DNA from: Rhizoclosmatium globosum
Taxonomy: Eukaryota; Chytridiomycota; Chytridiomycetes; Chytridiales; Chytriomycetaceae
Direction of reading: 5' to 3'
Assembly: GCA_002104985.1 (NCBI GenBank)
Contig: MCGO01000050.1
Span: 62,001 to 126,000, forward strand
Length of the DNA stretch: 64,000 bases
The position numbers and the translations under genes were made by a program. Of this stretch, positions 1 through 64,000 are shown piece by piece (position 1 is the stretch's first letter; the number at the start of each line of letters is the position of its first letter). The notes beneath the pieces were generated by a model. The model saw only the letters and a list, made by a program, of their open reading frames with translations. It ran no database searches and had not been told where the DNA came from.

Positions 1-1252
1 TTCTCATCAATTCTCTCTTTTCACATTCCTATCATACTCCATATGTTAACAGCAAGACCTACTCCAGTGGGACGATGCATGTCGCGCATTCAACAATCAA
101 GAATACAATCAATCACTCGTCTTATTCAAGGTTTCGCTTTGAATGGCTCCATCATGGTTATTCCTGAGTCACTGTACCTAATTCTACTTCTACACAGCCT
201 ATCGCTATCTCAGCAAAGATCTACTTTAATATGGCCATTTGCTACATCAACATGAATCAACTCGATAAGGCTGTGCGTTATTCTCGCGAATTCACGTTGT
301 CTGTATCAAAGTCCTAACAACAGAATTGAACAGCTCGTCTCTCTCGCAACCGCCACCAAACGAGACCCATTCTTTGCGTTGGCTCACTTTATTCGCGGAA
401 TCATCTATTTCAAAATGAATCTGTTTGCAAAAGCCCTCACTGATTTCACAAATGTCTTGAAGGTGCGTTCTTATAACTTTCAAAAATACAAATACCATAT
501 TCCAGAATATGCGTTCCGCACTTGTCATTGATTATACCCAACTGGGTCTCTCACGCAAACTCTTTGCGTTCGAAGCTCTCTTCAATCGTGGCCTCTGTCA
601 CAGCGCTCTCGGAAACCAAACCGCGTCCCTCTCCGACTACGATGAGGCTGATTTAATTCATCCTACAAGCGCTGGTTTTGGTGACCGTCCCCTCTTAGAA
701 TCAAAGATTGACCAAGCTTGCGATTTGGGTTCTCGTGCTCTCCATTCCATCTCTCTCTACGAAATGGATTACGAATTAGCTATTTTCAAACCGAATGAAC
801 AAAAAGTGCTGAACGCGCAGAAGGTGGACTATATTGGATCTCCGACGGTATTTCTTGATTCCAACCATCGCTTGAGTGAGTTCTTTACAAACACTTCGAA
901 AACAAGGTTATTGCAAGTCGCAATGAAATTGACGCGTATGCAGGATTCTCGGGTACCTTAATGAAGGTAACTTTCACTTGTATCGGAGCATAAATGGTAA
1001 TAACAGGTGAATTGATTGTGATAGGTTCAAAAACAACTAGTCAATAAGGGACCCATGGAGGGAAGTTTAATCGAATTCGGACGCGCAGCAACCTTAAAAC
1101 GTAGTCTGACAGTCGCAACTGTCAGAGACCAAACTGAAAACAAGGAGATACAATCGATGGATGTGGCTACGAAGCTGATACCAATCAAAACTGCCATCAA
1201 ACAACAATTCAAGCCGTTGATCGAGTCACGTTCTTCATCTCTATCTCTCTGA
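1..1252 (+). CDS. noxR: NoxR / p67phox-like NADPH oxidase activator (5' partial)
   Basis: TPR protein that in fungi and animals binds Rac and activates the NADPH oxidase at membranes. Exons read as 53-130, 198-272, 334-462, 506-952 and probably 1049-1252; the start codon lies before the window. The visible protein has TPR helices (for example YFNMAICYINMNQLDKA), then the segment FKPNEQKVLNAQKVDYIGSP, which matches the activation-domain motif that follows the TPRs in p67phox (known there as RPNE...KKDYLGKA). All joins keep frame and the introns are 43-96 nt. The last exon is the least certain: it is supported by an in-frame join and by AATAAA at 1257-1262. No PB1 or SH3 domain is visible after the activation segment, so the protein looks short compared with fungal NoxR. 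Convergent with the next gene, 50 bp between stops. Confidence 0.72.
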
Positions 1253-1256
1253 TTGA

Positions 1257-1262
1257 AATAAA
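1257..1262 (+). terminator. AATAAA poly(A) signal of the NoxR-like gene
   Basis: Exact AATAAA four bases after the predicted stop codon. It lies only about 40 bp from the stop of the convergent gene, so the two 3' ends probably overlap. Confidence 0.6.
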
Positions 1263-1302
1263 GACATTATTGCTTTCATTTTTCATAAATGATACTATAA
1301 TA

Positions 1303-3282
1303 TTAGTGCCACGTAAATTCTTCCCATTCGCTGTGCTTTGACGGCTTATAAGTTCCATATTCCTTCTCCTTCAAGATACTTTTCACTTTCCCGTATTCGC
1401 CAATTCTCAAATGTCCCTTCTCCATCTCTCTCGTAACCAAGTCTTCTCCAAAAACAATCCGCGGTTCTCCCAACTCTTCAATCGCCTTTGTAGTCGTAAT
1501 ATCACAAATATCTTCTTCTCTATCTCCTGCATCCATCCCCGAAACCATCAACTCAGCAGCATCAATCGCCAACCGCAACGGATGCCGGAATACACGCCGA
1601 GCCCGACGGTACGCGTGGAGCTCAATCCCATTCTGAGACATGAACCACCAAAGGATTTCAAACGCCTTCATCAGACACGCAATCACAGATCCAGCAGCAG
1701 ACATGTAAATCGCTGAACTCGGGATATGCAACATCCCGGACCCTTTGATTCCGTAGTAGTCGCAATGCACGGGTGGAACCGTTGCACTGAATTGCATTAA
1801 CGCAAAGTGGGCAGCGGCTCCAACAGCCGTTGCAACACCGCGAAAGGTTGTGTCAGTGTGATAGAAACCGTCAGGCATTGTTCCCTCTGACAACATGTTA
1901 CAGAACGTAGCACCTTGCGACGGTGCATATGAGGCATTCTTGAATGCTTTTAAGACTGCATCTTTCAACAAAGTTAACACTTGAAACTTGTCTTCATACA
2001 TTACAAATCCGCGATGGGCTTCTGCAGTATATTGAGAGATTGAACTTGGTTGTTTGGCATAAAATTCTTGTTGGGGACTCATAATGTCAACAATTTGGCC
2101 GTTTGTAATCATTTCCCACTGGTCTGCATCGAAATGAAATGTGATTTGTCCGTGAGAGACTGTCAACAGCATCGTGCAGTCTTGCACAATACTTGAATTT
2201 TGATAAATGTTGTAAACATCGTCAAATACACTATTGGCAGGATAGGTGATGGTCATTCTGAGCATAAAACCTCGTTCGTCTTCAGACAAGAGTAGACTGT
2301 CAATGTGAGTATAGATTCCATAATCAATGTTTGGATTGGGGGCTCCATTATCACAAAGAACTTGCACCACATACACCGGCCCATCCCCTTTAATTTGAAA
2401 CGAATTTGTCGGATTGGACATTGGCCACCCAGCCCATCCACCAACAAGACCGTCTCCAAACGGAAGGCCATAATTATAAACTTCTGCGTAATCTATACCT
2501 CCTTGAACGAATTGATTGATATCAATTCCAGCAGGCAGAGATTGATTTTCATAAATCGATGGCTGACACAACCCCGTTGCTATTTTTGATTCAATGTCAA
2601 TCCACGAGAAAAATATCGAACTTCCAATCAAGATTAATATTGCAATTGTTTCAACGTATCGGGTAATGGTCATAACTCGATATGCTGGAGCTCGTTTCCC
2701 TGATGTCCAAAAATCGGCTAATTGAGGTAATGTCATGCGCCCTCTCACAATATCACCAGACGCGATGGAAATTTGTACAATTCGAGATAATGATCCTGCA
2801 GATCCATGTGCGATAAGGCAGGCGATAATAACGAATAGTTGTAAAAAGTTGTAAACCCATATTCCAGGCATAACGACCCATATTGAAGTCACATACACTG
2901 TAGTCACAATAACATGCATAGATACCATCACCAAATACCAAAGCAATATTTTTGTCCTGTCGTCTCCTAGAACCAGCAAAGTTGCCTTGAAAACGTATGA
3001 TGCCATTATTGCTTCTTTTGTTCTGTCCAAAAACACAAGGATTGGATGTCTACTCTTGGTTAAACTGTTGGATGATAGAGAGGACCGCTTGCTGTTGGAA
3101 CGAGCAGATTTCATATGAAAGTCCATGTCAGTCAAGGTCTCAAGTGACTGTAAGCTCTTTTCAATTTTTGTCTTGCGTTGTGACACATAACTCAAATTTG
3201 TATCCGATTCTTTAGGAAACGGGGTAGTAGAATCACGAGATTCATGGGGTGGTTGATCCATTTGGAGCTGTAAATCTTTCAA
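1303..3282 (-). CDS. Unrecognised multi-pass membrane protein, 659 aa
   Basis: I do not recognise the family. It is a single uninterrupted reading frame. The first ~110 residues are polar and Ser/Thr/Lys-rich. Two hydrophobic spans then follow close together (LVMVSMHVIVTTVYV and FLQLFVIIACLIAHG), a third at ETIAILILIGSSIFF, then a loop of more than 300 residues with several N-glycosylation sequons (NQS, NSS, NAS), a fourth span near SAAGSVIACLMKAFEILWWF, and a charged tail of about 100 residues. This layout suggests a plasma-membrane or secretory-pathway protein with one large luminal or extracellular domain between TM3 and TM4. A second Met seven codons downstream is an equally possible start. 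Coding status is supported by the long frame with membrane-protein composition; function cannot be assigned. Confidence 0.7.
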   Translation of the reverse strand: MKDLQLQMDQPPHESRDSTTPFPKESDTNLSYVSQRKTKIEKSLQSLETLTDMDFHMKSARSNSKRSSLSSNSLTKSRHPILVFLDRTKEAIMASYVFKATLLVLGDDRTKILLWYLVMVSMHVIVTTVYVTSIWVVMPGIWVYNFLQLFVIIACLIAHGSAGSLSRIVQISIASGDIVRGRMTLPQLADFWTSGKRAPAYRVMTITRYVETIAILILIGSSIFFSWIDIESKIATGLCQPSIYENQSLPAGIDINQFVQGGIDYAEVYNYGLPFGDGLVGGWAGWPMSNPTNSFQIKGDGPVYVVQVLCDNGAPNPNIDYGIYTHIDSLLLSEDERGFMLRMTITYPANSVFDDVYNIYQNSSIVQDCTMLLTVSHGQITFHFDADQWEMITNGQIVDIMSPQQEFYAKQPSSISQYTAEAHRGFVMYEDKFQVLTLLKDAVLKAFKNASYAPSQGATFCNMLSEGTMPDGFYHTDTTFRGVATAVGAAAHFALMQFSATVPPVHCDYYGIKGSGMLHIPSSAIYMSAAGSVIACLMKAFEILWWFMSQNGIELHAYRRARRVFRHPLRLAIDAAELMVSGMDAGDREEDICDITTTKAIEELGEPRIVFGEDLVTREMEKGHLRIGEYGKVKSILKEKEYGTYKPSKHSEWEEFTWH

Positions 3283-3319
3283 AAACCTTTCTTTCTTATT
3301 TTCATATAATTGCAGGAAA

Positions 3320-6300
3320 TTAAAAGAAATAAGGTGATGAACTTTTCACAGGAGGACCCACAAGAAGCTCCCAAATCGCGTCGAAAATACACCACACAAA
3401 TCTTTCCACGTTAAATTGCACTCCATTCACTTCTGGGTGTAATTCCCTGCGACCAGTGTTCCCTGACCAATACATACTGTACACCCATCGACAGAAACAG
3501 TACCCCATAAACGCAGCTGCCATACTAACAAAAGCCCAGCGAATGACGTACAAGAGGTATTTCCTTGTGTACTCATAAGTGCTCAATGGAGTTGCTTTAA
3601 TAATCTGAAGGCAACGTCAGCCAGTTACAAATATGAAACAAAAAGAAGTACGAACCTTGGATCCATTCGTTTTCAAAGTCTCGTTCAATTCCTTGATTTT
3701 CTTTTCAAGCACATCTTTTGCGCCCTTCAATTCGCTCACTTCTCTCTGTCACAATTGTTAAAGAAACGTTCATTCAAACCAATACAATATACATACTGCG
3801 AGTTTAGTAGTTTCATCTTTTGTAGCCTGACGTTTTACTTCCAAATCCCTGACTGTTTGTTCCAGTTTTGCAGCTTCTGATTTGTTGGCCTCCAGCCGCG
3901 TTTGGAATGACCTGGAACACAAAACACATGAGCACATATACAAATCGACAATGTAACTTACACTTCATCCATCTTGTCCTTTTCGATTGATTCCAGTGCT
4001 TTCGAAATAGCAAGCCGGAACTCAAACAATAAACGATCCTGTACATCTTCTAAAGTCTCCTCGGGACAAGCTTTGATAGATAGCAACTCTCCAGATTTAA
4101 CACCTCGTTCCATTCGCAAAACTGTTGCAAGAGCGCGATGCTGCTGAGTGGCAACAACGCGGCTAGCCCTTTCAACCATCTGTTCTCCACTCTTTTTCGC
4201 CTTTGACGGAGACACTCCAGCAACACGATGACCAGATTCGACAGAACGTCCATCACGTTTCCGGTCATCTTCGTCTTCGTCATCGTCTCTACCTCCAATC
4301 TTTCCAGACCCGCTATTCTCTTTTCCAAATTCACTGCGACGAGGAACACCACTTCGGTTTCCATTTCCGTGCTTCTCTTGCTGTTGCTGGACACTCTGCT
4401 TTGACTTGCTTCCAGTTCCAGTCGCCAATACAACCACTGTTTCTTCGAGAGCAGTTTCTACACCAACAGTTTGAGGGGCGACAGGAGCAGTAGTCAACAC
4501 AACTTGATCCACGACCACACTGATGTCTTCCTCTTCTTCGTCACACACAACACGAGTCCCGATAACGCTTACATCAAACGACTCGCCACCAAACAATCCT
4601 GGATTCATCGCATCGTCATCATTCTCGCCCACCACAGACTCCGCAGCGGCAGCAACATCTCCAACAGTTGGGAAAGATGAGGAAAAGGACAAATCAACAG
4701 TTGGAGGAGCATCTTGAGTGTCGGCAAGTTTTGTATCCAAACTTTCAGGGGTCGTAATAATCTCGTTGAGTACATTCACATCCACCTCAATATTGTCGTG
4801 GTTACCGTCAAGTTCAGACTCGTCCATCATGGATATGTCGTGAATAACCGCATCATCCAAATCAACAACTGGATCTTCATCTTCGTACACGTTTTGGTGG
4901 TTCTCATTCAGAGGCAACGTCTCAGCATTAACTGCAGCATTCAACTCTTCATCTGCAACTTTCTCCGCCTTCACAATCTCCTCAACTTCGACAACCCCTT
5001 CGTCTTCTTCCTTTTGACAAACTTGAGACAACGAGCTAACACCGCCCAACTTTTTACTCGACCGAGGTACAGGAATTTTAGAAACTACAGCGGCCTCCTC
5101 GACCTTGGTTTCGATTGTGGCAGGAACGACTTTAGATACTCCCGTTTGCTTCAAAGACAGCTGTGGAAGCACAATACCACCAGAAACGACACCTCCACCG
5201 ACGTATGGGCTTTCAGGAACCATCAGTTTTTTCCAGCTTTCTTGTTTCTTTTTGGGCAGCGCAAATGCGGGTCGTGGTGTGGAGACGGCCTCCGTTGCTG
5301 CTTTATCGGTTCTGTCATTCAACCCTTCTGGTAGAGTCTTGGATTCCACAGGATCACTAATTGGGCATTCGGCCTGCATGGGTTGCGATTTAGAAATTTA
5401 GTGGAAATAATGTAATAGGATTCTTACCTTTTCTTCGCCTTTCTCCTTTGTCAATACATCCACAACTTTGACATCAGTACCTGTGACCGTGTTTTCCGTT
5501 AGCTGAGCAACAGTTTGTACAACTGGGGTATCTTTTTGAGGGGCCATGAACGAAAAGAGAGGCTTTGATTCATTTGTAGACAACATAGTCGCAACAGTTT
5601 CAGAACTAACTTCTACGTCAGTGGCTTCTTTCTGAGCGGGTTTGAACGAGAAGATACTCTTGGACGTGTTCGAAGAAGGAGCTTTGACATCTGTGTGAGT
5701 TGAGAAAGCTGACTTGGAACTCCCCTCAAAATTAAAAGAAGCTGGCATTTCGTTCACAATGTCTGATGTTGTCAACTTAACTTCATTAGCTGGAGTACTA
5801 GTGAAGAATACGGGCGTTGTGGATTCCAGAGTTGTAGTTGATGAAGGGGCAGCAAACGAGGAAACAGTAATCTCAGCTTCCTTTGTCTTGACTTCTTTTG
5901 CTTCAGCTCCTGATTCTTGCGAATCAACGACAGGCTTCACTACTTCTGAGGCAGTAACAGTAGCAGGGAACGACAGATTGAAAGAAAAGATTGGTTTCTC
6001 AACTTGCTTCAGATCTTGAGACGAAGCTGGAGGAACAAACTTTGGTTCTTTGGAAGTTTCGGTTGAGATGGCATCCGTTTTGCCTCCTTCGGCAAAAGCT
6101 GTGGACGAGAACGGAGTTAGGAAAGAATAGGCAGCTTTCTCAGCTTCCTTCGATATAGGCTCCTCCAGTTTTGCAGGGGACATCTCAGATAATGATGATG
6201 TAGGAGGAATCAAAGACTCTTGTGTGGCAACTTGCGATTCGTTTGACCGGGAACTTGTGTCATCCAACACAACTGAAGTGGTATAAGTAACGACAGATTT

Positions 6301-7896
6301 CTTGATGTCGTTTGAAACAGACACCGCTTCAGTAGATATTTTCTCATCAGTGATCGAATCCTTGGACAATTCCAAAACATCCGCTTTGGTTTTTTCAGTG
6401 CTAGAGGTAGCCGACGATAGACCAAATGAGAACGACGGCTTGGGACCATCGTTGCTCTCATTCGCTTCAATTCTAGATGGAGGGAAAAAGGAAGTGGGTG
6501 GGTCGGATTTCAATTTTGTTGCTTCTTCAGTTACATTGACAGCAAACTTCTCGGTCGCAGTGGGGCGGAATGTGAAAGTGTTGCTTGGTTCGTTGATAGC
6601 TTCTTTCTTCTCTGGGACTTGTGTGAATAACAACGGTTTTGACGCAGCGGCAAACGAGAATGGTTTTGAAAATGGCGCTGTAGTTGCTTTTGAGTCAAAG
6701 GAGAATGCTGCGGGTTTCTTATCTGCAGAATTACTTCCAAACGAGACTGCAGATGTGAAGTTGAAGCCAGAGGACGAAGTTGGAACTGGAATGGCAGACT
6801 GGAAAGAGAGTGTTGAAGACGAGGAAGGTGCTGGGAAAGTAAACATTGGGGCAGCTGTCGTAGAAGACGACAGAGCTGGTATATTCTTTGAAGTAGCAGC
6901 TTCATCATTTTCTTTTTTAGCTGGTATTATGTGTTCTTGGTGTGTATTGTGTTTTAGAGGAGCTGGAGTTGCGAGGAAGGTCGATGAGTTGAATTCATCA
7001 GACGGAGGAGCCTGATCGAGCAAGTTCTCCACACTAATTGACGTGTTTGGAGTTTCTTTTATGGACGAAGTGTTTTTGCTACGGCCGGGCAAGCCTATTC
7101 CCATCAAAACGTGGACGACATCATCATCTGAGATGTTAGGCTGTTGACTCGCGTCTCTGGTGTCTGCCTGAGCAGAGGATGGAGACGGGAGCATGCTGTT
7201 GAAGCGTTCGATGAGGGGCTGTACGTTTCCCTTTGGCGGATGTTCCTTTTGCTGGAGCAAAGCAAACTGTGGTACGTGTGGTTTCTCCTTTTCAGCGGCT
7301 GCTTTGAAGAAGGCGACCGTTTCGCGTCTGTTTTCCTGCTGCGACTGGTGCAATTGGAGTGATTGATTTGATTGGTTGTGGTGGTGGTGGTGGATCGAGA
7401 AGGAGGCCGATGATGTGTCGGGAAGGAAGGATGCGCTGGGCCAGGCAACGGAGGCATCACCCGCTTCCTGATTTAAAATGAATACAATCAATTGCTGAAA
7501 GAAGTACTCAAGAGAAGAGATACGTACAAAGGAGCGTGATGCATTCGGGTCGATGCTTGAACTTGAACGCGAAACATCCCTCAACAACTGCGACCGTGGC
7601 GTGGATGTTGTTGCTGCTGCTGCTGCTGCTCCTGTTGTGGTTGAAGTTGCCGTTGAAGTATCGGAGGCAGTTGAAGAGGACATCGACGGAAGCGCACTGA
7701 GAATGCGTAGCTTTGCATGCGGAGTCTCAGCTGCAGGCCCCTGTTTTGTACCCAGGGCCTTTTAATACACGCGTTGCAGATTCGGATGGATTGGTTGGTT
7801 GGTGTGTTGGACCGGTGGAAAACGAACCTGGTTGGATACGTCTGTGAGTCCAATGCGTGGGGGTCGCGTCGGTGATGATGCTGCAAATGGATCCAT
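3320..7896 (-). CDS. Phe-rich (FG/FSF-repeat) coiled-coil protein with C-terminal membrane anchor
   Basis: Multi-exon gene starting MDPFAASSPTRPP at 7896. Exon 1 ends at 7828, exon 2 begins at 7740, and a 60-nt in-frame intron lies near 7470-7530. Further introns lie at about 5380-5427, 3905-3962, 3745-3797 and 3605-3655; every join preserves frame. The N-terminal ~700 residues are Ser/Thr-rich and low-complexity with repeated FSF, FNF, FTF and SFG units (PSFSFGLSS, IFSFKPAQ, LFSFMAPQ), as in FG-nucleoporins. An acidic, disordered middle is followed by a helical Lys/Glu-rich coiled coil (EAAKLEQTVRDLEVKRQ). The C-terminus has a hydrophobic span (WAFVSMAAAFMGYCFCRW) and a short tail. Domain order would suit a pore-membrane or nuclear-envelope protein, but this is inference; I cannot name a family. 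Only 50 bp separate it from the upstream Oca-like gene. Confidence 0.68.
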
Positions 7897-7946
7897 TTTG
7901 ACAAAAGAAACAACTGGAAACAACTTTCTTTTCTTTTTCTCACACA

Positions 7947-9701
7947 TTACATTTCTAAATCAAGTGCATTCAGTGTCGCAGATATCGCGTTCTCTCCTGC
8001 TCCATTGATTCCGCCGTTCTTTTCTGTTTCCTTCGAGGCTTTTGCCGGTAACTGCCCCTGCTGTTGCTGAGACTGTTGTATCTGAACAAGTTGCGGCTGT
8101 TGCTGCTGCTCTGTGGATTCTTGCTGGCCAACAATCCCAATCCCAACTCCACTTGCGATTCCACCGCCAGGGATCGTCTTCCCCTTTCCCTTCCCGTTCA
8201 CATCAAGATTTTCGTCATTCAATCCACCTGAACTTGGTATCACAACACTCCTTTTGCTTCCACTCACCACACTAACACCACTAACCCGCCCACCTCCTTC
8301 ACTTCCACTCCATCGGCCACTTCCTTCCTCTCCTACTCCCACTGTTGCGCCCGTTGAAGCTCCAAGAGGTACGGTACTGACAGGGGAAATCGTGTCGAGT
8401 CCATCACTCAACTTCAAAAACGACAAGCGAGGTGTCGTCGAGCTGCTCCCCACTACACTAACTCCTGTTTTAACGACAGAGGGTACTGCATATGGTGGCG
8501 GTGTGGATCGAGGAGAGTGCAGATTTGTAGGGGGTGTGCTCGAATTCTGACGGGGCAGTCCAGTGGCAGATTGTTGATGATATAAAGGTTGAGGCGAATA
8601 TAGACTTGTGGTTGGAGTTAAAGTAGTTGGTTGAGATGTTGTAGTTGTTGTTGATTGTGAGGAAGGAGGGTCTTTTGTTGTTGCTGTTGCAGGAGGTAGT
8701 TTGAGCCGAATAGACGAAGGGTGTTTCTTTGGAGGTACTGATGATGACCATAACCATTTTGGAGGAGGCAACGGTATTTCAACTTCACCAATGAACCTAT
8801 GGGGTTTATGTTGGCCTCACGGTGTTCAGAATCATCTAACTCACCGATCTACAAATTCATGGACTCCTGTTCCGTCAATTTCCTCTCCAGCCAAGAAACG
8901 CGCATATTCAGCTACCAAAATAATTGAGGATGGTTCAGTACGATTCCTTCTGAGTCTCAGCAAACACACCAATTGCAGCTTTCGGTGACCAACACATTAG
9001 TTTTCTGAGCAATGCACAGACGAGTCCCGTAACTACGCCTCCATTTAGACAATGTATATAAATTGGCATGTGACTGTGTGTGGTTGGTTCCAGATCAGAA
9101 GAGAGTTGAAAGGTGGTAAAACAGACTGCTCACTCTCTGTTTATGATGATATTGAGGATTGCAGCAGCCTGTTTGAACGACAGTGGAATCTCGTTATCGT
9201 CAGTTGGAGCATCCACTCGAATGTGGATAGTTGTGATGTTGTTTTCAACGACCCAGGCACGCACGGGATCGCATTCGTCGGCCTCGTCTGCGGGAGGAAG
9301 AGAGTCTGATTTGGATTGATTTGATGTTTTGGTTGTGAATGATTGATTGATTGATTCAAGTGGGATAATGAATGAGTACACTCGCTGAGGAACAAACAGA
9401 TGCACGCACCACCACCACCGCCACCACCACTGGCACTTCGCGTCGCAGGGCCACTAAAACTAGGAGCATCTGGAGTCAGCGAGACGATGGTGCGCAGCTT
9501 CAGCCGCGAGAGGAACCGCACATTGTTCGGAAGTGGATACGCGCCTGCTTTGACAGTGAGTGCGATGCCTAGCTGCTTGCTTACTAAAAGAATCAAGTTA
9601 CCACGCGATAAGGTCTCGCTGCTGGTGACTTCTCCTGATCCTGATGCTGAGGACGCTACAAGCCCAAAGCGAAATGGTGGGTGATGACCACTGTATTGCA
9701 T
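7947..9701 (-). CDS. Oca4/Oca6-type atypical tyrosine phosphatase-like protein with long disordered tail
   Basis: Begins MQYSGHHPPFRFGLVA, the usual opening of the Siw14/Oca family, followed by NVRFLSRLKLRTIVSLTPDA and later NNITTIHIRVDAP and IPLSFKQAAAILNIII. The P-loop region reads DHMPIYIHCLNGGVVTG. Introns were placed where signals and family agree: one after the glycine run near 9400 (ending CAATCCAAATCAG), one just before the P-loop, a 47-nt intron that restores LLRKLIRNRTEPSSIILVAEY, and one after GVHEFVDR. The C-terminal ~250 residues are Ser/Thr/Gln-rich and likely disordered. In the CX5R signature the arginine position holds valine, so classical phosphatase activity is doubtful; yeast Oca proteins act as a complex linked to inositol-pyrophosphate and stress signalling (family knowledge). 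The start could lie slightly upstream. Confidence 0.75.
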
Positions 9702-9835
9702 TCAACCCCTTTTTTCAATCTTATTTATAGAAGGATGGGAAATGAATAATGAGAGTTTTATTTTATTATTATGAACGGAGCGGAACGGGGAGTCAGTGGC
9801 AACTCCGCGATCCGTTTCCAAAAAACTCTCCCAAA

Positions 9836-12800
9836 ATGGTTTGTGCTTACCACCTTTGCCACCTCACGTGGCCGCATTTTGTAGTCCAGTTATTTCCATT
9901 GCCATGACAATCAAGTTGCGATATCCTGATTGTTGCACATCTTGGCCTTGAAGCTTGGATTGAGTCATACTTGATGTATAGCCTCACACTCTCCACCATC
10001 TCTTTCTCACGTTGTTGATTTCTTGCTAACCATCACATTTTGGTTAGCCCTGCTGCTCTAAACACTCTCTCTTCGAATGCCAAACTGAGTCGGAAGTGGC
10101 TGTCTCCCACACTTCCACCCAGATCAACAAGGGCTTTGCCACTGCCCATGCAAAACCATCATACGCTCCACACTCACGTAAAAAGCCTTATGAATAATCT
10201 CTTACTGGATCCATAATCCAACTTTATTTGTTAGGTATTGAGCCAACTCACATGAAGATCACTTTGGACGTGACAGAAGCTGCTTTGAAAGCTAAAACCG
10301 TGAAAGCACAGGTTGCAATTACTCTCAATGTTCCAGCTTCTACCGTTGCTTCAAATGCTGTGAACAGGTTCGTGGCTTGAGACAAAGCTTGGCTTCCAAC
10401 AACATATTTCTGATTCTCTTTCCATTAGAGAGCTCGTTCTTAATGCTGTTGCTCTTCGTATTGATAATGTTGATGGTGTTGATTCGTTTGACTACGATGG
10501 AAAGCGTTTGACTTTGCGTTGGGTCAAGAACTACACTGGTGGAGTTGTTACCATTGACTACGTGATCGAAACGTATGTCATTCCTTACGCTCGAAAGCTA
10601 TATCTGATACGTGCTTATAAATATGTTATAGTCCGCTTGCTGGTCTCTACTTCCACGTGCCAGATGAAACTGTCCCAGACCGTGCGTTACACGTCATCAC
10701 TGACCACGAAACTGAAAGATGTCGTTACTGGTTGCCATGTGTTGATCAGCCATTGGTTCGCACTACCTTGGGTGTGTTTCCACTTCTTCCGCCTCTGGGT
10801 TTTTAATTGCTAACTTTATAATCCAGATTTCAACATTACTCACAGTACCCAACACGCTGCTGTTGCCAACGGAGCTCACATTTCTACCACTGCCTCCGAA
10901 TCCGACCCATCCGTCTCTGTCTCCATTTACAGACTCCTCAACCACACATGTCCTTCCTACCTCATCTGTTGGGCAGTTGGAGACTACATTTCCGTTGATG
11001 ACGGCGATGTCGACGGAATCCCACTCAAGTACCTCTGCTCGCGTGATAACAAGTTCGTGACAAAGGAAACCCTCTTGCACACATTTGAGAAGACTGGTGC
11101 TATGATCAGATGGATGCAGAAGAAGGTGGGACTCAAATTCCCATGGGAAAAGTACTTCCAGATTGTTTCGCCCAAGATTGAGGGTGGTGCTATGGAGAAC
11201 ATCTCTTTGGTTACTTACAAGGACATTTTCTTGTATGACGAGGAGCTTGGACGCGATGGATGGCAGATGGCTGTTGACGGTGTCAACGTTCACGAAATGG
11301 CACACACTTACTTCGGTGACTTGTTGACTATGCGTCACTTCGAACACGTCTGGTTGAAGGAGTCTTGGGCTACTTATATGGACTTCTGTTGGTCTGAAGA
11401 CCACTACTCTCACGAAGAAGCTCGTTACGAGTCATTCTTGAACATGGAGGGTTACATCAGTGAGACTGGTCGTTACTACCGTCCAATTGTCTGCAAGACC
11501 TACGACTCATCTTGGGATATGTTCGATGGACACACTTACCCTGGAGGTGCTTTCAGAATTCACATGCTTCGTCAAATCTTGGGAGACGAAACATTCTGGG
11601 CTGCCGTTAAGAACTACGTTAACACTTACAACGGTCGTTTCGTTGAGACTGAGGACTTCAAGCGTTGCTTGGAACAAGAGTCTGGTCTCAACTTGACCAA
11701 GTTCTTTGACCAATGGATTTACGGACGCGGATACATCAAGTTGAAGGCGGACTATAGCTACGATGCTGATAAGAAAGTTGTTCAACTCACCCTTGAGCAA
11801 ACTCAAGTTGACAAGGATTTGGAGATTCCAGCCGTCTTTGAGGCTACTATTGAGGTCGATGTTATTGACACTGATGGAAAGGTTCACTCCACTGAAGTTG
11901 TTTTCAACGATGCAACTGGAAACAAGGTGGTTGCTTTCATCTTGTTGGGTGATGCCAAGCCAGATGCTGTCGAAGTCGACCCTCGCGGAAAGGTTTTGCA
12001 CACTTTGGACTTCAACCCAGGAGAGGCTATTTTGGAAGGAACCGCTAAGCGCGGACGTGACATCATGTCCCGCATTCGCTCTTACAGACAGCTCATCAAG
12101 AACGGAAGCATTTCTGCCTTGAAGAAGGTCTCTTCAGCTGTGCACGATGAGCTCTACTGGGGTGTCCGCGCTCAAGTTTACTCTGCTCTTTCAGAGGCCA
12201 AGATTCAACCAGCTGTCGATATTCTTGCCACTGCGCTTATCCTTGAGAAGGATCCAAAGGCCCTTCGTCACCTCACTTCTGTTGCAACTGCGAAGGATGA
12301 ACGTATCCGTCAAGGACTTCTCGCTGTCCTCGCTCGTCCAGCTGAACAGCTCTCCGGCCGTACTCGTCGTTTCGCTTACACCAACCTTGGTCGTCAGAGA
12401 AACCCAGCCGACCTTGACTTGCTTCTTGCTGCTCTTGCTAACCCAGACAGCATTGACCTCCACGGATTCACTCTCGCTGGTATCATTACTGGTTTGGGCT
12501 TGCACCGTTCTGCAAAGGCTTTTGAGGCTTTGGTCAACCTTGTATTCGTTCCAGCTGGAACTGCACGTGTGATTCCAGAGGCTTGCACCGTCTTGGCTGT
12601 GGATGCGATTGCTGAAAGTCTTGGCTGGCAAGAGAACAAGATTCGCCGACTGGAAGTTGCGGAATTGTTGGCTGAGCTCGCTCGCGTTGACAAGGCGCAC
12701 AGACTTCAGAAGGCTGCTGTCCGTGCTCTTGTTGCTATTGGTGAAGAGGCCAAGCCCCACTTTGGTGTTGCGTACAACATTGCCAGTACTGCCTTCGCCG

Positions 12801-12994
12801 AACAGAACACTTTGAAGCTGGTTACATACGTCAAGACTCTTCAAACTGCAGGTGGAGACAAGACCGCTGAGTTGAAGAAGACTGTGGAGGACTTGGAGGG
12901 TCGTCTCAAGAAGATGGAGACTTTGGTTCAGTTGTTGGAAGCCAAGGAAAAGAGTGGATTGTTTGTTGAATCCGCCGCGAAGACTGATGCATAA
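9836..12994 (+). CDS. M1-family zinc aminopeptidase
   Basis: Gluzincin that removes N-terminal residues from peptides. The exopeptidase motif GGAMEN is at about 11183-11200 and the zinc motif HEMAH at 11291-11305, with the third zinc ligand Glu 18 residues later (VWLKESWATY). The catalytic-domain end and a C-terminal helical-repeat domain are present, giving a size normal for the family. Exons: ATG at 9836-9838 followed at once by GTTTGT (first exon of three coding bases, inferred), then about 10045-10179, 10234-10367, 10429-10580, 10632-10769 and 10828-12994; all joins hold frame through CRYWLPCVDQPLVRTTL. The extreme 5' end is the weak point: the segment before RIEPTHMKI rests on splice signals only. 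Strong codon bias suggests high expression. AATAAA lies at 13000-13005. Divergent from the Oca-like gene, about 135 bp between starts. Confidence 0.85.
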
Positions 12995-14699
12995 ATATCA
13001 ATAAAAATCCAAAGTAAATTTGTGGAGATTTGTTTTGTTTTTCTTTTTCATCGCCAAACTCCATCACCCAAACATGTCCGAATGAACCGCACAACTCAAA
13101 ACAAACAACATAGTAACTTAGCGAGCCCATACCATACTGATAGCGAACACTATAGCTCCCATAGAGTCGTTTTTAGCAGCTCCGTCCCCTACCTAGCGAA
13201 AACTTGCCAAACATTCCATCTTCTTTACCTCACTCCCCTAGCGACAAACACACTCATCCCACACAACCCAACTCCATCACACTCCATCATAAAAGGTGTT
13301 TCCACGCACACCCACTGGCACTCAATGTCCCTTCCTTGTCCGCGTCCCCTCCCGTCCCAAGCCATCCCCGCAGGAACTAGTTTCCTGTTTTCGGGGCTTG
13401 CTAACCCTAAGTGCTGTTATCCCATATCCCTCTTTCGGGGGCGGGTATGGGATCAGACGCGACACCTCTAACCCTTCTCTGTCAAAGGAGAGGGCGGACG
13501 AGCAGTCGCGTTTGATTGAAAATCTCCCTTGTTGACACCCCTTTTTCGGTTTCCTCATTCATTGAACGCTACAAAGTCTTTTTATTGGATCTCTTTGAAC
13601 TTTACGGAGGGGTAGAAGCGCTACTGGGAGAATATGGGTTCGGCAGTTGTAGTGAAGGCGAGAAGAGATAAGCAGAAGGGGGATATCAAATAGTTATGCT
13701 TATCGTCTTGCAAAGTAGCCATCTGCTGCTCGTGTAGTGTTTCTCCTCTCTGGAATCATAAGATCAGATCTGTATCGGGATGCCTTGGAAGAGCTTGGTT
13801 GTGCGTATCGTTCTACGAGGTGGGAGGAGTGCGATTATTTGCTGGGCTGTGATGAGCTGTGAAGGTCGTGTCGGGGAGTTGGGAAACGAGTTGATGGAGT
13901 ACGGCACCGTTTTCTGGTATAGAGAGGGAGGCATACTTGTATGCATACTAGAGCTGTATTAAGATTCTGTCCGAGCCGTTTGCGAGTCAGTATGGTTGTT
14001 GAGCGAGCTTCATATAGTGGCTATGTTGTTTGAGTGGTGTGTTTCGGACAAGCTACTGACACTTTCATTGATCGCGTTTCTCCTTCGTCTTTTCTTCCAC
14101 ACTTGATGCTTTCTGGAGAGAAGAGCGAGTTGGTGATTGACAAAGTCAGTCAATGTAATCGGTGTTGGGATCTTGGAACGACGACTTTCCCCTTTCATTC
14201 ACTAGAGATGTTGATGGTGTTCTCTGAAAGGATCAAGGAAATGCAGGCTTAATGCTTGTATTAGAGGACGAACTCTTCGCTATCTTGACTCTGACAGTTT
14301 ATGGCATCGCTCTCGACGTGTTTGGTTAGAGGGGGAAAACGTTTAATACAGGACTTTGATGCCAGGCGCAGTGGTTGCTTTGTTTATTGCTGATGAGCAA
14401 GTCTATTTGGAGAGGTTTTCTTGTTTTGGTTGATCAAGTCGGTTGGGAGAAATTGTTGGCCAATGGTTGAGTGTTTGCAGTGTTTGTTGGTTGATGGGCT
14501 TTGGTCCCTCCCTCCCTTCCTCCCTTCCTTCCCCTCCTCCTTCACTGCTTACGTTCGGAGATCTCAGAGTCAAAACCTTTCTCTGACATCTCGAATTGAA
14601 AGTTCTCAACGAGGCTATTCGTAGTACACTTTTTCAGGACATTCTTATTCAGAAGTAATACAAATATAGCAAACACAGAAATGTCATACAACAAATATC
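12995..14699. other. 1.7-kb tract without a recognisable protein gene
   Basis: Between the aminopeptidase stop and the AMP deaminase stop, only short frames occur on either strand and none shows family features or spliceable continuity. The tract holds the M1 gene's poly(A) signal, the hairpin cluster listed separately (13366-13511) and a pyrimidine-rich CCCTTCC tract near 14508-14540. It is the longest apparently non-coding stretch in an otherwise dense window, so a non-coding RNA or a decayed element is possible. Confidence 0.5.
13366..13511. other. Cluster of three stem-loops (possible structured RNA or element remnant)
   Basis: Three consecutive inverted repeats lie within 146 bp. (1) 13366-13396: CCCCG pairs with CGGGG around an inner palindrome CAGGAACTAGTTTCCTG. 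(2) 13419-13453: ATCCCATA pairs perfectly with TATGGGAT, extended by CCC/GGG. (3) 13457-13463 ACGCGAC pairs perfectly with 13505-13511 GTCGCGT, enclosing a weaker CCCTTCTCT/AGGAGAGGG stem. The arms are longer and more regular than in neighbouring DNA. No tRNA or rRNA signature was recognised. Confidence 0.4.
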
Positions 14700-17600
14700 T
14701 CAAAAGTTATCCACACCATCATACGAGTCCGATTTGATATCCTCTGCAATGATGTAGTTGTTTGGGGCAGGAACCATACGACTTGCCAAACTTCCCAACG
14801 GAATGGCAGGCAATGCAGGAGCACTCAACAGCAAATGCTCACGGTTCACATCATCCGCATCAATACCAACCATCTCTTGATGCTTTCTGAACGGACTTCC
14901 TTGAATCCCACCCGTCAAATGTCCCTTCTCCGCAGAAGAATTCGAATCCGCTCCATCTACAGACATTCCAATCAAAGGTTCAGGGGCCATATATGGCGAA
15001 GAATTCTGACTCTTCCCTCCAGAAGGCCCACCACCAACGTGCCCGTGATGCGCCACACTAGCAGCAGCAGCAGCAACACTGTTACGAATCGCACTCAACG
15101 CGTTCATAGCAAGTGATCCAACACCGTCCAAGCTGCGTTTTGGGGACTTTGGCAAATCAACAGGGTTTACAGCGTGTGTTGGGAAGTTGTGGCGCGTGCG
15201 TTCGTTCGTTGGAAGTGGAGGAATCTCGTCGCTTGTCAGATCGCTATCCGCAGGGGAGACGGCAGTTGCATCCATGGCTGCCGCTGGTGGGGCTTCAGGG
15301 GATGCGGCTCCTCGGTTCATTGATGCAAAGACCATGTATCGCTCTTCCATAAGTGTTTGGTATCTGTAGGCAAGTCTGATGTTGGGCACATTGGTTTTAT
15401 GGATGGCTGTGTGGGTGGTATTTGTCAGTGAAGGGGATAAAAAAAATTGAGGAGAAAAAAATTTGGACAAAAAAGCCGCCACTCAACTGTTTCCAGCAGG
15501 TCCAGGCAAGTGACAAGTATCACCCAACCAGTGCTTCTTGAACTGCATTTCCCAACCACTTTGAAGAACACTGTTTCGAGCAATTTCGCACTGATCTGTG
15601 CTAGACAATTTCCAAATCTAGTTTGACAACAATTAATACATTACAAAGAAATGAATACAACAAACCTGAGTGGCAACACTGAACTCTTCAATGAGTGGCT
15701 CCTTTGTAAAGTGGAATTGAAGAGGATCATCCGTAGACAAGGAAACATTCAGCCCACGTTGGAAGAAAGTAAAGAACGGATTCCTCTCATAGTTCAAAAA
15801 CAACGCGTTATTGGAGAGCGGAGACATGGCAATTCCAATTTGATCAAGGTAGTACCTATAAAATGAAATTCAACATCAACACTACCTTTAGAGCTGTACT
15901 CACAAATACTGAACGGCTGGAACCTTTCTCAACAAAATACCGTGGTTGATACTATGAGAAGTCAAGAACGCCGACGTCAAGTGATCTGTATCTCCGGCCT
16001 CTCCCGCATGTGGACGCAGCACAAACGTGTTGAACTTTCGGTCCTTTCGCCATGCATTCAGGGTACACATGTTTGAGAACATGTAGTACTTTGGAGAACA
16101 CATAGATTAGACTAAGCGTGAAAGTGTGGTGATAAACATACCAAGTAATATGAGTATGGTGGGTTGAGACCAATGTCCCAATTCTTTGGGCTCGGGTACT
16201 TCTTATACGTACGTCTCTCTGGTTTACTTTCGTCGTCAACACTATCGAATCCAATGACACGCTGTAAGAAGATGTGCAGCTTTGGGTGAGAGGTAGGGTC
16301 ACGGGTGACTTCAAACAGCGGCTCGAAAATGTCTGACACAGAATTAACAACCTGTTGCAGGTGGGAATAATCAATTGACACTCACTCTCCAAAAGCTGTT
16401 GGAAGTTCTGCAATAGATTCTGGCTCTTGTACACATTGTACAGACGAGGAACCTGAATCAACCATCTCACATTCTCACTGAACAACTTGTTGTCAACAAC
16501 CCAGCTAGCCAATTTGTCCCACTCTCGCTTATCTCTGCCGCGGAGAAATAAGTACAGAGACAAACACATACACAATATGCAACAAACCTTCCATAAATAC
16601 TGACACGATACTCCGCCATTTGGTATTTCGACGACTCCAAATCCGCAAATACCTCTAAGCTATTGGTTAGAATATATGGCGACACAAACGGTAAAAACTC
16701 AAACCTTGAGTCAACTCCGCCAAATAGCGTCCCTGCACAAAGTTATCCGTCTTCATAAAGATCTCTCTCAAACGGGACTCTCCAACAGGATTATACTTCA
16801 AGTTGAATTTATCGAATCGATGGAAAGAGTCTTTGTGAGCCTAAGGAACCACACGCAAATAAGAAAACATTTGGAAAAATGAAAGGAAATACAAACATGC
16901 ATATCCAACGTATCAATCGACAAATCATACGCAGTCAAATGCAAACTCTCGAATACTTGACTCAAAGTCAGGTTCTTCCCGTCACGGAAAATGACAACCT
17001 CATCAGGCTTTTTCTTCAATTTCGCTTTGATGAAACGGAGCAGGTGCTTTTGGTTCATACAGGAAGAGTGGTGAACGTGTGTGTCGACTTTACGGACGTT
17101 GTAAAAGTCACGGTGCGGGACACGCTGTTTTTGTACAAGTTGAGAAAATGAGGAGAATGTGTGGTACATTTTACCTTGGAATCAGCCATTTCTTGGTACT
17201 CATTGAGGAGAACGTACATTTGGAACTTGGATTCGAGGTATCTCAAACGACGGAAAGCAAAGCTCTTCATGGGACCATCAGAAATGCAGTTGAGAATAAA
17301 GTCTTGGTCTTGGTAGTATTCTTTGACGGAGGGTACTTGGTATGCTGGATTGCGATCGTGTTTCATGTCTTAAATTATGTGTTAATAGTTATGGTCGAAA
17401 TCAAAACTGATAGTACCAGACTGATTGTTGTAAACTTGATAAGTTCCTTCCGCATTGATTCCAAAAATGCGCTGGTTTGGTTGTTAGAAATATGGAAAGT
17501 CCCACACATGTGTACTAACGTCCTTCTCCTCCTTTCCAGGAATTTTGCAGTTAGCATAAACGAAACGCGAGGAGTCCGACGTATTGGTTGGAACGGTAGA

Positions 17601-18737
17601 AGATCCCCCAGTCGCGTTTGCATCATAGGCGCTTGATTTGACATGTGGAGGGTACACGTCCCAGTCATCTTGATCTTTGGGATTGTCTCCGGGACATTGG
17701 AGCGACAAATGCATGTACTTTTTACGAAGTTCGAGACATCTCTTGAGACTCGAAAAGATTCCTTGCAATTCCTCAGAAAGTTCATCGTCTGTTCAGGTTT
17801 TCTTAGGACACGAAGTTATTGCCGAAAATGGGGTCGTACCACGGGGATCAGTTGGATTCGCTTTACTGAATTGAGCAACGCTTTCGGAAGTGACAGCGGT
17901 ACCAGTTACATTTGCCATTCTTTCTGCGAGAGACATTGAGGGATATTTGCCAACCTGTTCAGATTGATTGTATCAGAATACGCGTTGGTGAATATTCCGA
18001 GTTCGAGAGTGTCTTCAAATTCGATATTGGTTGAGTACAATTGATTATGAGTTGTTGTGTTGCAGAGTTTCGAATTGATTCCACTTCACGAAGCAAAACC
18101 AGTACCGCATCCTATTCTCTTCAGAATTCAAAGCCACGTTACCTCAGCAAGCGAGGCCATAGAACCTTCCATTGAATGCAGCGATGAACGACCAGAGATG
18201 GACGCGTTTCCGATTGAGCGAATGAGTTCATCTTCCTCGCGACGTTGGTCTCCCGCGGTTGCAGCACGGTTGATTTTGCGAATCCTAAGAACAGAAAAGA
18301 TGGCGGTTAATGCCTACGGAGTGGTCTCGGTTTCAAGTAAATGAGGGATGTGGATGAGTACCAGAAGGTGGCGCCCTCACTTCTGTCTGCGGTGTGGTCT
18401 GCGAGGGAGGAGAAACGCGTTAAAAGGGTAGTTTAAGGAAGGCTTTCAATACAACGCAACTGTAGAAGCCGCGACGCTGGGCTGGGGTAGAAGCAGCAAC
18501 AAGGTCGTTCGGGTCAAAGTGAGCAGAGGGAGAGCGACTGGGCGAGCCTGAGCCTGAGCCTGAGCCCTGAGTGGGCGAGTTTGTTGTAGAGCCGATGCTC
18601 TGAGTGCGTGCGATGGCTGCGTGTTTGGGCGACTTTGCATCCTTGTCCTTTGAAGCATCTGTTGCTGTTCCTGCTGCCGCCGAGGGTGCATTCACGTTCA
18701 CATTCGCATTCGCACTTGGCGTTGATGCGGGATTCAT
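14700..18737 (-). CDS. AMD1: AMP deaminase
   Basis: Converts AMP to IMP in the purine nucleotide cycle. Family blocks read from the minus strand are [18 protein letters not shown] (zinc-binding histidines, near 17080), [39 protein letters not shown], and [18 protein letters not shown] (catalytic aspartates, near 15735), ending with [19 protein letters not shown] and an Ala/Ser/Pro-rich tail of about 200 residues. The N-terminal exon (start at 18737) encodes a low-complexity Asn/Ala/Ser/Gly region, as in other fungal AMP deaminases whose N-terminus is regulatory and divergent. The gene is cut into many short exons; I did not define each boundary, but the conserved blocks appear in the correct order without frame damage. 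Identity is secure; exact N-terminal exons are less so. Confidence 0.9.
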
Positions 18738-19127
18738 TTGATGTTGGTGTTTAGCAGACGGAGTTGGTGTTGGTGTTGGTGTTGGAGTCGGAACGTCGCG
18801 TCGAGTTCGCTGATCCGTGATTTGACGTCAACTTTTGTTGGGAAGAAGGATCGATCGACTCACCCGCTTGCCCTTGCCAATTAGTTCAGAGAAAGAGAAC
18901 ACTGTGAGTGTGAGAGTGAGTGTGAGAGAGAGAGTGTGTGAGAGAGTGTGCTGGATGAGATAGCGGACTCTCAAACTTTCTTTATCTTTCGCGTTTGTGA
19001 ATGTGTCTCATCTTCAACGAATGCGTGTATATACTATATTTACTTATTCATCTCCCTCTCAATAATTATAATAAGGAAGGAAGAGGGAGGTTGATCACCC
19101 TTTTTCCCCTCAGAAGAAACCAAAGAA
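18738..19127. promoter_or_regulatory. Divergent intergenic region of AMP deaminase and clathrin heavy chain
   Basis: About 390 bp between two divergent start codons, so it must hold both promoters. It includes a repeated GGTGTTGGTGTTGG run at about 18764-18790, a GT/GA microsatellite, and an AT-rich stretch with GTATATACTATATTTAC near 19026-19043 that could serve as a TATA-like element for the clathrin gene. Confidence 0.5.
18903..18950. repeat. GT/GA-rich microsatellite
   Basis: About 48 bp consisting only of interleaved TGTGAG, GAGTGT and GAGAGA units, in the divergent promoter region. Simple-sequence repeat; no gene. Confidence 0.8.
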
Positions 19128-22100
19128 ATGGAGAGGTTTGGGCCTGCAACCTCAAGTGCCAACCAACTAACGCCTTCATCCACCACTCCACCTCCAGCTT
19201 GCCAATTCGCTTCCAGGAGCATGTGCAGGTAACTGCCACCCGGGCCTACCACCCCCTTCCCTTCCCAGGCTGCTCAATTAAATTGTGAACTCCCCTCAAC
19301 TACAGCTCCAAGCATTGGGCATCAACCCAGCCTCGATCGGCTTCAACACCCTCACTATGGAGTCAGACAAGTTCATTTGTGTCCGTGAAAAGGTTGGCGA
19401 GCAGAACCAGGTCGTCATCATCGACATGAACGATCCCTCCAACCTGGTCCGCAGGCCAATCACTGCTGACTCCGCAATCATGAACCCAGTCGCTAAGGTC
19501 ATTGCATTGAAGGGTAATTATTCACTATGTCGCTTCGCCGCTCTTCGCAGCCTCTCCGTATGCGCGTTCACCTATTATTTTCGCTGAGCTGAGGCGTTCA
19601 AGTGCGGGGAGAGAAACTAATCTTGGAAGGAGACTTGTATCAATCGGCTGTGTCTGCAACTTGTGTCGTTTGATCGTCAGCGTAGAAACCCTCATTACAG
19701 GGAAGAAGAGTTGTGTTGGAGGTTGTGGGGAACAAACAGGGTGTTGGACCCTTTCATCGGTCACCACCTCTTGACTGATCAACGCATCCAATGATTAACA
19801 TCGAACGAATGCTACTCGAACTCCATGGTCATCGCTGACATCAATCGATACCTTCCCTGCTCTACCACTCCCAACCACCCCCCCTCCTCTCTGCATTTAC
19901 CACCACGATTTATAACCTCCTCTCCTTCTCACTGAAACAGCTGGCCGTCAACTTCAAATATTCAACATTGAACTCAAAGCAAAGATTAAGGCCCACAACA
20001 TGAACGAAGATGTTGTCTTTTGGAAGTGGGTGTCCCTCACTGTTGTTGGTCTTGTAACAGAGCGATCCGTATACCACTGGTACGTAAACCAACTCTCTTT
20101 ATCGATATTATTCTTGACACGTTATTTTTCAGGTCGATGGAAGGTGAATCTGGACCAGTCAAGGTGTTTGACCGTCACGCAAATTTGAACGGAGCCCAAA
20201 TTATCAACTACCGTGTTTCTCCAGACGAAAAGTGGATGTTGGTTGTTGGTATTTCCGCCCAAGTAAGCAAATTCCCCATTTGTCGTACTTTCCAGTGTTT
20301 TAACCACTTCCAAATATTCAGGACTCGCGTGTTGTTGGAAACATGCAGTTGTACTCTAAAGAGAAGGGTGTCAGTCAGGCCTTGGAAGGTCACGCTGCCT
20401 CCTTCGCTGAGTTGAAGATGGATCCTGCTGCTCCAGCTGGAATGACCAACAAGTTGTTCACTTTCGCTGTTAGAGGTCCCGCAGGCGCCAAGGTACACAC
20501 AGTCTTTTGTCGCACATCTCTTTCACCCTTTTCCTAACAAACCCCGGTTTAAACCAATAGCTCCACATTGTCGAAATCGACCACAAAGATGGAACCCCCA
20601 TCTTCCAAAAGAAAGCTGTCGACGTCTTTTTCCCACCTGAAGCTGGAGCCGACTTCCCAGTTGCCATGCAAGTTTCAAAGAAGCACGATATTATCTTCAT
20701 GGTGACTAAATTCGGATTCATCCACTTGTATGATCTCGAGAGCGGACAGTGTATTTTCATGAACCGTATTTCTGGAGACACTATTTTTGTAACTGCTGAG
20801 TTGGAAGCGACAAGCGGTATTATTGGAGTCAACCGAAAGGGACAGGTGTGTGAAAGTGTTTGTGGCATAAAGATGTCGTGCTTACCCTTGTTCGATTAAG
20901 GTCTTGTCTGTCAGTGTTGAGGAGGACAACATTATTCCATACATTTTGCGCAACTTGAACAACCAGGAATTGGCGTTCCGTTTGGCAACTCGTAACAACT
21001 TGCCTGGTGCGGATAACCTTGTCTTGGCACGTTTCAGCCAGTTGTTGCAAACCGGAAACTTTGCGGAAGCTGCGAAAGTCGCTGCTACTTCTCCAAGAGT
21101 ATGTATTGCGTTCCTTCTTGATCTTTTCACCAACAAGTTTCTGCTAGGGTATCCTTCGTACTCCTGCAACCATTGAGCAATTCAAAATGGTGCCTGTTGC
21201 TCCTGGTCAAATGTCTCCAATCCTTCAATACTTCGGAATTTTGTTGGAGAAAGGAGAGTTGAACAAGTTTGAATCCCTTGAACTTGCAAAGCCAGTCCTT
21301 CAGCAAGGACGTAAGCAACTTCTCGAGAAGTGGCTTAAGGAGGACAAGCTTGAGTGCAGTGAAGAGCTTGGAGACATTGTGAAGCAAGTCGACACAACTC
21401 TGGCTTTGTCTGTGTACTTGCGTGCCAACATCCCCAACAAGGTCATTGCCTGTTTCGGAGAGACTGGACAATACAGCAAGATCATCTTGTACGCCAAGAA
21501 GGTTGGATACCAACCAGATTACATCCAACTTCTCCAATTCATCATGCGTGTTGACCCAGAGAAGGGTTCTGAATTCGCAACATTGCTTGTGAACGATGAG
21601 AACGGACCTCTTGTTGCTCTTGAACAGATTGTCGACGTGTTCGCTAGCATGAACATGGTCCAACAGGCGACTTCCTTCCTCTTGGATGCGTTGAAGGAGA
21701 ACAAGCCGGAGCAGGGTGGTTTGCAGACTCGTTTGCTTGAAATGAATTTGTTGCATGCCCCACAAGTCGCGGATGCGATTTTGGGCAACCAGATGTTCTC
21801 GCACTATGATCGTAACTATATCGCTGGGCTCTGTGAGAAGGCTGGGTTGTACCAGAGAGTAAGTTTCAATGTCCAAAAGTATATGTTTCTTAATTGTTGT
21901 ATTTTAGGCTTTGGAGCACTACACCGATATTTACGACATCAAGAGAGCTATCGTAAACACTCAATTGCTTACACCTGAATGGACCATTGGTTTCTTTGGT
22001 CGCCTCTCAGTTGACCAGTCTTTGGAATGCTTGAAGGAAATGTTGACCAACAATATGCGTCAGAACTTGCAGATTGTTGTACAGATCGCGACTCGTTACT

Positions 22101-25100
22101 CTGACGAGCTTGGTGCCAACCGATTGATTGCCTTGTTCGAGGCCCACAAGACTTTTGAGGGTCTGTACTACTACTTGGGATCTGTTGTCAACCTTTCCCA
22201 GGACCCAGAGGTCCACTTCAAGTACATTCAGGCCGCCACTCGTTCCGGTCAAATGAAGGAAGTGGAGCGTATCTGTCGTGACAGTAACTTCTATGATGCC
22301 GAGCGTGTCAAGACATTCTTGAAGGAGGCTAAGCTCCAGGATCAGCTTCCATTGATCATTGTGTGTGACCGTTTCAACTTTGTTCACGATCTTGTCTTGT
22401 ACTTGTACCAGAACTCTCTCTACCAGTACATTGAAATCTATGTGCAGAAGGTTAACCCAGCACGTACTCCTGAGGTTATTGGAGGACTTTTGGACGTTGA
22501 CTGTGACGAAACTGTCATTAAGAACTTGCTTGCCTCCGTCCGTGGACCAGTTCCAGTTGATGAGCTTGTCGCTGAGACTGAGAAGCGTAACCGTTTGAAG
22601 TTGATCCTTCCATGGCTTGAAATGAGAATCAAGGAGGGAGCTATGGATACCCCTATCTTCAACGCCTTGGCCAAGATCTACATTGACACCAACAACAATG
22701 CGGAATACTTCTTGAAGGAGAACAAGTTCTACGATGCTTTGGTCGTTGGTAAATATTGTGAGAAGCGTGACCCATACTTGGCCTACATTGCCTACCAACG
22801 TGGACAATGTGACCGTGAATTGATCGAAGTCACCAACGAAAACTCCATGTTCAAGCACCAGGCTCGTTACTTGGTCGCTCGTCGTGATGCAGACTTGTGG
22901 AACTACGCCCTTCGTGCCGACAACCCATACCGTCGTTCTGTTATTGACCAAGTTGTTGGAACTGCTTTGCCAGAAACTCAGGACCCTGAGGATGTCTCCA
23001 TCACCGTCAAGGCTTTCATGGCTGCTGATCTCCCCAACGAGTTGATTGAGCTTCTTGAGAAGCTCGTCTTGGAGGGCACCACCTTCGCAGACAACAGAAA
23101 CTTGCAAAACTTGTTGATTTTGACTGCTATCAAGGCTGACCGTACTCGTGTCATGGATTACATCACTCGTTTGGAGAACTACGACGCTCCTGACATTGCC
23201 AACATTGCTGTTGGAAGCGACTTGTTTGAGGAAGCCTTCTACATTTACAAGAAGTACGACCAGTTTGCTAACGGTATTAGTGTCTTGATTTCCAACATTG
23301 GTGATTTGGACCGTGCCTACGAGTTTGCTGAGCGTGTTGACCAGCCTGATGTTTGGAGCAAGTTGGCTAAAGCCCAGCTTGACACTTTGCGTGTGAAGGA
23401 GGCCGTTGGTATGATGATTCTTTGAAAACGTTTTGATGCTTGATCTAACTGTTATATTTAGATTCTTACATCAAGGCTTCTGACCCATCCAACTACCAGG
23501 AGGTTATCCAAACTGCTCAAACTACTGGAAAGTATGATGACTTGATCCGATTCCTCCAGATGGCCAAGAAGACTGTCCGCCAACCTGTCATTGAGAGTGA
23601 ACTCATTTTTGCTTTCGCCAAGACCGATCGTATTGCCGATTTGGAGGAGTTCATTTCCAGCCCTAACATTGCCGAGATTGCTGTTGTCGGAGAGAAGTGT
23701 TTCGATGAGAAGTTGTACGAAGCTGCCAAGTTGTTGTTCAGCAGTGTTTCCAACTGGGCTCGTTTGGCTTCTACCTTGATTCACTTGGGTGAGCACCAAG
23801 CTGCTGTTGACTGTGCCCGTAAGGCCAACGCCACCAAGGTCTGGAAGGAAGTCAACGCTGCTTGTATCGCCAACGGTGAATTCAGATTGGCTCAAATCTG
23901 TGCTCTCAACTTGATTATTCACGCTGAAGAGTTGGAGGTTGGTTTTCAATTTTTAAGGTTCTTTTTCTGATTCCTTCATTCTTGCAGATTATTGTCAAGT
24001 TGTACGAGGCCCGTGGATACTTTGACGAGTTGATTCAATTGATCGAGTCTGGTTTGGGTCTTGAGCGTGCTCACATGGGAATGTTCACTGAGCTTGCCAT
24101 CGTCTACTCTAAGTACCGTCCAGACCGTTTGATGGAACACCTTCGTCTCTTCTGGCAGCGTATCAACATTCCAAAGGTGATCCGTGCCTGTGAAGTTGCT
24201 CACCTGTGGTCCGAGCTCGTTTTCTTGTACACTCACTACGATGAGTTTGACAACGCTGCCTTGAGTATTATGGCTCACCCTGCGGACGCCTGGGATCACA
24301 TTGCTTTCAAGGACATTCTTGTCAAGGTTTCCAACTTGGAGATTTACTTCAAGGCCCTTCGTTTCTACTTGGAGCACCAGCCATTGTTGTTGAACGACTT
24401 GCTTGTTGTTTTGACACCAAGAGCTGATCATACCCGTGTTGTTCAAATGTTCCAAAAGACTAACAACTTGCCATTGATCAAGCCATACCTGATTTCTGTC
24501 CAACAGGTGAGGATCTGTTTCTTTGTAGGGATTTAAATATTAACTTTGCTTCAAGTTGAACAACGCAGCGGTGAATAACGCCTTCAATGACCTGTTGATT
24601 GAGGAGGAAGACTATAAGTCTCTCCGTGACTCAATTGATAACTTTGACAACTTTGATGCCATTGCTCTTGCCCAACGACTGGAAAAGCACGAGTTGATGG
24701 AGTTCCGTAGAATTGCTGCCCACCTTTACAAGAGAAACAAGCGTTGGAGACAATCCATCAACCTCTCCAAGAAGGACAAGGTCTTCAAGGATGCTATGGA
24801 GGCTGCTGCCGAATCTCACGATGCAGAACTTGCTGAAGAGCTCTTGAAGTACTTTATCGAAATTGACCGAAAGGACTGTTTCGCTGCTTGTCTGTACAAC
24901 TGTTACGAAATGTTGCGACCGGATGTTGTGTTGGAGTACGCTTGGAGACACAACTTGAGTGACTTTGCTATGCCATACATGATTCAAATGCTGAGAGACT
25001 TTACAATCAAAGTGAGGTTTATTTTGTTTTGGATCGAAATCTAGTTTGAATTACTGATCTCTTCATTAGATTGATACTCTTGAAAAGGCCAACGCCGAAA

Positions 25101-25303
25101 GGAATGTTAAAGATGAGGAGAAGGAGAAGCAAGAAACTCCCATGATGGGAGGTCTTGGTAACCCATTGATGATCACGTATGGAGGTGCTGTTGGCGGTGC
25201 ACCACAGATGGGAATGATGGGCAACGGTGTTGGATATCCACCACAGCCACAACAACCAATGTACATGGGCAACACTGGAATGATGCCACCACAAGGATTC
25301 TAA
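19128..25303 (+). CDS. CHC1: Clathrin heavy chain
   Basis: Main leg of the clathrin triskelion, coating endocytic and trans-Golgi vesicles. The N-terminal beta-propeller opens [10 protein letters not shown] / [13 protein letters not shown], followed by [17 protein letters not shown] and [14 protein letters not shown], then the long alpha-solenoid of CHC repeats (for example [36 protein letters not shown]) and a Gln/Met/Gly/Pro-rich tail ending QGF. Starts in an 8-nt exon ATGGAGAG (19128-19135); a 62-nt intron joins it to CTTGCCAATTCGC at 19198, giving MESLPIRF, as expected from fungal homologues. Exon 2 is 31 nt (19198-19228) and exon 3 begins at 19306. About a dozen introns, mostly in the first 2.5 kb and near 23430, 23950, 24510 and 25015. 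Strong codon bias implies high expression. Full-length and intact. Confidence 0.96.
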
Positions 25304-25474
25304 GAAGGTTGCGTGAGCACGGTCATGAGGAGGGGTGTTTTCATATTGTTTCGTTCCCACTTGAGATAATATATATCTTGCTTGTCTTTGATTATGACGG
25401 GGTTATTTCCATAGTTGAACGCGTTTTGAAGTGGGGACGAAAGAGATGATTTTCGTTGTTTTGTGCACACAAGA

Positions 25475-26170
25475 ATGGTTGCTGGGAAAATCGAGAGTGA
25501 CCTCTGTCCATCCTTCGCGCCCTTCTTTGGGCTCGCGGGCGCTGCTTCTGCAATGATTCTATCGTCGCTCGGTGCAGCGTACGGCACAGCAAAGAGCGGG
25601 ATTGGAATTGCTGGTATCGGAACGTTTAAGCCTGAAATGTACGCTAGCTCTCCTCCTAGCCCTTCAAACCTCGTTTCTCATTAGTATTTAATAGTATGAT
25701 GAAGTCTCTGATTCCTGTCGTCATGGCTGGTGCGTTTGGGGCTTTCTTGGGTTGCTGGGAAAACACGGGATTATCAGACCTAACAACCCTCCGCTTTCTT
25801 TCCCCATCCTCCTATAGGTATTGTTGCTGTGTACGGACTGGTCGTGGCTGTATTGATTGCGAATGATTTGAATCCTGCGAACCCATACTCGCTGTTTGCT
25901 GGGTTTGTGCATCTTGGTGCTGGTCTCAGCACAGGATTTGCGGGCCTGGCAGCTGGATATGCAATTGGAATGGTTGGAGATGCTGGGGTGAGAAGTTACC
26001 TGTTCCAGCCGAGAATGTTTGTTGGAATGGTACGTGTATTTTATTTCGTTGGTTGTGAGGCTAACCTACTCTCGAAGGTGTTGATTCTCATCTTTGCTGA
26101 AGTCCTTGGTCTTTATGGATTGATTGTGAGCTTGATTCTCAACACGAAGGCAAAGTCGGAATGTGCATGA
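25475..26170 (+). CDS. VMA11: V-ATPase c' proteolipid subunit
   Basis: Membrane rotor subunit of the vacuolar proton pump, with four transmembrane helices in two ATP-synt_C repeats. Features: [52 protein letters not shown], and the last helix [16 protein letters not shown] carrying the proton-binding glutamate. The first helix pair keeps the family core but, as in yeast Vma11, the linker reads [13 protein letters not shown] and the end LILNTK, closer to c' than to Vma3 (c). The c' subunit is essentially fungal, supporting the organism assignment. Exons are joined through a GTACGC intron after 25638, a GTGCGT intron near 25730-25817 and one near 26031-26077. Follows clathrin on the same strand by 171 bp and converges on IFT139 with 41 bp between stops. 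Confidence 0.88.
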
Positions 26171-26211
26171 ACAACAAATACACGCAAATGAAACCTCCTT
26201 TTACTATTTTT

Positions 26212-29200
26212 CTAAACTCTCAATGAGCCTCGCGCTTTATCCAAAATCTCTTTCCGAATTTTTGGATAATCGGGGTACATTTTCAAAACTTTGTGACACA
26301 CTTCAATTGCTTCCACAAATTTCTTGGCTTTCAGGTAGTTGAATGCAAGCTTGAAGCCAATCGACGCGTTAGATTCTCGTTCCAATTTCCATGCGGACGT
26401 GTAAGAGTCTGCAGCATCTTTGTACGAAGCTTCCTTCTCCATAATGTAACCCAAGTATTCGTATGCTTTTGAACACGATTTGTTTTGAGCGAGACACCTT
26501 TTGAGAAGGTCTGTCGCAAGGTCGTATTTTCCACCCTAAAACTGATTAATGTTCGTTGGAGTTGTCCAAAGACAAACCTGAATATGAATGTCCGCCAGTA
26601 GAAGCCATGCTCGTTCAAAGTCATCCGCGTACTGAACATTCCATTCCATCTTGACTATGCGTTTTAATTGGTTTCTTGCACGGGGCGGTTGTTTGAGCAA
26701 CATATAAGCAACGGCAATACCCTGTACATCTGTCAGACCCTACGAATAAAATAATTAAAACTCACCAACAGAGAAGGGACATGGTCTGTTTCTTCTTGCA
26801 AGATTTGTGTGAAATGAGCCAACGCCCGTTCAATTTCAGTCTTTTGTTTAGTTGCCATCCATGCATGACATTCAAGAATCTGAGCGCGAATTGATTTGGG
26901 ATTCTGGGGCAATTCCTAAAATCACGTGAGGACTTGCTTGAACGCAGAAATAATTTACCTTTAACAGCTTATCTGCTGTGAGTAAGGCCAAGATATCCGC
27001 ATCTGTTTGATCCCCAGAACCTGAACTGTCAGCAGCCGCTTCAAGGACGTCCCCACCCATAGTTTCATTGTCTGGATTCAAGAAAATCTCAATCATATTA
27101 AACAGCGATTCTGTTCCCCATTCCGCGTCTCTCCTAGCGTAATTAAACTCTTTCAAAGCTTCGTTTGGACTATTCGTGTATCTGTACTGCAATCCCTTGC
27201 AAAAATGATATCCTGCATGAAGTAGAATCTTTCGTCCGAAAGTACTCTTTTCAACTATATCAAAGAACTGTTGGGATTCACTCATTTTTCCTGCACGGCG
27301 CATCATTTCTATAGCCTTTCGAAGGGCAAAGAATTGGGTGGGTTGCTTTTCAAGGAGTGTCTTGAAGTGCGATACTGCCGCTGAATAGCTGTTGCTCAAG
27401 AATTGAAGTTCTGCCATAATGATTGTGGCTGCCTGATTATCAGGGTCTGAGCGCAGAAGGGCTGTGCATTGACTTTGGGCAGTTGTAAGATCATTTCGTG
27501 TGATGGAGTGTTTACAAATGGCCAAAATTGACTGCGGACAGAATTAAACAATTTTCAACAATGTCAATAAACCTTACTTTTTGGTGCATTAATTGATACT
27601 GGAGCGCCTCATTATAATGTACAAGGGCTTGATTCAGATCGCCCATATTATTTGCGTATGTCTCACCCAATTCAAAGCAGATGTCAGCAACAATTGCTTT
27701 CAATTCACTGGAGTCACTTGTTATTGATTCCGCAGATAGGATTCTAATTTTCTGTCAGCAAACAAAGATGTAAACCTCATACAACTACCTAAGTTGTAAG
27801 TCTCGTGATTTAGTGAAATGAGTGATGGCAAAGTCGTATTTGCCGCTTGCGCGACATCCTTTCGCATGAAGTAAATTTAACTTGACATCCAAAGCCAAAA
27901 CTGTGGAATCATCGCTCTTAGGATGATCAAGGGCTTCAAAGACAACCCTTTCAACATCTTGGTAGTTTTTAAGCTTGAAATATAGTTCTGCAAGATCAAA
28001 ACGGAGTGAAGCAGCATTTGGTGTGTTTTTTCCCAACGCAGTTTCATAATATGAAATAGCCTGATTGAACGGTTAGAACACGTATTCTAAAATATAGCTC
28101 TTACTCGAGCATAGTCGTGAGTTTTAACCAACGCCTTTCCAATCTTGCAAGCTAATACGGAGCCATCATCGAAAGTATCCAGCCCATTTTCGTATACTTC
28201 AATAGCTTTTTCAGGCTCTTGAATATTCATATATGCCTCCCCGAGTAATATACATGTTTCAACAGTTTTATGCCGATCGTAGAGGTCTCCATAACATCGT
28301 GCGTATGCTTTGCGATCTTTCTTTTGAGTGAGATAAATCATTCCCATCTTTGATTTTGCTTGAACGAATGATCTATTGATTGCTTTAGATAGCATTTCCT
28401 CCACAATTTGTTGGGACTTACAGATGAGAAGGTCCAATATTTGACAAGATGACTAAAGCAGTATCGATTTCTCCTCTTTCAAGTGCCAGATCGGCATTTG
28501 CGAGAACGATTCGATGTGATTCTGAGGTATTCCCGAAGATGCGGCTGGCTTCGTCCATAACTTTTGCAGCATCAACCTATCGAAGATTTGAGCACAACGT
28601 TAACATTTTTTTTATCTGCTTACAGTGTTTTTTGTTTTGCTGAAGGCATCCGCTAGCTCCAAGTATAAGCTCGCTTTATCAGCAACAGTTGGAGTTATGT
28701 CAGATCGCTTAACAGTAGGTAGATGCCTCTCCTCTGGTACTTTCATCAGCTTCTAAAATCCAATCAGGTAAACATACCTGATTCTCTCATAACCGACATG
28801 CCCATCGCGCTATTCAAGACTTTTAAAGCTTCTTCATTGTTTCCTTGAATCTTGAGGGCTTTTGCCTTCAAAATATGGAACAAAACAATATGACGGACTT
28901 CAAAATTGTTACTCAATCCGTTATCAAGAGCTGCAAGACAGCCTTTCGTATTTCCGTTTGAGAGTTGAATTTGTGCGATCAAAACATGCGCCTAGTCAAA
29001 ATCATGAGTAAATTAATGATAAGAATGAAGGAATTTACATTTGGATGTGTAGAATCTAGCTTCAAACAGTTGTTGGCCATGCTTTGAGCTGCAACCATAT
29101 CGCCCATCAAGTACTTGACTTTTCCCAGGGAATAACACGCTTCTGTAGATCCTGGAGCAATTTTGATGATCTGCAATAAGATTTCGTATGCATTGACGAG

Positions 29201-31318
29201 GAACGGGTGAAGCTCCTCTCCTACAAAGAATTATAATCTGAGCTTTTTGAAAACTTAAAGTACCTTCGCGTCTGGCTGACTGTGGACAGTTTTCCAGAAA
29301 ATCAAGCGCCAATTCCATTAAAAAGTCAGGGTTTGTTTTGACGTAATACGAGAGACCAATCATTTTACTAGTGAGAGACTTTCTGACGAGTTCATATGCG
29401 TGTTTCAAGTATCTAGCCTGTTTATCGATATTATGGTATTTGTAACGCGCCATCAGAGAGGATAGGTATGATGTTTCGGCGCTCATGTCTTTTTGTAGGG
29501 GTTGAGAAAAATGAGAAAAGTTTGCAAGGTATTACTTGTTGACTGAACGGCTTCCAAGAACTCGATTTGCTCCTCTGCTTCATCAAATCGTCCTTTGTAG
29601 ATGAAGCACTTGATAAGACCTGTTTGTTTGTGTTCGTTTTGTAAGTATTATCAGTCACAAATATCACACGTACCATGCATTGCAGTCATATCATGTGAAT
29701 TCTGAGCAAATGCAGTGCGATAAATTTCTGTTGCTTTGTCAAGGTTGCCTAAAAACTCATTAGCGACTTGTCATGGAAGAAAATGGCAGTACCAAGTAAA
29801 AAATGAATAAACCCAAGTTCGCACTTGAATTCTACTCTAGATGAATCTATTTCCACAGCTTTTGCCGCTAGGGATAGCGTCTGTTCAAGAACACTGGAAC
29901 CAAAAACCTTAACCACAACAAAAACGTGTGTGAGCAAACCTCTCGCGACGACCTGCAAGTCTCGAAAATGCCTGCGCCATTGAAAAATACAACCCAGCAT
30001 TGGAAGGTTCTGTTTTAGAGATGGCCTAGGCAAACGTGTAAGTACAAACAGAGGTCAAAATAGTTTGTAAATACCAAATTCAAATTTGACAAATGATTTG
30101 CCGCAACTTTGGCACGACCTTCACGACAAAGCTCATTTAAACATAGAACGGCATATGTATCGATACTATCAGGACTCAAAGTACTGACTCTCTGTGCAGC
30201 CTCTACGACAAGCTCCCAAGACCCCATCTCCAACAAGACATACATGCGCTCAATATAAGCCGGGATAAAGCTCGTATGATACGTAATGATTTGACTGTTG
30301 ATGTCTAAGGCAACAGCCAATTTCTGACGTGTAGTTCGAAGATACTGCAGCCTTCCCAACATTGCCTGACATAAAAGGAATTTTAAAAAATGTTCATTTT
30401 CAAAACGAGATTCTCACATCAAGGTCTTTTGGATTAAACTCGTCCAGAATCTTATCAAACCAACTGTTGCTTCGTGAAACCAACGAATCCTGGCCACAAG
30501 TCAAGTCAACCCAACCCATAAACGTAACCGCCATCCAGTAAGAAGTGCTTCCAGCTCCTAGCCGAAATAGTGAGACATAATATCCCGAAAGCAAAGGAGT
30601 CGAAATAACATACCAGAATTAGCTCCAGGAGTCTGAGGACTCTTTGCAACTGCACTCGCGCGTCCAGGATTTCCACTCACAGGTCCAGCTTCGACAACTT
30701 TCTTGAGGTACGCTCGTGCCTGATCATGTTGTCCCGTCTGCCAATAAAACAGCGCCATCTGAATTAACGCACGATCCGAGACGTTATTAGATGAACTCGC
30801 GATCGTAAGTTTTGCTTGAAGTTCATGCATAGCCTCGTGATCTAGCGTCGCGAAGTCAATAGGGGAAGGGGTCCATAGATTCTTAAAATATTTAACTCAC
30901 CAACGAGTTTACAACGCTCATGCGCAAACACCATCGCTGCTGGACATGCAAGCATCAAGTCTCGTTTCTCTTGGAGCGGTTCGAGTTCTCGAAGTGCTTC
31001 TCCTGATTTTCCTGTTGAACTTGAGGTTTAGTTGAAATGTTGACATCAAGTTTTTATGGTCATTACCTTGCATAATCAGTGAGAAAGCTTTCCAAAACAT
31101 GAGAATTGGGTCAGATGTTCTCCGTCTGAGTGCAGTTTCACATTGTTTGTATGCAGAATGGAAAAGTGATCGCTGACAGTAATACAAGACCTACGATTGG
31201 AAAAGGATTAGATCACGATGGTGGCTTTGCTGAATCACGGAAGTGTGTTATTTACACTTGATAAGACGGGATCGGAAGCTGTAGGGGAAGCATCCGCTGG
31301 ACCTCCGTTGCTGAACAT
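26212..31318 (-). CDS. IFT139: Intraflagellar transport protein IFT139 (TTC21B-type TPR protein)
   Basis: IFT-A complex subunit required for retrograde transport in cilia and flagella. Starts [16 protein letters not shown] at 31318; a GTAAAT donor leads into [20 protein letters not shown]. The whole protein is TPR solenoid, read across roughly 18 short exons with introns of about 40-70 nt. The C-terminus is diagnostic: [37 protein letters not shown] and [19 protein letters not shown] are near-matches to the end of animal TTC21B. Full length (about 1,300 residues or more) agrees with the family. Its presence means the organism makes a flagellum. Individual exon edges in the middle were not all checked, but the frames alternate cleanly with splice sites and no broken exon was noticed. 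Confidence 0.92.
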
Positions 31319-31383
31319 TTTTTGGGCTGAGGTTTGTCACTTTTTCTGGAAGGAGAGAAATACAAATAAATAAATAGAAATTG

Positions 31384-33608
31384 TTATATTGCAACAAAAG
31401 AAACCTCCTTCCTTGCTGCCCTTATTCCTTTCCATGCCTCACCCCAAAAACTCAACTTTACGTCCACAACTCCCTTTTCAGTCAAAATACCCAAACTTGG
31501 AATAGAGAGGACATACCCATCATCACCATTATCCTGGACCAAAGCAACACACGGAATCGTGTTTCGTGCGCCAGTCGGCATGGCTCGCATATAATGACTC
31601 AGCTTCTGTTTCACAGTCTCCACCTCTTTAAAAGAGTTCCCGAAATCCCCGATTCCATGATGAATACGATTCAATAACCGATGATAATCCTGCAACGTGA
31701 AGGCCCTGACACTAAACCTCAACTCTCTAATATCCAACCCCTCCAACAACCCAACCTCCCCATCAGCTGGTTCACTCGCCCGTCCAATATTCACATAAAA
31801 CCGGTTATCCCAACACCCAACCTCACCAACCCTCAACACAACTTTCCCTTGCTTCTCCGCGCCACTAGAAAAGCTCGCCCGTGCAAACATCCACGGAACG
31901 CTACTATCCACCGCCCAACTCTTTTCCCCACCTCCAACACCGCCACCACCAACAGTCCTACCCGACCCCGCAACAGCAACCTCCTTCATAAAGACAGGCG
32001 GCGGGATAATCTGCACATCGGCAGTCGCAAGTCTCGCCACATCCTTCTTCTGAATCCCCGCAAGAATCCGCCGCGCCTGGACACTCAATCCATCTTCCGC
32101 GCCTGCTGCACGCCGCCGCGCGCGGGTCGTTGAATGCCCGTGAATCAGCGCGGCACGTGAACAAGCAGTGTAGTAATCGAGCATGTATACGCGTACCATT
32201 TCGAGTTTCGAGGATGTGGCGGCGCTTGGGGTTCCTGCTGTCCATTCGAGGAGGTTTCGGAGGAGTGTGTGGGCGAGGGGTCGGTTGTGGAGCCAGTGTG
32301 TCGGTGGAATGAGGGTTGGTGGTGATGTGGATGTTGGTGTTGATTGTGGGCCTGAAGTGGGTGTGGTGGGGATTGTGAGGAAACAGGTTCCGGTGGGTGG
32401 ATCACGGACGGATTGTGTGGCTAGGATTTGGTTGGCTTGGTCATCGATGGCTTCATAACGTTGGATAATGCGATCAAAGACATTGCTTATGTCGAGAGGT
32501 GGGGCGTTTGGAGAGGTGTCGAATTCAGAGGAGAGATCTATTACGCCTTTGCAAGTTTCACGGCGGGCAAGGCAAGTGATAAGTTCTTTTGCGAGATCGT
32601 GGCGGTTGGCGAATGTTAGATCGGGTACAGGTTTTGTAATGTCTGAAGGAGTGGAAATTGGTTCGACAGAATCCGAATTCGATGGCGATAATATTGATTC
32701 TGACTGATTCGATAGTGTTGTTGGTTGATTCACGAAAACAGTTGTTTGCGTCGGCGATTTAATAACGTATCCATGATCATGACAAAAGTCGCGTAGTTCA
32801 GCCTGACATGCACGTTGAAAGAAGAGGGTGAGAGCTGTGTCAAAACGTGTGAGAAAGGGGAGGAGGAACAGGAGGAATGCACATGGGCAACCACACAGTT
32901 GATCCGTCCAAAGAGACTACATACATTAGTAAAAGGCAGTAAAGGACGCACAACATCGACGGCAAAGGCGGACGGATCGCGAGAGCCCCAGACGCCCGAG
33001 TTTCTGAGTTTCGCGTTTCTAAGGACTTCCGAGAGGGCGGTGGATCTGAAGGGGCTGTATGCGGTGCTCGACAGGAACGTGCTGACGTTGTTTGGAAATG
33101 GTTGAATTCGTGGAAAACGAAGGGCGAGGTCGACGAGATTGTTGATTGAAGTTGGAAGAGCAAGAGTGTTTATCTTCAGAGTGCGTGCGGCCAGGGCAAT
33201 GTCTCTGAGCAGCGGATCAGATGCAAAGGGCTGTTTCCGCGAATTGAGCACGCTGAACTGGGACGGTGAGGACAGAGTTGGGGTTGGGGCCGGTGCGTTT
33301 CGTTTGAAGACATTTGAGAGTTTGAGCGAGGCGGCCAGGTCGACAAGCTGCGCATCTGTTTGATTCGCGTATTCGATGAGAGTTATTGCTGCTGTTGGTT
33401 GGGCGTGGTTGTTGTTTGAGTCGGTGTGGGAGTGGGTGTGGGAGAGTGAGTGGGAGAGAAGGAGGAGGAGGGCCGCGTGCGCGTATCGCTCGGCAACAGT
33501 TCCTGTTTGAACAAGCGGAACAGCGACATGGACTGGGCTTTGTGTTGAAGTGTCAAGGAGGAGGCTGAGTGAGAGGGATCGAAGAAGTCGCTGTTCAAGG
33601 GAAGCCAT
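31384..33608 (-). CDS. TilS-like (tRNA-Ile lysidine synthase fold) protein, probably catalytically degenerate
   Basis: Starts MASLEQRLLRSLSLSLL (33608; an in-frame ATG two codons earlier is possible). One intron runs from GTATGTAG (about 32929) to CATGTCAG (about 32804) and joins VVRPLLPFTN to AELRDFCHDHGYVIKSP, which closely follows the TilS block (RPLL..tr.EL..y....L.w..D). Upstream, LLRDIALAARTLKINTLAL aligns with the helix-strand that precedes the HxxDDQxET motif, and TFANRHDLAKELITCL with the RNxLR block. However, the SGGxDS PP-loop position reads VPLVQTGTVAERYAH and HHxDDQxET reads PTSINNLVDLAL, so ATP-binding residues seem absent. The second half (about 400 residues) is divergent. The family call is from block order and spacing by eye; function is unknown. 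Confidence 0.5.
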
Positions 33609-33651
33609 TCCCATGTTGTACTTTTGAACAAACAAAAAACAAACACTCCAA
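33609..33651. promoter_or_regulatory. Very short divergent promoter region (43 bp between starts)
   Basis: The ATG of the TilS-like gene (minus) and that of PRA1 (plus) are separated by 43 bp or less, so both promoters must share this interval or extend into the opposite coding region. No TATA box is visible. Confidence 0.5.
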
Positions 33652-34825
33652 ATGCAGTCAATTCTCACTTCCTCCCTTGGGAAATACATCCCTGTTGGTG
33701 CGTATCCTCCTTCTGAACCCTGTTTCTGAATGCAACATCAATGTGTGTCGCTAACGGGGTCTTGTCTCGATTACAGACTCAGGCTCCCTCGAGAGCATCC
33801 AACAAGCGGTAACAGCCCGCCTCCTCCTAGCCTCCTAGGGATTGCACCGTTCCTAAACAACTTCTTTCAACCAACAAACAAACCAACCAATCACAGACGC
33901 AGCAACGCATGCAGTCCCTGAAGCCGTGGGGCGACTTCTTTGACCGCACCCGCTTCTCGCTGCCCGCAAACTATGCCGAATTCAGCGTCCGCGTCCGCCT
34001 CAACTGGCAACACTTCAACGCAAACTACCTCCTCGTCTCTTTTATTGCTGTCGCCTGGTCCTTGCTAACAAACTGGTGGCTGCTCTTTGATGTCATCTTC
34101 ATCTATGGTTAGTTCAAACACTGGCGCTCATGACCCTTGTGTTGCAGTCATCGCTTTACCTGGTCCACTCATCAACTATCTGTCTGCATGTTTGGACTTT
34201 ATACCCTACTGGACTGGAATGGAATGCATTCAATCAGAATGTAGCTTACGAGAATGACGAAAGGGGAATTCGATTCAGCTCATTCGGCTGCTATTCCCTT
34301 GCAACTCAAATCAAATCAACTCTATCTGGATATGAAATGCCGTCAAATGCACAAAACCGACTGGACTGCCCTTCCTCTTCAGCGACTCCTGTTCCAGGCA
34401 CTGCCATTTTTCTCCCACCTACCGCTTCCACGACATCAATCCTGTCGTCCCCACGATTTTATCAACTTCTGCCTGTTTATACTTCCTCTTGTATTATCTA
34501 AAACTTTGCTAAATTACAGTTGGATCCCGTTATGTCGCCACTTTACCTGCAAACGAACCAGTTGTGTATATATTCCTTCCCCCCTACTCTATAACTAAAG
34601 CTCCATATTCCTTCTTTACAGACCCATTTGTTTGGAAACCCAGCCTTCCCTCTGGTAACGCAAACACAAGGATGGCTTGGTCTCGGAGTTGCTGCTGCCT
34701 TGTTGTTGTACATTTCAGCAGCAGGAAGTGCCATTTTTTGGATTGCCGTGTTTGTGGGGTTGATTGTAGTCGGACATGCCGGAGTCATGGAAGCTCCATT
34801 GGAAGCTGATTTTGGAGATGCGTGA
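33652..34825 (+). CDS. PRA1/Yip3 family prenylated Rab acceptor
   Basis: Small four-helix membrane protein of ER and Golgi that binds prenylated Rab GTPases. Exon 1 (ATG at 33652) encodes MQSILTSSLGKYIPV; a GTGCGT intron leads to DSGSLESIQQA, then a second intron to TQQRMQSLKPWGDFFDRTRF and NANYLLVSFIAVAWSLLTNW, the typical PRA1 first helix pair. After an intron from about 34108 the frame resumes at VGSRYVATLPANEP (acceptor near 34519), then THLFGNPAFPLVTQTQGWLG and a second helix pair (AAALLLYISAAGSAIFWIAV), ending EADFGDA. The long intron could contain one further mini-exon; I could not settle this. C-terminal acidic end is normal for the family. Length about 170-180 residues fits. Confidence 0.82.
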
Positions 34826-34946
34826 TGAATATGGACCATGAACAGTCTTCTTTTCCTTTTTGTTTGTTCTTTAAGTTTTGTATTTCACAATATATGGATG
34901 GAGGGGGAAAGAGAAACGATAGTTGGTTGCAAGAAAAGAGCCATTG

Positions 34947-36160
34947 ATGCCAGTGCGTCCAACCCACCCCTTCGCCACCACCACCACCACCAACTACATC
35001 CTTCGCGACACACGCAACCACATCAATTCATGCGCATTCCCACAACTACAAACGACCTCGCGAGTCTCGTCCGAGTCGCGCTCTCCTCTCAATTAAAACG
35101 ATGCTTCAGACGCTGATACCCTTCCCCACCCACCCACCCACACCCAAACTAGGCCTTCCACTCAACCTTCAATCCAGCCGACTTCCGCGCAATCGGAAAC
35201 ATCGCCCTCCTCCCCGTCAAGTCAAAGAACCGCGGCCCAGCTCCAATCCCATCTGGTAAAAAACACTCCCACACACACACACAGATGCACACATAAAAAT
35301 CAAAAGGAGGCTATCACGCGCGTTACTGAATCATTATAAAAAACCACAAACCAGATCCAAACGCCGACGATATCATTGACGAAGCCATCTATGTATACCG
35401 TCCCAACTCCTTCTTTCGAAACTTTGAGATCCAGGGCGGGTCTGACCGAGTCCTTATTTACCTGATTCTCTTTATCCAAGTAACTATCACCTCCCCGCCT
35501 CCCATCCCCTTCTTCTCAACTACCTCTCCCTCTTGCAATCTTTTCATTTAGTCTTGTGTGTGGGTGGTGGATACTCATTCATATTTATCACACAAAAAGG
35601 AATGCCTTGCTAAGTTGGCGACAAAGAACCCGGGCCTTGCGGAGGGTCAACGACTCCTCCAGACTCATGCGATGCAAAACTTTTCGCTTCCGGGGGACAG
35701 CAACTTTCCGTTGAATGCTTTGTATGAGAAGCCAGCGACTAAGCAGGATGCTGGTGAGTTGTTATTACTTGGGAGAAGCTCCTACTTTGTCATGTAGTGT
35801 GTTGTCTCGTAGGAGGTGGATGAAGGAAGATGTGTTGCGTGAGGTTGTAATGGAATGATTGGGTGAATAGGATTCATTGGAGTATGGGAGCGATACAGAA
35901 AACTAACGTGGAGATCAGTCGATTTAACCCTTCTAAGTATTTAACCGAGAATCACAATTCTGGAATCCTTGAGTCCATGGAGTGTTTGCTAACAATATTA
36001 TCATACAGAATCCTTGAAGCAATACTTTGCCCAACTTCGTCTTGAAGTTGCTCTCCGTTTGCCAGCCAAGATTTACGATGGTGACAAGTTGAGCAAGTGG
36101 TGGATGTGTTTCTCGAAGCGAAAGTTTATGGGTTTGAACGGTGTCGGAACTCTTGCTTGA
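34947..36160 (+). CDS. ARPC3: Arp2/3 complex subunit 3 (p21-Arc)
   Basis: Structural subunit of the Arp2/3 actin-nucleating complex. A six-base coding exon ATGCCA (34947-34952) with GTGCGT donor joins 35153-35255, giving MPAFHSTFNPADFRAIGN, very like animal MPAYHS. Next exons: 35354-35479 (EAIYVYRPNSFFRNFEIQGG, DRVLIYLILFIQ), then ECLAKLATKN from an AAAAAG acceptor just before 35601, with SLPGDSNFPLNALYEKPATK, and a last exon from about 36009 (ESLKQYFAQLRLEVALRL, SKWWMCFSKRKFMG) to the stop. A more upstream acceptor (ATTTAG, 35551) would add 16 unexplained residues, so I prefer the later one. Length near 180 residues matches the family. Likely acts in actin-driven crawling or endocytic patches. 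Confidence 0.9.
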
Positions 36161-36368
36161 AATGCGGTTCTGTTGAATGAATATCAAAATAAATACATGA
36201 ATTACCCTTATCACCATGCATAATTTATAGCATATAATAAATACTTTGAAGACTGACGATTGGAAATATTCAAATGTATAACAATTCGTTCCATTTATTG
36301 AATGTATAACATCATTCAGAATAACCCGAAAACAAGGAAACTAAAAAGCAGTAGTAGCTTCAGAGCAT

Positions 36369-37223
36369 TTACTTGTTCAAGACAACACCGTCGAAACGCT
36401 TCTTGTACCAGGCAATGGTCTCGTCCTTGGTGAGTCTGTGTGGGAATCCAACACGTCCGTGGCAGTGCTTCTTACGGGCAACACGGTTTCCTGGGCGACC
36501 CATAACAACGTAGAAGTCCATACCGTAAATACCAATGGATGGGTCGTACTTAATACCCAAGTCAATGTGCTCCTGGATACCGAAACCAAAGTTTCCGGTA
36601 GCAGAGAAGTTGCTCTTCTTGAGCTCGTACTCCTTGACCTTCAATCCACGCTCGAGGATCTCCTCGGCCTTTGGACCACGGACAGTGCAGTGGACGGCAA
36701 TCTTTTCGTTACGACGGATACCGAAGGTACGGACGGTGTAACGGGCCTTGGAGTAGACTGGCTGCTGACCAGTGAGCTGCTCAAGCACCTTGGAGGCACG
36801 GGTGAGTCTGTCTCCGGATTCACCAACACAGATGTTGAGGCAGAGCTTCTCGAGCTTCAATTCACGGTTAACGTTCTGGGTCTGTTCCTCAGCCTGTTAA
36901 AATCAGAAGTGTTGTTAGCAAAAACTGACATCATAATGGGGGTTGACGAAAGGGCTGGTATAGAGGATAGTATTGTTGAACGTCACAGTCGTTTCAGATC
37001 TACTTTCAATCGATCTTCCGAATGTGCTTGTTGGGTGGGCTAATCGAGAGTCCTCCTCAATTGCGAATGATCTTCGATTCCACAACACGGTACAGCTCTA
37101 CTTCCAACGACGACAACAACGACGACGGTTGCACAACTGTCGTTTTGACGTCCAGTTGGTTGTGCCCTGGCCGTTGTTGTCCATAGTTGACTGATGCTGA
37201 AGTTGAGTGACCTGGGATGCCAT
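36369..37223 (-). CDS. RPL11: 60S ribosomal protein L11 (uL5)
   Basis: Large-subunit protein binding 5S rRNA. Exon 2 (stop at 36369) carries [24 protein letters not shown] sequence, [40 protein letters not shown] and [20 protein letters not shown], all hallmark uL5 blocks. The N-terminal exon is inferred: ATGGCATCCCAG (37212-37223), donor GTCACT, joining at about 36895 to [11 protein letters not shown]. The donor is weak and the intron about 316 nt, long for this window, so the very N-terminus is the uncertain part. Codon usage is strongly biased, as for a highly expressed gene. Total about 170 residues, normal size. Confidence 0.92.
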
Positions 37224-37606
37224 GCTGATTCCACCATCCCCATCCATCATCACGACAAACAAACGCATGATCTGATGGAACAGGGATGCATCGCTCTTAT
37301 TTCTTCGACGGCGCTTCGTTGCTGATGGTGCTGTAGGGCAGTGATGGAGGTGTTGGTGCTAGGGAGGACATGTACCATTTTTGTTCAAAGTGTTTTGAAA
37401 GGAAAGGCCCAAAATCCATCCAACCACAACACATCTTTCAAAGGCCACTTCTACTACCAAACAAAGAATTGCAAGTAAACGAACGGAATCACTAGTGCTC
37501 TCTCTAATTTCTTCTCTCTCTTCCGCTATTCATTGCCTGTCAAAACACGAATCATACTTTCAACAACGAAGTAGCGCATGAATACATATTTTATTAAAGT
37601 AGTGAA
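37224..37606. other. Intergenic region uL5 promoter / uS8m 3' flank
   Basis: About 380 bp with no supported gene. It holds the upstream region of RPL11 and, at 37587-37592, AATAAA on the minus strand 15 bases past the uS8m stop. Nothing else recognised. Confidence 0.5.
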
Positions 37607-38256
37607 TGCTTATTTGGCAATACACAGGACTTCTCCTCCAACATTCTTCTTCAATGCATCCTTCAACTCAATAATTCCATACACAGTATCCAGAATTGTA
37701 ACCTGACCAACATGCTGTCCCTTCAACAATGGTCCGGCTCTTCTAGCAGCAGCAATCTGATAACGGATCGAAGCGAATCATTACGTATTTGATATGTTGA
37801 TGAATAGGATGGAATGGATAGTCAACAAGAGGGCACACAGAGGGCACAAGGGAGGAAGGTACAGCAGGAAAGAAAGCGCATTAGCTCTCAACAACCATGA
37901 TCACAAAGAAAGCAAAAAGCAGAGACGCACCATCTTCAGCTCGCTCGCCGTCGCAAAGACCCGTCGACTTGGCTTCGAAACGGCACGCAGATCGCGCAGA
38001 ACAGGCTCGCCCGCAGAGTACTTCAAGTCAAGCCATATACGACGGCGCGAAATGTTGTCCGGCGTCACTGGAACGGCAGCGCCGGCGTGGTACGGCCCTA
38101 GCGTGTCGCCCTTGGAAACACCCGCTACAAAGCCCTCGTCTGCAAGGATCCGTGCAATCGCAAGACTCTGCTTGGTCTCCGGAACTGCTACTTGCGCCAT
38201 TCGGAGCTTGAATGCATTGTGGATGTGCGAGCAAAGGTGCCAGTGTTGAGGCATTT
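37607..38256 (-). CDS. MRPS8: Mitochondrial small-subunit ribosomal protein uS8m
   Basis: Bacterial-type S8 protein of the mitochondrial ribosome. Starts MPQHWHLCSHIHNAFKLRMA at 38256; exon 1 includes SLAIARILADEGFVAGVSKG, IWLDLKYSAGEPVLRDLRAV and SKPSRRVFATASELKM. A GTGCGT intron (about 37762-37929) joins in frame to IAAARRAGPLLKGQHVGQVT, and the end ELKDALKKNVGGEVLCIAK matches the S8 C-terminal block. Length around 160 residues is typical. No obvious presequence, as is common for fungal uS8m. Its start lies 172 bp from the SmB stop on the same strand. Confidence 0.85.
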
Positions 38257-38428
38257 GTTGTTGGTTTTGTGATGTCTTTGGCAAAAAGAGCAAACCAAAG
38301 AAACCTTCTCCCCTCTCCCCGTTAAGTTAAAAAACATTTATTCCCGGAAAATACAACAGTTGTCTCCCCACGCTTCTCATCGCTCTCCCTTGCCATGTAC
38401 AGCAACTTCACTTCACACTACACTAGTT

Positions 38429-39568
38429 TTACTGAGGTGGGCGCCAACCAGCTGGGAATCCAGGGGGAGGAGCCATCGGGCCGCCTCTTCCACCAGGGAA
38501 CGCCATTGGTGGACGGGGAGGCATTCCTGGCATGCCTGGCATTCCGGGCATTGGTGGCATTCCAGTCATTCCAGGCATTCCTGGCATTCCTGGCATAGGT
38601 GGCATTCCTGGAGGTGGCATTCCTGGCATACCGGCTAAAATATCAAACAGAAGTTAAATACACGCCCAGCTTGACACTTTAACAAAGATATTCGATATTT
38701 ACCTGGTGGGCGACCGTACATAGTTGGTGGAGCCATTGCAGCAGCGGATGGTCCTCCTAGTCCACGAACTGGTGCTTGTAATCCTGCTTGTGGAGCCATA
38801 GGAAGACCTCGTCCGGCAGGGCTATTCACCAAATTTCAGACTCAAGACCGATGCAGAACTTGCCAACACAAAAAACAACACACTCACCGTCCAACACCAG
38901 GTCCAGCAAGTGAAGCTCCCGCAGCGCTAGGCTTGTTTTCCAGTGATGGGGCAGGTCCAGACTCGACACTCATACTAACAACAGTCTCTCCACGCAACAC
39001 AACAAGTCCCAAAGTACGCTTCTCCTCCTTTGTGCTTCCCTTCAATTTTCTAAACTCTTCACAGTCACTCAGCACGAGGTTCATGTGTTTGTCGAAGGCG
39101 AGCATATATCCAACAAGAGTACGTCCATCGTTGATTGTGATGCGGAGACGGTGGTTGATGAGTGACAGGATCCTGCTATTTTTGTTGCTCTGAAAGCGTT
39201 TGAACGAGAACCAGGATGGATTTCATTGGGTTTTTTGAAAGAATTGCGTCCAAGCAGAGGCAGTCAGGTCAACATTTTGGATATTCAGGATGCGACAGAG
39301 GGCAGAGCATTCGCAAATAAGAAGAAGCATCCGAGTTTGATTAAACGAGAATGAAGGGAATGAAGTGAGAAGGAGGGAGGGGGTTTGGTTTGTTAGTAAA
39401 CTGTGTTTGAGACGAAAAAGGAAAGGATTGCGCTGCCGTCAATTAGCCCTGTCCAGGCTCGTCCATCTGGCTTCCTTCAAGCGTAAATGACACATTCGCT
39501 GGCGCTTGAAGGCCTTAGCTGATGCGTTGTCGAGATGGCAGTCGAGGTGCGCAGTTGATGCTCACCAT
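38429..39568 (-). CDS. SMB1: Small nuclear ribonucleoprotein SmB
   Basis: Sm-ring subunit of spliceosomal snRNPs. The Sm fold reads SRILSLINHRLRITINDGRT (Sm1) then LAFDKHMNLVLSDCEEFRKL and LGLVVLRGETVVSMSVE (Sm2), followed by the proline/methionine-rich tail with repeated PGMPGM units, as in other SmB proteins. The first coding exon seems to be only the ATG (39566-39568) with donor GTGAGC; an intron of about 373 nt ends CTTTCAG and resumes at SNKNSRIL, giving MSNKNSRIL, which matches fungal SmB starts. Two short introns interrupt the tail near 38825-38885 and 38636-38700. The start lies only 39 bp below the stop of the RCC1-like gene on the same strand. Confidence 0.9.
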
Positions 39569-39607
39569 TTTTTGGGATGTTCTCTTCCAACCAAAAAAAG
39601 TAACTTC

Positions 39608-40774
39608 TCAATTAATCGATTTAATAAAAAACAAAGTGCTCCAAGGTCCACAACGTAGCCCCAGTTGTTCCATGGAGTCAATGAAATTGGAAATATTCAG
39701 TTTCAATGGCACCTTTATCCTGTATTCCTTGAACAAGCTCTTCCCTCCCTCTTTCGCATCACTTTCGCCAATAGTTCCTGTTAATGCTCCCCAATCGTCA
39801 TCGCCCCATCCCCAAGCTTCCACGGCGTTTTTTATTTGTGAGCACGCAACTACCGTGTGACGTTCACCGCAAGAAACAACAAGCGGATTCCTTTCGCTTG
39901 CAGATCCAAAGTCAAAGTTTAGTGGAATAGGAATCGCGAACGAATGCTTCTTTGAACGGCCCAATTGACCATGTGAATTACTCCCGAACGTGTACACAAT
40001 CGAGTGATCCACAATAACAACAGAATGATGCCCCCCGGCTCCAATGTCTGTGACTTGAAGTCCCAAAAGAGCTTCAATGAAAGAAGCAGTTTCCATCATC
40101 CACAAAGCGCCGTCATCTTCACTTTTAACATTGTTGCATCTCTGAGAACTATTCATAGAGCCGCTTCCTAATTGTCCGTGAAGGCTACCAGCTCCTTGAG
40201 GAGAATCAGCCCAAGCCAGAACACGTCCATCAACCGTCAATGCCAAGAAATGAGCATATCCTGCTTGCATCTTCACAATAGGTGGTAGGTTACGTGCTAC
40301 GACCAATACAGCCTGGCTTGTTGAGAGAAACGGCGGTGCTGAATCATTCGTCTCATCAACATTCCCAATCCTTTCCATGGCTGCTTCAAATATGCCTTCC
40401 AGAGGCCATTGCATAATCTGATAGCTTGTGTCATTGGTTCGAATAGTCGCTGCGAAGTGTGTTCGAGTGCATGCCAGCGCTTCAATGTTCGAATTAACAC
40501 CGAGGAGCGTCATTACAGACACAGCTTCAAAAGTTTCCGTTTTCAATTTGTCTGAATCTGTGGCGGTGGTAATTGCTACAAGCTCGTTGGCGTGTAATCC
40601 GATAAACACAGCTGTTTCTGATGTCTCATAAGCTAGTACTGCATGCTTGAGACTGAATGAATCCAAGTTATAGGCTTGATACCATCCAGGGACATACGAC
40701 AGTGACTGGGCTGTGGACTTGGCGGTCGAAGTACCCTTTGCGAAGTAACCAAGTTGCACAACTCTTCCTGGCAT
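39608..40774 (-). CDS. RCC1-repeat protein
   Basis: Single-exon protein of 388 residues starting MPGRVVQLGYFAKG. Blade motifs of the RCC1 beta-propeller are visible in the second half: VQTDIGAGGHHSVVIVD-like sequence (VTDIGAGGHHSVVIVD), VYTFGSNSHGQLGR, VSCGERHTVVAC and EAWGWGDDDWGAL. The first half is more divergent but has YAHFLALTVDGRVLAWAD. Could be a chromatin, Rab or ubiquitin-related RCC1 protein (for example a DelGEF or SERGEF-like or Ats1-like factor); no catalytic GEF beta-wing can be assigned. The start codon lies 20 nt past the stop of DNA ligase IV on the same strand; an earlier start would overlap that stop. Confidence 0.8.
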   Translation of the reverse strand: MPGRVVQLGYFAKGTSTAKSTAQSLSYVPGWYQAYNLDSFSLKHAVLAYETSETAVFIGLHANELVAITTATDSDKLKTETFEAVSVMTLLGVNSNIEALACTRTHFAATIRTNDTSYQIMQWPLEGIFEAAMERIGNVDETNDSAPPFLSTSQAVLVVARNLPPIVKMQAGYAHFLALTVDGRVLAWADSPQGAGSLHGQLGSGSMNSSQRCNNVKSEDDGALWMMETASFIEALLGLQVTDIGAGGHHSVVIVDHSIVYTFGSNSHGQLGRSKKHSFAIPIPLNFDFGSASERNPLVVSCGERHTVVACSQIKNAVEAWGWGDDDWGALTGTIGESDAKEGGKSLFKEYRIKVPLKLNISNFIDSMEQLGLRCGPWSTLFFIKSIN

Positions 40775-40780
40775 GATATT

Positions 40781-40786
40781 TTTATT
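40781..40786 (-). terminator. AATAAA signal of ligase IV just before the RCC1-like start
   Basis: Minus-strand AATAAA between the ligase IV stop (40795-40797) and the ATG of the RCC1-like gene (40772-40774). Cleavage 10-30 nt downstream would fall inside the RCC1-like coding sequence. Confidence 0.5.
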
Positions 40787-40794
40787 GCCAAAAT

Positions 40795-43700
40795 TCAATC
40801 ATTAATAACATTCATCGCGTCTTTCACCCACTTTGACGTCACAATATTCGGTCGTCGCGTGTGGCGGTCAGGATACCTCAATAACAGCCGCAAAAACCAA
40901 TCCTCCCGTTCCTTCTGCTCCTCCGGCGACCTGAGAGGGAAATCACATCCCGGTGCTGCCAAGACAATATGCGTTGTCCACGGTCCCAACACACTTGCAA
41001 CTTGTCCCCCACGACACTTAATTTCGGGTTCCAACATTCTCAACGAATTGTAGTCCACAGTTTCAAGAAGAGCTGAAACGGCATCTTCTTTGTCATCTTC
41101 GCTATTTTCGGTGACGAGAAGAGTTCCATCGACGTGACCAGTACCATCGAGCATCAAGGATGAAACTGGAACCGTTTCTGTCACGTCCAAATAGGCACAG
41201 ATATGCCGTAAGAGACGGCCTTCGCTTGGTTCAACATCCAATACCAATTTTGCTTCGTATTCAGCAAGCGTCTTAAGTTGCTTTTGACGGGCTTGAATTG
41301 CTGTATGGGAGTGTTGTTTCCTTTTGAGGTCAGTTGTTGGAACATACCCGACCATCCCTTCAAAAAGCTGAAACCAAAAACATGATTAGAAGGAAAAACT
41401 TCAAGATGATAAAGAAGTGGATACCTCTGTTAACCCAGTATCTGTGGCATCGCGACTGAAGCTGTCGCCAAATCTGTCGTTTACTTTCTTGAAATGAAGT
41501 TGAGTTTCTTTGGCAGTGAATATCATGAATCTAAACAAAATGTAAGCAATTGAGAAGAAATTACATAATCAATCTAATCCTACCGAGGTTCCAGAGGAAT
41601 GCGCTCTTTGGAGTCAATGGATTCCAGCACCCACATTGGCTTGACAACATCAAACAGGGCTTCCTTGATCAGATTTGTGACTTTCACCACTGTAGCATTT
41701 TAAGTCAGAATTGCATAATAAGTGCAACAAAGTACTCAACGAATCTTCTCTGCTATAACGCAGGTGGTCTTTCCAAGCCTTGGATTCTGCACACATGTCC
41801 CCCCATGCTTTATAACCTCCTTTTCCAAACGATGCTTCAAGCATTCTCCGTCTTCACTCAACACGCTCCCAGGAATCACACAAACCTCAACCCCCTTAAA
41901 AATAGCATCCTCCGAAACGACTTCCGTACGCTCGAGCTTAACAGCTTGATACTCTGCCGAAACATGCGCAACGCTCCGAGCTCCAGCCCCACCCTTCCTC
42001 GGCGTCCCCGGCTTCCCCTTCTTGGAATCATCATCATCCCCAAACCGCCGCGACTGCATACGCCCTTTATTCCGCACAACATACTCCTCCAGCCCCGTTT
42101 TCGACAACGCATCTTCAATGTTCTTGTCCGTACGTACACTCACGAATCGCGGGAACCGCAGCGTCCATCCACACGCGTATTGCATGCTTTCAACGACTTC
42201 CGCGGCTTTGACGGTCACAACGCGGGAGTGCGACGGGTGCAAGATCATGTCGGGTTTTTCTTTGGAGGCGGCAGGGTGGACGAACCAAGGGGGAGGGTGG
42301 GTGTGGTCGTAGACTTGCCAGTGGCCGGCGGATTCGTGGGCAATTTCTTCGATTTGGGAGAGTGTGTAGCCGCTTCCGAATTTACAGAATGTGATGTATT
42401 TTCGGTCGTTGAGAGGGGTGTTGGGGGGTGAGTCGTCTAGGACTGCACACATGAAGTGGGATAGTTTTCCTCCGCGTCGTCCTTGGCCGTAGAATCCACC
42501 AATAAGTACAAGGTCAAGGTCGTCACCAAGGGAATCAATATAGTCGGGCTGACGAAGAAAAGTTAGATACGCAATTACTTGACGACGATACTCACTTTCA
42601 CTTTCAACCATTGACCTCCACGATCGTTCAACAAATATACACTTTCGGGAGATTTAATGACAATGCCTTCTTCGTGCCTAACCATACTTGCGTCCAACGC
42701 TTTAATAACATCATCTGTTGTGGTTCCCTCAACATGAGTCAACAACTCCATCTTATTCTTCTTTTCTTTAATGACACTTTTGAGAAGGTTATATCGAGCT
42801 TGGAGAGGGGATTCAAGCAGAGATTTGCCGTTGTAGTATAGAAGATCAAAGACGATGTATACCGGTTTTGAAGAAGCACTCTCTCCTTCAGTATTATACA
42901 AGTTGGCAGCAGTTTTGAGAGCTCCAAACGATTCAAATAGTCCAGTGCTAACGTTATATGACATCATTTCACCATCGAGAATACAGCTGCGTTGTTTGTG
43001 AGCGAGTAGAACAAAACATTTGAGAAACTACTTTTCTGTTTGGGGAATAAAGCAGTCGTGGATGGCTTGTGCAAGTTTTTCATCCTTATAGCCGCCATAT
43101 AAGTGTGTATAGTCCTTCGCGTTTCTACTAAACCACTTGTAATTCCCCCCTGACCATTTGCTGGTGAATACAATATGTAGGATGGCACAAAAGGTTGATG
43201 TTTACCAGATTTGTGCAGTTGCATTCGCTCGCCATCCAGTTTGGTTTCAATCCAAAAAGTCTTTCCGCCTCTCACTTTTTCCACTTCAGCTAGAGTTTTT
43301 ACTGATTTAGAGAGCATCGGTTTAAAAGGAAAGTTGAGCGAGACATTCTACAGGGAATCGGTTCAGTTATGCGCCAAGGTGAAACGGATGCGTACCGAAG
43401 ATGAGATTACAGAAACTGAAGGATCAGCAAGGTCTTCGCAAACACGAGCGAGACTAGATGTGATATTGTATAGATCTTGCGCTTCCTGGACAGAGTTGAA
43501 TAAATTCGAAGGGGGGAGGCAAGAATTCATACAGGGTGCCAAGCATCAAAGACAGTCTTTTCTGTGATTCCAAGTTTCATTTCCTTAAGAATGATTCTCG
43601 CGAGCCACTTGTGTTCAGTGGGAGACAGGTTTGTGACAAAGAAGGCAACAACGGCCTTCCGATCGACACTAAAGGCGGTCAGTCCTTTTATGCCCCACCA

Positions 43701-44344
43701 CAACTTCAACGTTGACTTCAACGAACGTACTTGTTCTCGGCCTTTGCAAGATCGGCAATCTTTTCGTTGATTTGATCGACGGAGAGCGACGACGCGGCGG
43801 CCTGGGACCTGTCTCGCACAACGGCGTAGAGCGTTGCCGCAAAGTCATCGCCGACGGGGCCCAGCGCAGGATTTCGCCAGTCGAGAAGACGCGCGGCATC
43901 CGAAGTTCTGGTTGGTTGGTGTTGGTGTTGGTGTTGGCGATGAGTGTTGATGAGTGAGTGGGGCAGGTCCTCCAAACAACAACCAAAACAATCAATCAAT
44001 CAGTCAATCACACGAACGAACCCTTCAATGCCTAGCGCCTCTGAATACAGCCGTGCGAGAGTCTTGTCTTTGACGCCAAGCACGCGCTGGTCAAGATGCG
44101 GCAACACGAGCGAGAGTGTCACTAGCGCGTTCTGGTTGACAGCAACCAGTTACATCATGCCCTAACATAACCACAAGGTCCTCACTGTTCGATCATGCAG
44201 CAGCGTTGCCACCATCTTCTTCTTGGCTGCATGGCCTTTGGTGCGCTGGATTGTGTCAAGAGTCTTACACAAGCTTGCGAATTGCAACGTCATTTTTTGG
44301 GCAGCTCTTGCCATCAACTCCTCAAATCCACTCGCCTTCCCCAC
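40795..44344 (-). CDS. LIG4: DNA ligase IV
   Basis: ATP-dependent ligase of non-homologous end joining. N-terminal ligase domain begins ARAAQKMTLQFASLCKTLDT (start 44344 or the second Met at 44314) and continues through GITEKTVFDAWHP. The nucleotidyl-transfer motif is ETKLDGERMQLHKSG (adenylated Lys near 43242), followed after splicing by YKWFSRNAKDYTHLYGGYKD, CILDGEMMSYN, EGIVIKSPESVYLLND and GQWLKVK. OB domain: DLDLVLIGGFYGQGRRGGKL, then YACGWTLRFPRFVSVRTDKN. Two C-terminal BRCT modules follow: VSEDAIFKGVEVCVIPG with KTTCVIAEKIR, and the last exon with GPWTTHIVLAAPG and RPNIVTSKWVKDAM. The tandem BRCT pair separates LIG4 from ligases I and III. About ten introns, all short. Appears intact. 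Confidence 0.93.
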
Positions 44345-44485
44345 TTTTCATTTGTCTTGGACTGCATGTGAGTAAATATTGGTGCCTCCAAGACCCAGTG
44401 TCAGGTTGTTTCAAACTTTCAACAAGAAACTCAAAAACAACCGCGCCACCGAATCAATATCAACCCAAGACCAATTCAATATCAA

Positions 44486-44956
44486 ATGGGGAAAATACAT
44501 CGTATTTATCTGGACGAGATTCCAGAAAGCCTTGCATTGCATTCAACGCTCGGTGAATCGTCGCTGAAACCTACTCCAGTGCCACCCTTCTCCTCGACCT
44601 CAATCCGATCAAGGCCTCAATCGCCAGTGCCTCGACCCAAGGGCAAGATCTACGCCTGTAAAACATGCGGAACACATCTCACGCATTCGTTATCTACCAA
44701 TCTTGTATCCACATCTTTCACTGGAAACTGTGGAAAGGCGTTTCTCTTTCGTTCCATGTACAACACAATTATGACCGAGCCCGTAAAGAGATCTATGACA
44801 ACTGGTGAGCATGTTGTCAGTGATCTGAAATGCAGTGGCTGTGAGGAAACGATTGGGTGGAAGTACTTGAAAGCCTACAACCAGTCACAAAAGTACAAGG
44901 AGGGATGTTTCATTCTCGAAATAACGAATGCGAAGGCCCTTCCGTTTCCCTCTTGA
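44486..44956 (+). CDS. Yippee-like zinc-binding protein
   Basis: Yippee/Mis18-type domain with two CxxC knuckles: IYACKTCGTHLTHS and LKCSGCEETIGWKYLKAY, about 55 residues apart as the family requires. Between them FTGNCGKAFLFRSMYN is the family-typical GxxGxAFLF block. An N-terminal extension of about 50 residues is Ser/Pro-rich. Single exon of 156 residues. The C-terminus YKEGCFILEITNAK matches the usual (Y)KEGK(F/Y)ILE end. Cellular role of Yippee proteins is poorly defined (cell-cycle and adhesion links in animals; GID complex in mammals and fungi). The stop is 11 nt before the SEN34 start. Confidence 0.88.
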   Translation: MGKIHRIYLDEIPESLALHSTLGESSLKPTPVPPFSSTSIRSRPQSPVPRPKGKIYACKTCGTHLTHSLSTNLVSTSFTGNCGKAFLFRSMYNTIMTEPVKRSMTTGEHVVSDLKCSGCEETIGWKYLKAYNQSQKYKEGCFILEITNAKALPFPS

Positions 44957-44959
44957 TTC

Positions 44960-44965
44960 AATAAA
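44960..44965 (+). terminator. AATAAA between Yippee-like stop and SEN34 start
   Basis: Exact AATAAA lying three bases after the Yippee-like stop and two bases before the SEN34 ATG (44968). If used, Yippee mRNA ends inside SEN34. Confidence 0.5.
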
Positions 44966-44967
44966 AA

Positions 44968-46159
44968 ATGATTTCTGTGAATATTACTCATGGCGGAGAT
45001 GGTTCCAACCAATACCTCATCTTCAACGTGAAAGGTGACCTTACAGTGTCAATTAGTATATCCCGTTTCTGTCTAACTAGCGTGACTCCTTGTGCTTCGC
45101 AGATTCGATCACTCTACGGCTAACGCACCGAATCATTGGAGCATACTCTGGAACATACCATATCGTACCCAATCAAAACCGGCATTTCGCATTACCCTTA
45201 GAACTGATGGCATGCCAGGTCTCATGGCTTCTTGAACGAGGTTTCAAAATGACTTAAACGTTCTTGTGTGTTTCTGATCATCAACGTACCGACCAACAGG
45301 ACTTATCCGCCTCCATCCAATGAATTACGATGCTGCGCTCGTTAAGGGACTATCAGAAATTGAAGCAGAGGACGTACTGACCATGCTGATCGAAGAGGAA
45401 CTTCATAAAGCAGACATCCGTCGCGAAAAGATGGACGCCGCGCGAAGTTTCCTGCGCGAAAAGTTTCTCGTCAAGAACTTGGAAAAGTCGAGTGGTGGTG
45501 GTGGTAGTGGTGGTGAAGGTGAGAAGGTCAAGAAGAAACGTGGAGGAAAGAAGAGTGGAGACAGTTTGTACGTGCAAGATAACATGGACGACGCCGCGAA
45601 GCAAGGAAGTAAATACGCTAGAATGCCTGGCGTTGGGGGAGGCAAAGACGAAGAAACGTTGAATCAGACGTTCGTAGAACCAGTCATTGGAACGAAGCAT
45701 GCGGTTCCAGTATTGGCGAAAGCGTATAAATTTGTAAACGAAGATGATTATTTGGAAGGGGTAGATAGCATGATACAAGAATTAATGAGGATGGAATTGC
45801 GGCCTGACGATGATGGGGGCATCCTCGTCTCAAAACTGCGCGTGTTTGAGCATTTACAGCAGCGTGGCTGTTATCTCACGTCGGGACTTAAATTCGGTGG
45901 AGATTTCTTGGTTTATCCAGGTGAGTGTATCTATTTTGGGCTTGAGATTTCTAAGACTGAAGCGTGCTACTCAGGTGATCCCCTGTTATTCCACGCCACC
46001 TATGTTGCAGTAGTTATCTTGAAGAATAAGGTTTTATCGCCGTATGATATGATTGGATATGCACGAATGGGAAGAAATGCCAAAAAGAAGATCTTGCTAT
46101 GTCAATGGGATGGCAGTAGGGTGCAGGAAATTGTAGTTAACTGGACTGGATGGAAGTAA
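44968..46159 (+). CDS. SEN34: tRNA-splicing endonuclease catalytic subunit SEN34
   Basis: Cleaves the 3' splice site of intron-containing pre-tRNAs. Exons 44968-45034, 45103-45240, 45300-45920 and 45975-46159; every junction is GT-AG and in frame. N-terminal part: SITLRLTHRIIGAYSGTYHI. The nuclease core: LQQRGCYLTSGLKFGGDFLV then YPGDPLLFHATYVAVV and GRNAKKKILLC, containing the catalytic Tyr, His and Lys in the normal order. A Gly/Lys-rich linker (residues about 130-170) separates the two parts, as in other SEN34 proteins. Size about 336 residues is typical. No SEN2 partner is in the window. Confidence 0.9.
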
Positions 46160-46272
46160 TGCTGAAGAAGGCAATAAACAAAGAAAGAATTGAAAAGATG
46201 GAAGAATGTGGTTGGGAGGAAAGCCTTTCTAATGGCCCATACGTTGAAATTCAATTCAAAATCGAACCACCA

Positions 46273-48852
46273 ATGGCTGACTCGCCTCCTTCGCGGCGGC
46301 AACCACCACCGCCACCACCTTCTCGGCCTACGCACAAACAATCAAATGCAACAGCGTATTCACCCTCTTCAGCTTCATCTCAGGTGCCAATGATGCCATT
46401 GAGCCCAGCTGCTTCAGCTTCAGCTTCAGCTTCAGCCACACCTGGGCCCTCAACCCTCTCCCACCACCCACTACCACAGCCACAGCCTCACTCAAACATA
46501 CATAGACTGCAGCAACAACTGGCTCTGCAGATGCAGCTGCAGACTCAGGGCCTCCAGCACCCTAACACTCTCTCCCAAACCAACCTGAAACATCCACCTC
46601 CGCCCCCTCCAAAACCCATCCTCAAAACACTGCCTGCATACCAAATACCACTGAACTCTCCGCGGACACTGCCCCGCTATCCTCCGGGTGCCCCCCTTCC
46701 ACCATCAACTCCCCCAGGCCCATCGCTGTACTCGAACCATAACATGAATCCAACATCGCCAGTCATCGGATACTTTCATTCAGAGTCGGAAATAGAGTCA
46801 GACGAAGAACTGCCACTACCAGTGGGTTCTAGGCGGACTCCTGCAGCCAGAATTCCCCTTCGTTCATCCCCCTCCACGTCGATACCGCTTTCACCCTCTA
46901 CACCAACGTCCCCTTCCTTCCAACAGGGGCAGGGCCCCTTTCAGCTATCTCAGCGTCAACTTCAAATGTCGCATGCAATTGCTTCACCGGCAATGTTTAT
47001 CTCTGACCCGAGAACGGCGCAAGTCCGACGGAATTGGTTACATCACGTGTTTGTCAACTTCACGGCTATTTCGCGTTCTTCGAAGCTTCTATTAGTTGCT
47101 GTTTCTTTTATTATGGTTTCCGAGGTTTGTGTCTACTTTTGTATTTGATTGATTTGTCAACTGATTTTGCTCTTCTAGATTATTGCCGGGACTTTTGTTC
47201 TATTAATCGCCCATAGTACGGGTGAAGTTTGTGATACCAATTTGGATGCCTATGTTCTCGTCCATGTTATTCGTGTGATACTGAGTCTGCCTCTTGTCAT
47301 TTTTCAATACCTACACCCGCCCTCCCTGGACAATTCCTCTACCCCAACGCTGCGATCTTCCAGAGGAACAACGGCAAGTAACCGCAACAATTTACCTACA
47401 ACAGCCGGCGTTAGTACTACAGCAACCACCACCCCTACACCAGCCTCGTCACCAATATCCCCCAGCGGTGCACCCCCAACTCCTCCACCACGACGAAACC
47501 ACCGAAGACCAAGCCAAACCCAACCCCCTCACGTCACAAAGGACCTGACTTTACTCGTAGACCGAATAAAGTCTTGTCTGGACGCATTCGGAATCCTATG
47601 GTTCATTCTCGGGAACTGGTGGATCTTCACCAGCACAGGATGCAACCGCACTGCACCCCTATTGTACTACCTGTCCCTTGTGTTTCTCGGAATGGGATAC
47701 ATTGTGGTGTCGATCCCGATTCTCATGTGTGGAGGGATTGTGTTTTGTCTGCCGTGTATGCTTGTTTGGTCACGGACGTTCCGTGGGGATGATGACGATG
47801 GGATGGGGAAGGTGGTGGCTAGCTTGGGGGCTAGTGATGAGGTGATTCGGGGGCTGCCCGTGTTGACTTTCCGGAAGCGGAATACGGTTGGAATGGAGAA
47901 GAAGCGTAGCAGTGGGTACTCTGATCCTCTTTTGTTGGCTTTTCCTGTCATGGGTGGAGTTGCTGGGAATCACGTGGTTGGAGGGGGTGGTCCACAGGCC
48001 ATTGAGAACCGAAAGGCTGCAGGTGGTCGAAATGTTTTGGTTATGGATTCAAATGCGACTGATGCTGTAGATACGTAAGTCTTGATGACTCTTGGTGTGT
48101 GATTGATGACAAACTAACTTTTTGAATTTAACAGTTCCGCCGGCGAAAGTACACCGCTTACTCGAAGCAATTCATATCATGAAATGATGGCGATTATATT
48201 TCAACCAACTATGGACGTTAATTCGACTTCAAGCATTGCGAGCTCTCCAGTGATGCCTCCACGACCCAAGCCGACACCTGTTCCTCCTGTCGAAACACAA
48301 TCAGACTTACCTCCAAGGCCTCTCCCAAAACCGAAACCAGTACCATCATTGCCCCAGCATGCAATATATCCACATGCTTCCTCGAGCGACAGTCCTCACA
48401 GCCCACTACTTTCCACATCCCCACCTCACTCATCACCAACAACAAGTCCTGCAGCTGTCTCTATTTCCCCCAAGTTACCTCCGCGACCGCAATCTTCAAC
48501 TGGTACTCCAACACCGCTTCGGCCAACGCCAGGACCAATTGTTCCAAGTTCATCACAGACACCTGCCAGTCCACCACCTCCTCCGCCACCAGTCCAGCGC
48601 CGTCCTCAAAAAGTTATCAAGACATCAAATGCCCTTGAAACTCAAGAAGGTGTAGTTGCAATGGACCTGGACGACGATGACTCGATTTGTGTTATCTGTC
48701 TTACAAGTTATGAGGAGGGCGATGGTATCAAGCCTTTGGGTTGTGGTCATCACTTCCATGTTGAATGTGTAGATGAGTGGCTAAGGCTGAACAAGACTTG
48801 CCCTCTGTGTAAGAGTGAAATTGTTGTCACCATTGAGTTATCTGAAATGTAA
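46273..48852 (+). CDS. Membrane-anchored RING-H2 ubiquitin ligase-like protein
   Basis: Exons 46273-47128, about 47180-48074 and 48135-48852. N-terminal ~270 residues are Pro/Ser/Gln-rich. The membrane region has about four spans: LLLVAVSFIMVSEIIAGTFV, LVHVIRVILSLPLVIFQYL, AFGILWFILGNWWIF, and YLSLVFLGMGYIVVSIPILM. After a second proline-rich linker comes a C-terminal RING-H2: CVICLTSYEEGDGIKPLGCG, HHFHVECVDEWL, CPLC, with all eight zinc ligands. Resembles fungal and plant transmembrane RING E3 proteins; substrate unknown. The start is uncertain: in-frame ATGs at 46150 and 46159-46161 overlap or abut the SEN34 stop; MADSPPSRRQ is preferred because it leaves SEN34 a 3' UTR. Tail-to-tail with the next gene, 13 bp apart. 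Confidence 0.82.
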
Positions 48853-48865
48853 TACGATATATAAA

Positions 48866-51800
48866 TCAATTATTTGCATTTTTCTCATCGTTTAACCTTT
48901 TTCCTAATAACAAAGATTCCCGCAGAGCAAACAGCCTGCTCACCCAATCCACCTTCTTCCGTTTCCCCACTCGACTGGAAGCAGTCATTGCAACAAGATT
49001 TGCATCTGCATCCACTGCCATCGCGTCTCCCTTCATCCTATCAACCCGCTTCATCTCATCCTCTGCAACCCGCCTCCTCAATGCAGACAACCGCTTCCCC
49101 AGCTCCGGAATAACAACCCAAACCATTAACCGATCCCTCCTCAACATCTCACTCAAACTCTTTTCATCACCACCATCCCCCGCATGACCACGTTTCCGTC
49201 GCCGAACTCCAACCTCAAATTCAAATTCGTTGCTGTTTTCAGAACCAGCTGTTGGAATCACAACCGGTGTTTCCTCAACAGCGGTAGCGTCTTTAGGGAA
49301 CCGTAACGCTTTAGACAGAAACTCTTCAACACAGGTTTCCATTGCTTCACCGCCACTAAACTCCGCCCCCAATTCAAGACCCCGCGCATCTGCAAACTCT
49401 CGAAGGGCAGGTGGCAGTGCCTCAACCACGCAGTTGATGGTTCGGTTAAGACTCAATCCTTGCAACAGTTTCGTGTCTCCACGGTTATACGCATCCATAT
49501 GCAGTGATGGATGCGTTCCATCCAGGATTTGCTGGAGGATGGGGAGGAGAGATGTGAGTTGGGAGAGTAAAGGTTCAGGAACTTGATGGATTTTGGTTTG
49601 GTTGGAGTCGTCTTCGTAGTATGGAGAGAGTGCTTCGGGATGCAGTTTGCATGTGAGGAATTCTGGGTCAACTCGGGTGAAAAATTCTTCACGGTAGAGT
49701 GCGGGTGGTTGCGGTTGGTCTGGCGGTGCTGTCAATTGGAAAAGAGTCGCAACAGGATCGTAGTTTATGACCTGGCATGGATCTATTCCAGTTTGTGGTT
49801 TGATGAGAGTTCATGACGAAGGAGTAAACCTTACAATATAGTTTTCGCTTCTCCTTCGCTTTTTTACCCTTTTTCTCATTATCGCCATCAGATTGAGTTT
49901 GTGGAATTGTCCAAGTTGCAAACACAAACTCTCCTCGCATCACATTCAACCCACACCACTTTAAATATCCATCATCTGTGTCATGATCATCCAAAAATTT
50001 CGGTTCCGCTTCTCGACTTCGTTTCTTGTTGGCATTCACAGAAGCAGTTGTTTCCTCTTCCATTGGTAATGAAGATGAAAACTCATCGTAGTTCGATACT
50101 ACAATAGACTTTTTCTTTTTTGGTTTGGATGTATTTGGCGCTGAGGCAGGAGCAGAGGAAAGCAACCATTCGGAGGTATCCATCATGAGTTCTAAACGAA
50201 TAGGTTACAGCGATCGAACTTTTAAAAACTTTAAATTTACCATCATCTTCGTCCGGTTCACGGTCAGAACGGATAGCTGGGGCAGTGACAGATTTGACAG
50301 GAACAAGGGCTTCGATTTCTTTCATTGCTTTCGTTGTTGCTGCCGCAAGTTCCTTTACAGTTGGACTACCAGTTCGTCTTTTTGTGTCATACTCGTCAAA
50401 TTGTTGTTCAACTTTCGGTCTTTCAAGCTTCGCCATATCTTGTGCATTTGGTTCATCCACCTCCATCGGCTGATCTCTAGCCATGGATTGTTCAAGGAAT
50501 TGAGGTACTTCGACTTTTGATGGTTCCTTCTTCTCCTTTAGTGGTTTCAAGACTGACGGATCTTTCTTCTTTTTGTCATCATAATATCCGACTTTGGGAA
50601 CAAGTTCACGTTTTGGTTTCTGTTCAGCATCATTGACGGAATCCTTAGTCGCGGCTGAAGAGGATGTAACTCGAGCGGAAGGGGTCGTGAGCAAACTTGT
50701 ATCCGTTTTCACCTTTTTAGATTTTGGTTCCTGCTCTCCACGAGACAACAGAGATGATTGATTTGAAGTGGATGCCCCACCTTTCTGATCTGAAGGAGTT
50801 TCGCGATTTAACGTTGGCCTCTGAATTGAAGGTGTAACAGAATCTGTCCAAGCCTTCGATCGAGTAGAAAACGGCTGATGAAGAGCAATCTTTGCTGTGC
50901 TTGATTGAGTTGGGGTCGTATGTTGATCCTTGAGATTATCGTTTTGTGGTTGACTGATTTTCTTTCCTGCTCCTTTTGGAACTTCGACGCGTTCTTTTGG
51001 GTATGAGGGTTTTGAAATGGTTGGAGGAAGTGGAGGACGAGTTGTGTTGGAAGGTAACTCTTGCAGAGAACTATTTGAGCGTGTTGGCATTGACTGCTGT
51101 CCATTCAAAACCGCCTCCGAAGTATCGTAGGTCAATAAGCCTATGAAAAAGTAGTGAGTAAATCCATACGAGAGAAAAAGAAAAGGGAACGCAACTGTCG
51201 TCGCTGGTATCGCTCATGCCCGAAGTTTGTTTGTTGAGTTTGGCGACTTTTGGTGAAGTGGGATTGGCGGGGATCAGCCTGTTCAAAAAGGCAGTTGCAG
51301 AGGCCGAGCTTCGTTGCGGGTCCTGCTTAACCGGCAGGACTTTTGTTGGCAGTGGAATCAGGGCCGGCTGCGAGGGACGTGGCGGCAGTGGCAGTGGAGC
51401 TGATATGTGTGGATTCATTCATTCATTCACAGTGAGCAATCAAAGGGATAGTTGGCAAACATGCAAGAGACGCACCTTTCTGTTTAACGGACACCTTTTC
51501 AATCACTTTTGCAATGTCATTCGCGGGCAGCTTTTGGGTCATTTGCGTCAAGTTCGCGCCAAAGAGCTTGCTGGCCTTGTTCTTCTTCTTTGGCAGGACA
51601 ACACTCTTTGGCGGGGTGTCCTCCACAAAGACACGGTCTCCTTCTGTTGCTGTTGCTGTTGCTGTTGTTGTTGTTGCTTCTGTACTTGTGCTTGTGGTAG
51701 TAGTGGTGGTAGTGGTAGTGGCAGTGGAGGCATTGCTGTCGGTGTTGCTGTCTAATGGTCTTGCAACTGCCGCCTTCCTCGCCAGGTAGTCATTGGATGC

Positions 51801-51890
51801 AATGTTGAATTCATCCATAGACAATGGCGACGATGACTTCAAGGCACCGTCTTCGGCTGCAATTGCAATGGCTCGAGGTGTCGCCGCCAT
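48866..51890 (-). CDS. Unrecognised large, mostly disordered, probably nuclear protein
   Basis: Starts MAATPRAIAIAAEDGAL at 51890. Exons are joined by a GTGCGT intron near 51425-51475 (VSVKQK to APLPLPPRPS), one near 51137-51195, one near 50190-50240 and one from GTAAGG at about 49834 to CAG at 49730, giving KLYSPPDQPQPPALYREEFF. The first 600 residues are Ser/Thr/Pro/Lys-rich with Thr runs and basic clusters that look like nuclear-localisation signals (KPKKKK, RRRKRG). The last ~280 residues look folded and helical (LLPILQQILDG, NRTINCVVEALPPALREFA, GGEAMETCVEEFLSKALRF, LMVWVVIPELGKRLSALRRR). The helical end loosely recalls the SAGA subunit Ada1/Hfi1, but I would not claim it. Confidence 0.62.
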
Positions 51891-52027
51891 TTCACAATGT
51901 GTCCGAAAATTGGTTCCAAAAACAAAATAGCAACAAAGAACACAGGCTCTTCCTCAATAGAACTAATAAAGCATTTTGGGAGAAGAATATACATTTATTA
52001 AGAAAACAATAGGGAAATGTGTGGACT

Positions 52028-52219
52028 CTAGTGGTCACGATCATAGGAATTCTGCTTGTGTTTCTTGTAGAGATCAAGAGTTCTCTGTCTGGTCATTGTT
52101 GGCAATGGACCGGCCTGTGCAACAGGAGTGGCGGTTTTACCATCAGCGTTCATTGTCGGTTGTTTGTCACCAGAAACGGGAGATTGGGGTGGGGATGCAA
52201 GGATTTGGCCAAGTGGCAT
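52028..52219 (-). CDS. Small protein, 63 aa
   Basis: Starts MPLGQILASPPQSPVSG and ends RQRTLDLYKKHKQNSYDRDH. No family recognised. Support for a real gene: it lies alone between two clear genes, a minus-strand AATAAA is present at about 51992-51997 some 30 bp after the stop, and a TATTTATA-like motif sits about 55 bp upstream (near 52275). The N-terminal half is Pro/Ser/Gln-rich and the last 22 residues are polar and highly charged. It could be a small basic nuclear or cytosolic protein. Confidence 0.5.
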   Translation of the reverse strand: MPLGQILASPPQSPVSGDKQPTMNADGKTATPVAQAGPLPTMTRQRTLDLYKKHKQNSYDRDH

Positions 52220-52423
52220 TTCGCTGGAGTTCTGAGTGGTTTGTTTTGTGGGTGAGAGCTTTTTCTTTCCCTCCCCTATTTATATTCGGGGGAGGGAGAA
52301 AATGAGTCAGAATATGTTTCATTTTGTTCGTGTTTTTCGGAACAAGTCGGGAAATTCCTCACCCTTCTTTTCTTACAATAAACCCCTTATTTTTCTCAAT
52401 AACTAAGTTTATTCAATAACAAT

Positions 52424-55400
52424 TTAAGAAGAGGGAGCAGTGGCGGAAGTTGCAGAGGCAGCTTCAGGAGCAGCAGCACCAGCTGGTGTAGCAGCCGCAG
52501 CAGCTGCGGGTGGTGCGTCAAGGTTGCTCACAGCCACCAACTCAACAGGCTCATCTGGCTTCTTATCATGCAACAAAACAATTCCTCCAGTAAACGTCTT
52601 CTTGACAGGAACATAACGCGATCCCTCCTTGAATTTGATAAACTTGAGTTGTGCTGGAACAACACGAGTCATGTTCTCAATGACTTCAAATGCTGGCTCC
52701 TTCTTCTTTCTCTTCTTCTCCTCAGCATCCGCAGTGGTTGGGCTCACGACTTCCTCCTTCTTCTCCTCAACCTCCATGGCATCACCATCCTTGTGCTTCT
52801 TTCTGGCAGCAGCCTTGGCAGTGGTAGACAAAACGGCAGTTGCCACCTTTTCAATCTCTTTTGTCTCTGGAAGCTTAGTCTCTGGTGGGTAGGCAAAGAG
52901 GGATGGGCGAGCGTTCGAAATAAGTTCGAACTTGGGGATCTGTCAAATAAAATAACCATCAATACTTTGTTAATAAATGTAACATTCAATCAGCTTACGT
53001 TCAAGTCCTTGTTCAATCCGATGACACCAGTTGGTGTGAAAGCCAAACTCAAGAAGTGACTCAATGGGTACCAGTACCAGAACTGCGTAAACACAGCCAT
53101 ACCAACAACAGCACTCATACGAGCACTGATTCCAGCAGGTCCACGCAAACTAATGGTAACGTTACGGCCACCGGCATCAAGGATACCCTGTCCAAGAACA
53201 GCTCCAAAGATAGCCATTGGCTCCTCATACTTGTCCTTGATAATAGTTTCAAATCGCTTACGAACAATCTCAACCCAGTTGTTAGACTGCTCCTCCTTCT
53301 TCTCATCTTTCTTCTCGTCCTTCTTTTCGTCCTTCTTCTCACCCTCTTTGGCAGCATCCTTGTCACCTTCCTTCTTCTCATCCTTCTTCTCGCCCTCTTT
53401 TGGTGGAGTTCCAGAAGCTGGAGTCTTAGCATCCTTCGCAGGGGCGGCAGCAGCAGGTGCAGGAACCTTACCACCACCACTAACCTCATTGTGCTGAACC
53501 AAAACCATAGCCATGGCCATCAGAGCACCTTGTCTCACAAAGTCAACACTGTCCTTGGTCAGTGGGTCCAACAACTCAAGAGCCTCGGACATAGCAGTTC
53601 CAGCGCAAGCAATACCAAGGGCAAGACAAGCTCCGTATCTGACGTGTGGGTTGTAACTCTCAGCAAGAAGCTGGACAATTCTTGGAACCTGAGATGGAGT
53701 TCTCAAGAGCACAAATCCAAGGGATGTCACAGCAGCACGACGAACGTCATCGTTCACGTCAGAAACTGCAACGTGGAGAAGACGTGCGATAGCCTTGTTG
53801 TTTGAGGTTCCACTGTACGCCATAGCCACAGTGTAGATACCAGAGTAACGCAAGATAGGATCCTTGTCGGCGCAGAGCTGCTCAATAAGTCCGTCGGCAG
53901 CCTCCTCTTTGGCGTACATGATAAGCGAGATTCCAATAGCAAGACCACGAATGATCTTCTCGTGTTGGGTCTCGTGGGCGTACTGAAGCATCTCCTCAAT
54001 GGCTTTGGGGTTGGCAGTTCCAATGTTGATGAGACCCATGGCAAGACCAGCAGCTTCACCAGCAACAGCAGAGTCAGTGAACAAAACGTTCTTGAGTTCC
54101 TCATAAGTGGCTATTCAAGTTGAAATGAGACGAAGTTACAAAAACCAAGCAAACAAACCTTCACTTCCACTGGCCATACCAGCAACTCCCAAACCCAAAC
54201 AAGCACCGTGTTGAATTGTTTCATTTTGAGTGTTCTTCAAGGCATTTGTCAAATACTCCATAACCTCATGTCCGTGATTGGCGTGGATCAAACCAAGGGC
54301 AAACAGGGAGCCTCCCTCAGAGTATGGAGATCCAGAGATACCGTCTCTTGGCAAGTAAGGACCCAAAACAGCCTTACCGCGAGAGATATGACCCTTGTGA
54401 ATTACTCCAAGTCCTGCAGTCGCAGTGAACTTGGTCCAGTTGGTAGCCTTTGCCAGCCACTCCAAGTTTTGTCTCAAAAACTCATCACTGGTGGTACCAG
54501 CATTCATGAATCCGTTAGCAACAGTGATGGCACTGTGGAAAACGGCGCTTCGGGATTCAAGGGCAATACGGGTTTGCTTGAGAATCAACAGGTCAGTGTG
54601 GTTGGTACGGTACAAGAAGTCGAGGTGGAGCTTGATGCTCAAGCTTCCACTGAGAATCTTGTGGATTTGGTCCAATGGAGTGGTTGTACCAGTGATGACC
54701 AATGGAGAGGCTGGGTTGTTGAGAGGAGCCTCGTCAGTCTCCATAGCATCGCCACCAGCAGCTGGAGCAGGGGAAGTAACGGAAAGAGCGGCAAGGGGAA
54801 TAGTGGTAGAGGTTGCAGAGGGTGGTGGGAGGGTTGCGATAACGTTCAAGAGAAACTCTTGAGTGGCGTTTGCTTCCAAATCAAATGCAATTTGGTATGC
54901 AAGAATAACGTGGTAGTCATCTTTGGAGAGGAGGTTTTGCAAGAGTGCTGCTGCATGAATAGCGTCGTTCAAATGGAAGTAACAAATAGCACAAGCAATG
55001 TAGTCTGGCTCCGCCAAGTTTCCGTACAACTTGACAAGAAGGTTGAGAACCTTATTTCTGAATTCCAAGGATGAGATGAGGGAGAGGGAGGCATCCATCA
55101 AGTAGGTTAAGAGTTCGCTCTGGTTTCCCTTCAAGACAGTTTCCTCAATCATATCCAAACGCTGAGCCTCCAAGGCAATACCAAGAGCCTGCTTGAATTC
55201 ACCATCGGCATGGCACACCTTAAACATGCGCTGAACGACATCTTCGAGCCGCGCGTCAATAGTGGCCGCGGTCTCAGGAGTTGCCCGGAGGGTAATGTAC
55301 TTGTCAATGCATTTGGCTATTAACCAAAATATAAGCAATCCAACAAACAGATTTAGAGCAAAGCACGGCAACTCACAAACAATAGTCTCAACATATTCAG

Positions 55401-55803
55401 ACGATTTTAAAGAAGGCTCAAACAACTTTCCAGCACCCAAAGCAAACGTCAAAGACTCATCATATTCACCGAGGTGGTAGTACACCTTTGACGCAACGAG
55501 AGCAGCAAGCTCGCGTTGCTTGAACCCTTCATCCTCATACAGGATTTCACTATTATTGTCAACATCAGAATGACGAAGCGTACAGATGAAACAGAATTTA
55601 CATTTTCGTGACTGAGTCCGCGATTTCGGCCCAGAACTGGTCCACAAGTGTGTTGAGTTGTTGGAGGGCAAACGTTTTCAGGCGCTCGTCGGATTCATCG
55701 AGTAATGAAATGACTCCAGCTAAGAACATATTGTTTAGTGACTGAGAGTGAATTGCTGTGAAGCACTGCGAAGTAACTTACCTGCGGATGTGAGGTGGAC
55801 CAT
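52424..55803 (-). CDS. RPN2: 26S proteasome regulatory subunit RPN2 (PSMD1)
   Basis: Scaffold of the 19S base that anchors ubiquitin receptors. Starts MVHLTSA in a 22-nt exon (55782-55803) with GTAAGT donor, joining to [20 protein letters not shown]. The N-terminal helical domain ([39 protein letters not shown]) is followed by the PC-repeat toroid ([58 protein letters not shown]), then an acidic-basic Lys/Glu insertion (KKDEKK repeats near 53280-53400), and the C-terminal domain [13 protein letters not shown] sequence, [20 protein letters not shown] and [20 protein letters not shown]. Ends in an Ala-rich tail. About six introns, short. Strong codon bias; apparently intact, about 1,000 residues. 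Confidence 0.95.
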
Positions 55804-56099
55804 TTGTTGGTATCTAAGCATTCGTTGAAAGAGGGGAGGTGACGATAGTTAGAAATGTACAATATAGTGAATGGAGCAATGAGTAGGAGGGAGTGGTGTC
55901 TGTCTTTCGGTTGGGTTGACTGGGGGAAGGGCAACGCGTCCAACCTTTTTCGTGTGAAGTTTTTTGGCCATCCAAGTCCAACCAGAAAGAACCACACAAA
56001 CCACACAAACCACAACTCGTTCTCTGTCATTTCTCACTGACTTCAGCAAAATTAAATGCATATCACGTATAAAACATATATTCAACAAGGAAAACGATA

Positions 56100-57187
56100 T
56101 TACTTGGACTGGCCAACACCTTCTCCAACCAAAACGCGAAGATTGAACAAAGCATTCAAATACAACTGACTCTGCCCTTCCTCGCCACCTTCACTTTCAC
56201 TCTCTTCATATGATCCTCCAACAACTTCTGCAAACAACGCCAGCGCCGTTTCCAATTCACCCACTTGAACAAAACAGACAGCAAGGTTGTATTTAGCGAG
56301 CAAGCTGCCATGTCTTGCTGCATCTTTGAGCAACCGAATGTATTCTTTGTCATGATGTGATCGTTTCTTGGTTGTCACCATATACTCCAGCAGTGATTGC
56401 AGCGCCATAAGAGAATTAGGCATATGCTTTGGCGGTTTCAGAGATGTTGATACTTGTGGGTGGAACAAGGTTTGATTGAGGTATAACAGGTATGTTGAGA
56501 GTTGTGCATGGTTATTAGTAATGAGAGAAAAATCTTGCATGATTTGAGCAATATGCTCTTTGTTGTCGTGTGCGATAGTAGGTTGATGTTGGGTGGCTGC
56601 GAGGGGCGGACGTGAACGAACGTTCTAAAGTGTTTGGTTCGTCTCTGTGCTGGGACCAGGCGATGCTTTGTACGAGATGCAGATGGTGAATGTTTGAGCA
56701 GGGGGCGCGGTGAAGGTACAGTGGGTGGAGGGAGGGGTGATGGTGCCATTGAGGAGATCCGAGGAAGCGCCACGTTTGCACCAACAGCCTGGACTGCCCT
56801 GTCCTCCGGCATCCCCGATTGCACAATGCTAGACGGCACAGGAACAGATTCGCTACCGAAGGACGCCTTTTGCTTCCGCTTTGGGCTCTGGGTGTTCGCA
56901 GACTGATCACCATTACTAATGGCTTTCCAGGCAGTGCGGGCAACATGGGCCGACAGAAAGCCCAGAGTAATAGAAGCAAGAGAGGGTAGAAGCTGTGGGT
57001 AGTGGTTGTCCGGGAAGCGATCCTCCGCTTGTTGTTGCTGATTGTGTTGCTTTTGCTGTCCACTCCGCGGGGCTATCGCGAGTCCAATCCGTGGCTGCAC
57101 ACTAACGAAATGCGCCCGTCGCCGTTGAGTGCGAAGATCCGTGCTATTCTGAGGAAAGAGCAGACGCCGACGCAGCAGGAAAGACAT
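56100..57187 (-). CDS. Sel1/TPR-like protein with mitochondrial-type N-terminus
   Basis: Start MSFLLRRRLLFPQNSTDLRT at 57187: Arg/Leu/Ser-rich without acidic residues, as in mitochondrial presequences. A Gln-rich stretch and one moderately hydrophobic segment (LLPSLASITLGFLSAHVA) follow, then a Ser/Pro-rich linker. After one intron near 56620-56690 (exact donor not settled) the frame continues NKEHIAQIMQDFSLITNN and a repeat pair SLLAKYNLAVCFVQVGELET and ALALFAEVVGG that looks like Sel1/TPR helices. The order presequence - hydrophobic segment - short repeats faintly resembles animal DELE1, but similarity is too weak to name. Stop at 56100 is followed on the far side by the RPN2 promoter. Confidence 0.55.
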
Positions 57188-57508
57188 GGCGTTTTTGGCT
57201 GGTTTTTTGAGGTTTCTTTGTGGAAGCAAGAAACGAACAGCAACAGCAACAGCAAGAGCTATTTCAGAGGAAGAGAAAGGGGAAGAGAGAAAATCGAATG
57301 CGATCAAGAATAATGGAAGAATGAATGAGTATCTCTATTGATTACTGGAACCGTTATACTGTATTTAACATTTTAGAAGAACATTAAAAAAAAACAAAAG
57401 GTAAAAGAAAAAAACATACCTGTAAAAAATAATTAGAATTATGCCATAAGGAAAGCAAGGCCATACCAAATTTCTTTGTATTGTTAATCAGGAATGTATC
57501 CAGGGCTG
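57188..57508. other. 3' flank of the Fanzor gene / promoter of the Sel1-like gene
   Basis: About 320 bp with no protein gene. It contains a purine-rich A tract (57384-57413) and an AT-rich section (57417-57480). In TnpB systems the guide (omega) RNA comes from the 3' end of the nuclease gene, so this flank is where a Fanzor-associated RNA would be sought. I see no clear terminal inverted repeat here. Confidence 0.4.
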
Positions 57509-60500
57509 TTAAATGAAAGCTGCAGGTCGACCACCAGTATGATTGTAATGAAACAGCAAGTGGCGAATGTTGCATGCAGCTTGAATATCTTTGTCCACAA
57601 TCTTAGCAACAAATGTTAGTGCTGGTACCAGTCACAAGCATACATACAGTAGGGGGTCCTGGAATGAGTGGGCACTCAACAAGACCATAAACTGAACTCT
57701 GGATGTTAGTAAGATCAGGGCATTGAACAAAGGGATGCATTGGTTGTTTGTCATCATCAATGCAGTATTTTCTCCAGTGAAGATCCTGAAACTTGCGTTT
57801 CTTGTGGGGGCATCTAAGAATAGGACGTCGAACCTAGTCCAACATTAATGTAAGACTTACTTTGTTGATTACTTACTGTCACAACTGGTGGATATTGGAA
57901 CACACCTCCTGCCTCATAGCCAGCACTGAGACGATGGGACCGCTGTGAAGTCAAATGCTCATCAATAACAAACACAAAGTGCTCATGAGCAGCCTTTTCT
58001 CTGATTCTCTGTGTGAAAAACACATATTTAGTATTGCCAACCATTGCGTTAAACTGACATTGTTGGGAACAGGTGCCCATGGTCTCTGGTGATTCCAAGA
58101 TCCATCGCCATAAGCAAAATAGACTGGTGCAACAGGAAAAGCTGGAATATTATTCAAGCGGCGTGTTCGACGGCGGAGTTTTCTTGCTCCAGGAACAATC
58201 CTGCCTTGCATACTGTTCCAATCAGTGTCTGTCATGCGCCCAGCCATACGATTGATGAGAGCTTGTTCAGCCCGCTGGTGTTTCATACGACTGCTCTGCT
58301 TCCACTTTAGATGCTGGGGACGAGAATACTCTTGCAACAAGAATTCTGACTGGAAATGCTTGACCATCCAGGTCCATTGACACCAATGACCCAGTGTACG
58401 TTGACCAATAACACGTGGAGAATTTTGAGCAAGGACATCATATGCAAAGTTGATGCGGTGATCATTGTCTCGGAACACCTCTTCCCTCTTTTCAGAGAGC
58501 TTAGAACCATTGATTTGACGCATATGACCATGGGAAACCTGAACAACGTGGTCATGAATAATCTGTCGTGATGGAGGATGTGCAGGCGGAGGTACTGGAA
58601 CTGGAGCAACAGCAGCATTGTTGATTTGGAGCTGGATATCACTATTGACACAAGTTACAACATTCCTGATACCTAAATAGGTAAAATAAATATTAGAAGC
58701 TGATTTAGTAAGCCAAACACAGAAATCAAACCTGGGTCAACACTAATAACATTGTGAGGATCCAAGATTCCAGCTTGAATTTGATTCACAATTCCCATAT
58801 TGTTTATGTGATGATCCACACGCACCATTCCACGACCATTTATCATGAATTGGTTATAGTTATAATTTTGTGGGAGTGAATTTGCATCATCAGTCCAACT
58901 TTTGTGAGGAACTCTGTTGGCATTTGCTGCAAGATTGTTCTGAACAAAGGCTTGTCTGGTATTCAGAGTCCATGAAAAGCTTCTGCCATCAGTTTGAAGA
59001 TAATATGAAGCTAGGGTTAGAATTATTCAATGCAATAAAGTTTTACATACAATCAACATCATTCCTCAAGTGGCGACTCCAGCGAACAGATTCAACTCGA
59101 AAAAACAGTCCAATTATGCCACGATGTTCAGCTCGAGTCCCTCCATGACCATTGTATCTTCCAACCCCATTTGGTGGACTAATTATTCCCAATGCAGGTA
59201 CAATGATGTGCTGGAAATGTGCAGCAGCAGCTACAAGTGAAGGTGGAAAGTTAACTCCACCTGGTGGTTGAGGAAGTGGAACAGCAAGAGGCCCCAAAAG
59301 GTCCCTCAGTCGTGGCATAAAATATTGACATAGAACACGATAGTCTATCCCACAAAAGACTGCTTGAGCCGTGGTAGCATTGGTTGGAAGTGGTGCAAGA
59401 GGAAAATAAGCTTCACTTCCAAGGAGTGCCATATCTGGGCGAATAAAACTGTTTCAATGGTAGTATGTTTGAAATTAGCAAATGAAGGCTTGACAGATAA
59501 AAACTTACTCTCTGGTATAAGCCAAAATATTATTGCCCATTCTTGACATTGCCCTAATAAGATTCATTTCAAAGTGTGGGCCACGCTGAATGTTATTGAA
59601 GGGCATGGCAACAAGAAACTGTCTGTGATGGAGAAGAAATGCAACAATATTGTTGGTCACTGCCTGCGGAACTGCTACAGGAAGTGCAAGTGGGGCACCA
59701 AATGGTGGGGTCAGGTAATTGTATATTGCTGTCTTTGCAGTTGCCTTGATAACAGCGGTAGGTTGGTATCCATGCAGGAAGCAATGAAAGTTGAAAACCT
59801 GAATTATGTTGTAAGATTTAAAGTAAATTTCAGACAAGATCAACAAACCTCCTCAGCCAGCTTGCCTAAATTGGCAATGAATCTTCGAGCAAGTGCATTT
59901 TCAAAGTCTGTACGCAATCGTTTGGCTTCAATGGCAATAACTTGCTCCCATTCATAGCTGGGACAGTTAAAGAGGGGAACCATTCGAAGACCAGGTTGGA
60001 TGGGTTGTCCATTCTGAAAACCATTGTTGTCACAACTAAATGGATGATGAAAGTTTTGGAAAGTTTCCAACAAGTAATGTCTTGTGACAGAACGGCGGGT
60101 GTTTTGGTGTGCCTGAAGGGCTGCACCAACTGGAAGGATGTAGGGTGTGCCAACAGGATTGCCAGGAAGTACAAAACCAATTGGAAGTGGGGCATGATAA
60201 TTATTGGCGAGCAGATTTCCAGAAGCATACTTGAGTGCAAATTGGAAGAAGGATTCTGAAAACTCAATGTCAAGATGATCGTGACCTAATTTTAAGTCCC
60301 AATGAATTTAAACGATATTAATTTGAGCTGTTAAATACCAGTTGGGTTGCGCTCTAGGTGAAGGTTGATTGCAAGCATGGCATCGGAGCGTAGGAGGGAC
60401 ACATTTCTTGCAAACTCTTGTAAGAGTGGCCCCATTACACAACGTAGTTCTGGTCGAGTAGCTTGTCTTGCTCCAACATGGCGAGTGCGATGGAAGTTGT

Positions 60501-60510
60501 TTTGAGCCAT
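57509..60510 (-). CDS. Fanzor (eukaryotic TnpB-like RNA-guided DNA endonuclease)
   Basis: Start MAQNNFHRTRHVGARQATRP at 60510. Introns fall near 60277-60339, 59790-59850, 59453-59510, 59009-59047, 58673-58731, 58010-58058, 57836-57873 and 57602-57645; every join I tested stays open. The N-terminal ~480 residues match no motif I can name, then YYLQTDGRSFSW and the split RuvC domain: RuvC-I VISVDPGIRNVVT (Asp codon 58736-58738), AYGDGSW (near 58108), the DEHLTSQ block (Glu codon 57958-57960, equivalent to the Fanzor DEY.TS motif) and RuvC-III VDKDIQAACNI (Asp codon 57587-57589), ending TGGRPAAFI. This block order is specific to the TnpB/Fanzor family. About 830 residues. The zinc-ribbon segment is atypical. 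Native function is unproven; known Fanzors cut DNA under guidance of an omega RNA and travel in transposons. An upstream in-frame Met at 60570 would add a hydrophobic leader. Confidence 0.85.
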
Positions 60511-60599
60511 ATGAATGACAGAAGTGGCGACCAAAAGAATGAGAAGAATAGATAGGAGGCAAGGCCTCATCAGTTGGCTCGTGTTTTTTTCTCGAATGC

Positions 60600-60763
60600 A
60601 ATTTTCACACTGTTATCTTTTTTATCTGATCTCATTTTCCGTTGGGGTTTACCCGGAGTTTTTCCGGCTTTCTTCCTCTCAGGAACAGGATCTGTACCAG
60701 GGGTCGAACCTAGAACCTCTTGATTCATAGTCGAGCGCGGTAACCATTTGGCCATTCGCCCAT
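60600..60763 (-). repeat. tRNA-derived SINE-like sequence
   Basis: Read on the minus strand from 60763: GGGCGAATGGCCAAATGG, an A-box-like D arm (TGGCCAAATGG), an anticodon-arm-like stem (CTCGA / TCAAG around CTATGAA) and a convincing T arm CTAGG-TTCGACC-CCTGG containing a near-consensus B box (GGTTCGACCCC). The 3' acceptor strand does not pair with the 5' end and no CCA-proximal stem is present, so it is not a functional tRNA. It runs on into an unrelated A-rich body containing AAGCCGGAAAAACTCCGG (a short stem). This is the structure of a tRNA-derived SINE or tRNA pseudogene. It lies directly upstream of the Fanzor start, in its promoter or 5' UTR; the SINE's 3' limit is approximate. Confidence 0.65.
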
Positions 60764-60768
60764 GACAT

Positions 60769-60989
60769 GTAACGGAATATGCTCCAATTCTCCTTCCGAC
60801 TCTTTCCGGCTCCTTCGGAATCTACCGGCTCTTATCTTCTCATTTCAAATTGACAACACACAATTTACCTTTCTTTTCTAGAACATTCTTTACTTTATTT
60901 ACGACTATATAAGCAGTTCCTTTTTCATATCAATACAATAGAATCTTCTTCTTCCGCTATCTTCCGCAATCCGACCCTATTCCCTATCA
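60769..60989 (+). mobile_element. Solo LTR of a retrotransposon, 221 bp, with 5-bp target-site duplication
   Basis: Begins TGTAACGGAATATGCTCC and ends CCCTATTCCCTATCA, i.e. with the canonical TG...CA ends. TGACA is repeated exactly on both sides (60764-60768 and 60990-60994), a perfect 5-bp duplication as produced by Ty1/copia and Ty3/gypsy integrases. Inside is ACTATATAAGCAG (about 60903-60915), a TATA box at the place expected for an LTR promoter on the plus strand. No internal gag-pol lies next to it, so this is a solo LTR left by recombination. It is inserted at the 5' edge of the tRNA-derived sequence. Confidence 0.8.
60905..60912 (+). promoter_or_regulatory. TATA box of the LTR promoter
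   Basis: TATATAAG within the LTR, followed about 25-35 bp downstream by CAATACAATAG, plausible start region. Plus-strand transcription from here would run toward the rotatin-like gene (start 61169). Confidence 0.55.
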
Positions 60990-61168
60990 TGACATGTGGT
61001 CAAGATCGGCAAAGAAAAACCGAAGATGAATGTTCTTCGTCTCTGAAAATAATAATAGGTTATTTATTCCTTTACAAAAAGAGAGGAAGAAGAAACGAAT
61101 AAAGGCTATTTGATTTTATTCTGAAATTTCAGTTCATTCCTCTTTTCATTCGGACAGAAAACAGAGGA

Positions 61169-64000
61169 ATGGACCTCGTTGCGAAACTCAGTCAGTGATT
61201 CCACCTTGTACGTCACCCACACTAACATCCACGTAGCGCATTCGATAAAGTCTGTGAGGGAGCGAGCGTGGGGATCACTTCTGTTTAAGTATGAGCACGG
61301 ACTTCTTCCAGATGGTGAGGCACATTCAACCAACGCAACCAACCAGCAAACTCAAACAAAAACAACCAACCAACCAACCAATCAATCAACAGGATTCCTC
61401 GGTTCCTGCGACGTGGCTCTTGCCGCCGCCTGTGCCGCGCAGCTCAGCGAAGCACCTTCAACTTCAACTTCACCTTCACCTTCAACTTCAACCACAGACT
61501 TGGACGTGGCGGCAATTGCGCGTCTCCTCGCGCGTCTCGTTGAAGCGAATCCATTTCTGCAATTTGATTCGTCGCGTGTTCCGCCGCATTTGCTGCCTCA
61601 GCTGCCACATCATCATCAACTCAACCCTTCTCAAAAGAGAGGACGCAGCAAACCCATTTGGTCCGCTGAGATCCCTGGGCCGCCGCAGAAGAATATCCAT
61701 AATTTAAACTCGAGAATTCGCTCATTGTCCCCAAATAAGTCTCGCAGTCGATCACCTGTGAAACTTGTTCATGGCGGTTTGACGGCTCCTTCACTTGCTC
61801 GCTTTCCTGTACTGCCATACGCAATTCAAACATACAACTATATTCATCTGAGTCCTGTGGACGACGAGGCCGTTGCTGACTTTATTCTGTTTATCCAACA
61901 ACCAATGGCCAACGATGATGCGGAGTTGAAACTGTTTCATATCCTACTGGTATTCCGTATTCTCTCCATTTCGTGCATCTCTAATAATTGCTTTAGAATG
62001 ATTTCGGGTCAGAGATATTCCTGCAAAAACCACAGCTCTTTCGCGTAAGCTACCTTTACAACTCACCATCCAATCTAACAAGAAAATCATAAATAGCTTA
62101 TTCTCGCTGGCCTTGAATCAGAAAGCCCGCAACGAGCGTCTCAATCCCAAATATATATATCGAAACTGGTTTTGGAGTGGTCAAATGTGTTTCGCCGTTT
62201 TATTGATGGTCCGGCATCCCTTTCCTCTCGGACACCCATCAGTACCACACCAAATGTATCAATTACCGCTGGCGGTGCCTATTTTGGTGGAGGAATCCCA
62301 TACACTTCAACAGGTCAACCCATTGAGCTACCTCCAGATTCTTCAATCTCAATCCCATATGCATGTCATGAAATACATTTCACTCTTTGCAGACTCATGA
62401 GTGAAGGAAACGTATCCATTCAATGTCTCGATATTCTCACTAGTATTGTGCCTCTTGTTGTTCTACACCTCGAAACTGTGAAACTCAAAACTTCAACAAA
62501 ATCAAATCATGCAGACTTACTGGCTGTCTTAAATATTGATGATTTTTGTTGCGATTATGTGGCTGCGGTCCTGCCTTGCATATGTTATATAGCAAGTAGT
62601 GCTGGAGGAAGTGTGGTTGCCCAAGAAGAAAAGGCAGCATGGAAGGAAAAGTTTGTAGAGTTTATCAGTGAGTTAGTCAAGTCTTTCCAACTGATTTCTA
62701 TTGTAAGTCATCTTCTCATACAATAATTCTTACTTAATTACCCACCAACCAAAGAACTACACTGACCTCCAATGGCGAATCGCAACTTCCCTCTTGAACC
62801 TCCCAACTTTGACACATTTTCCCATGTTATTCCTTCGAACAATCCTTCCGTCCATCAATCTAAACTCTGCTATTTCTCTCCTTCCCCTTTTGACACACTT
62901 GCATACATCAACGCGACTAGCGGGATACCAGGAACTCATCTCACATTTGGATGATCCTTCTCATCGAAACACTGTCGGAGCACATTCATTCCTCGCAAAT
63001 CCAACTATCCAATACACTATAGTGAAAGCAGCCTATCATGATGAAAATGCTGAAATCCGAAGTATTGCGCGAAAGGTTGCCAAGTGGGGAATAGAACTAA
63101 GTGCGATGGCGGCCAGTAGCAGCTTTTGGATGGATTGGGTGCAATTATTCAGTGACGAAGATGACCTTTCCTGGATATGGGATTCAGAAAAGTCGTATCC
63201 GGATCGTATTTCCTTCTGGGTCAAGGGGTTATATCATCGATCTGATCGGTAATAACTCTGGTTTCTCTTTTATGATTCATTCTTGAATATGTCTTGATGT
63301 AGGGTGCGTGAATTCTGTTTCAACGAAATGGTTGCTCGATTCCCTAAATTGAAGAGTGATTCGGCGTTTGCGGATGCAGTTGTGTTTAATCAATCAATCT
63401 TGTCGATGAATCCGGAACAGGATTTGCATTTGTATGAAACCAGAGTTGGCGTAAGTCTTGTTCGACGTCTCTTTTCTTGCACATCTCATTACAACGGGTT
63501 ATAGACGTTTGATTTGTCTGAATTGATGACGGAACTTCGAAATTCTGAAACTCCAACCATGGATATTCTGATCACGGGATTGGAGCGACTCTCGACCGCA
63601 ATTTATGGTTCGTTTTTGTTGCCTTTCGTATCAAGCTTAGCTTGTGAACTTAGATGCAACTATGATGGCTCGAGCAAAAGATATGCAACTGCTTAAACTT
63701 CTTTTGACTTGTTTGATTGAAACCCGTGCATGGTTTTCGCGGGGTCAAGTGTTGCTTCACGTTTTGAAAATATGTCGCATTATTGCAGCCTTATCAATGG
63801 GGCTTGTGTCTGAGATTGCAACAGAAGATGTCATTACCAAACTTGTGAAGCCTGAATGTAAAGCTACCCTTTCAACAAACTTTTCTTACCTTACTTATAC
63901 TCCAGATCTATTCAATTCAAATGAATTCATCCGATACGAGTATTCCAAGCTCTTATTCTTGTTTCTTTTCAACCATCATCGATATATCCACAACGTTACG
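61169..64000 (+). CDS. Rotatin-like centriole/basal-body protein (3' partial)
   Basis: A 22-nt coding exon (61169-61190, MDLVAKL) with GTCAGT donor joins at 61237 to THSIKSVRERAWGSLLFKYE and HGLLPDG, which aligns well with the start of animal rotatin (known: ...LGH.l.EIR.RALKSI..KIEHNL). Next exon DGFLGSCDVALAAACAAQLS (from about 61391). Further exons carry only alpha-helical, HEAT/ARM-like sequence (for example NIDDFCCDYVAAVLPCICYI, AEIRSIARKVAKWGIELSAM, FLANPTIQYTIVKAAYHDE) interrupted by introns near 62045-62100, 62702-62755, 63247-63300, 63450-63505, 63605-63652 and 63860-63905. The gene is open at the window end. Rotatin acts at centrioles and cilia; here the call rests mainly on the N-terminal block, so it is moderate. 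Serine/proline-rich residues 60-120 are lineage-specific. Confidence 0.6.

Follow-up and report, generated by a model that had tools for sequence, protein, structure and literature searches.

In the aquatic chytrid Rhizoclosmatium globosum, the gene that an earlier note, made from the sequence alone, had read as an intact Fanzor nuclease gene within a dense housekeeping region belongs to a multicopy mobile family, a non-autonomous DNA transposon with a single Fanzor-type gene. The family spread recently, its copies being ~99% identical, and is likely best described as a recently spread Fanzor1-type transposon family that lacks the zinc finger, has a candidate transposase donor and adjoins a predicted CCTA motif. 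The window (the whole 64,000-nucleotide stretch of DNA analyzed, on contig C367 of the 56.9-Mb R. globosum assembly) thus holds one insertion of a multicopy transposon, which the description of the surroundings as a dense housekeeping region had overlooked. Besides the multicopy transposon itself, the loss of the zinc finger and a 222-bp solo-LTR-like insert in the 5’ region go beyond what had been noted earlier.

Gene model and copy family

The spliced reading frame comprises 867 codons and runs open from 60510 to 57509 on the minus strand through nine exons, with the same ends as the earlier model and all joins in frame, in agreement with the earlier reading of an intact gene split by eight introns. 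The introns are 40–60 nt each and seven of them end in TAG or CAG, while the last (57647-57602) runs from a GTATGT donor to an AAG acceptor. P0001, an NCBI hypothetical protein of R. globosum (783 aa) from the copy of the Fanzor-type family on C24, has residues identical to the spliced window model, bar one Ser/Gly, through joins 1–5 to residue 725, from which point on the C24 copy is deleted. P0001 is itself a database gene model, and joins 6–8 are drawn from the window sequence and its own copies alone. Accordingly, the joins of exons 1 (60339..60510), 2 (59849..60285), 3 (59509..59798), 4 (59051..59448) and 5 (58732..59010), all on the minus strand as are the remaining exons, agree with P0001, with RuvC-I and D524 of VDPG at the end of exon 5, and exon 6 (58059..58672) agrees with it as far as the deletion. 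Exon 7 (57877..58008) carries E747 of VIDEHLTS, exon 8 (57648..57833) the region of the lost zinc finger, and exon 9 with the stop (57509..57601) RuvC-III with D841 of DKDIQAACN. An upstream in-frame Met (60568..60570, minus strand) is the start of P0001, lying 20 codons upstream and adding a hydrophobic 20 aa. This in-frame N-terminal extension (window 60511-60570) reads MRPCLLSILLILLVATSVIH, and one of the ghost elements described below begins similarly, with MKKLIVLTFLHVSN. A Pfam search of two reading frames flanking the window element returned no match.

A protein search of the organism's own genome yielded 127 exon matches, from which 18 places with near-identical exon 6 were chosen and taken with their flanks. 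Sixteen of the 17 other copies are 98.9–99.7% identical to the window copy across its 3.4 kb, and one (L048) is internally deleted. When the same joins are applied, the frame is open in 15 of the 17 undeleted copies, the window copy among them; L035 has a stop in frame and L043 a frameshift, while L047 is two codons short but still scored as open, and in L032 the exons are open and 21 nt are gone from the 3’ end of intron 7. Seven indel events fall within the gene across the 17 copies (without L048), five of them intronic (401 nt in total) and two exonic (2,601 nt in total), one of the latter in frame (P ~7e-4). Substitutions between copies (without L043 and L048) are nonsynonymous in 15 of 23 cases versus 75% expected (P 0.2), which is not significantly off neutral. 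The earlier view that the gene is not a dead relic is therefore borne out by the kept frame but not by the substitutions. Diverged copies were uninformative on coding constraint, since the five inspected were decayed relics with frame-breaking indels. In L035 (on C334), five substitutions are clustered in the equivalent of window 59123-59219, perhaps through gene conversion from a diverged copy.

Motifs and relatives of the protein

As had been claimed, the RuvC-I Asp (D524), the Glu (E747) and the RuvC-III Asp (D841) are all present and in order. A DPG together with a Glu six residues before a CxxC has been put forward as the molecular fingerprint of Fanzors (PMC10711439), and here RuvC-I carries DPG (VDPG, D524) and the Glu of E747-HLTSQR-SHRL lies six residues ahead of the zinc-finger site, in the alternative-Glu position, with the CxxC replaced by SHRL. 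The C4 zinc finger present in many TnpBs and Fanzors (PMC10711439) is absent by eye: SHRL takes the place of the first CxxC, and the second retains no more than one Cys; an alternative last intron that might restore it was sought, and no donor tried by eye gives CxxC. An older Fanzor/TnpB motif, D-X(125,275)-[TS][TS]-XX-[C4]-X(5,50)-RD (PMC3627910), is matched by the protein except for the zinc finger and a Lys in place of Arg: the [TS][TS] corresponds to T750-S751, separated from the Asp by 225 residues and so within the range of 125–275, and RuvC-III reads KD (K840 D841) followed by ..A..N. A pattern composed after the sequence was seen, DPG...E..[TS][TS]...[RK]D..A..N at the observed spacings, occurred in 1 of 150,000 protein shuffles, and in 6 when D-hydrophobic-G was allowed.

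The profile search that the earlier note had named in advance as a possible refutation gave no significant TnpB/Fanzor match. The best Pfam match, OrfB_IS605 at the RuvC-I motif, has an E-value of 0.73 and is under the cut-off, the TnpB models in the profile searches being bacterial; nothing significant was returned from NCBIfam or PHROGs. A PDB search gave an unrelated match only (0.049) and none for the RuvC half, though PpFz1 is in that library, and searches of protein collections recovered P0001 alone, a copy from the same genome. No relatives were found in the viral contigs searched. Alignments with fragments of PpFz1 and L79 score no better than shuffles, two of three falling at the expected place. 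With no significant relative besides its own copy, membership amongst the Fanzors rests on motifs and element anatomy, on which basis the protein is likely a very divergent Fanzor-type RuvC nuclease. The earlier assignment to the Fanzor nucleases is thus favored by the DPG/alternative-Glu fingerprint (PMC10711439) and by an OMEGA-like element anatomy, while no significant profile or sequence match speaks for it. The protein may represent a Fanzor lineage without the zinc finger and without recognizable relatives.

Fanzor structures have been treated previously (PMC11423790). Compared by eye with PpFz1 of Parasitella parasitica (PDB 9cf0), the protein shares the IDE..TS block and the GL..C before the RuvC-III Asp, but there is no significant alignment and PpFz1 retains a CPKC. 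ISDra2 TnpB cuts by a RuvC mechanism with a guide taken from past the right end, and by analogy both would be expected here; unlike ISDra2 TnpB, the protein has DPG and the alternative Glu, and TnpB profiles give no significant match to it. A literature search, with most subscription papers outside its coverage, returned no report of a Fanzor from Rhizoclosmatium, and for Fanzors with pogo/Tigger no paper mentioning Fanzor was among the matches listed.

Element ends, CCTA flank and a transposase group

Each element is ~3.5 kb long, has imperfect 30-bp inverted repeats at its ends and an apparent duplication of the target TA, and contains a tRNA-Arg-like piece along with one gene. The window copy lies between two TA at 57359..61055 (minus strand), and the 18 copies are similar up to these ends while their flanks are unrelated; the common sequence starts with CCTA/CTATTATTTTCAG and stops with ATACAG/TA. 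When the left terminal repeat (61028..61057, minus strand) and the inverted right repeat (57357..57386, minus strand), both 30 bp including the TA, were compared in copy L036, 19 of 30 positions including the TA were identical and GAAGAACATT was equally spaced in both, a match equaled by 1 in 20,000 30-mer pairs drawn at random from the element. The window copy differs by one change in the left repeat region. A pattern derived from the ends has 53 matches in the genome versus 0 for the reversed control.

Within the 5’ region, the window copy carries the solo-LTR-like insert (60768..60989, minus strand; TG...CA with a 5-bp duplication TGTCA), unique to it among the 18. A degenerate segment derived from tRNA-Arg(ACG) occupies 60694..60765 (minus strand), based on ~71 nt that are about 92% identical to many places in the genome, the one examined being tRNA-Arg(acg), and on an Rfam tRNA match at 60696-60755 of 25.7 bits, under the cut-off of 29. 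Its presumed A and B boxes were assigned by eye against the consensus, and a role as Pol III promoter is a guess. The segment directly follows the left end that is common with a group of transposase elements (see below), and it also adjoins a relic at C367:234668.

Downstream of the stop, 152 nt of non-coding sequence (57357..57508, minus strand) end with the right-hand repeat and its TA and have 32 matches in the genome. This segment is kept in ghost elements of ~835 bp that have the same 3’ ~200 bp with another left end and another interior, the latter without a match to the Fanzor element. Ghosts occur at three full-length places (L049, L051 and L054) and at five further, diverged ghost-like places. 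Most of the first 100 columns of the segment are invariant in three ghosts and two relics, and such conservation next to an unrelated interior fits a guide-RNA scaffold, which from position and conservation is what the 3’ ~150 nt are predicted to be; folding of the segment was no better than that of shuffles. The flank past the right end (57337..57356, minus strand) varies between copies and is the predicted guide, in role and length by analogy with SpuFz1. Part of the segment (window 57359-57466, minus strand) has an acceptor-donor-acceptor look (TTTTTTACAG/GTATGT ... AATACAG/TA) with two candidate introns, the right end of the element resembling a 3’ splice site.

On the left, the flank CCTA (61056..61059, minus strand) is made up of CC and the duplicated target TA. 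All copies except L035 (17 of 18) have CC in front of the left TA, whereas 159 of 5,086 window TA on both strands (3.1%) are CCTA (binomial P 5e-25). The right flank is unconserved, and since GG follows the right TA in 0 of 18 copies the CC signal is one-sided. All three full-length ghosts adjoin CCTA. Copy L044 is flanked by a tandem repeat, of which by eye an intact unit has GATGATTAACCTATCA where the insertion has GATGATTAACCTA, the element and TCA; the unit without the element reads CCTATCA, so that the CC pre-existed in the target and the TA was duplicated. This one paralogous unit, read by eye, is the direct evidence for both the TA duplication and the empty site, and a search for the joined flanks of the 18 copies within the retrieved copy DNA gave no convincing empty site besides L044. 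CCTA is predicted to be the target-adjacent motif of the nuclease.

The genome contains 29 matches to PF03184 (DDE_1), which we take to be the mark of pogo-type transposases. Eight of these are alike in profile extent (12-177, 516 bp), and all eight have the same left end as the Fanzor element 1,065–1,078 bp upstream in the same orientation (C201:387484, C399:340407, C410:462227, C119:8330, C334:83915, C89:51286, C40:5266 and C201:223090), the group having been singled out by match extents and spacing jointly. Inspection by eye placed no further DDE_1 match within a few kb on the inner side of any of the 35 left ends; the match at C334:95217 was left uncounted, as the variant end (C334:94195) ~1 kb away from it points in the other direction. 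Of the 32 genomic matches to the 3’ segment, none is close to any of the eight. Based on mismatch counts with versus without CC, CC is present in 0 of 8 DDE_1 copies versus 17 of 18 Fanzor copies (Fisher P 6e-6), with one of the two bases in the C40 copy and at least one base differing in the C119 copy. Among the remaining nine of the 35 left ends, of unassigned kind, two have CC (C367:303256 and C410:440694). The common left end, in a group known from profile matches and end positions, leads us to infer that the DDE_1 element is the transposase donor for the Fanzor element. Transposases with PF13358 were rejected as partner, as by eye 0 of 19 matches lie at Fanzor-element ends, and a DDE_1 gene beside copy L032 was taken as a mere neighbor. 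The latter is a separate open DDE_1 frame of 504 aa (L032:6641-8152), 58 bp past the right end of the Fanzor copy.

This anatomy has precedents. Fanzor-only elements have been described that have TA duplications and share their terminal repeats with transposase-bearing elements, e.g., PUl-4 (PMC3627910), and Spu-1 of the chytrid Spizellomyces punctatus is described with 30-nt repeats, a CA upstream of the left one and ghost loci that also have CA (PMC10432273). The same source gives CATA as the measured TAM of SpuFz1 and a 75-nt right-end region as its scaffold, and its authors state that no transposase flanked by Spu-1 repeats was found (PMC10432273). The R. globosum element resembles Spu-1/SpuFz1 (Fanzor1) in being a multicopy Fanzor-only element of a chytrid with ~30-nt inverted repeats, a TA duplication, ghost elements and a conserved dinucleotide ahead of the left repeat (PMC3627910, PMC10432273). 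It differs in having CC rather than CA, eight introns rather than a single ORF and 866 rather than 633 aa. In addition, it lacks the C4 zinc finger, contains a tRNA-Arg-like segment and has its left end in common with a transposase group. Amongst Mariner-type Fanzor1 elements such as PUl-4 and PGv-1, PUl-4 is likewise Fanzor-only, with terminal repeats identical to those of Mariner elements and a TA duplication (PMC3627910); unlike these elements with their Mariner transposases, R. globosum has a DDE_1 Pfam match, and the sharing is known for the left end alone.

Proposed retention beside CCTA and alternative explanations

A joint explanation that we consider probable is that of a non-autonomous transposon encoding only a divergent Fanzor1-type nuclease, moved by the DDE_1 transposase in trans and retained through RNA-guided cutting beside CCTA. 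The pogo-type DDE_1 transposase would insert the element into TA sites, and the 3’ ~150 nt would be transcribed as guide-RNA scaffold, continuing into the right flank, such that the guide of each copy would be the chromosome sequence just beyond its right end. Excision would then restore a site of CCTA plus the right-flank sequence, i.e., target-adjacent motif plus target; the nuclease would cut this empty site, and repair from the sister copy would reinstate the element. Landings beside CCTA would be kept by such cut-and-repair and other landings lost. Retention next to CCTA would explain why CC is found at the Fanzor and ghost copies and not at the transposase copies sharing the Fanzor left end. 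The mechanism predicts CC only alongside the guide RNA, for which the counts are 17/18 for the Fanzor copies, 3/3 for the ghosts and 0/8 for the DDE_1 copies, while the two CC among the nine unassigned left ends are unexplained by it. The fuller claim is evenly balanced between true and false: that elements with this left end adjoin CCTA only when they carry the Fanzor gene (or, in ghosts, its right-end RNA segment), so that an RNA-guided nuclease would decide through the motif which insertions persist, and that this nuclease represents a zinc-finger-less lineage without recognizable relatives.

The CC could instead reflect the target preference of the transposase that moves a Fanzor-type element, with no part in the nuclease motif, which we consider unlikely. 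Another transposase subfamily could mobilize the Fanzor element, and a search for the exact right end of that element gave no match at the DDE_1 copies. If the transposase itself preferred CCTA, the signal would be expected neither to be one-sided, as it is with no GG after the right TA, nor to be missing from the DDE_1 copies that have this left end, barring a different transposase for the Fanzor element; furthermore, SpuFz1 has the same layout, and there CA plus TA is the measured TAM (PMC10432273). A degenerate Fanzor that kept the RuvC triad, lost the zinc finger and binds RNA-guided targets without efficient cutting would agree with the replacement of the first CxxC by SHRL and at most one Cys in the second (by eye versus PpFz1), but D, E and D are all kept, the frame survives in 15 of 17 undeleted copies and the CC bias would require an active retention mechanism, making such a protein quite improbable. 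Finally, the absence of both a zinc finger and a significant match in any library searched would be in keeping with some other kind of transposon accessory protein, unrelated to Fanzor/TnpB and with coincidental motifs. Against this stand the rarity of the motif order and spacing in shuffles (for a pattern set afterwards) and the CCTA, ghost and right-end anatomy like that of Spu-1, and we regard it as very improbable.

With a transposase group and a Fanzor element that have the same left end in one genome, retention by RNA-guided cutting becomes directly testable. If the fuller claim is true, R. globosum would offer a natural experiment that separates nuclease from transposase within one genome, and a Fanzor without a zinc finger or detectable relatives would mean that whole lineages may escape profile searches. 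The contrast in CCTA between the Fanzor copies and their transposase relatives hints at how such cutters hold jumping genes in place.
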